Position numbers and translations under genes: made by a program. From Hysterangium stoloniferum (lineage: Eukaryota > Basidiomycota > Agaricomycetes > Hysterangiales > Hysterangiaceae), in contig WHVD01000223.1 of assembly GCA_015178975.1 (NCBI GenBank), positions 1-64,000 of the forward strand: DNA of 64,000 nt, written 5' to 3'. This document shows, one piece after another, positions 1 through 64,000 of this stretch (position 1 is the first letter of the stretch; each line of letters opens with the position of its first letter). The notes under the pieces were generated by a model. The model had not been told where the DNA came from. It saw only the letters and a program-made list of their open reading frames with translations, and searched no databases.

Positions 1-519
1 GTTGACGACCTATGTATGCGGTACATCGACTCTTGTGGGCGCACACACGCCAGACTTATGTATTCTAGCCCGTAGTTTAGAACTCAGACACTTTTTACAC
101 CGCAACCACGACTTACCAGACACCTGTTAGTGTCCTGTAAGTTGTGATTGGTGTATCGTCTCGACCATCACAGACGGGCTTTAGCTACTCATTCAATCTG
201 AGTTTCGAACTGTACCAGTCGAAACTCAATCCTTATCTCAACCCGCATGGACTACATCCACGCTACTCTATTATTCGACTCTCTAACTACTCTACTTGCA
301 CTCGAGCAGTCGTCCAGAATCGCACTTAACAGTCGATTCTACTTATTGTTCTAGCTATCTACCTTACTTTAGATAGCTACTTCTCTCTACTGTATTGAAC
401 TAAGTAGTCAATACACGTTCGTCTGTATTAGACTTAGACAGTCAATACATCTGGTATCGTACCTAAACGGTCGATATTCTTCGTATATAGAACGGTTAGA
501 ACTTCTACCACTCTTCACA
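1..519 (+). repeat. 5' LTR of element 1 (LTR family B, partial)
   Basis: It matches the LTR at 10,628-11,076, the solo LTR at 15,337-16,378 and the reverse solo LTR at 46,733-47,353. It ends in CACTCTTCACA. A TGG follows 2 bp after the LTR end, a possible but unproven primer-binding site. Confidence 0.85.
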
Positions 520-596
520 GTGGTGATCCGGGCCGGACCGTACTTTCCCTACGAAGAAAAACGATATCTTACGACTATAAGCTTCTAAGCACGTAA

Positions 597-3360
597 ATGA
601 CTACTGGCAAGAACCAAACGTCGAGACCTTCGATGACCCCGAGTAATTCAAAACCTCGTCAAAGACCTGCGAGTCTGGAACCACCCCGTAACGTCACCAT
701 GAGGAAGTCTTCGTTGACTTTTCAAAAACCAGTTCTTCCTGGGAGTCCTCCCGGAGCAGCAGCTGGACCGTCAACGGAAGCCCCCCAAGTCTGCGAGAAG
801 AACGTCCGCCGACTGAGCAGTCGAACATTCCAGGAGCTAACGTCGAGACTATCCGTGCTTCCGAACCCGTTCTCTCGTTCCCGCCTAGACAGGTCATCCT
901 TAAGCAATTCTTCAGGGGTCATATGATTTATGCTCAACCCATCGACTTACAATGGGATGCGTACTACGCCGATCGAATCCCTGCAGATCAGGTTACTCCC
1001 TTCGTGGAGGAGTATAATTCAGATTACCCTCTTCTACCGGCGACTGTAGCAGTCTGGTTAGGTCGTTATCAGGCCATTTTATCGGCCGCAAGATCTATTC
1101 ACGTGACCTGGAACCTTGAGGATCTGACCCGCTCGATTCCGAACGGTCAAGTCAGGTTACTTCTGTTATGGAAGAAGGAAGGATGATCTTAAGCAAGAAG
1201 TGTTCTCTTCATTTCTCGAAGCACTCCGCACACACGATGACGCGTTGCAAATTCTTCACGTCCTGCTCGGTGGGGATCACATCGCCCTAAGGTTGACTAC
1301 CAGTATATATACATCCGGATGTTGGAGGAGTCTCTTAACGGGATCACTCGGAATTCTTCGTTTGCGTATTTTACCTTAAGGGGTCGGTTAAGGCGAAACC
1401 AGAGGAGCTTGATAAGATGGTTTTGGAAGTGCTCTACGCTTATGGTGATTCCATCCAGGTACCCGATTTGCCCATCGCCACAACCAGTTCGTTCGTTTGT
1501 ACCCTGAATGGGTCTCCCAACACTCGTTTCCTTCGTTCACTCAATTGTCCCATTATTTTGCAAGATTTCCCGTCGGATATGAGGACGCAAGTCACAGAAC
1601 GTCTTCAGGAAAAGGGAATGGAAATCTGCACTCCCCTCTATCAACCTCAACCTCGTCGACCTTTGAATACGGCCGAAATCGAGAGAGGTATCGCAATGGA
1701 ACCTAGCCCTACCCCCCATCGGGGAATTCACCGCTCTCGTGTCACGTTCGAATGAATTCCGAGTAATCCTAACGTCGGCGATCACCAAGCTGCGACTAGG
1801 AATCGATCAGTCGCCAACAGGGTCGACCGTCTTTCTCTACTGCATTCACTGAGGGTATAGCTGGTCAAGTTGCTGGTTGAGGATCGCTGAATCCAGTCGA
1901 TCCCCACCATTCCCTGCCGATCTCCTCGAACCCCTTTTTGCCAGCAGGAGGACCCCCTAGTAATTCATCCGGGAGTTCTAGTGCCTCAAGCTATGGAGGA
2001 AATTCGGGACATGGGGGGCGTTACGGTAGAGTACCTAACTCTCCCTTTCAAACTCCGATGCAGCCTCGAGTCAGTGCGCCTATCAATGACTTACCTAAGG
2101 ATAAAAGGATCGCTCTTAACACCAACGACATCAAGATAAAATGGTCAGAACTTCCCGAATACAATGGAACTCAGTCCAAGGCATTGGATTACATCATGGA
2201 TATTATGAGTCTCTCGGAGATCTCAGGCTCCATGAGCACACTGTTGGGAGTCACTCTGCCAAGACGACTTACCGGCGATGCCAAGATCTGGTGGAGCACC
2301 TAGACCGTGAACATCGCGCTGAATTCAGTCGATCTCATGGATCGTTTCTTTGGGGTATCGTAGAAGGATTACTTGGAACTCATTGGCGTGAATCCTTAGC
2401 TCTAGAATGGGAATCCATGAAATTTCGACAAATCGGTCACAATCGTGAGACACCTGTTCATTACATTCAGCAGAGGGTCAAGCTCTATCAATTCCTGTAC
2501 GGGTTCCACCAAAACCGGAAGGATGAAACACGCAGACTCATCCTGACGCTGCCCACGGAATGGCTTTACTTCTACAGGGACAACCTATCAATGACATCAT
2601 GAGCCTGCAGACTTATGCGAACAATTTACAAGAAGCATTGATTAATGCTTGGGTTCAAACACATCGAAAGTGTTATCGGTTTCAGAAACCAGAGTCATGA
2701 TCGCCGAGCAAGATGAGTCGGATCCCTGGCATGAGGAAGAACACTCTGGAGGAATCGACCCCATTAACCGAGGTCATGTCCTCCTTGGCGAACTCGAGGA
2801 TAAAACTGTCCCTAGGAGATCGAACGCTAAGCAGGGTAAGAAACACGGCAAGTTCTTTTTCGAACGAAGTGACAAGAAAAGCATCGCCAAACCTCTGAAG
2901 GAGTGTTGGATTTGTGGGAGTTTAGAGCATTTCAAGATCGACTGCCCCCATGTGGGCAGGATGTCGCACTATGTCTCTATTAACAAGTGCTCCACACAGA
3001 ACCCAATGGAGGAGGCGGAGGATCAAAGGGCTTATGAAACGGTTTATGGATTAAGTGTACAGGGACAAGTACATAACATTGATGAGGAATTGATTTTCAT
3101 TTCTGTCTACCTTCCTCAGCCAGAGGACAACATTGTTTCAGATGTGAAAGCATCCTCGAATGAGAATGAGACATTGCAAGTTTATGTTTCTATATCAGAC
3201 CATGATTTTCTCGAGAAAGGAGCCTGGCTAGACGCTCATCGTCAGAACCGTGAAGGTCTGACTGAGACGAGAGTTTTATTGCGACCTGAACCTCCCACCA
3301 TTGAGGAAATCGTCGACGAGGACGCATTTGCAAACCGATCTAAGGAAATAAGTCAGACCT
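597..3360 (+). pseudogene. gag region of element 1 (fossil)
   Basis: Pieces of a Ty3 Gag are readable. There is a Ser/Pro-rich N-terminal part, a Retrotrans_gag-like capsid part around 2,100-2,600 (with a GDAKIWW block), and a nucleocapsid zinc knuckle of CCHC type (CWICGSLEHFKIDC) near 2,905-2,946. Acidic linker sequence follows toward the protease. In intact relatives this protein forms the cytoplasmic particle that packages element RNA. Here the region is broken and is treated as a fossil. Confidence 0.75.
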
Positions 3361-3589
3361 AGCTTATAGAAGACCCCTCTGAGTCAGAGGGATCAGAGGA
3401 GAGCTTCCCCTTCGACCCAGGGCAATTACCCGACTTAATTCCTTGCGATGAGTCAGACTCTGAAGCGGACGACTCTATTTCGAACACCACTCCCAAGGTA
3501 CCAACGGTAGACGTATCAGGAGGAACGTCAAACTAGCTGCAAGAAAAGAAAGCAAAAGACCTAGAGTTCAATACCCCCAATCCAGTCGA

Positions 3590-4000
3590 CTTATGAAAGA
3601 GGATTTGACTATTATCTATCGCAGAAGGGACCCTCCGGGTGGATATTCCAGTATTGGCATTTCAGCATTACATGTCTACGGACACGTAGGGAATTCAGAA
3701 GCCTCAAATCCTATTAAAATCAGGCTGGACGCTGGGGCTGACCTCTCCTTAATCTCGGAGGATTTCTATAAGGAACTAGAGGACCGCCCTAAACTCAAGC
3801 AAGGACTCAAGCTGCACCTCGTACAACTTACCGGTAATGCCAAAGTATTAGGATACGTCAACGTCCCCATTTATCTCGAGGACGACACCGGTATACTCCT
3901 TAAATTTACCGCTGAAACGTACATTGTCCGAGGTATGACTGTCCCGATCCTCCTTGGAGAAGACCTTCACATGAACTATGAGATCGGGACACTGTGAGAC
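3590..4000 (+). pseudogene. Aspartic protease region of element 1
   Basis: A retropepsin-like domain. The block IRLDAGADLSLIS has the D-[ST/A]-G active-site arrangement with Ala where Ser or Thr is usual. It is followed by the typical hydrophobic strand and the ILLGEDLHMNYEIG end block. In intact Ty3 elements it cleaves Gag-Pol inside the particle. The minus-strand chromovirus at 46,197-47,486 encodes the same domain, which confirms the assignment. Confidence 0.75.
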
Positions 4001-4629
4001 GAACCGCTGGGTTCCAGATTGATTTTGCCTGGGAGAGCAGGATCTATCCCAGCCAGTTCTTCCAAGGAGCCACAGCCTTTAACCTTTTCGATTAGCAAGA
4101 TCCCCTTTGAGGAATTAGCCAATGACTCGCCTGAATTGACTTCCAAACCAGACAAAGGAGTGCGTACTGAAAGAGTCACACGGGCCTTACAAGATTGTAC
4201 TATAGAAACGGAATCGGCTCGATTAGTACCAATCTTTGTAGGAGATCTTATTGGTGACCAATGGATAGTCGAGGGAGTTGTCTTGCAGAATGACGATGGG
4301 AGTATACTAGCTGCTCCCACCACTGCCATCTCTAGGGAACGTGCCGCAATACCTCTCGCTAATCCCTCTCTGATGCCAAGAATCATCAGACGAGGGGAAA
4401 CCGTTGGATTAATTCACGACGTGAACAAATGGGCCCAGACTCCTAGATCTTCAACTGAGAAAGCATCGATGCAGTCAACGGCAACCAAGATCGCCCATCT
4501 CGTTGAGAGTCTATCAAAAATAGAAGAGGAGCGTGTCCTTAATCCTCCGGACTGCCCCCAGAACGGGAACTCGCAGATGATTTCGACCCAGCAGGTCCTA
4601 AAACGTCAGAGGTTGCCACCACAGAAATG

Positions 4630-6250
4630 TTTCATGCGGAAGATCTGCATAAGCTGGTTAACTTAGGACCTGACATCCCTACCGAGGTCTCCTCCCACTT
4701 GGAGTCAGTATTAACTAAGAATGTCCTAGCCTTCGGAGTAGACGGGCGACTGGGACAAGTGGATGTCAAGGTCAATGTCCCATTGAAAGAGGGCGCACAA
4801 CCTATTTCAATGTCAATGTTCCCAACCTCCCCAGCTAATAGGAAAGTCATTGATGAACAAATGGATACTTGGTTCCAACAGGGAGTACTCGAACCGTCCA
4901 AGAGTCCTTGGGGGGCGCCAGCCTTTGTCATCTATTGCAATGGGAAACCACGAGTAGTGATCGACTATAGAAAGTTGAACAGTCTAACAGTTACCGACAA
5001 ATTCCCACTGCCACGCCAGTTGGAAATCATGCAAGTGCTTTTGGGCTCCAACATCTTATCTTCCTTCGATGCACTAGCCGGTTTTACCCAACTTGAAATG
5101 TTAGAGGAAGACAAGCTGAAGACCGCCTTCAGATCCCATTGAGGACTGTGGCAATTCAGGAGAATGCCCTTTGGACTTCATAATGGACCTTCTGTATTCC
5201 AAAGGGTTATGCAAACCGTACTTGCACCTTACTTATGGATATTCTGCCTGGTTTATATTGACAACATCATGATCTTTTCTAAGACATGGGACGATCATCT
5301 AGAACATTTAGATCAGGTTTTACAAGCCATAATTGCTGTGGGAATCACTCTCTCGCCCAAAAGTGCTATGTGGGGTATAATTCAATTCTACTACTAGGAC
5401 ATAAGGTGTCTAGACTCGGCTTTTTGACCCATCAAGAAAAGGTCGCCGCTATATTAGAATTGGCTACGACTTCTAAGATAGCAGACCTTCAACGTTTTCT
5501 AGGAATGGTTCTGTACTTCTCCGCGTACATACCATTGTACTCCTGGACGGTCGCTCCACTTTTCAACCTCTTGAAGAAAGGAGTTCGTTGGAATTGGGAT
5601 TCTGAACACGCCCGAGCTTTTGAGGACATCAAGGTTGCATTGAGCTCAGCTCCAGTACTCGGACACCCCGCGAGCGGTATGCCTTATTGGTTATACACAG
5701 ACGCTTCGGACTTTGCGCTAGGATGTTGTCTCCAACAAATACAGAAAATGACGCTTAAAGACCTTAAGGATACGAAAATTTATGCCCAAGCACGAGCAGC
5801 CTTCGATCAATCACAAGACGTGCCCATTTTCATTACTCGTTATAAAACCAAGGAGCTGGAATTCACCTGGACAGATTCCTGGGCCGCAGATTTTGATGAC
5901 ACCAGTGTCACAGTCGAATGCGTTATCACCTATTGGAGCCGTACGCTCAAGAAAGTGGAATGTAACTACTCAGCCACAGAGCGAGAAGCGTTAGCTGCTG
6001 AAGAAGGATTGATCCATTTCCAGCCCTTTATCGAGGGAGAACATATCCTTTTGATCACTGACCATGTGGCGTTACAATGGGCCAGATCTTACGAGAATAC
6101 TAATCGTCAACTGGCTGCATGGGGGGTGGTATACGCTGCATACCCTGGTCTGGAAATCCTACATAGAGCAGGACAAATACATAGCAATGTTGACCCACTG
6201 TCCAGACTTCCTCGAGTACCAGACTATGCTAGCCCCGCGAGAGATGACCT
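4630..6250 (+). pseudogene. Reverse transcriptase and RNase H region of element 1
   Basis: The reverse transcriptase shows the blocks GVLEPSKSPWGAPAFV, VIDYRKLN, FDALAGFTQLEM, MPFGLHNGPSVFQ and the catalytic YIDN box (usually YxDD). It spans about 4,800-5,480. RNase H follows from about 5,640 with YTDASDFALG, the E of ATEREALAAEEG and LLITDHVALQWA. In intact relatives these domains copy element RNA into cDNA. The same proteins, diverged, occur at 42,430-44,940 and 61,699-62,378 on the minus strand. The region is broken. Confidence 0.88.
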
Positions 6251-6479
6251 TTTACCAATTGTAGCGGATTCTTATAACCGGAATGACGATGAGACGTTAT
6301 GGGAGAACAAACCAGTGGAAAAAGCCGTCTTTCTCACTCATCAGGAGTTAGTCGAACCAGTCGGAACCATGGAAGAGGTCCCCCAAACGAAATGGGACTT
6401 GCACAACCTCCCCAGAAACGATGAAACCGATGAAGCAAATTTTACTCTCTCGAATCCACAATTGCTTATAGAGATCGAC

Positions 6480-7985
6480 AAAAATTATGCTAAGGAACTT
6501 CACGATGGATACCAGAAGGATCCCGCCTTCAGAAATCATTATGCCACCGATCCCATTTCTCCAAACATGGTAACTACTCCTTCGCATTATTTCATTGGCA
6601 AGAATAAGTTATTGTTCTTTCAAGATTCGGACTGGAAAAGTCGAATCTGCATTCCTAGTAGCATGACGACAACCATACTCAAGCTGATACATGATAATCC
6701 CTTCGAAGGAGCTCATGTAGGCGGCCACAGGCTCTTTAATCTGATGAAAGACCATTTCTTCTGGCTGAGGATGTTGCATGACTGCGTGGCATATGCTCAC
6801 AGCTGCGACATATGCCAGAAAACTAAAATTGATCATTCCGCTCGACAAGGAGCTCTTCGACCCGCAGATGTACCCCTAAGGCCGTTTGAGGTTGTCTCAA
6901 TGGACCTGATTACCGGATTGCCTCCTTCTACAGAGAGTGCTTATTCAGCCATCTTCATCGCCGTGGATAAACTCACGCGTTTCTTAATTTGTGAACCCAC
7001 AACTTCAGATCTATCTGCAGAAGGATTCACGCGAATCTTCGTGAATAAAGTAGCCACTCCTTTCGGCCTGCCTTCAAGGATAATCTGTGATCGAGACAAG
7101 AGGTGGACCTGTAGGTTCTGGAGAGAAGTCTGCAAAGTATACGGAAGTGCCCTTGCAGTATCCTCGTCCCACCATCCTCAGACTGATGGTCAAATGGAGA
7201 ATGCTAATGCTACTGTGGAGCAAATGCTCAGAGCGCACTGCGCCTCTTCGAAGGAGGAATGGTCTAAATGAACTCAAGTAGTGGCTCATACCTACAATTC
7301 GACGGTTCAAAGTTCAACAAGCTATGTGCCGGCCTTTTTGCTGATGGGCTACTTACCAAGAGGAATGTCTAACTGTCTGGGAGGGGACGACCCTGTGGTT
7401 CCCAGAGAATTATTGGATAGCCCTGTAGCTGACCAATGGATCTTAGAATTGGAAAATCACCGACAAGTGGTGTGGGATTCGATTGCGCGAGCACAAGAAA
7501 CCCAAGCTCGCAGTTACAACAAGAGACGGAGATTGGTGGAAGATATCTCAGAGGGAGATTATGTTCTGATTAATCCCCATTCTCTCGAGCTCGTCAAAGC
7601 CAAGGGACCCAGAAGGAAACTTATACAAAGACGGATAGGGCCGTTTGAGGTCTTGGAAAAGATCAATCCTCAAGTCTTCCGACTCCGCATTCCCTCAGAA
7701 TATCAATTACATCCAGTGATTAATCGAGACCATCTTAAAAAGTACCACCTCTCCCCTAAGGAATTCGGATCCAGGGAGCTACTCGAGAACCCTCGAGAAC
7801 TCAATCGTAACGACGAGGAGTACGAAGTAGAAGCTATAGTAGGGCACAAAAAGCATCGAAATCGACTCCTTTTCCAGGTTTGATGGAAAGGATATGGACC
7901 GGAGGAGGACACTTGGTTAAACGGCAATGACCTTCGTAACGCTCCCGCTCTTCTTAGAGCTTACAAGACTATTTATCGAATTTAA
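6480..7985 (+). pseudogene. Integrase, GPY/F and chromodomain region of element 1
   Basis: An HHCC zinc finger (GGHRLFNLMKDHFFW with CDICQKTK), a DDE core (VVSMDLITGLP; IICDRDKRW; HHPQTDGQMENANATVEQ), a GPY/F module (RRIGPFEVL) and a C-terminal chromodomain (EYEVEAIVGHKK with WKGYGPEEDTWL). The chromodomain places the element in the chromovirus branch, where it is thought to steer insertion to marked chromatin. This fits the self-nesting seen here. The region is broken. Confidence 0.88.
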
Positions 7986-8128
7986 TGATCATTTCACATC
8001 CTTACGACGACAACACTGTTTATCTACTTCTAGCTCTACCCCCCACTTTCTTCCCCCTCGGCCTTTCACTTCAATAACCGAGCGGAGCTTGAAATTAATA
8101 TAAAATACGTAAATTCGCTAAAGAAAAT

Positions 8129-10627
8129 TTGATTCCCCCTATCTCTTCCCTCCACGTCAACCTCTCTAATCAGTACACTATGTCGCAGGAGCAACAACCC
8201 AAACCCAAGTTCCCCAACTTTAAAAGAATACCGCGACCTCAACCTATTAATACCTCTACCACGCCGTCTCGTACTGAACAAGTCGAGCACTCCATGAGTA
8301 ATTCTGGAACGCCTTTGCCAATACCCTCTGCTGTGCAGGGCGACATTGCAGGAACGTCCACCAACTCGGGGAACGGAACCGCCTTTACTCCATATGCTCC
8401 TCTTCCCAGACCCTGATTTCCCAATTTTAAAAGAATACCTCGACCTCAAACTACAGTTCCTTCTGCCCCATCACCTCGAACAGAAACTGTCGAGAGCGTG
8501 GAGAAGACCTCATTGTCCATGAATCCTATGCAGACGGACTCCATTTCAGAAGCTGCACCATGGTCCTCTAATACTTGGGGGGCTCCCTCGGGAACATGGA
8601 GCGAAACCCCACCACCTTCTCGTAGTATTTTCCCTTCTACTGAAGAGGAGATCAAAAAGAAACAGCAGTCTGAGGCTTTCTCTGCGCAGGTTCAGGAGGA
8701 ATTGAAAACGCTTAAACGGAAGAGGAGAGAGGAGTACTTGGAAGGACAGTGGAGGATGGGTGCTAGGGATAATGTCCCTTCAAGGCGGACATGGCAGGAA
8801 TGGAGGAGAATGGAAGGGCACGATAATCCTTCAATCATCGCTCCCCCTTCGGGTCATAAATGGATGGATTTCACTGAAACGGATTGCAGTGACGGGGGCA
8901 TGCCATGTGTTCGGAGTGTAGGACAAAAAAGTAGGAAAGGAAAAGATGGGGTCACCTTCTACAATTGGGACAAAGTACGAAGGATCAAATTACAAAGCAT
9001 TGCATTGCGACATGGAGATGGAGTTGCACTACCTCCCAGACCCCCTTCACAATGTGGACCTCAGGAACGGACCTACCGGATGGGGCCCAGTGATCTTTCA
9101 TCTGACTTGGAGGACGACCAATCCCACTACCCCACCTACGACAGCAAGTACCTCGGTGCTGACTGCCATGAAGGTTTCCTACTCCCTGACAACATTCACT
9201 TCTTCACGAGTAATCCTAACCAACAACGAAAGCTATCAACTTCCATCAGAGTTTGGAGAGGGTATTGTCCAGCAGACTCTGCGACCCCATCCATTTCCTC
9301 TCATCTCCCTCCACCTCCACCGGTCTCTTCCATACCCACATTACAGCGCTTTACACCCTTTTCAGAGTTACCGGGAAGTCTTGTACCATACGCCGAGCTG
9401 CCTTCTCTTCCCCCTATACCACTACCCCTCCCCTTCGCAGGACATTCCCTTATATCACCGTCCTCATCCATACCCAAGCCTTCTCCAGCACCGCAGCCAA
9501 TCTCACCCCTCTGCACGTCACCTGACCCTCTCGTCGCCTCCCACTCTACTCCGACGTCTTTGGTCCCTGCGGTGTCTAACATTCCCCTCACTTCCTTGAC
9601 AACACGGAGTCCACCGCCTGCCTCTCCATACTCCCCTTGCGTTTCTCTGGAAAGCCCCATTCAGCATCCTAACGATACATTAATGGATATTGATCACCCT
9701 ATCCCGGAAGTTCTCGCAACGCCTATGGAGGAAGTCCTCGAGGCACCTCTCTCAGCCACAGACGTCTCCAAGGAGCCTCCCCCCTTAAGTGAAAAAGCAA
9801 AAGGGAAACGAAGAACTGATACTCAGGCCGATGAGCCCCTTGTCATTGACCCCCCCCCCCCCCCCCCCGGCCCACCCCATTCGCAGCCCCCCACTGCAGC
9901 CGTCCTCTCCCCTCCACTCTGAGGATACGGCTGGCCCCTCCCGTCCCTTCCAGTCAAATTGGATGTGCGTGTCCATTAATTACCCCTCCGACATCTTCAC
10001 CGTGGGACGCACATTAACGCGACTGGGACCAACCCTGCAGCACCCCCTTCTTGAAGGGCATATCCAGGGGTATAGCAGGTCTCTCACATTGTCGGACTGC
10101 ATGAGTGCATTTTATCTATGCGTCAACGACCCTAAGGAACAGCTGCATTTAGCGGAGGATATTGAACGGGTGGAACTCTCCATGTTTCAGTCCTTACTTG
10201 TCACCTCTTCTTGTGTTCTTCCTGACCACACACCAACCCACTCTGCAGTGGACCTCGTTGACTTGTTGGAGCAACTGTTGCCAGATTTGGACACCTCGAG
10301 AGGAATCCCCCCTGGGGGAGACATGAGCTCCACACCGCTCATCACTCCTACCCTGCCATCACTACACCCTCGACCCCCTCTCATTGCCCGTATTACTGAC
10401 ACTTCCACTGATAGCGTTCGTGCCATAATTCGAACGCGCCAGAAGGCCTACAGTCGTTGGGTCTCGTCGATCCAAAAACTGGATGGGTTGACATCCGCCA
10501 ATGACGCTTCGAGGTGGGAGGACATCACTCTTTCCTTTCGTGCCAAGCATCTCACCTGGGGCAACGCTATCCTACACCTTGGGGGTTCATCGCAGGACGC
10601 ATGGGGAGGAGTTCCAAGCGTCCTGGG
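8129..10627 (+). pseudogene. Post-pol accessory coding region of element 1 (unknown protein)
   Basis: An extra sense-strand coding region between the chromodomain and the 3' LTR, where Ty3 elements usually have nothing or an env-like gene. There is no signal peptide or membrane segment. Visible parts are a Pro-rich N-terminus with PNFKRIPRPQ repeated twice, a basic charged stretch likely to be helical (EEEIKKKQQSEAF to LKRKRREEYLEG), a long Pro/Ser-rich middle, and a compact C-terminal domain from about 9,960. The C-terminal domain contains LGPTLQHPLLEG, LVDLLEQLLPDLD and the closing LGGSSQDAWGGVPS. It recurs in element X (11,077-14,087) and at 55,494-55,790 (minus), so it belongs to the family and is not chance. 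I recognise no known family. The region is broken. Confidence 0.7.
9850..9868 (+). repeat. Poly-C tract (19 C)
   Basis: An uninterrupted run of 19 cytosines within a proline-rich coding stretch, flanked by further C-rich sequence. It is slippage-prone and also a place where sequencing length errors are likely. Confidence 0.95.
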
Positions 10628-11076
10628 TGCACACACACCAGACTTATGTATTCTAGCGCCCATAGTTTAGAACTCAGACACTTTTACACCGCAACCACGA
10701 CTTACCCAGACACCTGTTAGTGTCCTGTAAGTTGTGATTGGTGTATTGTCTCGACCGTCACAGACGGGCTTTAGCTACTCATTCAATCTGAGTTTCGAAT
10801 GTACCAGTCGAAACTCAATCCTTATCTCAACCCGCATGGACTACATCCACGCTACTCTATTATTCAACTCTCTAACTACTCTACTTGCACTCGAGCAGTC
10901 ATCCAGAATCGCACTTAACAGTCGATTCTACTTATTCGTTCTAGCTATCTACCTTACTTTAGATAGCTACTTCTCTCTACCGTATTGAACTAAGTAGTCA
11001 ATACATTGTGGTATTGTACCTAAATGGTCGATATTCTTCATATATAGAATGGTTAGAACTTCTACCACTCTTCACA
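10628..11076 (+). repeat. 3' LTR of element 1 (LTR family B)
   Basis: It matches the 5' LTR over most of its length and ends in the same TTCACA, but is shorter at its left side. Similarity to the 5' copy is high; the differences I noted are mostly C/T or G/A transitions. Confidence 0.85.
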
Positions 11077-12120
11077 CCACCTATCCATGATATGGAGTGA
11101 AGTATCTGGGGGAGGACTCATTTGAAGGGTTCTTACTGCCAAAGCCCATACACTTTGTCTCTAGTGATCCAAATCAAAGAAGGGAACTTAAACCAACTGT
11201 CAGAATATGGCGTGGGTATTGACCAAACAAGACCTCAACCACCATTGCCATGGAAAACCCCATCCAACCCTCTCCCATACCTCTCCCTCTACCCATTCCC
11301 ACCCCAGAGTTACAGGAGCGTGCGCCACCACAGCTATGGGACTCCCTGGACCACCCCCCGAGCTTTCAGCTTTCTACGCCTGCCACTACCCGCGAGCTGT
11401 TGCCAGCTCCATACCAATCGGAACAGGCCTGCGATGTAATGCTCAACCCTCCAATTGCCGAGCCACCCTCCATGTCTGTTCCCCAGAGTGAAAAGGCCTG
11501 CGGAACACAAAGAGTCTCCCATCCAAGCAAGCCGAAGAACAGGAAGAAGCAGGAACGTGGCTGACGACGACGTTTGGGTGCGAATAGCAATCAACTACCA
11601 CTCAGCACAATTCACCGTCAGCAGGGTCCTGGGTCAGCTACTGCCCACACTACAGCCACCCTTGCTAGAGGGGAAAGTACGCGACTGCAGAGAACTCGCA
11701 CCACTGGAAGAGACTATGGTTGACTTTTACCTGCTAATAAACGACGCGACAGAGGCGGAGAAGCTGCAAAGCATCGTTTCAGGGATCAAGCTGTCACCAT
11801 TCAGACAGCTGTCGGCGAACTTCCCTTGCACCCCCCCCGAACCTTCAATCTCTACCCCCCTTACTGACCTTGTCAATCTACTCGAGGAGTTACTTCCTGC
11901 TAGTGACGGCCGGTTAGACCCTGATTGTGTGACCACGGACAGTACTACTCTCCAACAGACGGCACCTCATCTCCTCCCGCAACTGGACCTCGACCCAGCT
12001 GACAGGATTCGCCTCATCATCAGGATGCGACAAAAATTCTATGGCCACTGGGTATCTATGGTGCACAAAGCGGGATAATTGTCTCCCAACTCTCACAACT
12101 CGAAGCTCTGTGAGATTGTA

Positions 12121-12331
12121 CAGTGAGGGACAAAACCCTTCCAATGATTTCTAGTTGTGCAAAGATTCTTGAATAACTCAAGAACCACTGTAGCTACAGA
12201 CCTAATATTTGGGGAGTGGTTAGGTCTATATGTTGTCTATTTACCCTTAAAGTATTATTACATAAGCATCAGTATTTCCCACACTATAAATAAAATACTA
12301 CTTAAACTGCATTGGAAGGGTTTTGTCCCTG
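12121..12331 (+). repeat. Left terminal inverted repeat of mariner 1
   Basis: Pairs with 13,763-13,973. The outer end starts CAGTGAGGGACAAAACC. The inner end closes with the inverse of the same motif (GGAAGGGTTTTGTCCCTG). Confidence 0.9.
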
Positions 12332-13277
12332 TCACATGATTAACATATAACCATATTGTTTATATGCAAATAAGTGCAAATAAAAATCATCTGACCTGTC
12401 AAAATTATATATATATACATCTGTTTACTTTCCAAGCCAAAAACATCCCCATAGCTCAACATTCTACACCATGAAAGCTCTTACTCCTCCTCAGCTTAGC
12501 CATATTCTCACTTTTCTCAATAAGGGCAAGTCTGCTCCTCAGATCTCTGAAATCACTGGCCAGGATCTGTCCACTATATTCAGAATTCATTCTACCCATT
12601 GCTCATCACTTGCCAACTCATCTGGTGGCTGTTTATGCAAGCTTTCCTCCTCAGATATTCATTATTCTATTCAACAAATCACTTCTCAAAAGGCTGAAAA
12701 TGCCACTGAGGTCACCAAACCATTCAAGATATGACTGGAGAGTCTATTTCAGTTAGAACTGTTCATAGGGCATTCAAGAAGGCTGAAATGAGGTCTATGG
12801 TGAAGAGAAAAAGGCCTTTACTCAATAAGAGGTATAGGAAGGCAAGGATGGACTTTACTCTGGCACACAAGGACTGGACTGTAGATGATTGGAAGAGGGT
12901 TGTTTGGTCAGATGAGACAAAAATCAATTTTTTGGGGTCATATGGGAGGAATTAGATGTGGAAAAGGGCAGGAGAGGGGCTCAGTGGTAGGCTGGTCAAG
13001 GGCACGGTCAGGTTTGGGGGAGGAAATCTGATGTTGTGGAGCTGTATGTTGTGGGAAGGCCCAGGATATTCCACCAAGATTAATGGGAGAATGGATGCTG
13101 ACCTTTATGGTAGCATTTTGGAAGATGAACTTCAAGCAACTGTGGAGTATTATAGCAAGAACACAGAAGATGTGGTCTTTCAGCAGGACAATGATACCAA
13201 ACACAAGAGCACAAAGGCCATTAATTGGTTCAAAGACAATGGATTTATGATCATGGTATGGCCACCTCAGTCTGCTG

Positions 13278-13521
13278 TGTTAGAAAACATAAGTAATGTA
13301 GAAAATGAATAGCCAGACTGGGGATTGAACCCAGGATCTCTCGATTACATAACGAAGGTGTTAACCACTACACCATCTGACCTTGGGTAGGTTTGGTCTT
13401 ACACTGTACTTAAGGATATAACCCTAAGTGCCATTCCTATTAGATTATATACACACTGAACTCAGAGCTGTACACCATATGGTCCCAGTTGGAACAATGG
13501 TTGGTATTATATAATCTAACA
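13278..13521 (-). mobile_element. 244-bp TG...CA insertion with 5-bp target duplication
   Basis: The sequence begins TGTTAGAAAACAT and ends AATCTAACA, flanked by a perfect TGCTG duplication (13,273-13,277 and 13,522-13,526). The ends and duplication fit a small solo LTR or terminal-repeat miniature element. Its middle holds a tRNA-like segment. A second insertion with the same kind of ends (TGTTAGAA...AATCTAATA) lies at 57,550-57,728. Confidence 0.75.
13311..13382 (-). repeat. tRNA-Thr(UGU)-like sequence, SINE-like
   Basis: On the minus strand 72 nt fold as a cloverleaf. The acceptor stem GGTCAGA/TCTGGCT pairs throughout with G-U wobbles. The D stem is GTGT/ACAC, the T arm is CTGGG/CCCAG with a TTCAATC loop, and A and B boxes are recognisable. 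The anticodon position reads TGT (Thr). The anticodon stem has one mismatch and position 33 is A instead of U, so this is unlikely to be a working tRNA. A sister sequence with matching flanks is at 62,892-62,963, which supports a tRNA-derived repeat. Confidence 0.75.
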
Positions 13522-13762
13522 TGCTGACCTTTATCCAATTGAACACCTCTGGTATTACCTCAAAAGGAGGTTGGGAGAGTATGAAGTGGCACCCAAGAGT
13601 ATTCATGAGTTGTGGGAGAGGGTTCAGACAGAGTGGGAGAATATCCCTGCCTCTACTTGTCAGAAATTGATAGAGAGTATTCCTAGAAGGGTTGAGGCTG
13701 TTTTGAAGGCCAAGAGAGGCTATACCAAGTACTAGATTGTTTGATTTGTGTTCTTTTTATAC

Positions 13763-13973
13763 CAGGGACAAAACCCTTCCAATGTGATTTTATTAGTGTT
13801 TTGTTTATAGTGTGGGAAATACTAATGCTTATGTCATAATATTTTAAGGTCATATAGATAACATATAGACCTAACCAACCCCAAAATTTCAGGTCTGTAT
13901 CTACAGTGGTTCTTGAGTTATTCAAGGATCTTTGCACAACTAAAAATCATTGGAAGGGTTTTGTCCCTCACTG
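13763..13973 (-). repeat. Right terminal inverted repeat of mariner 1
   Basis: Inverse complement of the left arm at about 90% identity by eye, also 211 bp, and also closed at its inner side by an inverted copy of the end motif. Confidence 0.9.
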
Positions 13974-14112
13974 TAGGTCCCCTCCGTAACAAACGAGAGG
14001 AATGGGGTCAAGCGATATTACAGCTAGGGGGTTCCAACAAGGAGGCATGGGGAGGAGTCCCCAGTAGGCTACAAGACTTCGCATGACATGGTCCTCTGAA
14101 CTGGGGGGGCAC

Positions 14113-14775
14113 TGTGAAGGATAGGTCACATAGGAGGCGTGACTAAAGGCTTTAAGCCTTAGACCTTAAGCCGCTTTATAATGCTATTATTTCCTTTTCA
14201 TTTTATATTTTATTTCTCTCTTTATCACTCATAAATACGCTTTTATTAGTTTGAGAGTCCATGTATGCTTGTGGGCGCTCTCGCCCACAAGAAGTATGCA
14301 TATGTCACAGTAGTAGTCACACAACAAAAATTTAGACACCTTTTAACCCCAACACCATCACCTGCACATGCAAGTACTGGTTTGGGGTCTTGTCTAAAAA
14401 CAAACCTCTACTCTATTTCTCTTCATAGAATTACAGTAACTACACTTTGCACTGAAACAGTCGAAGTCAGTTACTATTATTTGACTCGACTTCAAGCTCT
14501 TGCCTAGCGCGGTAAGAATATCCATCGTATCTCACTTTCTTAGGATATTCTATCTCTTTCGCGCTATATATACCTTCTCTTATCTACTCGGTCATCGACC
14601 CAGCTAGGTACACAATCGAATCATACCGTAAGGTCAATCCGTCTTGTAATTATCTACCGATCGTACCTTAAAGGTCAATCGTAATCTACATCTTAACTAC
14701 TAGTCGATTGTATTTTGTACTATCATTAGTCGATAACAATCGTACATTGAGTGGTAAACTACTCGACCCTTTACA
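14113..14775 (+). repeat. 3' LTR of element X (LTR family A)
   Basis: 663 bp, TGTGAAGG...CCTTTACA, preceded by a run of seven G. The reverse solo copy at 48,405-49,064 defines both ends. Near 14,268-14,292 it holds a strong hairpin: CTTGTGGGCG, loop CTCT, then CGCCCACAAG. Confidence 0.9.
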
Positions 14776-15336
14776 CCTTTGCCTCCTCCTGGTGTTGAAG
14801 AACCTATTCAACTACCTCCTCCACCTGCACCAGAACCACAGCTTCATCACTCTCAGCATGTTTCAAAGCAACCTGGTGAATGGTGGAAGGTACAACCAGC
14901 TCCAGCTCTAGCTGAGGATGATGATAAGAACATTGATTATGAGGAAGTACAGTTTGTTGGAACAGCTTCAACTGTTGATCCACAAAACTACAAGCAGGCT
15001 ATGAAAGGTGATGATGCAAATAAATGGCAAGAAGCTATCAATGCAGAGTACAATACACTGGTAGAAAACAAGACATGGGAACTTGTTGACCTCCCAGTTG
15101 GTGCAAAGGTAATTGGTTCTGGTTGGGTGTTTAAAGTCAAACACAATGCAGATGGAACAATTGAGCGTTATAAAGCTCATCTTGTTGCCAAAGGATACTC
15201 ACAACATCCTGGCATTGACTACAATGAAGTGTTTGCACCTACATTTAGACCTGCCACTCTGTGTTTGATTCTGGCCCTAGCTGCCATTGAAGACATAGAC
15301 TTGCACTCTGTTGACATTTCTGCTGCTTTCACTCAT

Positions 15337-16378
15337 TGTGAGAGGTACGGCAAAATATGCTCAGGAAATATAGTCTGGATGAGCCCATACTATATTTCCA
15401 TTATTATTTCTTCTTTCTCTCTATTTTATTATACACTTATATTTAGTTTGACAACCTATGTATGTGGTACATTGACTCTTGTGGGTGCATACATGCCAGA
15501 CTTATGTATTCTAGCGCCCGTAATTAGAACTCAGATACTTTTTACCCCACAACCACAACTTACCCAGTGTGAAGAGTGGTATAAGTTCTGACCGTTCTAT
15601 ATACGAAGAAATGAGTAGAATGGGAAGATGGATGATTTGAGTGGAGGCCTCGACTGCTATAGTTCGAGGCCTGAAGTGTTAGATAGCTCAGATAATGCTA
15701 CCTATGTGGTAGCTGACACGTTACCCTGATCACCGCTTGCTGTAGACCTAGTTTATGTCTTACTAGTGATGGTGCTTGGGTAAAAGTGTCTGAGTTTCAT
15801 TTGGTGCTGAGTACACCCACAAGTATACACAAAGCTTCAAACTAATGAAATGGTGCAATATTCGAAGAATATAAAGAATAGAAAAATATGAATAAAATGT
15901 GTAAAATATAAATAAAATAAAAGGAGTGTTTTACCATAATAAAACTGTGGTAAAAGCATACTCCTCACATGCAGACACCCAGTTAGTGTCCTGTAAGTTG
16001 TGATTGGGGTATCATCTTGACCGTCACAGACAGGCTTTAACTATCCATGCAATCAGAGTTTCAAACTGTACCAGTGAAACTCAATCCTTATCTCAATCTG
16101 CATGGACCACATCTGCACTACTTTACTATTCAACTCTCTCGTTACTCTTTTCTACACTTGAGCAGTCATTCGGAATCACACTTAACAATTGATTCCCTTT
16201 ATTCATTTTAGCTCCCTACTCTACTTTAGATAGCTACTTCACTCAATCATATTGAATTAAGTAGTCAATACCCATTCGGTCTGTATTAGACTTAGACAGT
16301 CAATACATCTACATGTCGTACCTAAACGGTCGATATTCTTCGTATATAGAACGGTTAGAACTTCCACCACTCTTCATA
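15337..16378 (+). repeat. Solo LTR, family B, in copia pol
   Basis: TGTGAGAGG...CTTCATA with target duplication CTCAT (15,332-15,336 and 16,379-16,383). It contains a nested family C LTR. Without that insertion it would be about 640 bp, as in the copy at 46,733. Confidence 0.9.
15568..15969 (-). repeat. Solo LTR, family C, nested in a family B LTR
   Basis: 402 bp, TGTGAAGAGTGG...CTCCTCACA. A close copy is at 40,049-40,522. The flanks are CCCAG and TGCAG, a decayed duplication. Confidence 0.82.
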
Positions 16379-17480
16379 CTCATGGTGACCTTGATGAGAC
16401 AATTTATATAAGGCAACCTGAAGGCTTCCATCAAGAAGGTCCTAATAAGGTTCTCAGACTCTTGAAATCACTCTATGGTCTCAAGCAGTCATCTTGTGAA
16501 TGGAATATCAAATTACATGGTGCACTTACTGAAATGGACTTCAAACAAATTGAATCTGATACCTCTGTTTACATTTACTCAAATGGAGAGGTCAAGATCT
16601 TTGTACCCATTTACATTGATGATATAACATTTGCATCCAAGTCCACTCTTGCCATTGACAAAGCTGTCAAGCAATTGTCCCTGCATTTCAAATGCCATGA
16701 TATTGGACCTACTTTTTATTTACTTGGTGTGGGAGTTGGCAGAGATTGCTCTAAGCATCTCCTTACTCTTGATCAGTGATAGTTTATTCTCAACATGCTT
16801 GAGCATTATAACATGTCTGACTGTCATCCAGTTCTCACACCTATGACACCTGGTACATCCCTTTCCAAGCAAATGGGTCCTGAGAATGCTGCAGAGGTGG
16901 ATTTCATGTGTAGTGTTCCTTATCTCAGTGCTGTTGGGTCTTTACAATACCTGGCTACTATGACCCATCCAGATATTGCTTATACTGTGTCCTACTTGGC
17001 ACATTTTAATTGCAATCCTGGACCAAAGCATTGGATAGCAGTGAAGCACTTGTTCAGGTACCTAAAAGGTATACTGGAATACAAGTTGCATTACTCTGGT
17101 AAATGTGGCTCTGAATTATTCACCACATACACTGATGCTGCTCATGGTGATTGCATTGATTCTGGAAGATCCACTGGGGGTTATGTAACTATGATGGCTG
17201 GAGGTGCCATTGGCTGGAGTAGTAAACTGCAAAGTATTGTCACACTTTCTACAACTGAAGTAGAATTTGTCTCTGCTGTAGAAGCTGGCAAGGAGATTGC
17301 CTGGATGTGGAAGATCCTAGGTGAATTTGGCTACCAAGTTAATCAACCTTCCACTCTACACATTGACAACCAGTCTGCCATCAGTGTTGTTAAGAACCCT
17401 GAGCATCATGGGAGGATGAAACATCTTGACCTTTGCTACTATTGGCTTAGGGATGCTGTAAATGCCAAGTGTATTACTCC

Positions 17481-18266
17481 CATTAGGATACGTACACAGT
17501 GGGTTTCCAGCAGGACTTGGCTTCAGCTTATAGGCTGCACCCTCGCGAGATCATGTTGTCCAATTTCAAATGGGTGGAGGGGAAACCCGGGGAGTCCAGG
17601 CGGGGTTTATGGGTCGAGGGGTCATAGGTCAGAGGTCATGGGTCGAGAGGTCGGGGAGTCGAGATAAATAAAAGAGATAGATGCATCAGAGCCCATGGGC
17701 TCTGACTAGCAAGAGCAGTGTAATTCAAGGAGGAGTTTAGAGTGGAAAAGGTATTAGATTACTGGGGGGAATCTAAGCTGATTTTCTGACTGGATTGTAT
17801 GTACAACATCTGCCAGACTATATAGACCGTGGAATGAATGACATACCAAATCCAGTATTAATGAAATAGAATTAGCAAAACATAAAACAAGAATAGTAAA
17901 CACCAAATTGGTGTTAGGAATGGGACGGAATGGAGCAGAGTCCAAATCGTGACAAATCATAAACCATAATGGGAAATGGAGCAGGAGTGGAGTCCAAATC
18001 ATGACAGGTCAATGACTAAAACAGGAATGGGGCTCAGTTAGAGTGATGATGGGTTTTCCGAGTGGGGTCTGGTGACTGACATGTGGGACAAGGTCAGACA
18101 TAGACAGGGATGGAGTCTGGTGGGTATTCTGGTGACTGATACACGATGTAACGAAGTCGAGCATGGACAGGTCTGATGTATGGAGTCTGTGCAGGAATTC
18201 TGGTAAACTGACAATTGGTATATATAAGTTAGCGCCTGGAGTCCAGCAGGAATTCCGGTCGTAACA
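17481..18266 (-). repeat. Solo LTR, family F, in copia RNase H
   Basis: 786 bp, reverse orientation, flanked by perfect ACTCC duplications (17,476-17,480; 18,267-18,271). It is homologous to the LTRs of element F at 31,725 and 38,651. Confidence 0.9.
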
Positions 18267-18413
18267 ACTCCTTCCTATATTCCTACTGCAGAACAAATTG
18301 CAGATATTCTAACTAAACCTCTATCCTCTCCCAAGGTTCAATTTTGCTGTGCTAGAATGGGTATAAGGACTTAGTTTCTTGTTTTCTTTCTTACTCTCTG
18401 TAGTTTAGCAAAG

Positions 18414-18438
<25 letters not shown>
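18414..18438 (+). repeat. (CT)n microsatellite
   Basis: About twelve CT units just upstream of the copia polypurine tract and 3' LTR. Confidence 0.95.
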
Positions 18439-18444
<6 letters not shown>

Positions 18445-18475
18445 TTCTTTGGAGACATGTGAGATCAGGGGGGTC

Positions 18476-18700
18476 TGTTAAAACTGCCTCCACTGTCTCC
18501 AAGACCTTTTGGAACCTTCTAGAACCTTCTAGAAGCTTCCAGCATGTTCCAGAGTATTTTTAGTTTCATTTCCCATGACAGCTGACAAGCCTACTGATGT
18601 ATAACATATATAAGCTTGTAGTTAGTAACCTGAATAGTAACAACTTTCCTCAGACTTGAGTGTGTCACATGTCACAGTAAGTCACAGGTCACATTTAACA
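18476..18700 (+). repeat. 3' LTR of the copia element
   Basis: 225 bp, TGTTAAAACTG...CATTTAACA, preceded by the polypurine tract GATCAGGGGGGTC. The following bases (ACCAG) would be one half of the target duplication; the other half is off-window. Confidence 0.85.
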
Positions 18701-19140
18701 ACCAGAGGGTTATCCTTACACAAATTACCACTAGCAAGGCTGCTAATGCTGCTCAGGCTGCCAAACACATCAACACTATCATCTCTATTCCAGTTTTCTC
18801 AGAAACAGTCAGAAGAATCCTCAGGAAAAGCTCATTCAAGGCTGTGAAGAAGAAAAAACCCTTGCTTAGTGTAAAGCATAGGATGGTAAGATTGGCATTT
18901 GCCCAGAAGTATAGGGAATGGACTGTGGAGGACTGGAAGAGGGTCATTTGGTCAGATGAGACCAAGATCAACAGGTTTGGATCAGATGGGAGGCAGTGGG
19001 TTTGGAAAGAGAAGGGAGAGGGTTTGATTCAGAGAGGTGCAGGGAACAGTCAAATTTGGTGGAGGAAACATCATGATATGTATGGGGTGGAATGGAGTGG
19101 GGACTATTTTAAGGGTGCATGTGAAATCCCTTCTCTTCCT
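18701..19140 (+). pseudogene. Tc1-type transposase fragment
   Basis: One reading frame from the LTR boundary gives the end of the DNA-binding domain and the start of the catalytic core: ITTSKAANAAQAAK, IPVFSETVRRILRK, KKKPLLSVKHRMVRLAFAQK, then DWKRVIWSDETKINRFGSDG with the first catalytic Asp. A block like the usual glycine-rich part follows and similarity fades near 19,140. The second Asp and the Glu are absent. The copia element appears to have inserted into this transposase, since coding sequence starts directly after its LTR; the other half would be off-window. Confidence 0.8.
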
Positions 19141-19999
19141 ACAGTGTTTGGGCCGACACTTTCAATAGTTTGGTAGGAATCAAGGCAATATCAGGAAAGT
19201 GGGAAGATCAGTAAGTATGCCATCTATATTTTCTAGAGCCATCTAGGAGAGCTAACTAGCTCGGCTAGACATGACTAGACACACTACTTTCGTGAGATCC
19301 CTATTTCCCAGTCAGTATAAAAGCTTACTATAGATCTAGGGAGGCTAGGGAGGCTAGAGAGTCTACATAATGGGTGTAGACATTCCCAAATCCTTGATGC
19401 AGAGTCCGGCAATCATAGAGCCAGTAACATAACCAAAAAGTCCTTATATCTCAATTCAATTCCATACCTCTCAGTAACATAGAAATAGGACAATCTGTGA
19501 ACATAACTTGAAGTTTAAATTTTGGATTCGGTTCAAAATGGTCACTGTGGCGAATTCGTCATTCCTCTCATTATTTTAGCTGGCAAATAAACCTCTTTCG
19601 ACCTAGCCCGAAAACTCCTCGAACACAACACACCTTCGTTCTCAGAGTTTATATTATTTATTACTGTCCATCCAGGAAAAAAACCAGTCAAAATGGTATC
19701 TTTAAAGGACATAAGTAAGGAAAAGAAATACCCCACACGGCCGTGTCGCTCTCCAGCTAGGGCCGTTTGGCTTTTGCCGCGGGTTAGTATCAGATATGTA
19801 GTGTTGATGTTGGGAAGTTCTGTACAGTGCAGCGGTGTGAAAATCCACTAAAGGATATGCATTTACGCACAACGGCTATGAGCCTCAGGCGGGGAGGCAC
19901 CTTGGGGTTTTTTTTCTACTAGTAGAATTACTCATTAAAACCCCGGAACAACTTATAGTCTGACACTTGTCGCCGTTTATTTTAGTGCTCTATTTCATG
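19141..19999. other. No gene recognised
   Basis: AT-rich to mixed sequence with short repeated GGGAGGCTAG units near 19,340-19,365. No codon-like frame or transposon end was found. The right part may be the far end of the LINE tail that follows. Confidence 0.5.
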
Positions 20000-20570
20000 C
20001 CTTATTTAGAGCCCTTCGACAGCGCCTTGCACTCGAATTTATAGGTAATATATCCATCACTATTCTGCATTCCATCACTTGGACCCAGGATTCCTTAAAG
20101 CTCCCCTTCTTGACCAATCCACTCACATCGCAACTTACATATGGTGTATACCTTTTCGATTACTAAGATGGGAAAGAGCATGTTTCTATCTGAGACCGGC
20201 TTACCCTCCTTATTAATCTCGTAGTCTGCAAGTCTTCCGAACATCGTTCCTGTGTTCACTCCTCAGGTTGGCCACAGCCTTTCCCCCACGCTACCTAGAA
20301 TACTAGATGTCTCTGCTTGGCCAGAGGCTTCGCAAGTAATCAGTATATGCTGCATGGACTCCATACATAGGCACTTAGGGCACTCGGCTCTATCTTCGTT
20401 GGGATGTTCAACCACAGCCTTCCTAGCTTGAACGATAAATACTCTCACTTACGGCACAACCAACACTCGTATATTAAGAAACATTCTCTTGGGAACTGCG
20501 TCACTCTAGTAGTAGCATTGTAAATCACAATATATACCCTGTCCATAGACGGCGCAGCATCAGACATTTT
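20000..20570 (-). pseudogene. LINE-type ORF2 C-terminus (post-RNase H tail with zinc knuckle)
   Basis: On the minus strand, separate frames spell the tail common to Agaricomycete non-LTR retroelement proteins: FPRECFLIYECWLC, a stretch like KLGRLWLNIPTKIE, then a zinc-knuckle block ECPKCLCMESMQHILITCEASG (two Cys, His, Cys), then KPVSDRNMLFPILVIEKVY with KLRCEWI. Several frameshifts and stops separate them: one stop lies before KLGRLW, a shift lies between that block and the zinc knuckle, and more stops follow. Reverse transcriptase and RNase H proper are absent. It is an old 5'-truncated LINE insert or a relic of a related RNase H protein gene. Confidence 0.65.
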
Positions 20571-20776
20571 AAACTAGAAAATTATATTTGTTAATGAGTA
20601 GGAGAAAATACATTATGATGAGATCGAACGCATCAGGAGATATCACAAATTTTGTTTACAATATGCAGCGTGTGCGGAGGGTGCATCGAACCTTGTAGGG
20701 AATCAAGAAGTCATGAGGGGCAATCAATGTTTGTGAGGCGAAAAAGACGGATATGTCGATAATATCCGGTATCAAC

Positions 20777-21701
20777 TCAAAGCATAAAAAAATAGCCCAC
20801 TGCCACAGCTCCCATGCACAGCCCAGCATTTACTTCACGTTTGTGTGCTCCATTTCCGCTACCAGTGCTATTCCCTCCTGTTGTCACTGTTGGTGTAACT
20901 CCAACGCTCAGAGTGCTTGGGCTGCTGGATGTCGGAAGTGAGGTTGGCACGGTTTGCGTTACTTGCGGCTGTGTACTCGTCGCAGGAGGTGTGATGCCGG
21001 TGGACGTGATGGAAGGCGTTGTACTTAGAGAACGAGAAGTAGCTTGGCCGGGGAATGTGAGTGTGGGAAGAGGTGAACCTGCCTGGTCGCAGGCTTGTGT
21101 CAATCCTGATGAAATGGCAATATCTTTGATATCAAGAAAGAAAGGGCATAGACGTTGATAGCGTACGATCGATCACTTGTTGCGGAACAGAGAAGTCTGT
21201 GGCGTTAACAGCTTGACCAAGACAGGTGTAACAGTCGAAAAGACCCAGTTCGAAGGATGTAGTACAGGTACCTGAGATAAAATGAGTAAGCAAGAACATG
21301 TAAATGCATAGAATGCAGAAATAAATGGAATAATAGTCTGGAATCGTTTCGGAATGCCGCTCAAGCATACAGCCTCTGGCACCGGAGGATTACATGCTTT
21401 AAGCAGCCTAAACCAATAACGACGTATATGAAAGCAGAGTTACCCACATGACGGTTGAGGCGGATTACACGACTATTGATTCGCCATTAGCAAACATAGT
21501 TGAAAGGCTGAGATGATAACGAACTTGAATAGTTGCTATTGGTGCTGAACAAGCATTTCGACATTGTGGAGGGAGTTGATCAAGTGGTGGGACACTTGGC
21601 GATGTCTGACGCCTGAATAGGTCAAGCCGTGGTGAAGTTGCAATTGCACAGGCTGCCTGGAAGAAAATGAAGATCGACAATGTCTTTGAGAAGGATGTCA
21701 T
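20777..21701 (-). CDS. Secreted GPI-anchored cysteine-containing protein (host gene, spliced)
   Basis: A predicted host gene. Proposed exons on the minus strand are 21,701-21,525, 21,472-21,444, a 5-nt micro-exon 21,375-21,371, 21,271-21,167 and 21,105-20,777; they sum to 645 nt, exactly in frame, for 214 residues. The start ATG leads a signal peptide (MTSFSKTLSIFIFFQAACAIA). A cysteine module follows: CRNACSAPIATIQSC, then CTTSFELGLFDCYTC. The C-terminal half is Ser/Thr/Pro-rich, then a small-residue stretch (GNSTGSGNGAHKREVNAG) and a hydrophobic tail with little after it, as for GPI addition. Other introns are ordinary GT-AG of about 50-170 bp. The micro-exon is the weak point; an alternative splice is possible. 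A role at the cell wall is inferred from architecture only. It resembles the CFEM-like surface proteins of mushrooms but the eight-Cys CFEM pattern is not fully matched. Confidence 0.68.
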
Positions 21702-22322
21702 GGTGGTCGTAGAAAGAGAGGCGTGAGTGTGTGGAGCGTTTGTTCACATCTGCCATAGCGGACTTGAGTTGCTTCTCAATGCACAGCATCGGATCCGTAG
21801 GTTTGTAAGCGCCGGGACGGATCTGTCCAGCGCCGTTTTTACTAAAATTGGATTTATTTTGGACAAAGATGCTGCTTGACACACCGGTCTGACCTCGCTA
21901 GCTTGGTTTGACTGCTTTGGATGACATGGCAAGCTGTCCAACTTTGACGCTCTATGGCCTTCTATGTCACGGGGATCTTCGAACTATTAATTCCAGTGCT
22001 CATATGTATTCCGAAGGCCAATGACGATATGCTGAAATTACTTCTTTGCTCGCTTCTCTTCCTACTGGGTTTGGTAATTCCTCATGCATTATTTTATTAA
22101 TTAGATTTTGTTGATACCAACGGCTGTAGAAATTAATCACTGTGACAATATGTAAAGAGGGCTACAATACAGATACAGGTTGTCTGACCAAGTACCGATC
22201 AAGATTAACGGCATATCCTCTGGAAACTCTTTGATCAGCCGAGTGATCATCGCACAATATTGAATGAAGACGCGAATCATTCTTCAATGGATTGTTGATT
22301 CGGTCCCGGCAGGATCTGATGT
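21702..22322. other. Intergenic, promoter side of the GPI-protein gene
   Basis: No coding frame or repeat end was recognised. It lies upstream of the minus-strand gene and ends at the boundary of the Ngaro-type element. Confidence 0.5.
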
Positions 22323-22419
22323 CCAGCTTCGTCTATGTGTCGTGATGAGAGCAGAGAGCTGTATGGTTGGGTAGGGGGAGAGCTTAGCTCTCCGCGTATG
22401 CGTGGGAAGACTCGCCGCT
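22323..22419 (-). repeat. Ngaro split direct repeat B2
   Basis: 97-bp copy of B1. It forms the outer right end of the element as read on the minus strand. About 130 bp of unique sequence separates it from A2. Confidence 0.88.
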
Positions 22420-22549
22420 CGGGAGGGCGGGTCCTCTCTCGCAGTACAACTCTCACTCTCACTTAACACTAGATTAAACAATCAATACTTACTAAATTTG
22501 ATTCATTGATTAACCCAAATCTTCAATATGGGGAAGGGTGGGTGGGAGG

Positions 22550-22715
22550 GAAGAATTAATGAATGATAATCCGTGAAAGGATGCGAAATTTTAGATACTG
22601 TACTGAAAAAGATGTCGTAGGAAACAAAAGGCGTGCGACTCCTTCATACGCTCGGCTGGACGTTGAGTGCCGAACTACTCCCGGCACGCAGGGATCGTGC
22701 GGCACTCGATACTAT
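22550..22715 (-). repeat. Ngaro split direct repeat A2
   Basis: Copy of A1. Its high-coordinate edge touches B1 with no gap, as expected from a circular intermediate in which the two ends are joined. Confidence 0.9.
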
Positions 22716-22812
22716 CCAGCTTCGTCTATGTGTCGTGATGAGAGCAGAGAGCTGTATGGTTGGGTAGGGGGAGAGCTTAGCTCTCTGCGTATGCGTGGGA
22801 AGACTCGCCGCT
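22716..22812 (-). repeat. Ngaro split direct repeat B1
   Basis: 97 bp, differing from 22,323-22,419 at about one position. Confidence 0.9.
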
Positions 22813-22825
22813 TACCCACAAAGAA

Positions 22826-22879
22826 CAACTGCCTGCCAAACGCGGCGAGGCTACGCCGCCTACCCAACCAAGGCAGTTG
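22826..22879. promoter_or_regulatory. Two-step stem at the end of the recombinase region
   Basis: An outer inverted repeat CAACTGCCT/AGGCAGTTG (22,826-22,834 and 22,871-22,879) encloses an inner GCGGCG/CGCCGC (22,842-22,847 and 22,854-22,859). It sits at the recombinase C-terminus, just before repeat B1. It could be a transcript-end structure or a recombination landmark. Confidence 0.55.
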
Positions 22880-24040
22880 CATTCCTTGTTGAAAGGTTCT
22901 CCAAATGCCGTGATGCTATCTGTTCAAAGGCCCTGATGTATGTTTCATATGCTAATGACTTCCATCTGCCTGCTAATCTCACGATCTCAGGATCAACTCC
23001 TTGCGCTAGAAAGAAAGATGCACCGCTGATACGAAATGAATGTCCGAAGGTTGTTCCCCATCCCCATGTGTTAAGAATGAGATTTATTCGTTCAAGTGCA
23101 GTTTTTTTGACTATCGGTCTTACTGCACCTCTGTCGTCTAGCCAACAAAACAGTGGTTCTTCCGGTCCAGCTGGTACGACTTTCGATAAATTGATTAGTG
23201 CGTCTATTGGGCATGTCCCTTGCTGATCTGTTAGGTATACTGCTTGGGTTACACCAGATTTGGCCGTTTTAGCTGCAGGTAAGTCCAAACGTGCATACCT
23301 CCTGCCGTCATTGTCATGGCTAATTAGGACGTCCTTCCGCTTCAAATGCTTTTTGCCACCAAACTGTGTTCTGGATGATACTGTGACCTCCCCGAAACGC
23401 ATTAAACCCCAAAAGGCGCACGTAGATATGGCCCATACACAGGCATCGAAGGAGTTGTTCAAATCCAATGATGCCTTCAACGCGAGTAGCATCTTTAATT
23501 TTATTGGTGGACGTGGGGGCCGTTTTCGTGTATTGCCTTGTAAGTTCTCTAGCCCCCTTAGTGACCATTCAATTCTCATTCATTCGTCATCTGACAGGGG
23601 TGGTGGGGGCCAACCTTGAGCTATGTGCCATGCTCTAACCGCCGCTAGGTATTTCCGAGTAACTCCAACTGACACAGTCTCAAATGCTGTCCCAGCAGTT
23701 AGCTCCTGACTGAGCAATGATGAGTCTGCTGCCGCCCAAAGTGCGAAAGAATGTAAAATTGAGAAGGATGCCGGCAATCTTTCTGATTCAGCTACAGAGA
23801 AGATATCGCAAAATACATGGAACTTGCGGAGACCTGATCCGTAGCTATTTGCATCCCGCAGTGATGCTTCAGAGGCTATGGACACTAGTAACTGCAGTAC
23901 CGGGTGCTGTACAGTGGATGGAGGCGGTGTGTTGATTCCTTTCCACCTGAAGAGTCTCTCTTTAGCTCTGCATGGAGGCCTCAGTACTGATGAAACGAGG
24001 TGCAATTGTCCAGCTGGTAATGTCTGCAATGATGAGGCGA
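22860..24040 (-). pseudogene. Tyrosine recombinase region of the Ngaro element
   Basis: The N-terminal part has a core-binding-like helical domain (SYGSGLRKFHVFCDIF, TRKYLAAVRAWHIAQGWPPPP). The catalytic part has the first Arg block (GLMRFGEVTVSS), the H-x-x-R motif in GHSFRISGASFFLAQG and the terminal GRWKSLAYETYIRAFEQ with the nucleophilic Tyr. All catalytic positions that I can recognise are present. Confidence 0.85.
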
Positions 24041-24064
24041 AGGGTGCTGACACCCTTGCAGGTG

Positions 24065-25700
24065 CTACGGTGATTGGATCCAGTGTAACAAATGGTTGGG
24101 GATGTCTAATGTGGCCCGTGATTGTATTCTGGGGAAGCCTTTGAGGAAGTCGGTGATATGGCCTCGGGAAAGGGCATCTGCGATGTTCTCTCTGGATGGT
24201 ACGAATTCGGCTCTTAGTTGTATTCGATTCGTGGCTAACAGTTTGTAAATTTCTTTTAGAATCATGTTTGTCTCCTTGTTGCGTGACCGGCCTTTGTTCA
24301 CCACTGCAACGACACCACTGTTGTCCGAATGCACCAAGAAAACTGAATCGGACTGGTTGCGTCGATGCATCGCCCCAGACTGTAACGCCATCCTCAGCCC
24401 CAACTCTACAGCGACTGCTTCTGCCCATCCGATGTCGCATTGGCGATGTGGGCCCACTTCAAAACCAGGGGCCCACTTCCACACTGCCCACTGGGTGCCG
24501 ACTATGATGCCCAATCCGAATGATGTACTGGCATCCCCCCACCATCCTATGTCAATCGGATCCACTGATGCGATGGGGAGCTCATTTGGCAAGTGCCACA
24601 ATATGAAGTAAACCCATGACATATCTGCTTGCAATGCTGGGCTTGGGGGGAATGATGCTCTTCGTGAAGTGAAACCACATGCGAATGCGGTTATAGAGCG
24701 CAGAAAAGGTTTTATCCATGGGAAGATGGATGCCACGTGGACCAACTTCCCATGTAGCCTCTCCACCTCGTTTGCTGAGAATCAATGCTCCTCCTGGGCC
24801 CATCGCTTGACTAGCTCCAGTGTCGCCTCGAGTTTCTCCTTTGGCATTGCTACGGTTTTGGCATCCAAGTCCCATATGAAGCCTATGTATTTCTGTACTG
24901 ATGAAAAAGGTCTTGTTTTGCTCTTGCTCCAGGGTACACCAAATCGTGCTGTCAATGCAATGAAGTCGTCTTCTGTCCAAACCTGCCCTGGCAAACGAAT
25001 GGCCAGGAAATCGTCGACCCACTTTAGCAACCACCTGAAGCCTGCCTTTCAGTATAAGGCAATCAGCATATCTGCAATACTCCTGAATACACCTGCACTC
25101 GAGGCTAAGCCAAATACGACCACCCGATCGACGTATACTAGGCCATCCCAGAAGACGCAGCATGCGTTCTGCTGATCTGGTCGTATGGGTGTCATCCAGT
25201 AAGCTGCAGAAATGTCGAAGGTGGTGGCCATGGAACCTTCTGGCAGAGATAATATCAATGCCGCCGCATCTGCAAAGGTACCCCATTCTGTTGGGAAGTC
25301 GTCGTGATTTATGCGACTGTTTATGGAGGAATGTATCGGGTCGTCTCGGGGAAATGATAGGTCTTGTATCATGCGGTATGTGCTTGAATTCGGTTTTGGG
25401 ATCAGCCCCAGGGGAGATGTCTGAAATGGTCCTATGGCTTGCTCCAGTTCCTCTGGCGTAAAGCCCCTGGAGTAGCGGCCAATCTTTTGTTCGCTTGCTA
25501 TATACTTGGTTATAAATTCTGTGTCCACTAAGGAAGATCTGTGATTTTCGAAAAATGGCTGTACGTGATATGTGCTCTTTCAGTCCGATGTCAAATCCAT
25601 TATTCAAACCTGCTATAATATTCTGCCAGTCTTGCAATATACCATATTTACTCAATATACGTGCCGCGCCGACAGGGTCGAGCGGCGTTGTGACCCGTCT
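24065..25700 (-). pseudogene. Reverse transcriptase and RNase H region of the Ngaro element
   Basis: The reverse transcriptase has SPLGLIPKPNSSTYRMIQDL, TTFDISAAYWMTPI, a VVVFGLASSAGVF block and the catalytic WVDDFLAIR. RNase H has GWWGDAST, AEAVAVELGLRMAL, LVHSDNSGVV and FVPSRENIADALSRG. These match the DIRS/Ngaro branch rather than LTR elements, in agreement with the recombinase and split repeats. Confidence 0.85.
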
Positions 25701-25869
25701 CAGGTCAGAGCTTCCTGCAGGCTCCTGCTCCGTGGGTATCCTCAAAGCAGATGCTACACATGTGGGTGTTGGTGCAGTTGGTGCCCCACCTGCACTGAGA
25801 TTCAAGTGCCCAGCCGAAACAAAACTGCTTGCCATCAGGGGCTGTGAGGGCGTGTTTATTTTTGGCTCC

Positions 25870-27220
25870 TCATGCGATTGAGGCGGGATTCTTTCCTGCC
25901 GTAGTACGCTTTGATTGGCAGTCAGTGGGCAGGTGGCCTTGGACTCCACATCGAAAACAATGTGAGGAGTCCCTGTCAGTGCGTGGTCTCTTTCGTGGAG
26001 ATCCGGCTGGGGAGGGGGACTCTGCTGGCCATGAGCGCTTGGGTGGTGCCATTGAGGTCTGGGACACCTTTGCTGACCGAAGTGCTGTTCGAGTCAATAT
26101 GATCGTCAGCGCCTCGGGATCTAAACAGCCTAAGTCATGAGACAAGTTGCGGGCAGCTGCCTCCCGTTGTTGAATGTCATAGTCCATGGCAACATCCCAA
26201 CTATGTGACTTCGCAATCAACGTCACAATCGCATGGTGGGCCGCTAACACATTGGCTCTTTGGACACCACCATGGACTCGAGTGCGGTCAACTGCCGCCA
26301 TTGCTGCTGCTAACCAGTCGATTATACTGATGCCCTTCTCATTCTCACGGTCCAGCCCTCTGGCAATGATGCCGCCAGATGGTGAAATGATAAACTCCTC
26401 TGCTCCTTTCTCTGCTCTTCGCCGCGCCTCGGAGGTGAGGGAGATGTAAGGAATATAATGAAGGTTCTTAAAGGCTTCCTCCACCTTGCGTGGGATTGCT
26501 GAAAAAATAAAAAGGGAGGGGGAGTATGAGCATGATGATTGTATAGACACAACGGAATCGAAGCTGTCACAATGCACGGCATGCATTCCACAATGCCGTC
26601 AAACTGCTGTAGCGTATGGCATGCATTCCACAATGCCATCGCACTGTCCGTGAACTGCGACATGCCTTCTGCAATGCCGTTGGACTGTCTGGACGGTCCA
26701 CATGTGAAATCATGCGGACCGGCCGTCCATCTGTGAGATAAGGAAAGGGTGGACTTACGAATCTCTAAAGGGTTGGTCTTAAACCCGGGTATAATCTCAG
26801 GAATTGGGGCCTTCCTGTTGCTTTGGGACTCGCTAGTGGGTGAAGGTATGTTCCTGGCCCGTTGTAGTGCCTCTGGATCGAGGAACAACCTTGTCACAGC
26901 CGGGGCTGCTTCAGTTGCACTTCGTCCGTCCAGGTCACCTAGCCTCATTTGTTAGACTATGTTTGTGCGCCAATAGCCAGGCTATTTGCGCATCCAGTAG
27001 CTCAATCTCGGAAGGTGGTGGGTGTTGGCCTACCCTCTGTGAATCGCAGTTGGTGCCAGCCCCTTCTGATAGCGGTAATGATGAAGGATCCGGCCCTGGA
27101 TTTGCGTCCGCTGGGGCAGTTTCCACTTGTGCCCCTGTGGGAGGTGGGTTTGTCTCACCGTTCAGATTTATACCTAAGTGCGCAAACACCCCTTGTGGTA
27201 AGGCTCCAGACGTCATAAGT
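25870..27220 (-). pseudogene. Gag-like region of the Ngaro element
   Basis: It starts MTSGALPQGVFAHLGINLNG just inside repeat A1. There is a helical middle (IDWLAAAMAAVDRTRVHGG) and a basic nuclear-localisation-like stretch (PRKRPRTDRD). The end is a CCHC zinc knuckle, CFRCGVQGHLPTDC. It is expected to bind element RNA. Frame changes suggest introns or damage; left as a region. Confidence 0.75.
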
Positions 27221-27236
27221 GCGAAGTGAAATAAAA

Positions 27237-27403
27237 GGAAGAATTAATGAATGATAATCTGTGAAAGGATGCGAAATTTTAGATACTGTACTGACAAAGA
27301 TGTCGTAGGAAACAAAAGGCGTGCGACTCCTTCATACGCTCGGCTGGACGTTGAGTGCCAAACTACTCCCGGCACGCAGGGATCGTGCGGCACTCGATAC
27401 TAT
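27237..27403 (-). repeat. Ngaro split direct repeat A1
   Basis: About 166 bp, near-identical to 22,550-22,715. It forms the left end of the element as read on the minus strand. Confidence 0.9.
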
Positions 27404-28770
27404 GCCCTCTACAAAGAGGGAGTGTGTCTATCTTCCTATGATCGTCATTGGTGGCATCATCAAGGACACACAATTACCTCAACAATTATATGACGCGTAC
27501 CTGTGTCGGAGAAGTTTCTGATCATCGCTGTATGAATTATACGCAGGAGCACAAGTCAAATGTAACCTACCAATTTTGACCCACAATCATTTGTGGGTCA
27601 GGGAGCTTGTAGCAAATTAATACCCCCATTTACAGAGGTGGATGCTGTCGAGCCATCATCTGCAGCCTTGAAACATGCTCATTTTGACGAATTATTCGTG
27701 ACCGAAGCTGTAAGATAGTAATTGAACAATCCTGACTGCATATTGATCATTGATGCATACATGAATATATCTGCCTGTCAGCCTGCCTCGTATCTGCTTT
27801 AAAACATTCGCAAAAATGGAGTCAAAATAAGCGCTTGTCAGATTTAGAAGTTAAAAAATTGTTGATATGTCAATGGTTGGCATCTCCCAACTGAATGCCA
27901 TGTGAATTCACTCCGTTTTGGTCAGGTATAAAATGTCGTGCTAGCGTACCGCGAAGAACTGCCAAAAGTACTCGAATGCTTTTCTAAATAGCGATTACAC
28001 TATTGTGCAAATATATCAAACCGTCAAGAGATCACTTGCAGCCGTTACTTCGTTTGCTCTTTCTTGCATGCTTAAGAAGTCTTTCCTTCAAAAGAGGTCC
28101 TGCTTGTTGTAATTACTTCATGTAAAATCCTCCTCTACAATATAAATTTACACATGATAGACTCCAGGTAAGTACCCCAAGTCGGAATAAGGCAATTAAC
28201 ATAACCATGTCCTCACACTATATGCACTACAACCTTACCCTTAACACACCCAGTAAAAATACGTTGGTATACTTTTTTCCATCCGTGAAAGGGAATGTCG
28301 AACCAATCAAAGGGCTTAACTTTTCCTGTAAAATAACTGAATCTGTTCTGCTCAAATAAATATTTTGCGAGTAGCGACATTTCCCATGTCTAGACCAAGC
28401 AGCACTCCACACTCGACATCACACTTAATGATACCAAAGTCGCTGATGGGCTTATCCACAAAGGGTTGGTCATTGAGTGCAACATCCAAAAACATGTCCT
28501 TCCCCCACCCAGTGCTATCACTGCTAGCAGTTTGGTCACACTTCTTTTGCACGTCCTAATAAGAATGATGAAACATTACTTCACTGTACTTGATGTGCAA
28601 GTCATCACAGCACCCATGACTGCTCAGGCATGCATATCCCAGGTGCATTGACATATGAACCTGTACACATGTCCAGGTGCTATGCACACATGTAGAGGCA
28701 ACCTTTGATGACCACTGTCCTGTCAATATATATATGGTCAATGCCATATTATACTGCCCAGAGTTTTCCT
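27404..28770. other. Non-coding stretch, no gene recognised
   Basis: Flank of the Ngaro element. AT-rich with no transposon ends found and no convincing frame. A minus-strand open stretch near 28,352-28,552 has no recognisable motif. A 10-bp perfect stem lies at 27,577-27,600. Confidence 0.5.
27577..27600. promoter_or_regulatory. Perfect short hairpin
   Basis: TGACCCACAA, loop TCAT, TTGTGGGTCA: a 10-bp perfect stem in otherwise plain sequence. Function unknown. Confidence 0.5.
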
Positions 28771-28777
28771 CCCCCAA

Positions 28778-29075
28778 TTGTGCAGATCAGAATCTGCCAC
28801 ACCCTACAGTGTGGTGGCACTAAATGTCCCCCCAAGGTCTGATGCACAAATCAAGTCCCTCAACTGCTATAAGAAACCAGAAGTCCTTTTCTCACTGCGC
28901 AATTCAGAACATCACTCTCAATGGGACATCATCTATATCCAAGAAACACCTCTCAACATTGACACTCATATTGTCTTCCATTCTCCTGCTTGGACCTACA
29001 TCTTTCCTTCCAACTCCAATGCACATACCACTGGAGCAGACAAAATATGAAGTACCATCCTCATTTTAAGGTGTC
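28778..29075 (+). pseudogene. LINE ORF2 AP-endonuclease fragment
   Basis: The frame shows the start of an endonuclease/exonuclease/phosphatase domain as in fungal LINEs: VVALNVPPRSDAQIKSL, then QWDIIYIQETPLNID (the catalytic Glu of the IQE block), then WTYIFPSNSNAH. A stop follows the DKI at about 29,048, and the continuing RSTILI matches the next strand of the fold. No reverse transcriptase follows. It is a fragment of a decayed LINE. Confidence 0.65.
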
Positions 29076-29139
29076 AAAAGGCAGAGGGGACTGGGTGGGG
29101 GACTGGGTGGTCCATATGTCCTTAAGTGGGAGGTCCAGT

Positions 29140-29295
29140 TTCAGAGATGAGTGAAGCTTGGCTTCAACTTATTTGTTGCACCCTTACATGAACTGTCTGG
29201 GTGCTTTGGTATTTCAAAACAAACAAGAAGTACATTTAAACTGAAGGTAATCAACACTTAGCTGATAACCAGGGGACCAGAGTTTAAGATCAAAG
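29140..29295 (-). repeat. LTR remnant of the F/G/H group
   Basis: It carries the shared LTR motif in reverse (TTGGCTTCAACTTAT followed by TTGCACCCTTAC) but no recognisable ends. It is cut by the chromovirus remnant at 29,296. Confidence 0.5.
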
Positions 29296-30038
29296 TGTCA
29301 GGGCAATATATGTATATAATATATATTTTTGCCATTTATTTTTTATTTTAGTTTATTTTATTATATCTACATGTAGCAGTGCAGGCATGGCACGAGAACA
29401 ATTATGTAATCGCACTGCCACCACCACAGTTGCACCATTGTGACACATGGGTATACTGCACAGTCACAAAGTGCACAGAGATATGGACCATTTGAAATCA
29501 CCAAAGTTATTGGTCCAAATGCTTATAACTTGAAACTGCCTTCTTCCATGAAAATCCATCCAGTTTTTAATGTAGCCAAGCTCAGGCCTTTCCATGAGGA
29601 CACCATTCAAGGGAGGATACCTCCAGTTGGGCCTCCTCCAGTTACATATTAAGGGAGAAACTCCCGAGTGGGAAGTTGAATATCAAAGATAGCAGATTGG
29701 CATGGGGAAAACTACAATACCTAGTGAAATGGAAAGGGTACCCTCAAGAGGAATGCACACGGGAACCTGCTGATAATCATGGAAACTCCAATAAACTAGT
29801 GGAGAAATTCCATAGCCAACACCCCTTTGTACCTAGGAGGATCTCTGCCTTAACCTTCAGTAGACTCCCTTTCCAAACTTATATCAACTTCACAGAGACT
29901 ATGGCTCAGGCTGGAACCTATGGAACTCTGGCAAGCACATTGAGGGCAATGTGCCTTCAGGAGGGGTGATGTCAGGGTAATATATATAATATATATTTTT
30001 GCCATTTATTTTTGATTTTAGTTTATTTTATTATATCT
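29296..30038 (+). mobile_element. Chromovirus remnant: LTR start, pol C-terminus, second LTR start
   Basis: Two copies of an LTR beginning TGTCAGGG with an AT-rich ATATAT stretch start at 29,296 and 29,970. Between them only the pol C-terminus remains: the GPY/F module (RYGPFEITKVIGPNAY) and chromodomain (WEVEYIKDSRL, LQYLVKWKGYPQEE). The second LTR start follows a G-rich tract and is cut at 30,039 by a mariner; its continuation resumes at 31,615 and is cut again by element F at 31,725. Heavily reduced and broken. Confidence 0.75.
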
Positions 30039-30276
30039 ACAGTAGGCAACAAAACCATTCGGATGTTTCTTTGTTTTGAAAAGACCCTTTAGCATTAGCC
30101 CAAAATAAATTCTAAAAATTCTGAATAAATTATGATAGATGCTCTAATATCACAAAATGTTGATTACATAACCATTATGTCATATGTCCATTTATGGAAA
30201 TGTAATAATAGGATTAATGAAGCTTGTACATCTGAACAGTTTTGTTGCCTGTATTTTATAAACCCTATATACTAAA

Positions 30277-30745
30277 CTAGTACTTGGTATACCCTCCCTT
30301 GGCCTTAATTACAGCTTCAACTCTTCTAGGCATACTTTTTACCAAGTTCTGACACACCTCTTTTGGTATCTTCTCCCATTCCACTTGACAGTGCTTCCTA
30401 AGCTCCTCCACTCCACTAGGTAATGTGTTGTAGTCAGTTAGCCTCCTTTTCAAGGGTTTAGATCTGGAGACTGTGCTGGTCATTGCATAACAGTATAGCC
30501 ATGGTCATCAAACCACTTTTGAGCAGTTTTCTGGTATGCTTTGGCCCATTATCCTGCTGGAAGATGGTATCAGATGGAGTTTCTTTGTAAAACTCAAGGG
30601 ATTGCTGAAGTTCATCCTCCAAGATGGAGCAGTAAAGCTGTGAATCCATCTTCCCTTCAATACTAGTGACATATCCAATGCCTTCCCAATGCATGCAAAC
30701 CCACATCATCATACTACCACCATCAAACTTCAATGTTCCCTCCAC
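30277..30745 (-). pseudogene. Transposase C-terminal half, left arm
   Basis: Blocks GTLKFDGGSMMMWVCMHWEG, TIFQQDNGPKHT (second catalytic Asp), then after a shift of frame KSMPRRVEAVIKAKGGYTKY. The PxxN-[E] catalytic Glu block is degraded here. Confidence 0.85.
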
Positions 30746-30759
30746 CTCACAGGAGGGAG

Positions 30760-31376
30760 AGGCTACAGTGGGCAGAGAGACATCAGGAGTACACTCTGGA
30801 GGTCTGGAAGAGTGTTGTATTCTCTAATGAGACCAAAATCAATTGTCTTGGGTCAGATGGAAGGAAGTGGTTGTAGAAAAAGGTGGGGGAGGGGTTGACC
30901 GATAGGCAGGTGGAGGGATCATTGAGGTTTGGTGGTGGTAGTGTGATGATGTGTGGTTGCATGCATTGATAAGGCATTAGATATGCCATTAGGATTGAAG
31001 GGAAGATGATCCACAGCTTTACTGCTCTATCTTGGAGGATGAACTTCAGCAATCCCTTGAGTTTTACAAAGAAACTCCATCTGATACCATCTTCCAGCAG
31101 GATAATGGGCCAAAGCATACCAGAAAACTGCTCAAAAGTGGTTTGATGACCATGGCTATACTGTTATGCAATGACCAGCACAGTCTCCAGATCTAAACCC
31201 TTGAAAAGGAGGCTAACTGACTACAACACACTACCTAGTGGAGTGGAGGAGCTTTGGAAGCACTGTCAAGTGGAATGAGAGAAGATACCAAAAGAGGTGT
31301 GTTAGAACTTGGTAAAAAGTATGCCTAGAAGAGTTGAAGCTGTAATTAAGGCCAAGGGAGGGTATACCAAGCACTA
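30760..31376 (+). pseudogene. Transposase C-terminal half, centre and right arm
   Basis: It begins EVWKSVVFSNETKINCLGSDG, where the usual catalytic Asp of WSDE is Asn. It then carries the same blocks as the left arm with stops and shifts, ending PRRVEAVIKAKGGYTKH. It is a partial inverted duplicate of the left arm. Confidence 0.85.
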
Positions 31377-31724
31377 GTTTAGTATATAGGGTTTATAAAA
31401 TACAGGCAACAAAACTGTTCGGATGTACAAGCTTCATTAATCCTATTATTACATTGCCATAAATGGACATATGACATAATGGTTATGTAATCAACATTTT
31501 GTGATATTAGAGCATTTATCATAATTTATTCAGAATTTCTAGAATTTATGTTGGGCTAATGCAAAAGGGTCTTTTCAAAACAAAGAAACATCTGAACGGT
31601 TTTGTTGCCTACTGTATGTGTGTTTTTATATTGAATTGACACTCCGCTCAGTTGAGACGTGAAACAAGATTCATTAATTGTGACTGAGTATTAGGTAGGT
31701 GATTCCACTGCCAATGAAGAGTCG

Positions 31725-32648
31725 TGTTATGACCGGACAATCCCACCAGACTCCGGGCATTAACCCGTACACCTCCACGCGCTACAAGCACCAATTGTCT
31801 GTTTATAGGATTTCCCGCCCAGACTCCATTACGTCAAGACTCGTTACGTTCAACCTCATTACGACACATATCAGTCACCAGACTTCCCCCGGACTCCATC
31901 TCTGTCTATGTCCATCTTCGTCCCATGCACCAGTCACCAGACCCCACTCAGAATCCCATCACCACTCTAATCAAGCCCCATTCCCGTTTTAGTCAAATGA
32001 CCTGTCACGATTTAGGACTCCGCTCCCATTCTGTTTTCCGTTATGGGTTATGCTTTGTCACGATTCGGACTCCGCTCCGTTCCATCCCGTTCCTAACACC
32101 AATTTGGTGTTTACTATTCCCGTTTTATGTTTTGTTAGTTTTGTTTTGTCATTACTGGATTTGGTATGTCATTAACTCCATGGTCTATATAAACTGGCAG
32201 ATGTTGTACATACAATCCAGTCAGAAAATTAGCTTAGATTCCCCCCAGTAATCTAATAACATTTTCCCCTCTAAACCCTTGCTTGATTCACATCACTTTC
32301 ACTAGTCGGAGCCCACGGGCTCTGGCGCATCTATCTCTCTCAACTATCTCGACTCACGACCCATGACCTCCGACTTACGACCCACAACCTCTGACTTACG
32401 ACCCACAACCTCCGAGTTATGACCCACAACCTCCGACTTACAACCCACAACCTCCAACTTACAACCCATGACCTCCGACTTATGACCTACGACCCACCAA
32501 CCCCACCCGGACTCCCCGGGATTCCCATCCGTCTGTTTGAAATTGGACAACACAATCTAGCGAGGGCACAGCCTATAAGCTGAAGCCAAGTCCTACCGGA
32601 TATCCCACAGGTTTCTCTGGAGACCCAGCCTGTGTGTGTATCCTAACA
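31725..32648 (+). repeat. 5' LTR of element F
   Basis: 924 bp, TGTTATGACCGG...TCCTAACA. It contains a short, diverged version of the 21-bp minisatellite (about 32,345-32,500) and the shared group motif CTATAAGCTGAAGCCAAG near 32,569. Confidence 0.93.
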
Positions 32649-32684
32649 GTATTTTCTGACTAACACTCACAGATTGTTTTCATT

Positions 32685-33990
32685 ATGCCACCAAGAAGAA
32701 GTACACGCGCACAGTCATCATTACCTGGACTGTCGACTCTTCATTCCCCGTTAACTCTGTATACCAGTCAGACGCTTGCGAACCAGTCGGAAACCATGGA
32801 AGAAGCCCATATCGAAGAAGTCCTGGAAAACCAGGACGAATCTGAGCACGAGGACAATTCCGTGGCCCCCGACAAGGGCAAAGGTGTTGAAATTCCTCTT
32901 GAAAATCCTCCGCCTGTTCAACAACCCCACTTGGGGGATCCTACTTCTGAATTTTTAGCAGGTACTATAGATAAATTCATGACGCACCTGCTCGAAGAAT
33001 GAAAGAAAAAGGAACAAGAACCTCCATGGTCAAAAGTCAATGCTCCGGGACCCTTCACAGGTTCCAACCCAAACAAACTCTCTACTTTCCTCATGCAATG
33101 TCGCTTCAATTTCCATGATCGTGCCACTGCATTCTCCACGGACTCCCGAAAAGTCAACTATGCACTTTCATATTTGTCGGGATCCACGTTGAAATGGTTC
33201 GAACTGGCTTTTAGCGGGATTTCCGAGGAAGAACCGCTCTGGCTTGAAAATTGGGAGGCTTTTGTTGACGAGCTTGAAACCAACTTTGGCCCATATGACC
33301 CGACAGGAGAAGCCGAGAATAGTCTCACAAATCTTCGTATGAAGGACACGCAGCGCATCACAGACTACATCCTCCAATTCAATAATCTTGCAGCTCGTTG
33401 TCAGTGGGGCGATCCCGCTCTCCACCACCAATTCTACGCCAGTCTGCCATCCCACCTTAAAGATGAAGTCTCGAAAGGAGAAGATGGCAAGCCAAAAACC
33501 CTGTCCTGTATGCGCCTCAAAGCTCAAAACGCGGATGCACACTATTGGGAACGTCACGCGGAAGTTGCCCGCGAGACCTCCGCGGACAAGGTAAACAAGT
33601 CCACAGTCAATAAAAACAACAACAATAATTCGTCAACCAGCAACCAGAACTCCATGCAATCCGACAAGAAGAACAATAAAAAGTCTTCAAACCACAACAA
33701 CAATAAGGACAATAAGGACAACAACAAGGGTCAACAGTCCGGCAAGCAAGCCAGAAAACCCAACCTCTCAGGCAAACTCAGACCCGATGGCAAATTGACC
33801 CCACAGGAAAGACAATGTCGTATGGACAACAACCTCTGTCTCTTGTGCAAGAAACCCAGTCATCGAGTCCCAGAATGTCCGCTGGCAAAAGCAAACTCTT
33901 CAAAGGGTTGAACAGCCAAGGCCTCCACGGAAACCCCATCGAAGGACAAACCGGCTTCCGATTCGAAAAAAGAGTAAGCAACCCCGCGGA
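32685..33990 (+). pseudogene. gag region of element F
   Basis: An N-terminal acidic part, a capsid-like Retrotrans_gag domain (LSYLSGSTLKWFE, WEAFVDELETNFGPYDP, MKDTQRITDYILQFNNLA), a long Asn/Lys-rich low-complexity linker (about 33,590-33,740) and a CCHC knuckle CLLCKKPSHRVPEC. Broken; a decayed second copy of the knuckle part is at 56,881. Confidence 0.85.
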
Positions 33991-34019
33991 CTCCACGCGG
34001 ATTGGGGGTTGTATTGCCT

Positions 34020-37000
34020 CTCCGCGCATTCAAGAGTTTACTCACCTCAATGCATCCACTCTTTCACATTCTGATTCATTTTTTGTTAAACTTATGTCTA
34101 ATATGATTCCGAAATTCATTTTTTCAGCTCTCATAGATTCCGGCTTGACTCATTGTTTTTTAGATACAAAATTCACACAAAAAAATTCTTTGTCAACTTA
34201 TTCGATAAATCCCGTCGCACTCCACCTCTTCGATGGCACAAGTAATTCAGTTGTTACCCAAGCTTGTGATTTACCCATCAGTTTCCCTTGTGGAACATCT
34301 CAATTGGTCACTTTCTATGTGACCCAGTTAGACTCAAGTTGCTTGGTGGTCCTAGGACATAACTGGCTTACCCGCTACAATCCGTTGATTGACTGGATAG
34401 CTAACAGTATAACATTCCAGACTCCCACGGCAGCCGAGGAAACTGCACCTGTCTCGGCCTCCATGGCACCCATGGCCTTCCTGGCACCTGCAGTCTCGAG
34501 GACTCCTGTGATCCCTACGGCACCAATAGCTTCCCCGGAACCCACGGCACCTCCGTCCATTTCTCTGATTAATGCTGCAGCTTTTATTAGGGCTTCAAAA
34601 ATGGATGGGTCCCAGGCATTCACTATCAAATTAAAAATTGATGAAGCAACTGGACGTTTTTCAACCCGGTATCTGAATCTGAGCAAGCCGCTGACCTAGA
34701 AGGCATCCCGGAGAAATATCATGACTTCGCGGATGTTTTTAGCAAGCAGAAAGCTGACCGGCTTCCGCCTCACAGAGAATATGACTTAGAAATCGATCTT
34801 GAAGATGGTGCCCAGCCACCCCTAGGACATATTTACCCGCTCTCATCCACAGAATGTTCTGTGATCCACAATTTCCTGGATGAACATTTGTCCATAGGTT
34901 TTATCTGACCCTCAAAGTCTCCATTTGGAGCACCCATTCTGTTTGTCAGAAAAAAGGATGGATCCCTTTGACTATGTGTTGATTTTAGAGGACTCGATGC
35001 TGTCACCAAGAAGGATAAATATCCACTCCCACTTATATCTGATCTGCTCGATGCTCCATAGAATGCCCGGATTTACACCAAAATAAATCTCAAACACACC
35101 TATAATTTGGTCTGGATTGCCACGGGCGACGAATGGAAAATCACTTTTAGAACCCGTTATGGGGCCTTCGAGTGGTTGGTGATCCCCTTTGGACTCACCA
35201 ATGCTCCATCTGTTTTTCAGCATTTTATCAACAACATTTTCTCCAACATGCTCGATGTATGTGTCATTGTTTACTTGGACGACATTCTTATCTACTCTGA
35301 GAATCCCGCAGAACACGACAAACAAGTCCGTGAAGTTCTCCGGAGGCTCAGACAACATGGTTTATTCGCAAATGGTAAAAAATGTACTTTTGACATGGAC
35401 TCCATGGAGTACCTAGGTTTCATGATGGGACCCGATGGACTCCAAATGGATGAAACTAAAGTGCAAGTCATCAAAGATTGGCCTGAACCCCGAAAAGTTA
35501 AAGATATACAATCCTTCCTCGGCTTTGCCAATTTTTACTGACGTTTTATCCTTGGATATTCTGACATCACGGTACCCCTTACCCGTCTTACGCGTAAGGG
35601 TACTCCGTGGAATTTTAACGATAAGTGTCAAAAAGCTTTCAATTTTTTGAAAAATTCTTTTTCTACAGCTCCTATTCTGTTGCATTGGAAACCGGACTTC
35701 CCGCTCATTGTTGAAATGGACACCTCGGATTATGCACTTGGAGCCATTTTGTCTATCCAGGACTCCAACGGAGAAGTCCACCCCAGGGCGTTTCTGTCCC
35801 AGACTTTTACCGGAGCAGAGCTCAACTACGACGTTCATGATAAAGAACTTCTGGCAATCTTTTCAGCCTTCAAAGTGTGGCGACACTATTTGGAAGGTTC
35901 AGGAGCTCCTATTGATGTTGTAACAGATCACAAAAACCTGGAATACTTTTCTACCACAAAACCTTTGACCTGCCGGCAGGCCCGCTGGTCTGAATATCTA
36001 TTTGCTTTCAACATGATTATCTGCTTTCGACCCAGCCGTCTCGGCGGCAAACCCAACGCTTTAACTAGACGATGGGACATCTATCCTAAAGAGGGGAGCA
36101 ACGACTATGCAATGGTAAATCCGCACAACCTGAAACCTATTTTCACGAATCAACAACTTACCACATCGGTCCATGCAACTTTCCTCGTCAATCCCATTGT
36201 CCGTGGAATTATCATTATGGATATTGAGAAGTTACATCAAGATATTCTATCGGCAATTCCGCTAGACCCAGTTACTAAAGTTAACCTTGACAATCCTGTG
36301 AACCCCGATCAACCTCAGTGGTCTCTTGATCAACATGGTTTCATTAGACTTGACGATTGCATCTATGTACTGGACTCCAACAGTGTCAGGGGACAATCCT
36401 AAGTTTTCCATTTTCTCTGACTCTCCTTAATATAGTTCATAAGTAAAGACTGAGAGGGGCACCTTGTTGTTATCACATTTTCAAACTCAGCTGCACCTTT
36501 AGTTAGTCACCCACTAGCCGAGGATTCCTTAGACTTTTCTCTTCGGATTTCCTCTGCTAGGTAAGTAATATTGTATTCTACATGTATGTAATTAGATAGG
36601 TATAAACTCACTTCGGATTTCCTCTGCTAGGACCCCAACTCAGTCATAGTGTGAGTTAGTGCGGTCTAGAGAGTCGCCCTTACAAACAGCGTCCGCCTCA
36701 GGATCCTTCAATACAAACATGATCATCCACTCTCAGGACATTTCGGGTACAACAAAACTCTATCATTAATAAGAAGAGAATATACTTGGCCTGGACTCTG
36801 TGGATTTGTTAAGCACTATTGTAAATCTTGCACTACTTGTCCCCGCTCGAAATCTCAGTGACACAAGCCATACGGCCTTTTGAAACAACTCCCGGTACCG
36901 GAACACCCATGGAATTCTATCTCTATGGATTTCATTGAACACCTACCGGATTCCGAAGACTTTTCTGCTATTCTAGTCGTTGTTGACAGATTCTCAAAAC

Positions 37001-37830
37001 AAGGTATATTCATCCCTACATATGACACAATTACGTCCATGCAGTTAGCGGAACCTTTCATTATCCACATATTTTCCAAGCACGGAGTTCCATTCCACGT
37101 GACTTCCAATTGAGGATCAGAGTTCATGTCTCACTTCTTTAGATCCCTCAGAAAATCCTTGGACATGACATTACATTTCACGTCCGGACATCATCTGGAA
37201 GGTGACGGACAAACCGAACATGTCAACGAGACATTGGAACAATACCTCCGCGTATATTGCAACTATCAACAGGACAATTGGAAATCCTTGTTACCACTTG
37301 CAGAGTTTGCTTACAACAATGCACCTTTGGCCACTACTGGCGTTTCCCCATTCTTTGCAAATAAAGGATATAATCCAAATATTACAGTACATCCAGAATG
37401 AAATCTCGCCTCTGTTCACGCTCAAGAGTTCACCACGGACCTCCACAAGCTCCACGAGGAACTCTGGACTGCAATATTGTCCGCCCAAGAGCAATACCAA
37501 CATTCAGTGGACAAACACCGGATCCTGCCACCCAACTTCAAGATTGGTGACCACGTTTATGTCAAAGCTCAATTCTTCCGGACTACCCATCCATCAAAGA
37601 AGCTTGCTGAAAAATATTTAGGTCCTTTTGAAATTATCACACAAGTAGGTTCAGTCTCTTGGACTCTACGGCTTCCGGATAGCATGCGCGCAACACATTT
37701 TGGGCTTCTATGCCCTCGGCGATCTGTCCCAAGGCTTCCTCCAGACTGGAGTACCCATCTGACCTGCCATTCTCCCGTGAACCAGACCCCACAGCCTGCT
37801 CGTGAACAAGCGAGCACCTCACCTTGAGGT
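34020..37830 (+). pseudogene. pol region of element F (PR, RT, RNase H, IN, GPY/F)
   Basis: The protease has ALIDSGLTHCFLD with a canonical DSG. RT has VDFRGLDAVTKKDKYPLP, WLVIPFGLTNAPSVFQ and the catalytic IVYLDDILIYSE. RNase H has VEMDTSDYALGAIL and VVTDHKNLEYF. Integrase has ISMDFIEHLPDS, LVVVDRFSKQ and LEGDGQTEHVNETLEQYLR. A GPY/F module follows (EKYLGPFEIITQVG). No clear chromodomain follows. Its end overlaps the last exon of the antisense gene. Broken. Confidence 0.88.
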
Positions 37831-38440
37831 GCGCGCACTGGTAACACCCTGGGCCCCGGCCGGACTTCTGATTGCACTCAGTGTTCCGGTCATTACAACT
37901 GGAACACCGCGGGTCATTCCGAGCCGGTAGGCGGACTGGTGCCGCCTTCCTTGCTTTCTGTTGATACGGTTAGCTCCACAGTATACCCACGGACCCGAGA
38001 CTCACCTTGTTGGGGCTTTCTGGCTCCCCCTCAGACTTCGACTCGACTTCTGCCGCCTTGCACTGAAAATGCCAAGTCAAAAAAAAAGCGACAAGTTGAA
38101 TTATGGGACTTACCTTTCCTGCAACAACTGCAGCTCTATCCACGGCCACCCAGGCTTTCTCTGCCACCACCCTGGCCTTCTCCACAGCCACCCACGCAGC
38201 CTCCTCCTCCTCCCTCTGCTTCTGCCTCGCAGCCTCTTCCTCCACGGCCACGGCCGCCTGGTATTCCCTATTCAGGGCCTCCTTGACCTCCCGGGCTTCT
38301 CGCTCTGCCTCTTCTCGCTGTCGATGTTGCTCATCCTGCTGCACCAAGATTTGGGCAGTGGAGAGCAGTGCCCGGTACTGACTGCCCATGGAGGGCCTGG
38401 CGGTTGGCATAGGCTTGCCCAGCGTGGGCTTTGGTCCCAT
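37637..38440 (-). CDS. Antisense spliced gene inside element F: coiled-coil Zn2Cys6 zinc-cluster protein
   Basis: A three-exon minus-strand gene that looks whole. Proposed exons are 38,440-38,114 (109 codons), 38,062-38,006 (19 codons) and 37,957-37,637 (106 codons plus stop), 234 residues. Both introns are canonical (GTAAGT...CAG, 51 bp; GTGAGT...CAG, 48 bp) and phase 0. The N-terminus (MGPKPTLGKPMPTARPSMGS) leads into a long charged coiled coil rich in Glu, Ala, Arg and Gln. The C-terminal part has a C-x2-C-x6-C-x9-C-x2-C-x6-C cluster, which fits the fungal Gal4-type Zn2Cys6 spacing and suggests a nuclear DNA-binding protein. It lies between pol and the 3' LTR, on the opposite strand, with its last exon overlapping the pol 3' end. 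Whether it is a captured host gene or an element-specific regulator is unknown. Splicing and function are inferred from sequence only. Confidence 0.75.
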
Positions 38441-38650
38441 GTTATCAATGATGGGGATAATAAAGAAGAAGAAATTTCTATTTTTTCAAATTTATATATA
38501 GGCTCATCGTGTTTGAACCTTACCTTCCAGATCACATGACTCTTTGAGACATACGTGTAACTGACATGACTTTTGACACATGCGCGTAGCTGACAAGAAC
38601 CTTATCTGGGTCTAGAGCCTCTTTGGGACTTCGGCATAAAGGGAGGGTAC
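38441..38650 (-). promoter_or_regulatory. Likely 5' flank of the antisense gene
   Basis: About 210 bp between the antisense ATG and the element F polypurine tract. AT-rich pieces near 38,455-38,515, including TTTATATATAGG, could serve as a minus-strand promoter; this is inference from position. Confidence 0.35.
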
Positions 38651-39669
38651 TGTTACGACCGGACAATCCCGCCGGACTCCGGGCACTAACCCGTACACCC
38701 CCACATGCTACAAGCACCAATTGTCTGTTTATAGGATTTCCCACCCGGACTCCGTTACGTCAAGACTTGTTACTTTCGACCTCATTACGACACATATCAG
38801 TCACCGGACTTCCCCCGGACTCTGTCTCTGTCTATGTCCATCTTCGTCCCATGCATCAGTCACCGGACCCCACTCAGAATCCCGTCACCGCTCTAATTGA
38901 GCCCCATTCCCATTTTAGTCAAATGACCTGTCACGATTTAGGACTCCGCTCCCGCTCCATTTCCCGTTATGGGTTATGCTTTGTGACAATTTGGACTCCA
39001 CTCCGTTCCGTCCCGTTCCTAACACCAATTTGGTGTTTACTATTCCCGTTTTATGTTTTGTTAGTTTCATTTCATCATTACTGGATTTGGTATGTCATTC
39101 ACTCCATGGTCTATATAAACTGGCAGATGTTGTACATACAATCCAGTCAGAAAATTAGCTTAGATTCCCCCCAGTAATCTAATAACATTTTCCACTCTAA
39201 ACCCTTGCTTGATTCACATCGCTTTCACTAGTCAGAGCCCATGGGCTCTGGCGCATCTATCTCTCTCAACTATCTCGACTTACAACCCACAACCTCCGAC
39301 TTACAACCCACAACCTCCGACTTACAACCCACAACCTCCGACTTACAACCCACAACCTCCGACTTACAACCCACAACCTCCGACTTACAACCCACAACCT
39401 CCGACTTACAACCCACAACCTCCGACTTACAACCCACAACCTCCGACTTACAACCCACAACCTCCGACTTACAACCCACAACCCACAACCTCCGACCTAT
39501 GACCTACGACCCACGAACCCCACCCGGACTCCCCGGGATTCCCGTCTGTCTGTTTGAAATTGGACAACACGATCTAGTGAGGGCGCAGCCTATAAGCTGA
39601 AGCCAAGTCCTACCGGATATCCCGCGGGTTTCTCCAGAGACCCAGCCTGTGTGTGTATCCTACCTAACA
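38651..39669 (+). repeat. 3' LTR of element F
   Basis: 1,019 bp, TGTTACGACCGG...CCTAACA, about 95 bp longer than the 5' LTR, mostly from minisatellite length. It contains the group motif near 39,587 and the following hairpin around GGGTTTC. Confidence 0.93.
39276..39490 (+). repeat. 21-bp minisatellite in the element F 3' LTR
   Basis: About ten near-perfect head-to-tail units of CGACTTACAACCCACAACCT plus C. The unit length is a multiple of three, so long open frames cross it on both strands; these are by-products of the repeat. The 5' LTR holds fewer, diverged units. Confidence 0.95.
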
Positions 39670-39799
39670 AGTCGTCCCAACTGGTTAGAAGGAGAAAGAA
39701 AAGGCAAATAGGTAATTTGTAAGATGACTCACAGAGTAATAGAAAGCTTGAAGTAAAGTGGTGAAAAGAAAAGAAAAGATTAATTTCATGGTCCTTAGG

Positions 39800-40048
39800 C
39801 CGCATATATTCTGTTAAATTTTGAACAACACTTTGTACACTCTCAAAAGTGCTGGAGCATTTCTGAGGTTTGCACTATTCAACCAAGAGTCCTCTTCAGG
39901 TTTGTAACCTTTCCAGCATACCCTGAAGAGCACGTGATTTCATTGCTTTTGGTGTCCAATGATAGCTTCAACCTCATATTCCTCATGGTTTGACTTCAAC
40001 TCTCCAAGGTTCTCAAGTTGGGGTCTTGGACCGAGGTCGGAGGGAGAG
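39800..40048 (-). pseudogene. Chromodomain of the minus-strand chromovirus
   Basis: On the minus strand the frame gives HEEYEVEAIIGHQKQ and CWKGYKPEEDSWLN, then ALLRVYKVLFKI, closely matching the element 1 end. A family C LTR follows at 40,049. Confidence 0.8.
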
Positions 40049-40522
40049 TGTGAAGAGTGGTAGAAGTTCTGACTATTCTATATATGAAGAAATGAGTAGA
40101 AGAGGAGGAATCGACCTATTCAGTGTGATATGAGAGAAAGTGCGAGAGAGAGCACTAGATGATGCAGGAGTCAACGAGTGTGATGGATCGAGTGGAGGCC
40201 TCGACTGTTACAGTTTGAGGCCAGAAGTGTTAGATAGTTCAGATATTGCTACCTATGTGGTAGCCGACATGTTACCCTGATCACCACTCATAGTAGACCT
40301 AGTTTATGTCTCACAAGTGGTGGTTCTTGGGTAAAAGTGTGTCTGAGTTTCATTTGGTGCTGAGTGCACCCACAAGTATACACAATGCTTCGAACTAATG
40401 AAATGATGCAATATTCGAAGAATATAAAAGATAGAAAAATATGAATAGAATGTGTAAAATATAAATAAAATAAAAGGGGTGTTTTACCACAATGAAACTG
40501 TGGTAAAAGCATACTCCTCACA
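40049..40522 (-). repeat. Solo LTR, family C
   Basis: TGTGAAGAGTGG...CTCCTCACA, flanked by GAGAG and GAGGG (four of five positions match). A copy of 15,568-15,969. Confidence 0.85.
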
Positions 40523-40625
40523 GAGGGTCAATATTTCTGTAGGTGGTCCCGATTGATGACTGGATGCATCTGATACTCCAGGGGAATCATCACCTCCTAG
40601 AACTTGAGACATTCCTCTCAGGAAG
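40523..40625 (-). pseudogene. GPY/F-side fragment of the minus-strand chromovirus
   Basis: Spells a piece like YQMHPVINRDHLQKY, matching element 1 near 7,700. It is isolated between LTRs C and D. Confidence 0.75.
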
Positions 40626-41263
40626 TGTGAAGGGTATGCATATATGCATAATTGGACTAAGGAATAATAGTTGGATTATAGTACTTTATTATTTACTTTT
40701 TATTTTCTTCATTTACATTCTTTCTATATTTTGAGCATACCCTTATTTTGTAGTTCGAAGCTTTGTGTATACGTATGGGCGCTCTCAGCGCCAAACGATA
40801 GACACTTTTCACCCAGCAGACACCACCTCGTAAACGACCCAGACGTCGAATAGCGAGAGGTGTCAAGGGTAAAGTCTCAACTACCTATAAAGGTAGTGTT
40901 CTCTCGCATACTAACGTACTTTGAACTCGAACCGCAAAGGTCAAGTTCCCCTCTAAGGTCTTTGCGCTCATCGACACTATAGTCGACTCGCGCTACTATA
41001 TCTTTACTTTAGATATTCAGCTTCTCGTTGATTATCTATCTTACGTCTAGCTACGAGTTGTACTGTGAAGGTCAACTCTTTCCTTCTCTCATTCTAGCCA
41101 TCAAGAGCAACTGTACAGTTGCTCTTGTGATGCATAGCGTGTCTCCTTACTAGTACTGCCAGTCTAGTAATCTACGGTATTGTACTGTACGGTCAATACC
41201 TACTAATAGTAGTTGAATAAACACTATTCTTCGTATATAGAACGGTCAGAATCTATCGACTCA
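40626..41263 (+). repeat. Solo LTR, family D
   Basis: TGTGAAGGGTATGC... to near ATCGACTCA, with flanks GGAAG and GAAAG (four of five match). It contains a GGCGC/GCGCC hairpin near 40,779 and a perfect 26-nt palindrome at 41,102-41,127. Confidence 0.8.
41102..41127. repeat. Perfect 26-nt palindrome in LTR D
   Basis: CAAGAGCAACTGT followed directly by its exact inverse complement. An 18-nt perfect core recurs at 54,141-54,158, with decayed forms at 51,517-51,534 and 63,504-63,521. Confidence 0.85.
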
Positions 41264-42120
41264 GAAAGCTGGGGCATAGTTTGTGGAACTGTGAACAGTT
41301 GAATTGTACATGTGGACTACTACTTCAATCCATTGTGACCAGCTCTCCTTCACAGAAACACAATAGGCTCGAAGCATCTGTTCAATGGTAGCATTCATAT
41401 TCTCCATTTGTCCATCTGTCTGGGGATGATGAGCAGAAGACACAGTGAGGGTAGTACTGTAGATTTTGCAGACTTCCCTCCAAAACCTGCATGTCCATCT
41501 CTTATCCTGATCACAGATTATTCGAGAAGGCAGTCCAAAGGGGCTAGCTATCTTTTTGACAAATATTCATCTGAATCCTTCCACAGCGAGATTTGAGAAG
41601 GTGGGTATCGAGATGGCAAAATGAGTCAATTTATCCACAGCAATGAAGACAGCGGAATACAAGTCCTTTCCTGAATCGGGTAGTCCAGTGATCAAGTCAA
41701 TTGAAACCACTTTGAAGGGCCTAAATGGTATATCAGCAGGCCTGAGGGCCCCCTGACAAGCAGTGTGATCAACCTTGGTTTTTTGGCAAATATCACAAGT
41801 CTGTGCATATGATACACAGTCTTGCAGCATCCTCGGGCAGAAGAAGTGGTCCTTTATTAACTTGAACAGCCACTGACCTCCAGCATGTGCTCCTTTGAAA
41901 GGGTTGTCGTGTACCAGCTTTAAAATCGAGTTGGTCAAGGTACTGGGCATGCAGACTCGACTTTTCCAGTCCGATTCATGAAAGTACAGAAGTCCATTTG
42001 TTCCCACAAAGTAGTGAGAAGGGGTAATGACTGCATTGGGTGAAGGGGTATCGAAGGCATAGAGGCTCTTGAAGACCTCCAGGAATTTCTTCACATATCC
42101 CTCCTCAATACTGATTAGTA
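41264..42120 (-). pseudogene. Integrase region of the minus-strand chromovirus
   Basis: Zinc finger (GGQWLFKLIKDHFFCPRML with CDICQKTK), a core with VVSIDLITGLPDS and AVFIAVDKLTHF, and HHPQTDGQMENMNATIEQ, homologous to element 1. Broken. Confidence 0.85.
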
Positions 42121-42429
42121 ACTGAGGGTGACATGATGCAAGTCTGACCCGTCTTCCTGGTCATTTCTCGCTAAGTTATAGGAGTCCCATTCTGACTGTT
42201 GGACCTCCTGGGTCGCTCTGAAAGGTTCCATAAAATTGTCTATGATGAAAAAGACTGCTTTCTCAGCTGGTTTGTCCTTCCCTTGATTTTCCTCGGTACC
42301 CTTATCAAAGGAGGTCAAGGTGATAGCTGGCAAGTCATCTCTAATGGGGCTCACAAAGGCCGGGATTCGAGGGAGTCTGGATAGTGGGTTTATGTTGCTG
42401 TGAACTCTTTCTGCTTGATGTAAAATCTC

Positions 42430-43114
42430 AAGGCCTGGTAATGCAGCATATGTATATCACCCCCCATGCAGCTAGTCGGTGATTAGTGTTCTCATATGAT
42501 CTAGCCCATTGTAGAGCCACATGATCCGTAATAAGCAGGACATGTTCACCTTCAATGAATGGTTGAAAGTGGACTAGTCCTTCCTTTGCTACCTCCTGCT
42601 CAGTAGCGGAATAGTTACATTCAGCACTTTTCAGAGTGTGGCTCCAGTATGCAATGACCCATTCAACAGTAACTTCAGTTTCCTCAAAGGTGGGACCCCA
42701 CAAGTCCGACCACTCAATCTTGGGTTGTTTGGTTTTGTATTGATGAACAAAAGATGGCACGTCCTGCGATCGTTGAAGGCCAACTTGGCTTGGGCATAGA
42801 TTTTAGTGTCCTTTAAGTCTCCTAAAGCCATTTTCTGGACTTGTTGAAGACAACAGCCTAGAGTGAAATCCGAAGCATCCGTGTACAGCTGATAAGGCAT
42901 TCCACTGACTGGATGTCCCAATACCGGTGCTGAGCCCAGCATGGCCTTGACATCCTCATTGGCCCTGACATGTTCAGCAGTCCACGTCCAGGGTTTTCCC
43001 TTTTTTAGCAGAGTGAATAAAGGGGACACTGTCCATGAGTAAAAAGGTATATAAGCCGAAAAGTAAAGAACCATCCTGAAGAATCATTGCAGTTCAGAAA
43101 CTTTAGTGGGTTGG
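42430..43114 (-). pseudogene. RNase H and RT end of the minus-strand chromovirus
   Basis: YTDASDFTLGCCLQQ, TEQEVAKEGLVHFQPF, LLITDHVALQWARSYENT and the connection block VLYFSAYIPFYSW. A family F LTR cuts it at 43,115. Confidence 0.85.
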
Positions 43115-43928
43115 TGTTAGGATACGTACAGGGTGGGTCTCCGGAGAAACCCACGGGATATCCGGTAGGACTTGGCTTCAGCTTATAGGCTGCACTCTCA
43201 CTAGATCGTGTTGTCCAATTTCAGACAGGTGGACGGGAATCCCGGGGAGTCCGGGCAGGGGTCATTGGTCGTGAGTCGTAAGTTGGAGGTCGTGGGTCGT
43301 GAGTTGAGACTGGTGAGAGAGATAGATACACCGGAGCCCGTGGGCTCTGACTAGTGCGAGCAGTGTGAATCAAGCAAGGGTTTAGAGCGGAAAATGGATT
43401 AGATTACTGGGGGGAATCTAAGCTAATTTTCTGACTGGATTGTATGTACAACATCTGCCAGTTTAAATAGACCGTGGAGTAAATGTCATACCGAATCCAG
43501 TAATAATGAAACGAAGTGAGCAAAACATAAAACAGAAATAATAAACACCAAATTGGTGTTAGGAACGGGACGGAATGGAGCGGAGTCCAAATCGTGACAA
43601 AGCATAACCCATAACGGGAAATGAAGCAGGAGCAGAGTCCAAATCGTGACAGGTCATTTGACTAAAATGGGAACGGGGCTCGATTAGAGCGGTGATGGGA
43701 TTCTGAGCGGGGTCCGGTGACTGATGCGTGGGATGAAGATGGACATAGACAGAGACGGAGTCCAGGGGAAGTCCAGTAACTGATATGTGACGTAATGAGG
43801 TTGAACGTAACAAGTCTTGACGTACGGAGTCTGGGTGGGAAATCCTATAAACAGACAATTGGTGTGTGTAGGGCATGGTGGCATACAGGTTAGTGCCCAG
43901 AGTCCAGTGGGATTGTCTGGTCGTAACA
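43115..43928 (-). repeat. Solo LTR, family F
   Basis: 814 bp, flanked by perfect GTTGG duplications (43,110-43,114; 43,929-43,933), inside RT. Confidence 0.92.
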
Positions 43929-44988
43929 GTTGGGCTAGTTCTAGTATGGCATGAACTTTCTCCTGGTGGGTCGAGAAACCCAATCTGGACACCTTATGGC
44001 CTAACAACAAGATTGAATTATATCCAATAAAACACTTTTTAGGAGAGAGAGTGATTCTGGCTGATGCGATAGCACTGAGCACTTGATTTAAATGAAGGAG
44101 GTGATCGTCCCAATTCTTAGAGAATATCACTATATTGTCAATGTATACCAGACAAACAATCCATAGATAAGGTGCCAAAACAGTTGGCATAACACGCTGA
44201 AACATAGAGGGGCCATTTCTGAGTCCGAACAGCATCCTTTTGAATTGCCACAGGTCTCTGTGAGATCTGAAGGTGGTTTTGGACTTATCATCCTCCAACA
44301 TTTCTAACTGGGTAAATCCTGCCAGTGCATTAAAGAAAGAGAGGATGTTTGACCCTGACAACACTTGCATGCTCTCTGATCGGTGTGGTAAGGGAAATTC
44401 ATCTGGAATGGTAAGGTGGTTGAGCTTTTGGTAATCAATAACCACTCATGGTTTACCATTGCAATATACTACAAAGGCTGGTGCCCCCCAAGGACTTTTA
44501 GACAGCTCGATGACACCCTGTTTGAACCAGGTGTCCATCTGCTCATCTATAACTCTCCTGTTGGTGGGGGAGGATGAGAACATAGGCATTGAGATGGGCT
44601 GAGCACCCTCTTTCAGAGGGACAGGAAGCCTGCAGTCCACTTGTCCCAACCTTCTGTCAGCCCCGAAAGCCTTAACATTCTCAGTCAGTACTGATCTGAG
44701 GCATGGCAGGACTTCAGTTGGTATATCTGGTCCCAGATTGACTAGCTTATGGAGGTCCTCCGAAGCAAGCTTCTTGTTTTCAGCCACAGTGGCTGTTTTG
44801 GGACTGGATGGTTTGAAGTCATCTGCAAGCTCCAGCTCAGCAAGTGGTGTAGGCATTTCTGAGGCAAACTGGCAATCCTCTTCGAGCTGAGAGAAAATTT
44901 CGATAAGATGCATGATCTTGGTCGCATTTGCCACCATTAAATTCCTCTCTGTGAGTGAACTGGGTTTCAGGGCCCAACAGGTGGGGTC
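43929..44988 (-). pseudogene. RT core of the minus-strand chromovirus
   Basis: DLHKLVNLGPDIPTEV, GVIELSKSPWGAPAFVV, VIDYQKLNHLTIPDEFPLP, FNALAGFTQLEM and CLVYIDNIVIFSK. It has the same YIDN catalytic variant as element 1, so the variant is a family trait. Confidence 0.88.
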
Positions 44989-46196
44989 TGTCAGGAACTG
45001 GAAAACCCGCTGGCCTCTGGGCCCCCAGACCCTGTCCTACATGCTCCCGACCCTCTATATTGTGTAGTTACAACTGGAGTTCCCACCGGAGCCTGCACAT
45101 CAACTTGTTTATGCCTGACTCTCTTTATGCACCCCACCCTATCTGTACCCAACTCTCTATACCCACTACTGGACAACCCACCAGGACCCAGACTCCACCC
45201 TATATACACCCAACTCTCTGTATCTCATGGACCAGTCACCGGACTCCTGGAACCCCTCTAACAGAGCATAGAACCCTGCTCCCGTTATGGTCAAACAATC
45301 TGTCATGTGTCTCATGTACCACTCATTGGACTCCACTGGACTCCAAACTCCACCCTATATACACCCAACACTCTGTATCTCATGGACCAGTCATCGGACC
45401 CTGACCGGACTCCCCGGAACCCCTCTAACAGAGCCCTATTCCTGTTATGGTCTAATGACCTGTCATGATTCTTCTCCGCTCCCATTCCATTCCGTCCCTA
45501 ATTCCCAGTTTAGTATTTACTTGGTTCGTTTTATGTTTAATAGTTCTGCCCCTTATTAATACCGGATATGGTATTATTACATTTCAAAGTCTATATAAGT
45601 CTGCTACATTCATGTACTTAGAATCCAGTTTCAATCTCAAACTTGTTTGACCCTCAAACTTGTTTGACCCTCAAACTTGTTTGACCCTCAAACTTGTTTG
45701 ACCCTCAAACTTGTTTGACCCTCAAACTTGTTTGACCCTCAAACTTGTTTGACCCTCAAACTTGTTTGACCCTCAAACTTGTTTGACCCTCAAACTTGTT
45801 TGACCCTCAAACTTGTTTGACCCTCAAACTTGTTTGACCCTCAAACTTGTTTGACCCTCAAACTTGTTTGACCCTCAAACAAGTTACACCCCTGATCCAG
45901 CCTCTAGTCCTCTTGTCTGTCTGCATGCTCAATTCCCGGAACTCCCACAGGAACTCTGGAATCTACATCTCCTTGTATGCATTCTGTCAGCTCAAAATAT
46001 GGACACCTGAATGAGTGTACAAGGGTGCAGCCTATAAGCTGAAGCCAAGTCCATCTCAGCCCCATACCATACCTTTCTGGTAATTATTCTGATATCATGT
46101 TCCTTGTACTAATATCCCCAGAACTTTCCCCGGACTTATTACCCGGGGACTCCATGGGACTTCCTCGGATTTTATATCTTTGTTCGGAACTTAACA
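44989..46196 (+). repeat. Solo LTR, family G, 1.2 kb
   Basis: TGTCAGGAACTGG...CTTAACA with perfect GGGTC duplications (44,984-44,988; 46,197-46,201). It carries a 17-bp tandem array and the group motif near 46,027. Confidence 0.92.
45635..45880 (+). repeat. 17-bp tandem array in LTR G
   Basis: About 14 near-identical units of CCTCAAACTTGTTTGAC. Each unit holds a small inverted repeat (CAAAC, TT, GTTTG), so a transcript would form a chain of short stems. Confidence 0.95.
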
Positions 46197-46732
46197 GGGT
46201 CATGGATTATCCCGATAGTCTCACCTCATCAGATGATCTTAGGGGTTAATGACGGGTTGGCCAAGGGTACTACTGCTTTATTCCTTGATATCACCATGAT
46301 TGGGGTAGCTAATATGGAACTGTCATCATTCTGCAATACGATCCCTTCAACAATCCATTCTTCACCAATCAGGTCTTCGATGAAAACAGGCACTAATCTG
46401 GCTGACTCAGGGTCAATGGTGCAATCTTCCAAGGCTCGCACGACTCTTTCCATCCACACACCTTTGTCGGGAAGAGAGGTAAGCTTGGTTTGCTCTTTCT
46501 GATGTTTCCTGAAAGGGCTTTACTGATGGTGAAAGTCAAGGGTTGGGATTCCTTAGAGGAACTGGCTGGGATAAAGCCCGGTCGTCTGGGGAGAATGAGC
46601 TGAGATCCTAATGGCTGGTCTCTTAGAGTACCAATTTCATAGTTAACATGAAAATCCTCTCCCAAAATAATTGGCACCGTCATCCCTCTTACAACATAAG
46701 TTTCCACTGAAAACTTCAGCAGAGTCCCACTG
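46197..46732 (-). pseudogene. Protease/RT linker of the minus-strand chromovirus
   Basis: TYVVRGMTVPIILGEDFHVNYEIG (strand end of the protease) and the ESARLVPVFIEDLIGEEWIVEG linker, matching element 1 at 3,920-4,380. Confidence 0.8.
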
Positions 46733-47353
46733 TGTGAAGAGTGGTGGGAGTTATAACCATTCTATATATGAAGAATATCGACCGTTTAGGTACAACACGA
46801 CAATGTATTGACTATCTAAGTCTAATACAGACCAAACGTGTTTAGTTCAATATGGTCAAGTGAATTAGCTATCTAAAGTAGAATAGAGAGCTAAAATGAA
46901 TAAAGGAGAATTGACTGTAAGTATGATTCTGAATGACTGCTCAAGTGTTGAAGAGAATAACGAGAGAGTAAATAACAGAGTAGTGGTAGTCCGTGCAGAT
47001 TGAGATAATGGTTTGGGTTTCAACTAGTTTAGTTCGAAGCTCTGATTGCACTAGTAGTTAAAGCCCATCTGTGATGGTCGAGATGATACCCCAATCACAA
47101 CTTACAGGACACTAACTGGGTGTCTGGGTAAGTTGTGGTTGTGGGGTAAAAAGTGTCTGAGTTCTAACTACGGGCACTAGAATACATAAGTCTGGCATGT
47201 ATGTGCCCACAAGAGTCAATGTACCGAATGCACAGGCCATTGAACTAAATATATGTGTATGATAAAATAGAGAGAAAATAGAAATAATAATGGAAATATA
47301 GCATGGGCTCTTCTGGACTATATTTCGGAGTATATTTTGCAGTATCTCTCACA
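46733..47353 (-). repeat. Solo LTR, family B
   Basis: 621 bp, TGTGAAGAGTGG...CTCTCACA on the plus strand, with perfect CACTG duplications (46,728-46,732; 47,354-47,358). It is the best full-length reference for family B. Confidence 0.92.
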
Positions 47354-47486
47354 CACTGTCGTCCTTGAGGTAGATTGGAATGTTAACATATCTGATAACT
47401 TTGGCATTACCCATGAGTTGGATTAGACATAGTTTGAGTCCCTGTTTCAACTTGTACTGGCTCTGCAGTCCCTTATAGAATTCCTC
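47354..47486 (-). pseudogene. Protease fragment of the minus-strand chromovirus
   Basis: A minus-strand frame gives SEEFYKGLQSQYKLKQGLK and YVNIPIYLKDD, matching the element 1 protease after its active site. Confidence 0.78.
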
Positions 47487-47923
47487 TGATATAAGAGAGA
47501 GAAAGGAAAGATAACCAATGAGGTATTAGTTATCTGAGTAAGAGTAAGAGCAGTGTGAATCAATAGTGGTATCAACGAGCACAGTAGTAGGAGTAAGGGA
47601 CTTGACCTTCGTGGTTCGAGTCCTGAAGCTAACAGTTCATTAGTAATGCTACTGGCTTAGTAGCTGAGATGTCACCCTGGACACCTCTTGCTGTCCAATG
47701 TTCTGAGTCGTTACGAGGTGGTGTCTGTTGGGTAAAAAAGTGTCTGTCTCTTTTGGCACCGAGCACACCCACAAGTATACACAGAGTTTCGAACTAAGAA
47801 ATAGGGCTATACTCGAAGAGCATAGAAAATAGAAACATAGAAATAACATATAGAAAATACTATCGAGTAATATGTGTATTGTTCAATAGTCCAACTATAA
47901 TATGTGCATATGTACCCTTCACA
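47487..47923 (-). repeat. Partial LTR, family D
   Basis: Its start (TGTGAAGGGTAC on the minus strand at 47,923) and first 430 bp match LTR D. The far end was not found. Confidence 0.7.
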
Positions 47924-48404
47924 GACACACATTACGAAGCACTGTGTGCCCATGGGGCCTCCTTGTGCACTGGCATTGCAAATGCAGTCGGCACCTATGC
48001 AAGCGCCATGCAGGCCTATGCAGCACCACGTGGGCTTACATAAGCACTGAGGTGTGGCTATGCACTGTAGGGTGCATACATGCTGTTTTTAGTATTTTTC
48101 TCAGAGTTCTAATAAATAAAAATTACTAAATAAATATTAAATAAATAGTATAAATAGTAGACCTGTACATACTCATTTTTTTAGTTTCAATCTCTTAGGA
48201 ATCCCACTAAAACAAGTGTGATCTCCCCTGTCATTGAGCTGTCCCCTCTTCACTTCATATTTCTATATTCTATCTTGTGTCCTTGTTAGTGTTGCCCTAA
48301 CACAAAGTTAGTGTAGGATTGGACTGGCCAAAGATTAGAGTATGAGAATGGGGATAGCATTAAGAGTAGAATGGGAGTGACCTAAGTTGATATTTGAACC
48401 AAAG
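47924..48404. other. Unassigned, AT-rich
   Basis: No frame, LTR end or transposase match. A stretch near 47,930-48,070 is rich in CATGCA/GCACTG-type words. It ends in the CAAAG duplication of the next solo LTR. Confidence 0.45.
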
Positions 48405-49064
48405 TGTAAAGGGTCAAGTAGTTTACCACTCAATGTACGATTGTTATCGACTAACGATAGTACGAAATACAATCGACTAGTAGTTAAGATGTAGATTACG
48501 ATTGACCTTTAAGGTACGATCGGTAGATAATTACAAAGACAGATCGACCTTACGGTACAATTCGATTGTGTAGCTAGCTGGGTCGATGACTGAGTAGATA
48601 AGAGAAGGTATATATAGCGCGAAAGAGATAGAATATCCTAAGAAAGTGAGATACAATGGATATTCTTACCGCATTAGGCAATGAAGTTGAGTCGAATAAT
48701 AGTAACTGACTTCGACTGTTTCAGTGTGAAGTGTAGTTACTGTAATTCTATGAAGAGAAATAGAGTAGAGGTTTGTTTTTAGACAAGACCCCGAACCAGT
48801 ACTTGCGTGTGCAGGTGATGGTTGTCAGGGTTGAAAGGTGTCTGAGTTTTTATCGTGTGACTACTACTGTGACATATGCATACTTCTTGTGGGCAAGAGC
48901 GCCCACAAGCATACATGGACTCTCGAACTAATAAAAGCATATTTATGAGTGATAAAGAGAGAAATAAAATATAAAATGAAAAGGAAATAATAGCATTATA
49001 AAGCAGCTTAAGGTCTAAGGCTTAAAGCCTTTAGTCGCGCCTCCTATGTGACCTATCCTTCACA
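48405..49064 (-). repeat. Solo LTR, family A
   Basis: 660 bp with perfect CAAAG duplications (48,400-48,404; 49,065-49,069). A reverse copy of the LTR at 14,113-14,775, including the CTTGTGGGCG hairpin. Confidence 0.93.
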
Positions 49065-49069
49065 CAAAG

Positions 49070-49404
49070 AGTAAAGTACAAGGAAAGTGCTTTATACTAA
49101 CTAAATACAGAAAAGTCATGTACTTAGCTCTCCAGTTTGTACTTCAAACTAGTCTAATCTACTCCTTTGTTCTTTCTGTCCACTTGATGTCCCAAACTTC
49201 TTGGAACTCTGGGTATCTACACCTTTCATGTAAACATCCATCAGCTTCAAATAAGGACACCTGAATGTGTGTATGCGGGTACAGCACATAAACTGAAGCC
49301 AATCCTTCTTGTATCCTGGTAATATTCTGATACCCCACAGACCATTGCCCAGACTATCTCCTGGGAAATCCCTGGGCCATTTCTGGAAAGCCCTTGGGAT
49401 ATCC
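49070..49404 (+). repeat. LTR remnant, family G type
   Basis: Resembles the last third of LTR G, including the decayed group motif near 49,277. LTR E interrupts it at 49,405. Confidence 0.6.
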
Positions 49405-49778
49405 TGTGAAGGGTAGGGCTAAGCTCTCAAGGACTTGCACTACCACCATTATTTCTGATTTATTATATTTTATCTTTATATATTTTACTCTTTACTTACT
49501 GAGATATTCCTCAAATATCTCCCCTTTAGTAGTTTGAAGCTCTATGAATGGATGTGGTCATGTGGATGCCCATAGATGCATGGACACATGTATAGTAGTA
49601 GATGCTCTAGGTATCTAATTTAGACACTTTTACCCAGAAACCATGATTTGCTACAGACATCACTTGAGTGTCTATTGCAAGCCATGATTGGGGTATTATC
49701 TCAGCTGTCTCAAATGACTACAAGCTAAACTTAAAGCATCCCTCTCAGCTTCACACTTCTACAGTCAAAGCTTAGAGC

Positions 49779-51347
49779 TGTTACAACCGTGTTGCAACTG
49801 TGTCACAACCTGACAGTCCCTGATGATACTATTGTATGTCTGCATTCCAAGTTATTGGCCAAGTCATCATATCGGCAACTGTTGGTAAACTGACAATGAT
49901 GTATACCTTCATGGTGATCAAACCCCATTTACACCCCTGTCAAGTTATACTTGTACCATCTGATTATGCTTTGATACATCCCTTTTTACTTATGATGATC
50001 CATTCCACTCTATGTTTCACATATGCCTGTATATACTTGTAGCCCTTGAACTATTCCCTTTTCTCATAAATCCACTCTCAGTTAATCACAGCTTCTGATC
50101 TTATCGTAACCTTCTGGTTCCTAGTCAAGTTTACTTGTCACTAATTGGACATTCCCACTCTTACCTTAGTTAGTATTTCGAGATGCCGATAACTAGTATT
50201 TAAGTCCAACTGTAATGTAGCTATAAAGCAATCAGAATATTGACTCAGAACACCCCTAAACAACTCTCATAGTCTCACTCTAAATATCTTGTTCTCTGCC
50301 TCTGCTTGCACTTGTGCACTCTCAGTTTCTGACCAATTTGACCCAACCCACAACTTATCCTTTGGCCTCTGATCGGTGACTTACCGAGAGGATATTTGTG
50401 TTACAACTGGAAAACCCACCAGACTCTGGGCACTACCCTATATGACCTACACCCTACATGCACCAGTTATTGGTTAACTGGAATACCCACCAGGACCCAA
50501 ACATCAAACCTGCCCTGTCTGACCTTCATTGTCTCAAGAACCAGACACCAGATTACCCACTGGGACCTGTGCATGTCGTACCTGTCTATCCCCGACCCTG
50601 TCCCACACATCAGTCACCAGACTCCATTTGAAAACCCGTCAGCTCTCTAACTGAGCCCCGTTCCCATTATGGTCAAATGACCTGTCACATTTCAGACTCC
50701 CCTCCACTCCATTCCATTCCTAACACCAAACTTGGTGTTTACTTATCTCGTTTCATGATTATTAGTTTAGATTTCAATATTACTGGATTTGGTATGACAT
50801 ACATTCCACAGTCTATATAATCTGGCAGATGTTGTACATACAATCCAGTCAGAAAATCAGCTTAGATTTCCCCCAGTAATCTCAGTACATTTTCTGCTCT
50901 AATCTCCTCTTTGAAACACACTGCTATTTACCTCATTGGAGCCCACAGGCTCCAACCTATCTATCACTCAACCTCCAACTCATCACCACCTGACCCCTCA
51001 ACCTCCATGGGATTCCCACAGTCGACCATCTGACCTCTCAACCCACCAACCACTCCTGGACTCCCTGGGATTCCCATCTGCCCATCTGAAATTGGACGAC
51101 ATGATCTCATAAGGGCACAGCCTATAAGCTGAAGCCAAGTCCTATCAGCCTCCACAGGTTTCTCCAGAAACCCTCTGATAAGCTCTGTGCACACTCCTTA
51201 ACAATTCGACAAGACTAGTTCTCCACCTGCCTGAAATTTAAGGACACCCGATGGTAACTTGCAAGGGTGCAGCACATAAGCTGAAGCCAAGTCCTTCCGT
51301 TCAGTCCCCATTGGTCTACCAACATCAGTCAGTTTTCTGTTCTTAAC
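49779..51347 (+). repeat. Solo LTR, family H, nested in E
   Basis: TGTTACAACCGTG...GTTCTTAACA with perfect AGAGC duplications (49,774-49,778; 51,348-51,352). Group motif near 51,268. Confidence 0.92.
50400..51203 (+). repeat. Solo LTR, family F-like, nested in H
   Basis: TGTTACAACTGG...CCTTAACA, flanked by ATTTG and ATTCG (four of five). Group motif near 51,119, followed by a hairpin around GGTTTCTCCAGAAACC. Confidence 0.88.
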
Positions 51348-51656
51348 AAGAGCTCATCACCTGAACTCACTTGTTGATACCTACACCTCATTGCACCATT
51401 CCATTCCTTCTTGTGAACTGTCTCTTATCTTCATTCCACTTCATTGGATCTATCTTACTGGGAATACTGTAGTACTGCTAAGGTCTATTCCATCTTCCTC
51501 TATCTTGGTCACCTCCAGCAACTGTGTGGTTGCTTATGGAGACTACTATTCCTCTTATACTTGTATTGTACTTTGATAGTCAATACATCCATATCACACT
51601 TAGAGGGTTGATACTCTTCATATATTGAATGGTTAGAATTCCAATGACTCTTCACA

Positions 51657-52219
51657 TATCCACTGGAAAACCCAGGTAGATTTCATACACTTAATAGATA
51701 TACAAATTAAACAAACAATAGTAATTAAACAGCAAGTGAATACCACAAGGAAATGGAGAAGCATGACCCAAAAAGGAAATCACTTGATGAATTGTCACAC
51801 CATCATCAGGGATGCCAGTGTCGGAGGCTACAAATGGCAGATTGCTGGAAAAGTGGATACTACAGATGGAATTCAGAAAAGGTGGTTCCTAAAATGCTGC
51901 ACTAAACTGAATGAGCTGGTTATATGTAATTGGGGATGTAATTATATAGTAAAAAATGACTGCTCCCAGCTGATGTGGTCCAAATACCACTTGTTGAGCT
52001 GGATGAAGCTGGTTTATATGCATTTACCTGAAAATTTTATGGCTGGTATTTGGACTGAAATGACTGGTTGAGGTTATTTCTTGGAAACCACTAAGCCAAC
52101 GTTGGCTTTGTGGTTTCCAACAATTTCTTACTATCTAATTACATGCACAATAACACAAAGCCATACGTGACGGGACATTGTCACACATCAACGCCTCGTG
52201 TTCTTCTATTCTACAAGCC
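51657..52219. other. Upstream flank of the kinase gene
   Basis: AT-rich, no gene recognised. Contains a 40-nt palindrome at 52,081-52,120. Confidence 0.5.
52081..52120. promoter_or_regulatory. 40-nt near-perfect palindrome upstream of the kinase gene
   Basis: Two 20-nt arms around AACGTT, the left one beginning TTGGAAACCACT, with one mismatched pair. It lies about 100 bp before the proposed start codon. It may be a paired binding site, a cruciform, or a scar of a mobile element. Confidence 0.6.
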
Positions 52220-53571
52220 ATGTCCCCTTCACAACAGGTTCTTGACGAAGTCTTAGAACTTGAGAAGACTTGGAATGACAAGGACACGCAACAAAGACTA
52301 CCTATCGAGCACTTTTGGGTCAAGCTACAGCCATGGCTCGCATCTCGTGGCTACATGTTACGGCCAAGATACCATCCCGAATGGATTCCTTCTTGGAGAG
52401 GGACAAATAATTTCTCTTTTTCTTGCGAGGACGGACACCGCATTAGGGCATGTTCTTCACAAATTAATCTGATGTTTGTTAATTTACTCATCAGCGTTCT
52501 ATGCTCATGGATGCAATCCGGATAGAGACTGGGGAATTGGTCGCTATCAAAAGGGTTTACCACTACAAACTCTCTCAAGAATTCGATATTGGGAAATTTT
52601 TTTCCAATGACGTGTTAGCGTCTGATCCCCAAAACCATTGTGTTCCCGTACAGCAAATATTAGAAGTTCCAACGCACCTATACAATAACGTATCCCTCAT
52701 AGTCATGCCTTACCTTCGATGTATAGATGATCCTTTGTTCTTGACTATCGGAGAAGCTGTTGAATTTTTCAGACAGGTCATTGAGGTACACAAGCCGTTC
52801 AGGTCACGCATTGCTCCACTGTTGTAAGAGTGCTTATGATATTTCATTACCACAGGGAGTGCAATTTATGCACAAGCACAACATTGCCCACCGGTTCGTT
52901 TCCGTTTGCCATTAATAATTTATCCTGACTGCCGCTTGCAGCGACTGTAATTATAGTAACATCATGATGGACGCAAGGGAACTCTACCCGGATGGATTTC
53001 ACCCAATACGTACCGATCTCAACCCAAGTTACACCCGAAGCGCCAAACATTACACTCGAACAGAGAGACCTCCAAAGTATTACCTGACTGATTTTGGTCT
53101 TTCCCACCTTTACGATCCTAAGGATGGCCCACGTATAGCTGAACCTATCTATGGGGGTGACAAAAGTGTTCCAGAGTATGAAGGGGAGAGATATTTTGAG
53201 GAGAGTGATCCTTTCCCAGTTGATATATACACCCTCGGTAACATGATCAAAACAGAATTTCTGGATGTGAGTTTAGCCCTTCCAAATGACCATCCCTTGA
53301 TCTTCATATCACCTAGAACAAGTATGGATTCGATTTTATGGACCCCTTAATTGCGGATATGAGGCAAGATGATCCCTCCAAACGACCAACTATAGATGTA
53401 GTTGTTTGTAGATTTGACTCCATACGTCGGTCTCTCCGCATTTCACAACTTCGATCCCGTATTGTTTCACGGGACGAGATACGTGGTACTGGCTGGTTTT
53501 TCGACCTTATTCATTTTTTCAGGACTTTACGCTTTATTTTACTGCGGATTCCGCCTGTTCCACTTGTCTGA
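52220..53571 (+). CDS. Protein kinase (host gene, five exons)
   Basis: A probable intact host gene. Exons are 52,220-52,447, 52,495-52,785, 52,856-52,893, 52,942-53,266 and 53,317-53,571, giving 378 residues in one frame. Introns are 47-70 bp. The last three are GT-AG; the first appears to be GC-AG (AGG/GCATGT). Kinase landmarks are the VAIK lysine in GELVAIKRVY, the catalytic loop HRDCNYSNIMMD, DFG in YLTDFGLSHLYD, a DIYTLGNMI block (helix F Asp) and DDPSKRPT with a late Arg. The sequence matches a kinase type common in Agaricomycetes, with RPRYHPEWIPSW before the lobe and KHYTRTERPPKYY before DFG. The C-terminus is hydrophobic (WFFDLIHFFRTLRFILL) and may attach to a membrane. The start was chosen as the first ATG in frame. 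The substrate is unknown. Confidence 0.85.
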
Positions 53572-53989
53572 ACATGTTTGGTGTAAAAGGTCGAATTTGA
53601 AGACGAAATAGGTCACCTGCCTCTTGATATCACCTCATTACTCTCTGTTCACCCTGTCTCGCTTGCCTTGGGTTTAGTTTACTTTGGTTCTTTCAGCCCT
53701 CCATTTTACTTCCACTTACAGTTTATGTACATTCCATTTCTTTTGGCACATACTGTCATCACTTCCCAATCTATGCTTCCAAAACCTTTCTCCTGCTTCT
53801 TCTGGCTACCCAATTTCCACTTGCTGTCCTTTGCAGCCTACCACTGTTCCCTCCATTCACAATGTTGTACTCCTTGTATTACCTCCAACATACTGTATCC
53901 TTCCATGTCTCACCAATTCCTACAAGGCCTCTACACTGACTCCAATGTTGTGGTTGCATAGCTGCAATCTTTTTTCACCTGGTTGTGCT
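53572..53989. other. 3' flank of the kinase gene
   Basis: Pyrimidine-rich, no gene recognised. It ends at an LTR starting near 53,990. Confidence 0.5.
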
Positions 53990-55493
53990 GTGTAAAGAGT
54001 CACATTGAATACCACTCTGTGTACAATGAATATTGACCCTTAAAGTATGGTAATAAATGTATTGACTGACTGAGTACATATGTATTACTTAGAGAAAGGG
54101 AGAGGAAGAAATACATAAGTAGTAGTTGGTTGTGATCCTGAGCAACTGTACAGTTGCTTTAAGTCTAAGATGACACAAGTTCAAATTAAGGAATTGATCT
54201 TCATGGTTTGACTCCTTGCAGACTATATTCTGAATAAAGAAAGATTCACTACAAAAGGTTTTACAAGGGAGAGAGGAAGAGATTTGAGACTGAGGAGTGG
54301 GCATAATAGAGAGGTGCAACAAGGGGTTGATATTGATAATACATAAGGTCTTGAGTGAGTGACAACTCTTGACCTTTTCAGGATGAGGTCAGAAGGCAAT
54401 GTAGAGAGTAGTCACATGTGAAGGCTATGTTAGGATCCTCACCTATTTGGGCCCCCACAACTTGGTCTTACCTTGATAACCCTTCCAGGACCCTGACATC
54501 AGTGCCTTGGACTATGGAGCCACTGCCTCAGGACCCTGACACTTGGTTTATGTTGGGATCCCTGTCTTTCAGCCCCCACAGCTTGTTCTTGCCTTGTAGC
54601 CCTTTGTCACCCCAACATTGGAGCCCCAGGGCATGGGACATCGCACCACCTCCTTGGCACCCCAAAACCTGTTGTGTTGTAGTTTACCCCTTTAGGTGTT
54701 CCATTCTGTCTCCATTCCAATGCTCTCCCTTCATCCATTCTACATGTAGATGTTATTTCCCATCTCATACCTTTTAGAATACTTTTGTTACATCACATTT
54801 ACTTCTAGTTTGTTCCTTGTTCCTTTCTATACTTCTTTTGACCCATCATGACCTCTCACTTCTCTAATCAGCCTTCTGATCATCCATTATACTTAGTATA
54901 AAGTCTTTCTCATATATGCTACAATTCTTTAGTTTGAAACACAATCTAGATTACCCTCCTCTTATTTAAATTTTCTTTACTCTACAACTCTTAGTATCTT
55001 CAGCCCTCTGGTTCATTGAGCTAAGTGCCATCTTTAGTCTTTATCATACTATCTGCTCTGGTTGAAATACTGGAGCATCCTAACAGTTCATGTAAGGGTG
55101 CAACACATATGTTGAAGCCAAGCTCCACTGCCTTATAGAATTGGACCTTCCAATTAGTACAATTCACCATTTTTGGACCTCCAAAAACATCCCCTTTTGT
55201 CCCTTTGCTTAGATCTTAACAGGCTGTCCAAAACAGCTGAGATGGCATTCAAACCTCAACTTGCACTTATGTTGCACATTAGGGTTTCTGGGTAAAATGT
55301 CTCTTGACTTTTAGCACCTAGTGTGCCCACAGGTATACATAGTGCTTCAAACTAATATAAAATAAGATATTTAAAGAATATCTTAATTGAAATATATCAA
55401 GGAAAATATTGAAAAAATTAGAATAAAATATTAACTGGGTGGGATGAGAAAAGAAATGTAGAAGCTAGGGAAGATCATACCTACTTCCTCACA
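53990..55493 (-). repeat. 3' LTR of a minus-strand X-like element, with nested LTR
   Basis: The low end starts GTGTAAAGAG and the high end is CTTCCTCACA, flanked by GTGCT and GTGCC (four of five). Beyond the high end come a C-rich polypyrimidine run (the polypurine tract on the minus strand) and the closing block of the post-pol accessory region, so this is a 3' LTR. It holds an 18-nt perfect palindrome at 54,141-54,158. Confidence 0.8.
54428..55221 (+). repeat. Solo LTR of the F/G group nested in the LTR above
   Basis: TGTTAGGATCC...CTTAACA, flanks GGCTA and GGCTG (four of five). It has a decayed group motif near 55,095. Confidence 0.82.
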
Positions 55494-55790
55494 GTGCCCC
55501 CCAGTTCAAAGGAGTATGTTACACAACCTCTTGGAGAATTTCTGGAACTCCTCCCCAAGCTTCTTGTGCTGAACCTCCAAGCTGAAGAATAATCTGCGCC
55601 CAAATGCCCACATTTGTCATGGAGTGAATCACATATCCCTTCGTGCTTCAAGTCATGCTGCTTGTAAGATAGGAGCATCTTATTCATAGTGATGCTCCAG
55701 CAACTATAGGCATTTTGTTGAATTCAGACAATGGAGTGTATTTGGTCCGTATCTGGGGTGATGTTAAGTTCTTGTATCAGAAGACTTATT
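55494..55790 (-). pseudogene. Third copy of the post-pol accessory region (C-terminal end)
   Basis: On the minus strand the frame gives IWAQIILQLGGSAQEAWGGV followed by PEILQEVV and a stop, aligned with LGGSSQDAWGGVPS of element 1 and LGGSNKEAWGGVPS of element X. Directly after it come a G-rich tract and the LTR, the same order as in X. Upstream similarity fades quickly; the copy is old and broken. Confidence 0.7.
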
Positions 55791-55799
55791 GCAGAAACT

Positions 55800-55871
55800 A
55801 TCAGAAAATAACTGGGGATCTCAGATAATTTCAGATAGGAATAAGAACTTGGCTTCAGCTTATGTGCCATA
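55800..55871 (-). repeat. LTR remnant with the group motif
   Basis: Contains ACTTGGCTTCAGCTTATG (the group motif reversed) and is cut by LTR H at 55,872. It continues for an unclear distance after 56,612. Confidence 0.55.
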
Positions 55872-56606
55872 TGTTATGACCGTGTCACAACCCTATCAGT
55901 CCCAAGGTTATCGCCACTTATCAACGATTCAAGTTACTATTCAAGTCACCACATCAGAAACCATCGGCCTCCGAAGCTAACGTATGCTTTCGCGATGATC
56001 AAACTCCATTTACACCCACGTCAAAATACTCGTATTGTCTGGTTAAACTTTTGATATGTCCCTTTTATTATGTTGATCCGTTCTATCCTATGTTTCACAT
56101 ATGTCTATCTATATTTGTAGTCCTCGAACTATTTCCTTTTACCATAATTCTGCTCTCGGTTATTATCGGCCTCTGAACTAATCATAAACTTCCCATTCCT
56201 AGTCAAGCTTATTGTTAATACCATTTTCCGCCTTTCTCCCCGTTAGTATTTTCTAGATGCCTGTTACTTGTATATGAACCCGCTGTAGTTGTAGTTACTA
56301 GGCAATCAGAATATCGACTCAGAATACCCTCATACGTCTGTAACAGTCTCATACTAAGAATCCCCTCATCCACCTTTGTGTGCACTCACCCCCTCCCGGC
56401 CCCGACCCCTTGGCCCGACACTCGACTTGTCCTTCAGTTCCGATCGGTATCTCGCCAAAAGGAACTCTTTAGGATTAGTCTTCACCCATCCGAAATCTAA
56501 GGACACCCTACAGATATTTGCGAGGGCACAGCACATAAGCTGAAGCCAAGTCCTTCTGATCGGTCCCTGTCGGCCACCGACATTAGTCAGTTTTCAGTTC
56601 TTAACA
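55872..56606 (+). repeat. Solo LTR, family H
   Basis: 735 bp, TGTTATGACCGTG...CTTAACA with perfect CCATA duplications (55,867-55,871; 56,607-56,611). It keeps more CpG than the other H copies and so is probably the youngest. Confidence 0.92.
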
Positions 56607-56611
56607 CCATA

Positions 56612-56880
56612 TCCTTACACAAATGCTCAGATATCCTTATTTCAGGTGGTTGATGTACATCAGAAAGATGGAGAATATCTGTGGTTCCAAAGAGTTCCAA
56701 TTATTGAGCATACAGAAAGAGATAAGGAATAAGCTAACTAAGTTGATATTAGATCTGAGTTGTACATACATACATACATGTTTGCAGAACAAGTTTAAAT
56801 TGTTCTATAATTGTACTACTAACTAGGATCACAATAAGACAGATTTGGCAGGGATTTTGAATTGGAAACATAATAAGTAA
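56612..56880. other. Unassigned, AT-rich
   Basis: Probably the rest of the LTR remnant cut at 55,872. A short ACAT repeat lies near 56,766. Nothing else recognised. Confidence 0.4.
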
Positions 56881-58055
56881 ATGAATGAATGGTTGTCAAC
56901 AGACAAGTTACTAATGTTAGGACTGGATAAACCCAGTCATTGTGTCCTGGAATGCCCAATAGTGAAAGCTAACACTGCTAAAGGTCATGCAGCTGCAACT
57001 TCCTCCACAGAATCTCCATCAAAGGAGAAATTGACTCCTGAGCCAAAAAAAGAGTACAGTAAGCAACCCTCTGGACTCCACATGCATTGAGGGTTGTGTT
57101 ACCTACTTCTCCATGCATTCATGAGTTTACCCATCTTAATGCATCTGCTCTTTTGAACTCTGAATTGTTATTTGCAAAAATTACTCCCAATATGATTATG
57201 AACTTTGTTTTTTGTGCATTTCTAGATTCTGGCTCAACCCTTTGTTTTGTAGATATTAAATTCACTTGAAAAAACTTCTTGTCAACCTATTTGATTAACC
57301 TGGTCAGACTCTAACTCTTCAATGGTACAAGCAATTTGGTTATCACCCAAGCTTGCAACCTATCTATCTGGTTCCCATGGAGAACATCTCAGGTGGTCAC
57401 TTTCTCTGTGATGCAATTGGACTCAAGTTGCTTGGTCATCCTAGGACACAACTGGCTTACCTGACACAATCCATCGATTGACTAGGTATCAGGCAGTATT
57501 ACTTTCTGGATGCCTGTGGCACCTGATATAACTGTATTGTCCCCAGCCATTTGTTAGAATACGCGAGTTCGGAATACACTTGACTCGGTTTAGGTAGATA
57601 GAACGTGTTGCAAACGTATGAAGTGTAGAGTACAAATACCTAGTTTAAGTACCCTACTACTAGTAATACTATACCCGGTTACCCATCAATCACATGCTAC
57701 ATTGTTCATGAACCCAAAAAATCTAATACCATTATGGCACCCATGGCCTCTACAGCATCTTTGGCTTCCCCAGAACCCACAGTAATCCCATCCATTTCCC
57801 TTATGAATACAGCAGCTTTTATTAGGGCTACAAAATTGGATGGATCCCAGGTGTTGACAATCAACTTAAAGGTTGATGAAGCAACCAGACATTTTGCAAG
57901 TCCAGAATTTGATCACATTGCAGACTGTCATATATTGTATCACTTTGTTTCTCTGTTTAACCTTTAAAGGACATTAGTCAGACAGTAGAGGACTGGATCC
58001 TTTAACTTTGGCTCAAGAGTTTTATGATGTCATTGTTCTGGTAACATATTATTTA
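56881..58055 (+). mobile_element. Decayed F-type Ty3 interior (gag end and protease region)
   Basis: Aligned to element F at 33,830-34,660: the knuckle end (KPSHCVLECPIVKANTAKGH), then protease-side sequence, and MAPMASTASLASPEP with SLMNTAAFIRATKLDGSQ. Strongly CpG-depleted relative to element F. Two insertions split or bound it, a short LTR at 57,550 and LTR H at 58,061. Old and broken. Confidence 0.78.
57550..57728 (+). repeat. Short TG...TA insertion, 179 bp
   Basis: TGTTAGAATACG...AATCTAATA with perfect CCATT duplications (57,545-57,549; 57,729-57,733). The ends resemble those of the insertion at 13,278-13,521. Probably a small solo LTR. Confidence 0.75.
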
Positions 58056-58716
58056 CTGCTTGTTAAGAACTGAAAACTGACTAATGTCAGTAGGCCGACG
58101 GGGACTGATCAGAAGGACTTGGCTTCAGCTTATATGCTGCACCCTCACAAATATCCGTTGGGTGTCCTTTTTGGACAGGCAAAGACTAGTCCTAAGGAGT
58201 ACCTCATGGTGAGTTACCAATCGGGACTGAAGGATAAGTCGAGTGTCGGGCCAAGGGGTCAGGGACCGAGAGTGGGCAAGTGCATCCATAGGCAGAGAGT
58301 GGGATACTTAGTATAAGACTTCTAGAGATGTATGTGGGTGTTCTGAGTTGATATTCTGATTGCCCAGTAACTACAACTACAGCAGGTTCATATACAAGTA
58401 TTCAGCATCTAGAAAATACTAACTAAGGGAAGAGCAGAAACATTATTGACAAATAAACTTGACTAGGAACGGGAAGGTTACGATAAGTTTGGAGGCCATG
58501 ATTAACTGAGAGCAGAATTATGAGAAAAGGAAATAGTCTGAGGGTTACAAGTATATATAGGCATATGTGAAACATAGAGTAGAATGGATCATCATAATAA
58601 AAATGGATGTATCAGAGTATAACCAGATAGTACAAGTATATTTTGACAGGGGTGTAAATGGGGTTTGATCGCCATGAAAGCATACATCAGCATCGGGAGA
58701 CTGACAGTTTCCAATG

Positions 58717-59371
58717 GAGGATGGTCACACTTTATTGAATATACAAAATTTTACTGAATAATCCTCATATTTTCCAAGTGAGTCTATTCCTTCTGGCCAT
58801 AACAACTTATTCTATGAGTTTATATTTAATTACCTGAAATTTCATCTTTAAAATATGCATGCCTTTTTAAAATACACACAAATGACATAGTCACACAAGA
58901 TTATTTGGGTTATGACTTAATCTTTGGGTTATGACTTAATCTTTGGGTTATGACTTAATCTTTGGGTTATGACTTAATCTTTGGGTTATGACTTAATCTT
59001 TGGGTTATGACTTAATCTTTGGGTTATGACTTAATCTTTGGGTTATGACTTAATCTTTGGGTTATGACGTATTCTCTTGTATACAAGCAAACTTTCAAAT
59101 ATATTTCATATAATTTAAATTTAGTTGGTTTAGAGAGTTAACCAGAACTATCTGGGGTACCAATCCCCATTGTGCAATTTATTCCAAAAGAATAATCTAC
59201 AGGTGATTGTTTGACTAAATTTTGTCAGATATAGGATAAATATTAATATTTTTGCATTCTTCAGAGTGATACCTAATCAACTGAATTTGATTAAATATTA
59301 ATTTTACAACAAACAATATAAATATATATACTTCAGTGGATAAATAATTTTTAAAGTTTTGGGTTATCCTC
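58717..59371. mobile_element. MITE-like element with short inverted ends
   Basis: 655 bp, GAGGAT...ATCCTC, flanked by CAATG (58,712-58,716; 59,372-59,376). AT-rich, no coding capacity, with a 19-bp tandem array inside. A second, shorter copy starts at 60,631. Superfamily uncertain; the 5-bp duplication is unlike mariner. Confidence 0.65.
58904..59068 (+). repeat. 19-bp tandem array
   Basis: Eight to nine units of TTTGGGTTATGACTTAATC. The sister copy at 60,790-60,830 has only about two. Confidence 0.95.
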
Positions 59372-59537
59372 CAATGCGATGACTTGATCGATAACTTGAA
59401 ATGTCAATAGACAGCAATAACCTCGGGGACTGTCAGGTTGCAACACAGTGGTAATGACTGCTAGCTCTAAACCCTAGAATTAGCATATCTTAACCCTAAG
59501 TAGCTAGGTGGCATTGTCATAGTGATTCCATGGAAAC

Positions 59538-60390
59538 TGTGAAGAGGCTTGCAGAGCTTATCAGAGGGTTTCTGGAGAAACCCGTGGGAAAGCTGGTAGG
59601 ATGTGGCTTCAGCTTATAGGCTGCACCCTCGCGAGATCGTGTCATCCAATTTCAGATGGGCAGACGGGAATCCCAAGGAGTCTGGGAGTAGTTGGTGGGT
59701 TGAGAGGTCAGAGGGTCGACTGCAGGAATTCTGTGGAGGTTGAGAGGTTGGGCGATGATGAGTCATAGGTCGAGTGATAGATGGGTCAGAGCCTGTGGGC
59801 TCTGATGAGGTAAGAGCAGTGTGTTTCAAGGAGGAGAATAGAGCAGAAAATATACTGAGATTACTGGGGAGAATCTAAGCTGATTTTCTGACTGGATTGT
59901 ATGTACAACATCTGCCAGACCATAGAGACTGTAGAATGTATAACATACCAAATCCAGTAATAATGAAATCTAAACTAGTAAACATGAAATGAGATAAGTA
60001 AACACCAGATTTGGTGTTAGGAATGGAATGGAGCAGAGTGGAGTCCGAATTGTGACAGGTAGTTAAACCATAATGGGAATGGGGCAGAAATGGAGTCCAA
60101 ATTGTGACAGGTCATTTGACCATAATGGGAACAGGGCTCAGTTAGAGAGCTGACGAGTTTTCCAAGTGGAGTCCGGTGACTGGTACATAGGACAGGGTCA
60201 GAGATACATAGACAGAGTGGGTTCTGGCAGGTATTCCGGTGACTGATACATGAAGTGACAAAGGTCGAGCATGGACAGGTCTGACATCCAGAGTCTGGCA
60301 GGTATTCCAGTAAACTGATAATTGGTGCATGTAGGGTGTGGGTGCATATAAGTTAGTGTCTGGAGTCTGGCAGGTTTTCCAGTCATAACA
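59538..60390 (-). repeat. Solo LTR, family F-like
   Basis: 853 bp with perfect GAAAC duplications (59,533-59,537; 60,391-60,395). Group motif near 59,605, next to a hairpin around GGGTTTCTGGAGAAACCC. Confidence 0.9.
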
Positions 60391-60630
60391 GAAACCAGCT
60401 GAGTCACGAATTACATACTAATGAGGTGTCCCTAACCCTTGTAGTATGTAATCTGCTTTGTCTCCCTGACTACATATTAAGGGAGATGACTCATTGACTA
60501 GTCATATCAAATGTGAGTAGGGATGATCTATGACTCAGATACATAGTCATAGCTGGTTGGATGACTCTGAAATCCACCTATGAGTCAAGTATGGGAAATA
60601 CTGACTCATTCTCCTAGTCACATTACTTAG
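60391..60630. other. Unassigned
   Basis: Contains several GACTCA/TGACTC words and a pair of TACATACTA/TAGTATGTA inverted segments near 60,410-60,450. No gene or known element. Confidence 0.4.
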
Positions 60631-60902
60631 GAGGATGGTCACACTTTATTGATAATCCTCATATTTTCCAAGTGAGACTATTCCTTCTGGCCATGACAAC
60701 TTATTCTATGAGTTTATATTTAATTACCTGAAATTTCATCTTTAAAATATGCATCCCCTTTTAAAATACACACAAATGACATAGTTCCACAAGATTATTT
60801 GGGTTATGACTTAATCTTTGGGTTATGATGTATTCTCTTGTATACAAGCAAACTTTCAAATATATTTCATATAATTTAAATTTAGTTGGTTTAAAGAGTT
60901 AA
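60631..60902. mobile_element. Second copy of the MITE-like element, partial
   Basis: Starts GAGGATGGTCACAC as at 58,717 and runs to GGTTTAAAGAGTTAA, where an F LTR begins. About two units of the 19-bp repeat. Confidence 0.7.
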
Positions 60903-61698
60903 TGTTACGACCGGACAATCCCGCCAGACTCTGGGCACTAACCCATATGCCCCCACGTGCTACAAGCACCAATCGTCTGTTTATAGGATTTCCCGCCCGG
61001 ACTCCGTTACGTCAAGACTAGTTACATTCAACCTCATTAAGACACATATCAGTCACCGGACCTCCCCTGGACTCCATCTCTGTCTATGTCCGTCTTCGTC
61101 CCATGCATCAGTCACCAGACCCCGCTTAGAATCCCGTCACCACTCTAATCGAGCCCCATTCCCATTTTAGTCAAATGACCTGTCACAATTTAGGACTCCA
61201 CTCCCACTCCATTTCCCATTATGGGTTATGCTTTGTCACGATTCGGACTCCGCTCCATTCCATTCCGTTCCTAACACCAATTTGGTGTTTACTATTCCCA
61301 TTTTATGTTTTGTTAGTTTCGTTTCATTATTACTGGATTTGGTATGTCATTCACTCCATGGTCTATATAAACTGGCAGATGTTGTACATACAATCCAGTC
61401 AAAAAATTAGCTTAGATTCCCCCCAGTAATCTAATAACATTTTCCACTCTAAAACCTTACTTGATTCACATCGCTCGCACTAGTCGGAGCCCACAGGCTC
61501 CGGCGCATCTATCTCTCTCAACTATCTCGACTCACGATCCACGACCTCCAACTTACAACCCACGAACCCTGCCCGGGCTCCCCGGGACTCCCGTCCACCT
61601 GTCTGAAATTGGACAACACGATCTAGCGAGGGTGCAGCCTATAAGCTGAAGCCAAGTCCTACCGGATATCCCACGGGTTTCTCCGGAAACCCGGCCTG
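60903..61698 (+). repeat. LTR, family F
   Basis: TGTTACGACCGG... with the group motif near 61,640 and a strong hairpin (CGGGTTTC, TCCG, GAAACCCG) near 61,673. Left flank GTTAA; the right side passes straight into chromovirus RT without a matching duplication. Confidence 0.85.
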
Positions 61699-62378
61699 TA
61701 AGACCATTCTGAGGAAGTGCTGTAGCTCTCCTATCTTAGTGGGTTGGGCTAGTTCCAATATAGCAGCAATCCTTTCTTGATGGGTTGAGAAACTGAGTTG
61801 CAATACTTTATGTCCGAGCAACAGGATAGAGTTGTACCCAACATAACACATTTTTTGGGAGAGTGTTATGCCAGCCACAATAATGGCTTGTAAGACTAGA
61901 TCCAAATGTTCCAGATGATCATCCCATGTCTTAGAAAAGATCATGATGTCATCAATGTAAACCAGGCAGAAAATCCATAGATAGGATGCCAGTACAGCTT
62001 GCATAACTCTCTGAAATATGGAAGGTCCATTCCTTAATCCAAATGGCATTCTCTTAAATTGCCACAGTCCTCTATGGGATCTGAAAGCAGTTTTCAGTTT
62101 GTCTTCTTCCAGCATTTCAAGTTGGGTAAAGCCCACTAATGTGTCAAAAGAGGACAAAATGTTGGATCTGGATAAGGCTTACATTATTTCTGATTAATGT
62201 GGCAATAGGAACTCGTCATGGACAGTAATGCTGTTTAGCTTTCGGTAATTAATTACTACTTGAGGTTTCTCATTGCAGTAGATGATGAATGCTGGGGCTC
62301 CCCAAGGGCTCTTGGGACTTCTTGCTGAACCCAGGTGTCCATGTGTTTGTCAATGACCTTCCTGTTAGTGGGAGAGGT
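61699..62378 (-). pseudogene. Chromovirus reverse transcriptase fragment
   Basis: MSSFDTLVGFTQLEMLEEDK, MPFGLRNGPSIFQRVMQ, CLVYIDDIMIFSKTWDDH and GYNSILLLGHKV, of the same clade as element 1. This copy has the standard YIDD box. Broken. Confidence 0.87.
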
Positions 62379-62539
62379 TTGTATGTGCCCATAAGAGTCT
62401 ACTGTATGTACCCACAGGTGTACATATATCTTTGAACTAACATAATGAATATAAATGAAGAATACTTTAGTTAGAAAAATGGTAGAAAATAAGAGAAAAA
62501 TCTAAGAAATATAATACAATGAAATGGTTATATTTCACA
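62379..62539 (-). repeat. Partial LTR of the D/E type
   Basis: Contains GTACCCACAGGTGTACATAT and TTTGAACTAACATAATG, as in the TGTGA-class LTRs. It ends ATTTCACA before GAGAGGGG; a similar GAGAGG precedes it. Confidence 0.55.
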
Positions 62540-62891
62540 GAGAGGGGCACCCCTCACACCATCACACCAAAGAGATACAATTCCTGGCATGTTCTGATAT
62601 AACCTTGAATAATCCAGAGCAATGTCATTTATCTCATTGTCTTCAAATTGAGGGGGGTAGAAGGACTTCCACCTCTTGTCAGTGGGCTCAGCATAGACCA
62701 GCCTACCCAGGTATGTCCATCAAAGGAGGACTGGTCGAGGTGGGAATGTCAACTTGAGAACCTTATTGAAATTGTATATCAGGATGCTTAACTGTTTAAA
62801 GTTCGAGATGATCTTAGGCTGGTTGATGTGAATGCTCCTCAACATGTTAGCTTCAACTTTGGGAGAATCTTGGACAGAGACACCTACCCAA
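62540..62891. other. Unassigned
   Basis: No clear protein match. It is probably transposon-derived, given its neighbours. Confidence 0.4.
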
Positions 62892-62963
62892 GGTCTGGTG
62901 GTGTAGTGGTTAACACCCTTGCTATATACATGAAAGACCCTGGGTTCAATTCCCAGTCCAGCC
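62892..62963 (+). repeat. tRNA-derived repeat, second copy
   Basis: 72 nt with D arm GTGT/ACAC, T arm CTGGG/CCCAG and B box GGTTCAATTCC. The acceptor and anticodon stems have mismatches; the anticodon position reads TAT. Flanks ACCTACCCAA and ATTCGTTTTCTACATTACC match those of the copy at 13,311. Confidence 0.7.
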
Positions 62964-63369
62964 ATTCGTTTTCTACATTACCTATGTACAAAAGAGTGGT
63001 TGTGAAGACATGATGAAGTAGAGGGAAGACAAGAGTCATTGGAATAAAATTCAAATTTTTATATTTAATAAGCATGCATGACTGAAATTGATAGGTGAAA
63101 TAATTCATCCAAGCAGACACATGCACCTACATCATTTTCTAGAAGATTCTCATAGGGGATCAACCCAGTGGGGGGGGGTACTGTTACATAGGAACTACCT
63201 TTTTGGAACCCCACTTGTAATTTGTCCTGCCAACATGCCCTTCAGTGCCTCCAATACTGGCATCTCTGATGGTGTCCCAACAACTCATCTTCAAGTGATT
63301 TCCTTTTTTGGCCATGCTCTTCTGTTTCTGTTCCAACAGCTTTCTTTTATTCCTTGAATCATTCCATTG
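62964..63369. other. Tail of the tRNA-derived repeat and an LTR start
   Basis: A run of nine G followed by TAC and TGTTACATAGG near 63,170-63,192 looks like a polypurine tract with the start of a 3' LTR of the F/G/H class. The LTR is cut at 63,370. Confidence 0.5.
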
Positions 63370-64000
63370 TGTGAAGAGTTGTGTGAAGAATTGTGTAAAT
63401 ACATAACCCCTCTGTGTATGAAGAATATTGACTGATTCTGTACAATATAGATAGCAGAGAGAGAATGGGTAAGAAATGAGATGGATAGCCAGTTGAAGTC
63501 ATGAGTAACTGTATGGTTACTTGACAACTGAAATTTTAAGGGGTTTGAGTTAGGGAATTGACCTTGATGGTTCAATTCCCTAGTGATCATGTTGATCAGA
63601 AGTTACATGAGACAGAACACCATGTTTGGAAAATACATGAATGCTCTGAAAGTAAGAGAGTTTGCTTGTAATGGATTGTACTTAGAAAAGACACAAAGAG
63701 TGTTTGAAGTTAAGAAGTGGATGTAGTGGAGAGATGCAATGGAAGATCTAAGTTGGTGAGTGGGGGTCTTTAGTAGAGTATTGACCCTCAACCCTTAAGG
63801 TATGAGGTCAGCAAGTTGCTTAAAGAGTAATCATGCATTGAGGCTGTCCAACATATCTGAGATGATCCCCAAACCTCAACTTGCACTATGTTGCACATCA
63901 AGGTTTCAGGGTAAAAAGTCTCTTTCTTTTAGTACCTCCCACAAGTATACATGATGCTTCGAACTAACTATAAGATAATATATTCAGAGAATACCTTAAT
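63370..64000 (-). repeat. LTR of the TGTGA class, right end off-window
   Basis: Starts TGTGAAGAGTTG and continues with the class landmarks (decayed palindrome near 63,504, CCCACAAGTATACATGATGC near 63,940) to the window edge. Most similar to the LTR at 53,990. Confidence 0.78.

Follow-up and report, generated by a model that had tools for sequence, protein, structure and literature searches.

The window, that is, the whole stretch of 64,000 nucleotides of Hysterangium stoloniferum DNA analysed here, carries within a Ty3/Gypsy element one copy of what is almost certainly a conserved protein-coding gene, predicted to be spliced, on the antisense strand of an LTR retrotransposon. As judged from its genomic copies, this gene is the accessory gene of a large chromovirus family in this fungus, whereas the copy in the window is, by comparison with its relatives, a truncated relic. 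Splice sites, a TATA box and selection agree with each other on a genuine spliced antisense accessory gene with a Gal4-like cysteine cluster, as had been proposed in the first-pass annotation.

The window copy and its intact relatives

The gene model read from the window sequence consists of the minus-strand exons 38440–38114, 38062–38006 and 37957–37637, separated by introns of 51 and 48 bp which both have GT..AG ends and both lie in phase 0. It translates to 234 codons with cysteines in the spacing C-x2-C-x6-C-x9-C-x2-C-x6-C. This two-intron reading was found as initially described, and so was the position of the gene, with broken pol frames (several short ones) on one side and the 3′ LTR on the other. 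The features of the element are as follows.

31725–32645, plus strand: 5′ LTR, from LTR comparison
33093–33911, plus strand: gag fragment (PF03732, above cut-off)
35107–37696, plus strand: broken pol fragments with reverse transcriptase, RNase H and integrase (PF00078, PF17917, PF24626); chromodomain missing
37637–37696, minus strand: chimeric tail, residues 216–234 and stop; antisense pol brought in by a deletion, as seen by comparison with relatives
37696–37697, no strand: deletion junction (± a few bases), with ~780 bp missing relative to locus L027
37697–37957, minus strand: genuine remainder of exon 3, with the six-cysteine cluster and the beginning of the amphipathic segment, up to residue N215
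37958–38005, minus strand: intron 2, 48 bp, GT..AG, phase 0; donor kept in 46 and acceptor in 48 of 48 copies
38006–38062, minus strand: exon 2, 19 codons
38063–38113, minus strand: intron 1, 51 bp, GT..AG, phase 0; donor and acceptor each kept in 45 of 48 copies
38114–38440, minus strand: exon 1 of 109 codons, encoding the N-terminus and an extended stretch rich in Ala, Glu and Arg, of helix-like composition with weak heptad signal
38495–38500, minus strand: antisense-gene TATA box, lying 60 nt before the ATG and followed by a conserved pyrimidine-rich stretch
38638–38648, plus strand: polypurine tract adjoining the start of the 3′ LTR, read from the sequence
38651–39662, plus strand: 3′ LTR, sharing 92.7% identity with the 5′ LTR across 758 bp
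38659–38868, plus strand: six CCGGAC motifs in U3, candidate binding sites (starts at 38659, 38672, 38745, 38804, 38815 and 38863)

Relatives align with the window protein only up to residue ~217 and then extend further. Sequence comparison with L027 showed that, from the integrase end of pol to residue 215, about 780 bp are missing in the window. What was lost with this deletion is the pol chromodomain along with the pol stop, the convergent spacer and ~80–90 codons at the end of the antisense gene, and residues 216–234 of the window protein (37640–37696) are antisense pol sequence. The first-pass claims that the gene is whole and that its last exon overlaps the end of pol had therefore to be rejected, as both the tail and the apparent overlap result from the deletion. 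In eight relatives that were read, pol continues through the chromodomain to its stop, with a frameshift in L030 and a stop in L005, and the spacer between the stops of pol and of the antisense gene measures ~200 bp (L027, L053). Full-length relatives encode 288–304 amino acids and do not overlap with pol. A complete frame of this length ending in SPI[N/E]VD was present in 12 of 48 copies, or in 16 of 48 under looser criteria, both fractions being biased upward by the 20 copies (L031–L050) chosen among matches with no stop within the aligned stretch. The C-terminal SPINVD (e.g., L031:1287–1304) is invariant in 23 aligned exon-3 proteins, which had been preselected for INVD; we take this tail to recall a short interaction motif.

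The hallmarks of a chromovirus were found in the form of the LTRs and, by Pfam scan of the window, of gag, reverse transcriptase, RNase H and SH3_Tf2-1, the C-terminal SH3 domain of the integrase scoring above cut-off. The integrase core (rve, PF00665) reached 17.3 bits in one fragment, below its cut-off of 32.6, and had no match in the next one. The Chromo profile was just over its cut-off in L027 (26.0 versus 25.1 bits), and the window copy is without a chromodomain through the deletion. As its LTRs are 92.7% identical over 758 bp, the window element is not a recent insertion. Both LTRs contain a 21-bp minisatellite (39276–39483 and 32352–32482), which is more strongly expanded in the 3′ LTR. 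Additional LTR pieces of the same family lie at 60903–61699, 43115–43930, 17649–18219, 59772–60391 and 50399–51164 (68–93% identity over the U3 part), so the family has struck the window repeatedly. Just upstream of the 5′ LTR an inverted transposon pair (30038–31616) has arms of ~609 nt which are 98% complementary and lie 361 nt apart; the frames in these arms resemble those of a Tc1/mariner-type transposase.

Within the genome assembly (111 Mb, 554 contigs) the window protein has at least 266 matches, counted exon by exon with the best 150 candidates scored. All hits of the protein searches (1, 3 and 1) were from H. stoloniferum itself, the searches requiring shared 5-residue words and one of them covering the best 8000 candidates. 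Flanks in opposite orientation were found as an upstream LTR at 59 of 67 loci, as downstream pol at 63 and as both at 56, pol itself having been the selection criterion for 20 of the 67 loci (L051–L070). No host paralogue was seen among the loci examined, all of which show at least one element flank except for L045, which is a stretch of 2 kb. In 20 young copies picked on long open pol frames alone, six of which are 99.4–99.8% identical to L053 over 2.3 kb, the gene was at least partly there in all 20 and intact in 14. Of the remaining six, L070 ends with its contig, the gene of L061 lacks its middle part (only residues 1–58 are left) and L051, L058, L063 and L066 stop early. Many pol copies share identical scores and long open frames (pol frame 1304). 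The element family has recently been amplified and is possibly still active.

Splicing, selection and gene types

Each of the four splice dinucleotides was retained in at least 45 of 48 copies. Among the 48 copies, intron 1 has a length not divisible by three in 29 and intron 2 in 27, both introns measuring 49 nt in L053, while the length of exon 1 is divisible by three in 41 and that of exon 2 in 46. A TATAWA motif at −52 to −62 from the ATG was found in 46 of 48 copies, inside a conserved block. The persistence of the introns would be explained by the life cycle of the element, as reverse transcription uses the sense genomic RNA, in which these sequences do not act as introns.

Diversity at the three codon positions amounts to 0.172, 0.162 and 0.349, the third being about twice as variable as the first and second. 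The numbers of nonsynonymous and synonymous variants are 273 and 78 for singletons, 100 and 67 for variants shared by two or three copies and 249 and 243 for those shared by at least four (Fisher p = 5e-16, singletons versus the last class), and singleton variants are mostly post-insertion. A codon model fitted to 40 copies gave ω = 0.318, with a log-likelihood of −12275.5 compared to −12595.1 at ω = 1 (a gain of 320). Under the same model the shifted control frames gave 1.73 and 1.79 and the reverse frames 1.56, 0.43 and 2.10, the value of 0.43 belonging to the frame in which third positions are expected to fall on those of the gene. By region, ω across the 40 copies was 0.50 for exon 1, 0.79 for residues 31–109, 0.42 for the cluster region, 0.28 after the cluster and 0.30 for exon 3. 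The value for the cluster region exceeds that of the whole gene (0.32), and a much lower value of 0.10 applies only between gene types: the comparison of type A (n = 9) with type B (n = 6) gave 0.21 overall, 0.10 for the zinc cluster and 0.40 for the following helix. In the same 35 copies, ω was 0.311 for the antisense gene and 0.415 for the pol end, and each of the six cysteines is kept in 46–48 of 48 copies. By these measures, purifying selection has acted on the antisense gene during the multiplication of the element. Neutral evolution, which the first-pass annotation had named as a refuting outcome, is rejected by the codon-position diversity, by ω, by the constraint between types and by the fall of the nonsynonymous share with variant sharing.

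The divergence of the gene is distributed in blocks. Compared in segments of 100 bp, L053 and L027 differ by 18–31% along the gene and the final portion of the spacer, in contrast to 2–8% along pol, the initial portion of the spacer, the promoter and U3. Counted by transversions alone, the divergence of the two loci is 0.101 for the gene, as compared to 0.007 for pol, 0.033 for the promoter and 0.006 for U3, and because of this contrast of the gene to pol and U3, CpG decay was rejected as the cause of the divergent block. Among pairs of 39 copies, the gene has a median dS of 0.83 and the pol end one of 0.20; dS between types A and B is ~0.8–0.9 for the gene and 0.10–0.15 for pol in the listed pairs, with U3 nearly identical. 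The borders of the divergent types lie near the ATG and just beyond the stop, with nearly identical flanks (L053 versus L027 and others). A contrary case is L053 versus L010, where U3 (0.096) diverges about as much as the gene (0.085). As two gene types sit amid near-identical pol and LTR sequences, the gene apparently passes from one element to another in the manner of a cassette, and block exchange by template switching or gene conversion seems the simplest reading of this pattern. Across 30 U3 copies the observed/expected ratio of CpG ranges from ~1.0 down to ~0.2, and the proteins show many changes of Arg to Gln, Trp, Cys or His. This looks like methylation-driven decay serving as a clock.

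The predicted protein and the U3 motif array

The full-length protein consists of an N-terminal half rich in Ala, Glu and Arg, basic patches and the six-cysteine cluster, which is followed by an amphipathic heptad segment; its C-terminal tail is acidic. The basic patches (exon 2 and the start of exon 3) resemble what we take to be a bipartite nuclear signal. Heptad periodicity is strong right after the cluster (residues 196–245; shuffle fraction 0.002 with Ala counted as hydrophobic and 0 of 500 without), and weak in the Ala/Glu/Arg-rich stretch of exon 1 (0.37 with and 0.026 without Ala). From the long coiled coil described in the first-pass annotation, the exon-1 part is doubtful given its weak heptads, but the segment following the cluster is strongly heptad.

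The cysteine pattern CX2CX6CX9CX2CX6C presumably falls within the spacing permitted for Zn2Cys6 clusters (PF00172). The Zn_clus profile of this family matched the cluster segment in nine of nine family members at E ≤ 1 (best 2e-4), with 8.1–15.1 bits among the members for which bits are listed, below the cut-off of 21. The match spans positions 16–32 of the 39 profile positions, that is, half of the cluster, and for L031 the Sublancin profile equals Zn_clus in score. The whole protein had no Pfam family over cut-off, and the Pfam scan of the window protein returned no Zn_clus match. Neither another regulatory domain nor a bZIP family was found by Pfam scans of the antisense protein. The window protein also matched Chromo_2 (E 0.005, residues 208–226), but this match was discounted, as it is below cut-off and lies mostly within the chimeric tail. 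Against the PDB, a profile of exon 3 matched LEU3 at E 0.61, behind Talin-1 (0.029) and others, and a profile of the cluster alone matched no solved structure. In Gal4/LEU3-type proteins the order is cluster, linker and coiled-coil dimer helix, and a Zn2Cys6 cluster combined with a heptad segment is a layout mainly of sequence-specific transcription factors. The presence of a heptad segment where Gal4-type proteins have theirs roughly makes up for the weaker match to Zn_clus. The likeness to regulators of this type lies in the number and spacing of the cysteines, the heptad segment after the cluster and the CGG-type motifs in the LTR, whereas the sub-cut-off match to half a profile and the long Ala/Glu/Arg-rich stretch ahead of the cluster are unlike them. 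The protein appears Zn2Cys6-like rather than a proven member of this family.

Gal4-type proteins bind CGG triplets. In U3 of the window 3′ LTR the motif CCGGAC occurs six times on one strand, with 0.32 being expected and none of 1000 shuffles reaching six. Its density is 12.2/kb in U3 versus 0.205/kb in the rest of the window outside the LTRs of the family; the element interior holds five in 5 kb. Across 30 U3 copies the count ranges from 0 to 6, and the eight copies with none are mostly CpG-poor. Nine of the 20 young loci were readable via the exact LTR-start motif and carry 3–6 CCGGAC each, at mostly shared positions. Because of this array, control of the element is favoured among the roles which had been proposed for the protein, although the motif could instead serve a host factor or derive from local duplication. 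Co-divergence of gene and U3 beyond that of pol was not found in 34 copies (raw correlation 0.60, partial 0.01). This fits a conserved cluster and a conserved U3 and adds no positive support.

Related systems and the proposed function

The statement of the first-pass annotation that antisense accessory genes are rare in LTR elements was too strong. In plants, ORFs that lie in antisense orientation between pol and the 3′ LTR (aORF-3R) are called relatively frequent (PMC7264820), and their functions are undetermined (PMC7264820, PMC11963269). Examples given there are gene23 of maize Grande, rice RIRE2 and Silene Retand with its TRP28 domain; the Grande gene has its own upstream promoter and a nuclear protein, and DNA binding is predicted for the TRP28 domain of Retand (PMC7264820, PMC11963269). 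Location, orientation and retention in most copies are shared between these ORFs and the fungal gene (same sources), which likewise lies antisense between pol and the 3′ LTR, is kept in copies sampled by pol and is conserved as a protein. Unlike them, it belongs to a fungal chromovirus, encodes a six-cysteine cluster instead of TRP28 and has two conserved introns; the word "intron" is absent from the main text of both papers. Tcn1-like fungal chromoviruses are also Ty3/Gypsy elements with integrase and chromodomain, and a figure legend mentions an additional ORF of unknown function, with the terms "antisense" and "zinc" absent from the text of that paper (PMC2864245). No fungal precedent was found in the open-licence literature, as judged on titles and abstract openings. 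The nearest fungal work there concerns noncoding antisense RNAs from powdery mildew transposons (PMC10648671, as listed), and the available text of PMC10799480 contains neither "antisense" nor "hysterangium". Antisense accessory ORFs were hence known already from plants, and what appears to be new is a fungal one with a cysteine cluster and introns.

With respect to function, HBZ of HTLV-1 may be the best parallel, the function here being predicted. HBZ is a spliced antisense gene at the 3′ LTR end which encodes a nuclear regulator of the bZIP type (PMC10186651). The likeness to HBZ, and to HIV-1 ASP, is one of layout only, namely an antisense gene at the 3′ LTR end. The HBZ protein is unrelated, its promoter is TATA-less and inside the LTR, compared to a TATA box outside the LTR here, and the host here is a fungus.

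The best explanation of the data is, on balance, that an element-encoded accessory gene specifies a predicted nuclear regulator of the element's own LTR promoter and is exchanged as a cassette. That the protein is a nuclear, dimeric, DNA-binding regulator is quite probable, and the chances that it acts on the U3 array are about even. The antisense transcript would begin beside the 3′ LTR, be spliced and terminate in the spacer ahead of the pol end. The protein would then enter the nucleus and dimerise via the helix following the cluster, and the zinc cluster would bind DNA, most likely the CCGGAC (CGG-type) array of U3. Binding would control the LTR promoter of the element as well as the antisense gene's own promoter, and the acidic tail, which is absent from the window copy, might, as a guess, point to activation rather than simple repression. 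The gene would pass between elements as a cassette.

Other explanations fit parts of these observations. The window copy alone, being short and having an artefactual tail, might be taken for an open frame that arose by chance or for a wrongly read gene, but at least 266 genome matches (by exon), the conservation of splice sites and promoter and the selection on the protein refute this reading, whose probability is negligible. It is also very unlikely that the antisense RNA itself matters, through double-stranded RNA or interference with sense transcription, and that the protein is incidental. The conserved antisense TATA box would suit such roles, which are discussed for LTR elements in PMC7264820, but codon-level selection, kept cysteines and in-frame splicing need a protein, and an incidental one is contradicted by an ω of 0.32 where four of the five control frames exceed 1.5.

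If the protein itself is what matters, it may serve without any LTR regulation as a nuclear cofactor of integration or of the handling of genomic RNA or cDNA (e.g., targeting or nuclear import). The position of the gene beside a chromodomain-bearing pol end in the relatives read, the basic patches, the lack of a link between gene and U3 divergence beyond pol and the partial Zn_clus match all agree with such a role. We nevertheless consider it unlikely, as the Zn2Cys6-like module (nine of nine weak matches; ω 0.10 between types) is followed by a heptad segment in the layout of a transcription factor and U3 carries a dense CGG-type array. Quite unlikely, too, is a protein that counters host silencing or lets the element exclude its relatives, with deep gene lineages being held by diversifying or balancing forces. 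The presence of types A and B (dS ~0.8–0.9) between near-identical pol and U3, for which transversions exclude CpG decay, would be in line with this. However, protein constraint between the types is strong (ω 0.21; cluster 0.10), their U3 scarcely differs, and neutral cassette exchange via template switching gives the same pattern, which is moreover not universal, since in L010 U3 diverges as much as the gene.

The preferred reading of an element-encoded nuclear regulator can be extended further, to the doubtful and more speculative idea that fungal retrotransposons, independently of deltaretroviruses, evolved an HBZ-like spliced antisense transcription factor acting on a CGG-type LTR operator array. 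This factor would be a swappable module, with several ancient types in near-identical elements, following a logic like that of the exchangeable immunity modules of temperate phages.

The functional guess of the first-pass annotation survives, although its specimen is a relic. With a DNA-binding-like cluster, conserved introns and promoter, purifying selection and a candidate array in the LTR, the regulatory idea becomes directly testable in this fungus, and the cassette pattern suggests that genes of this kind are exchanged between elements.
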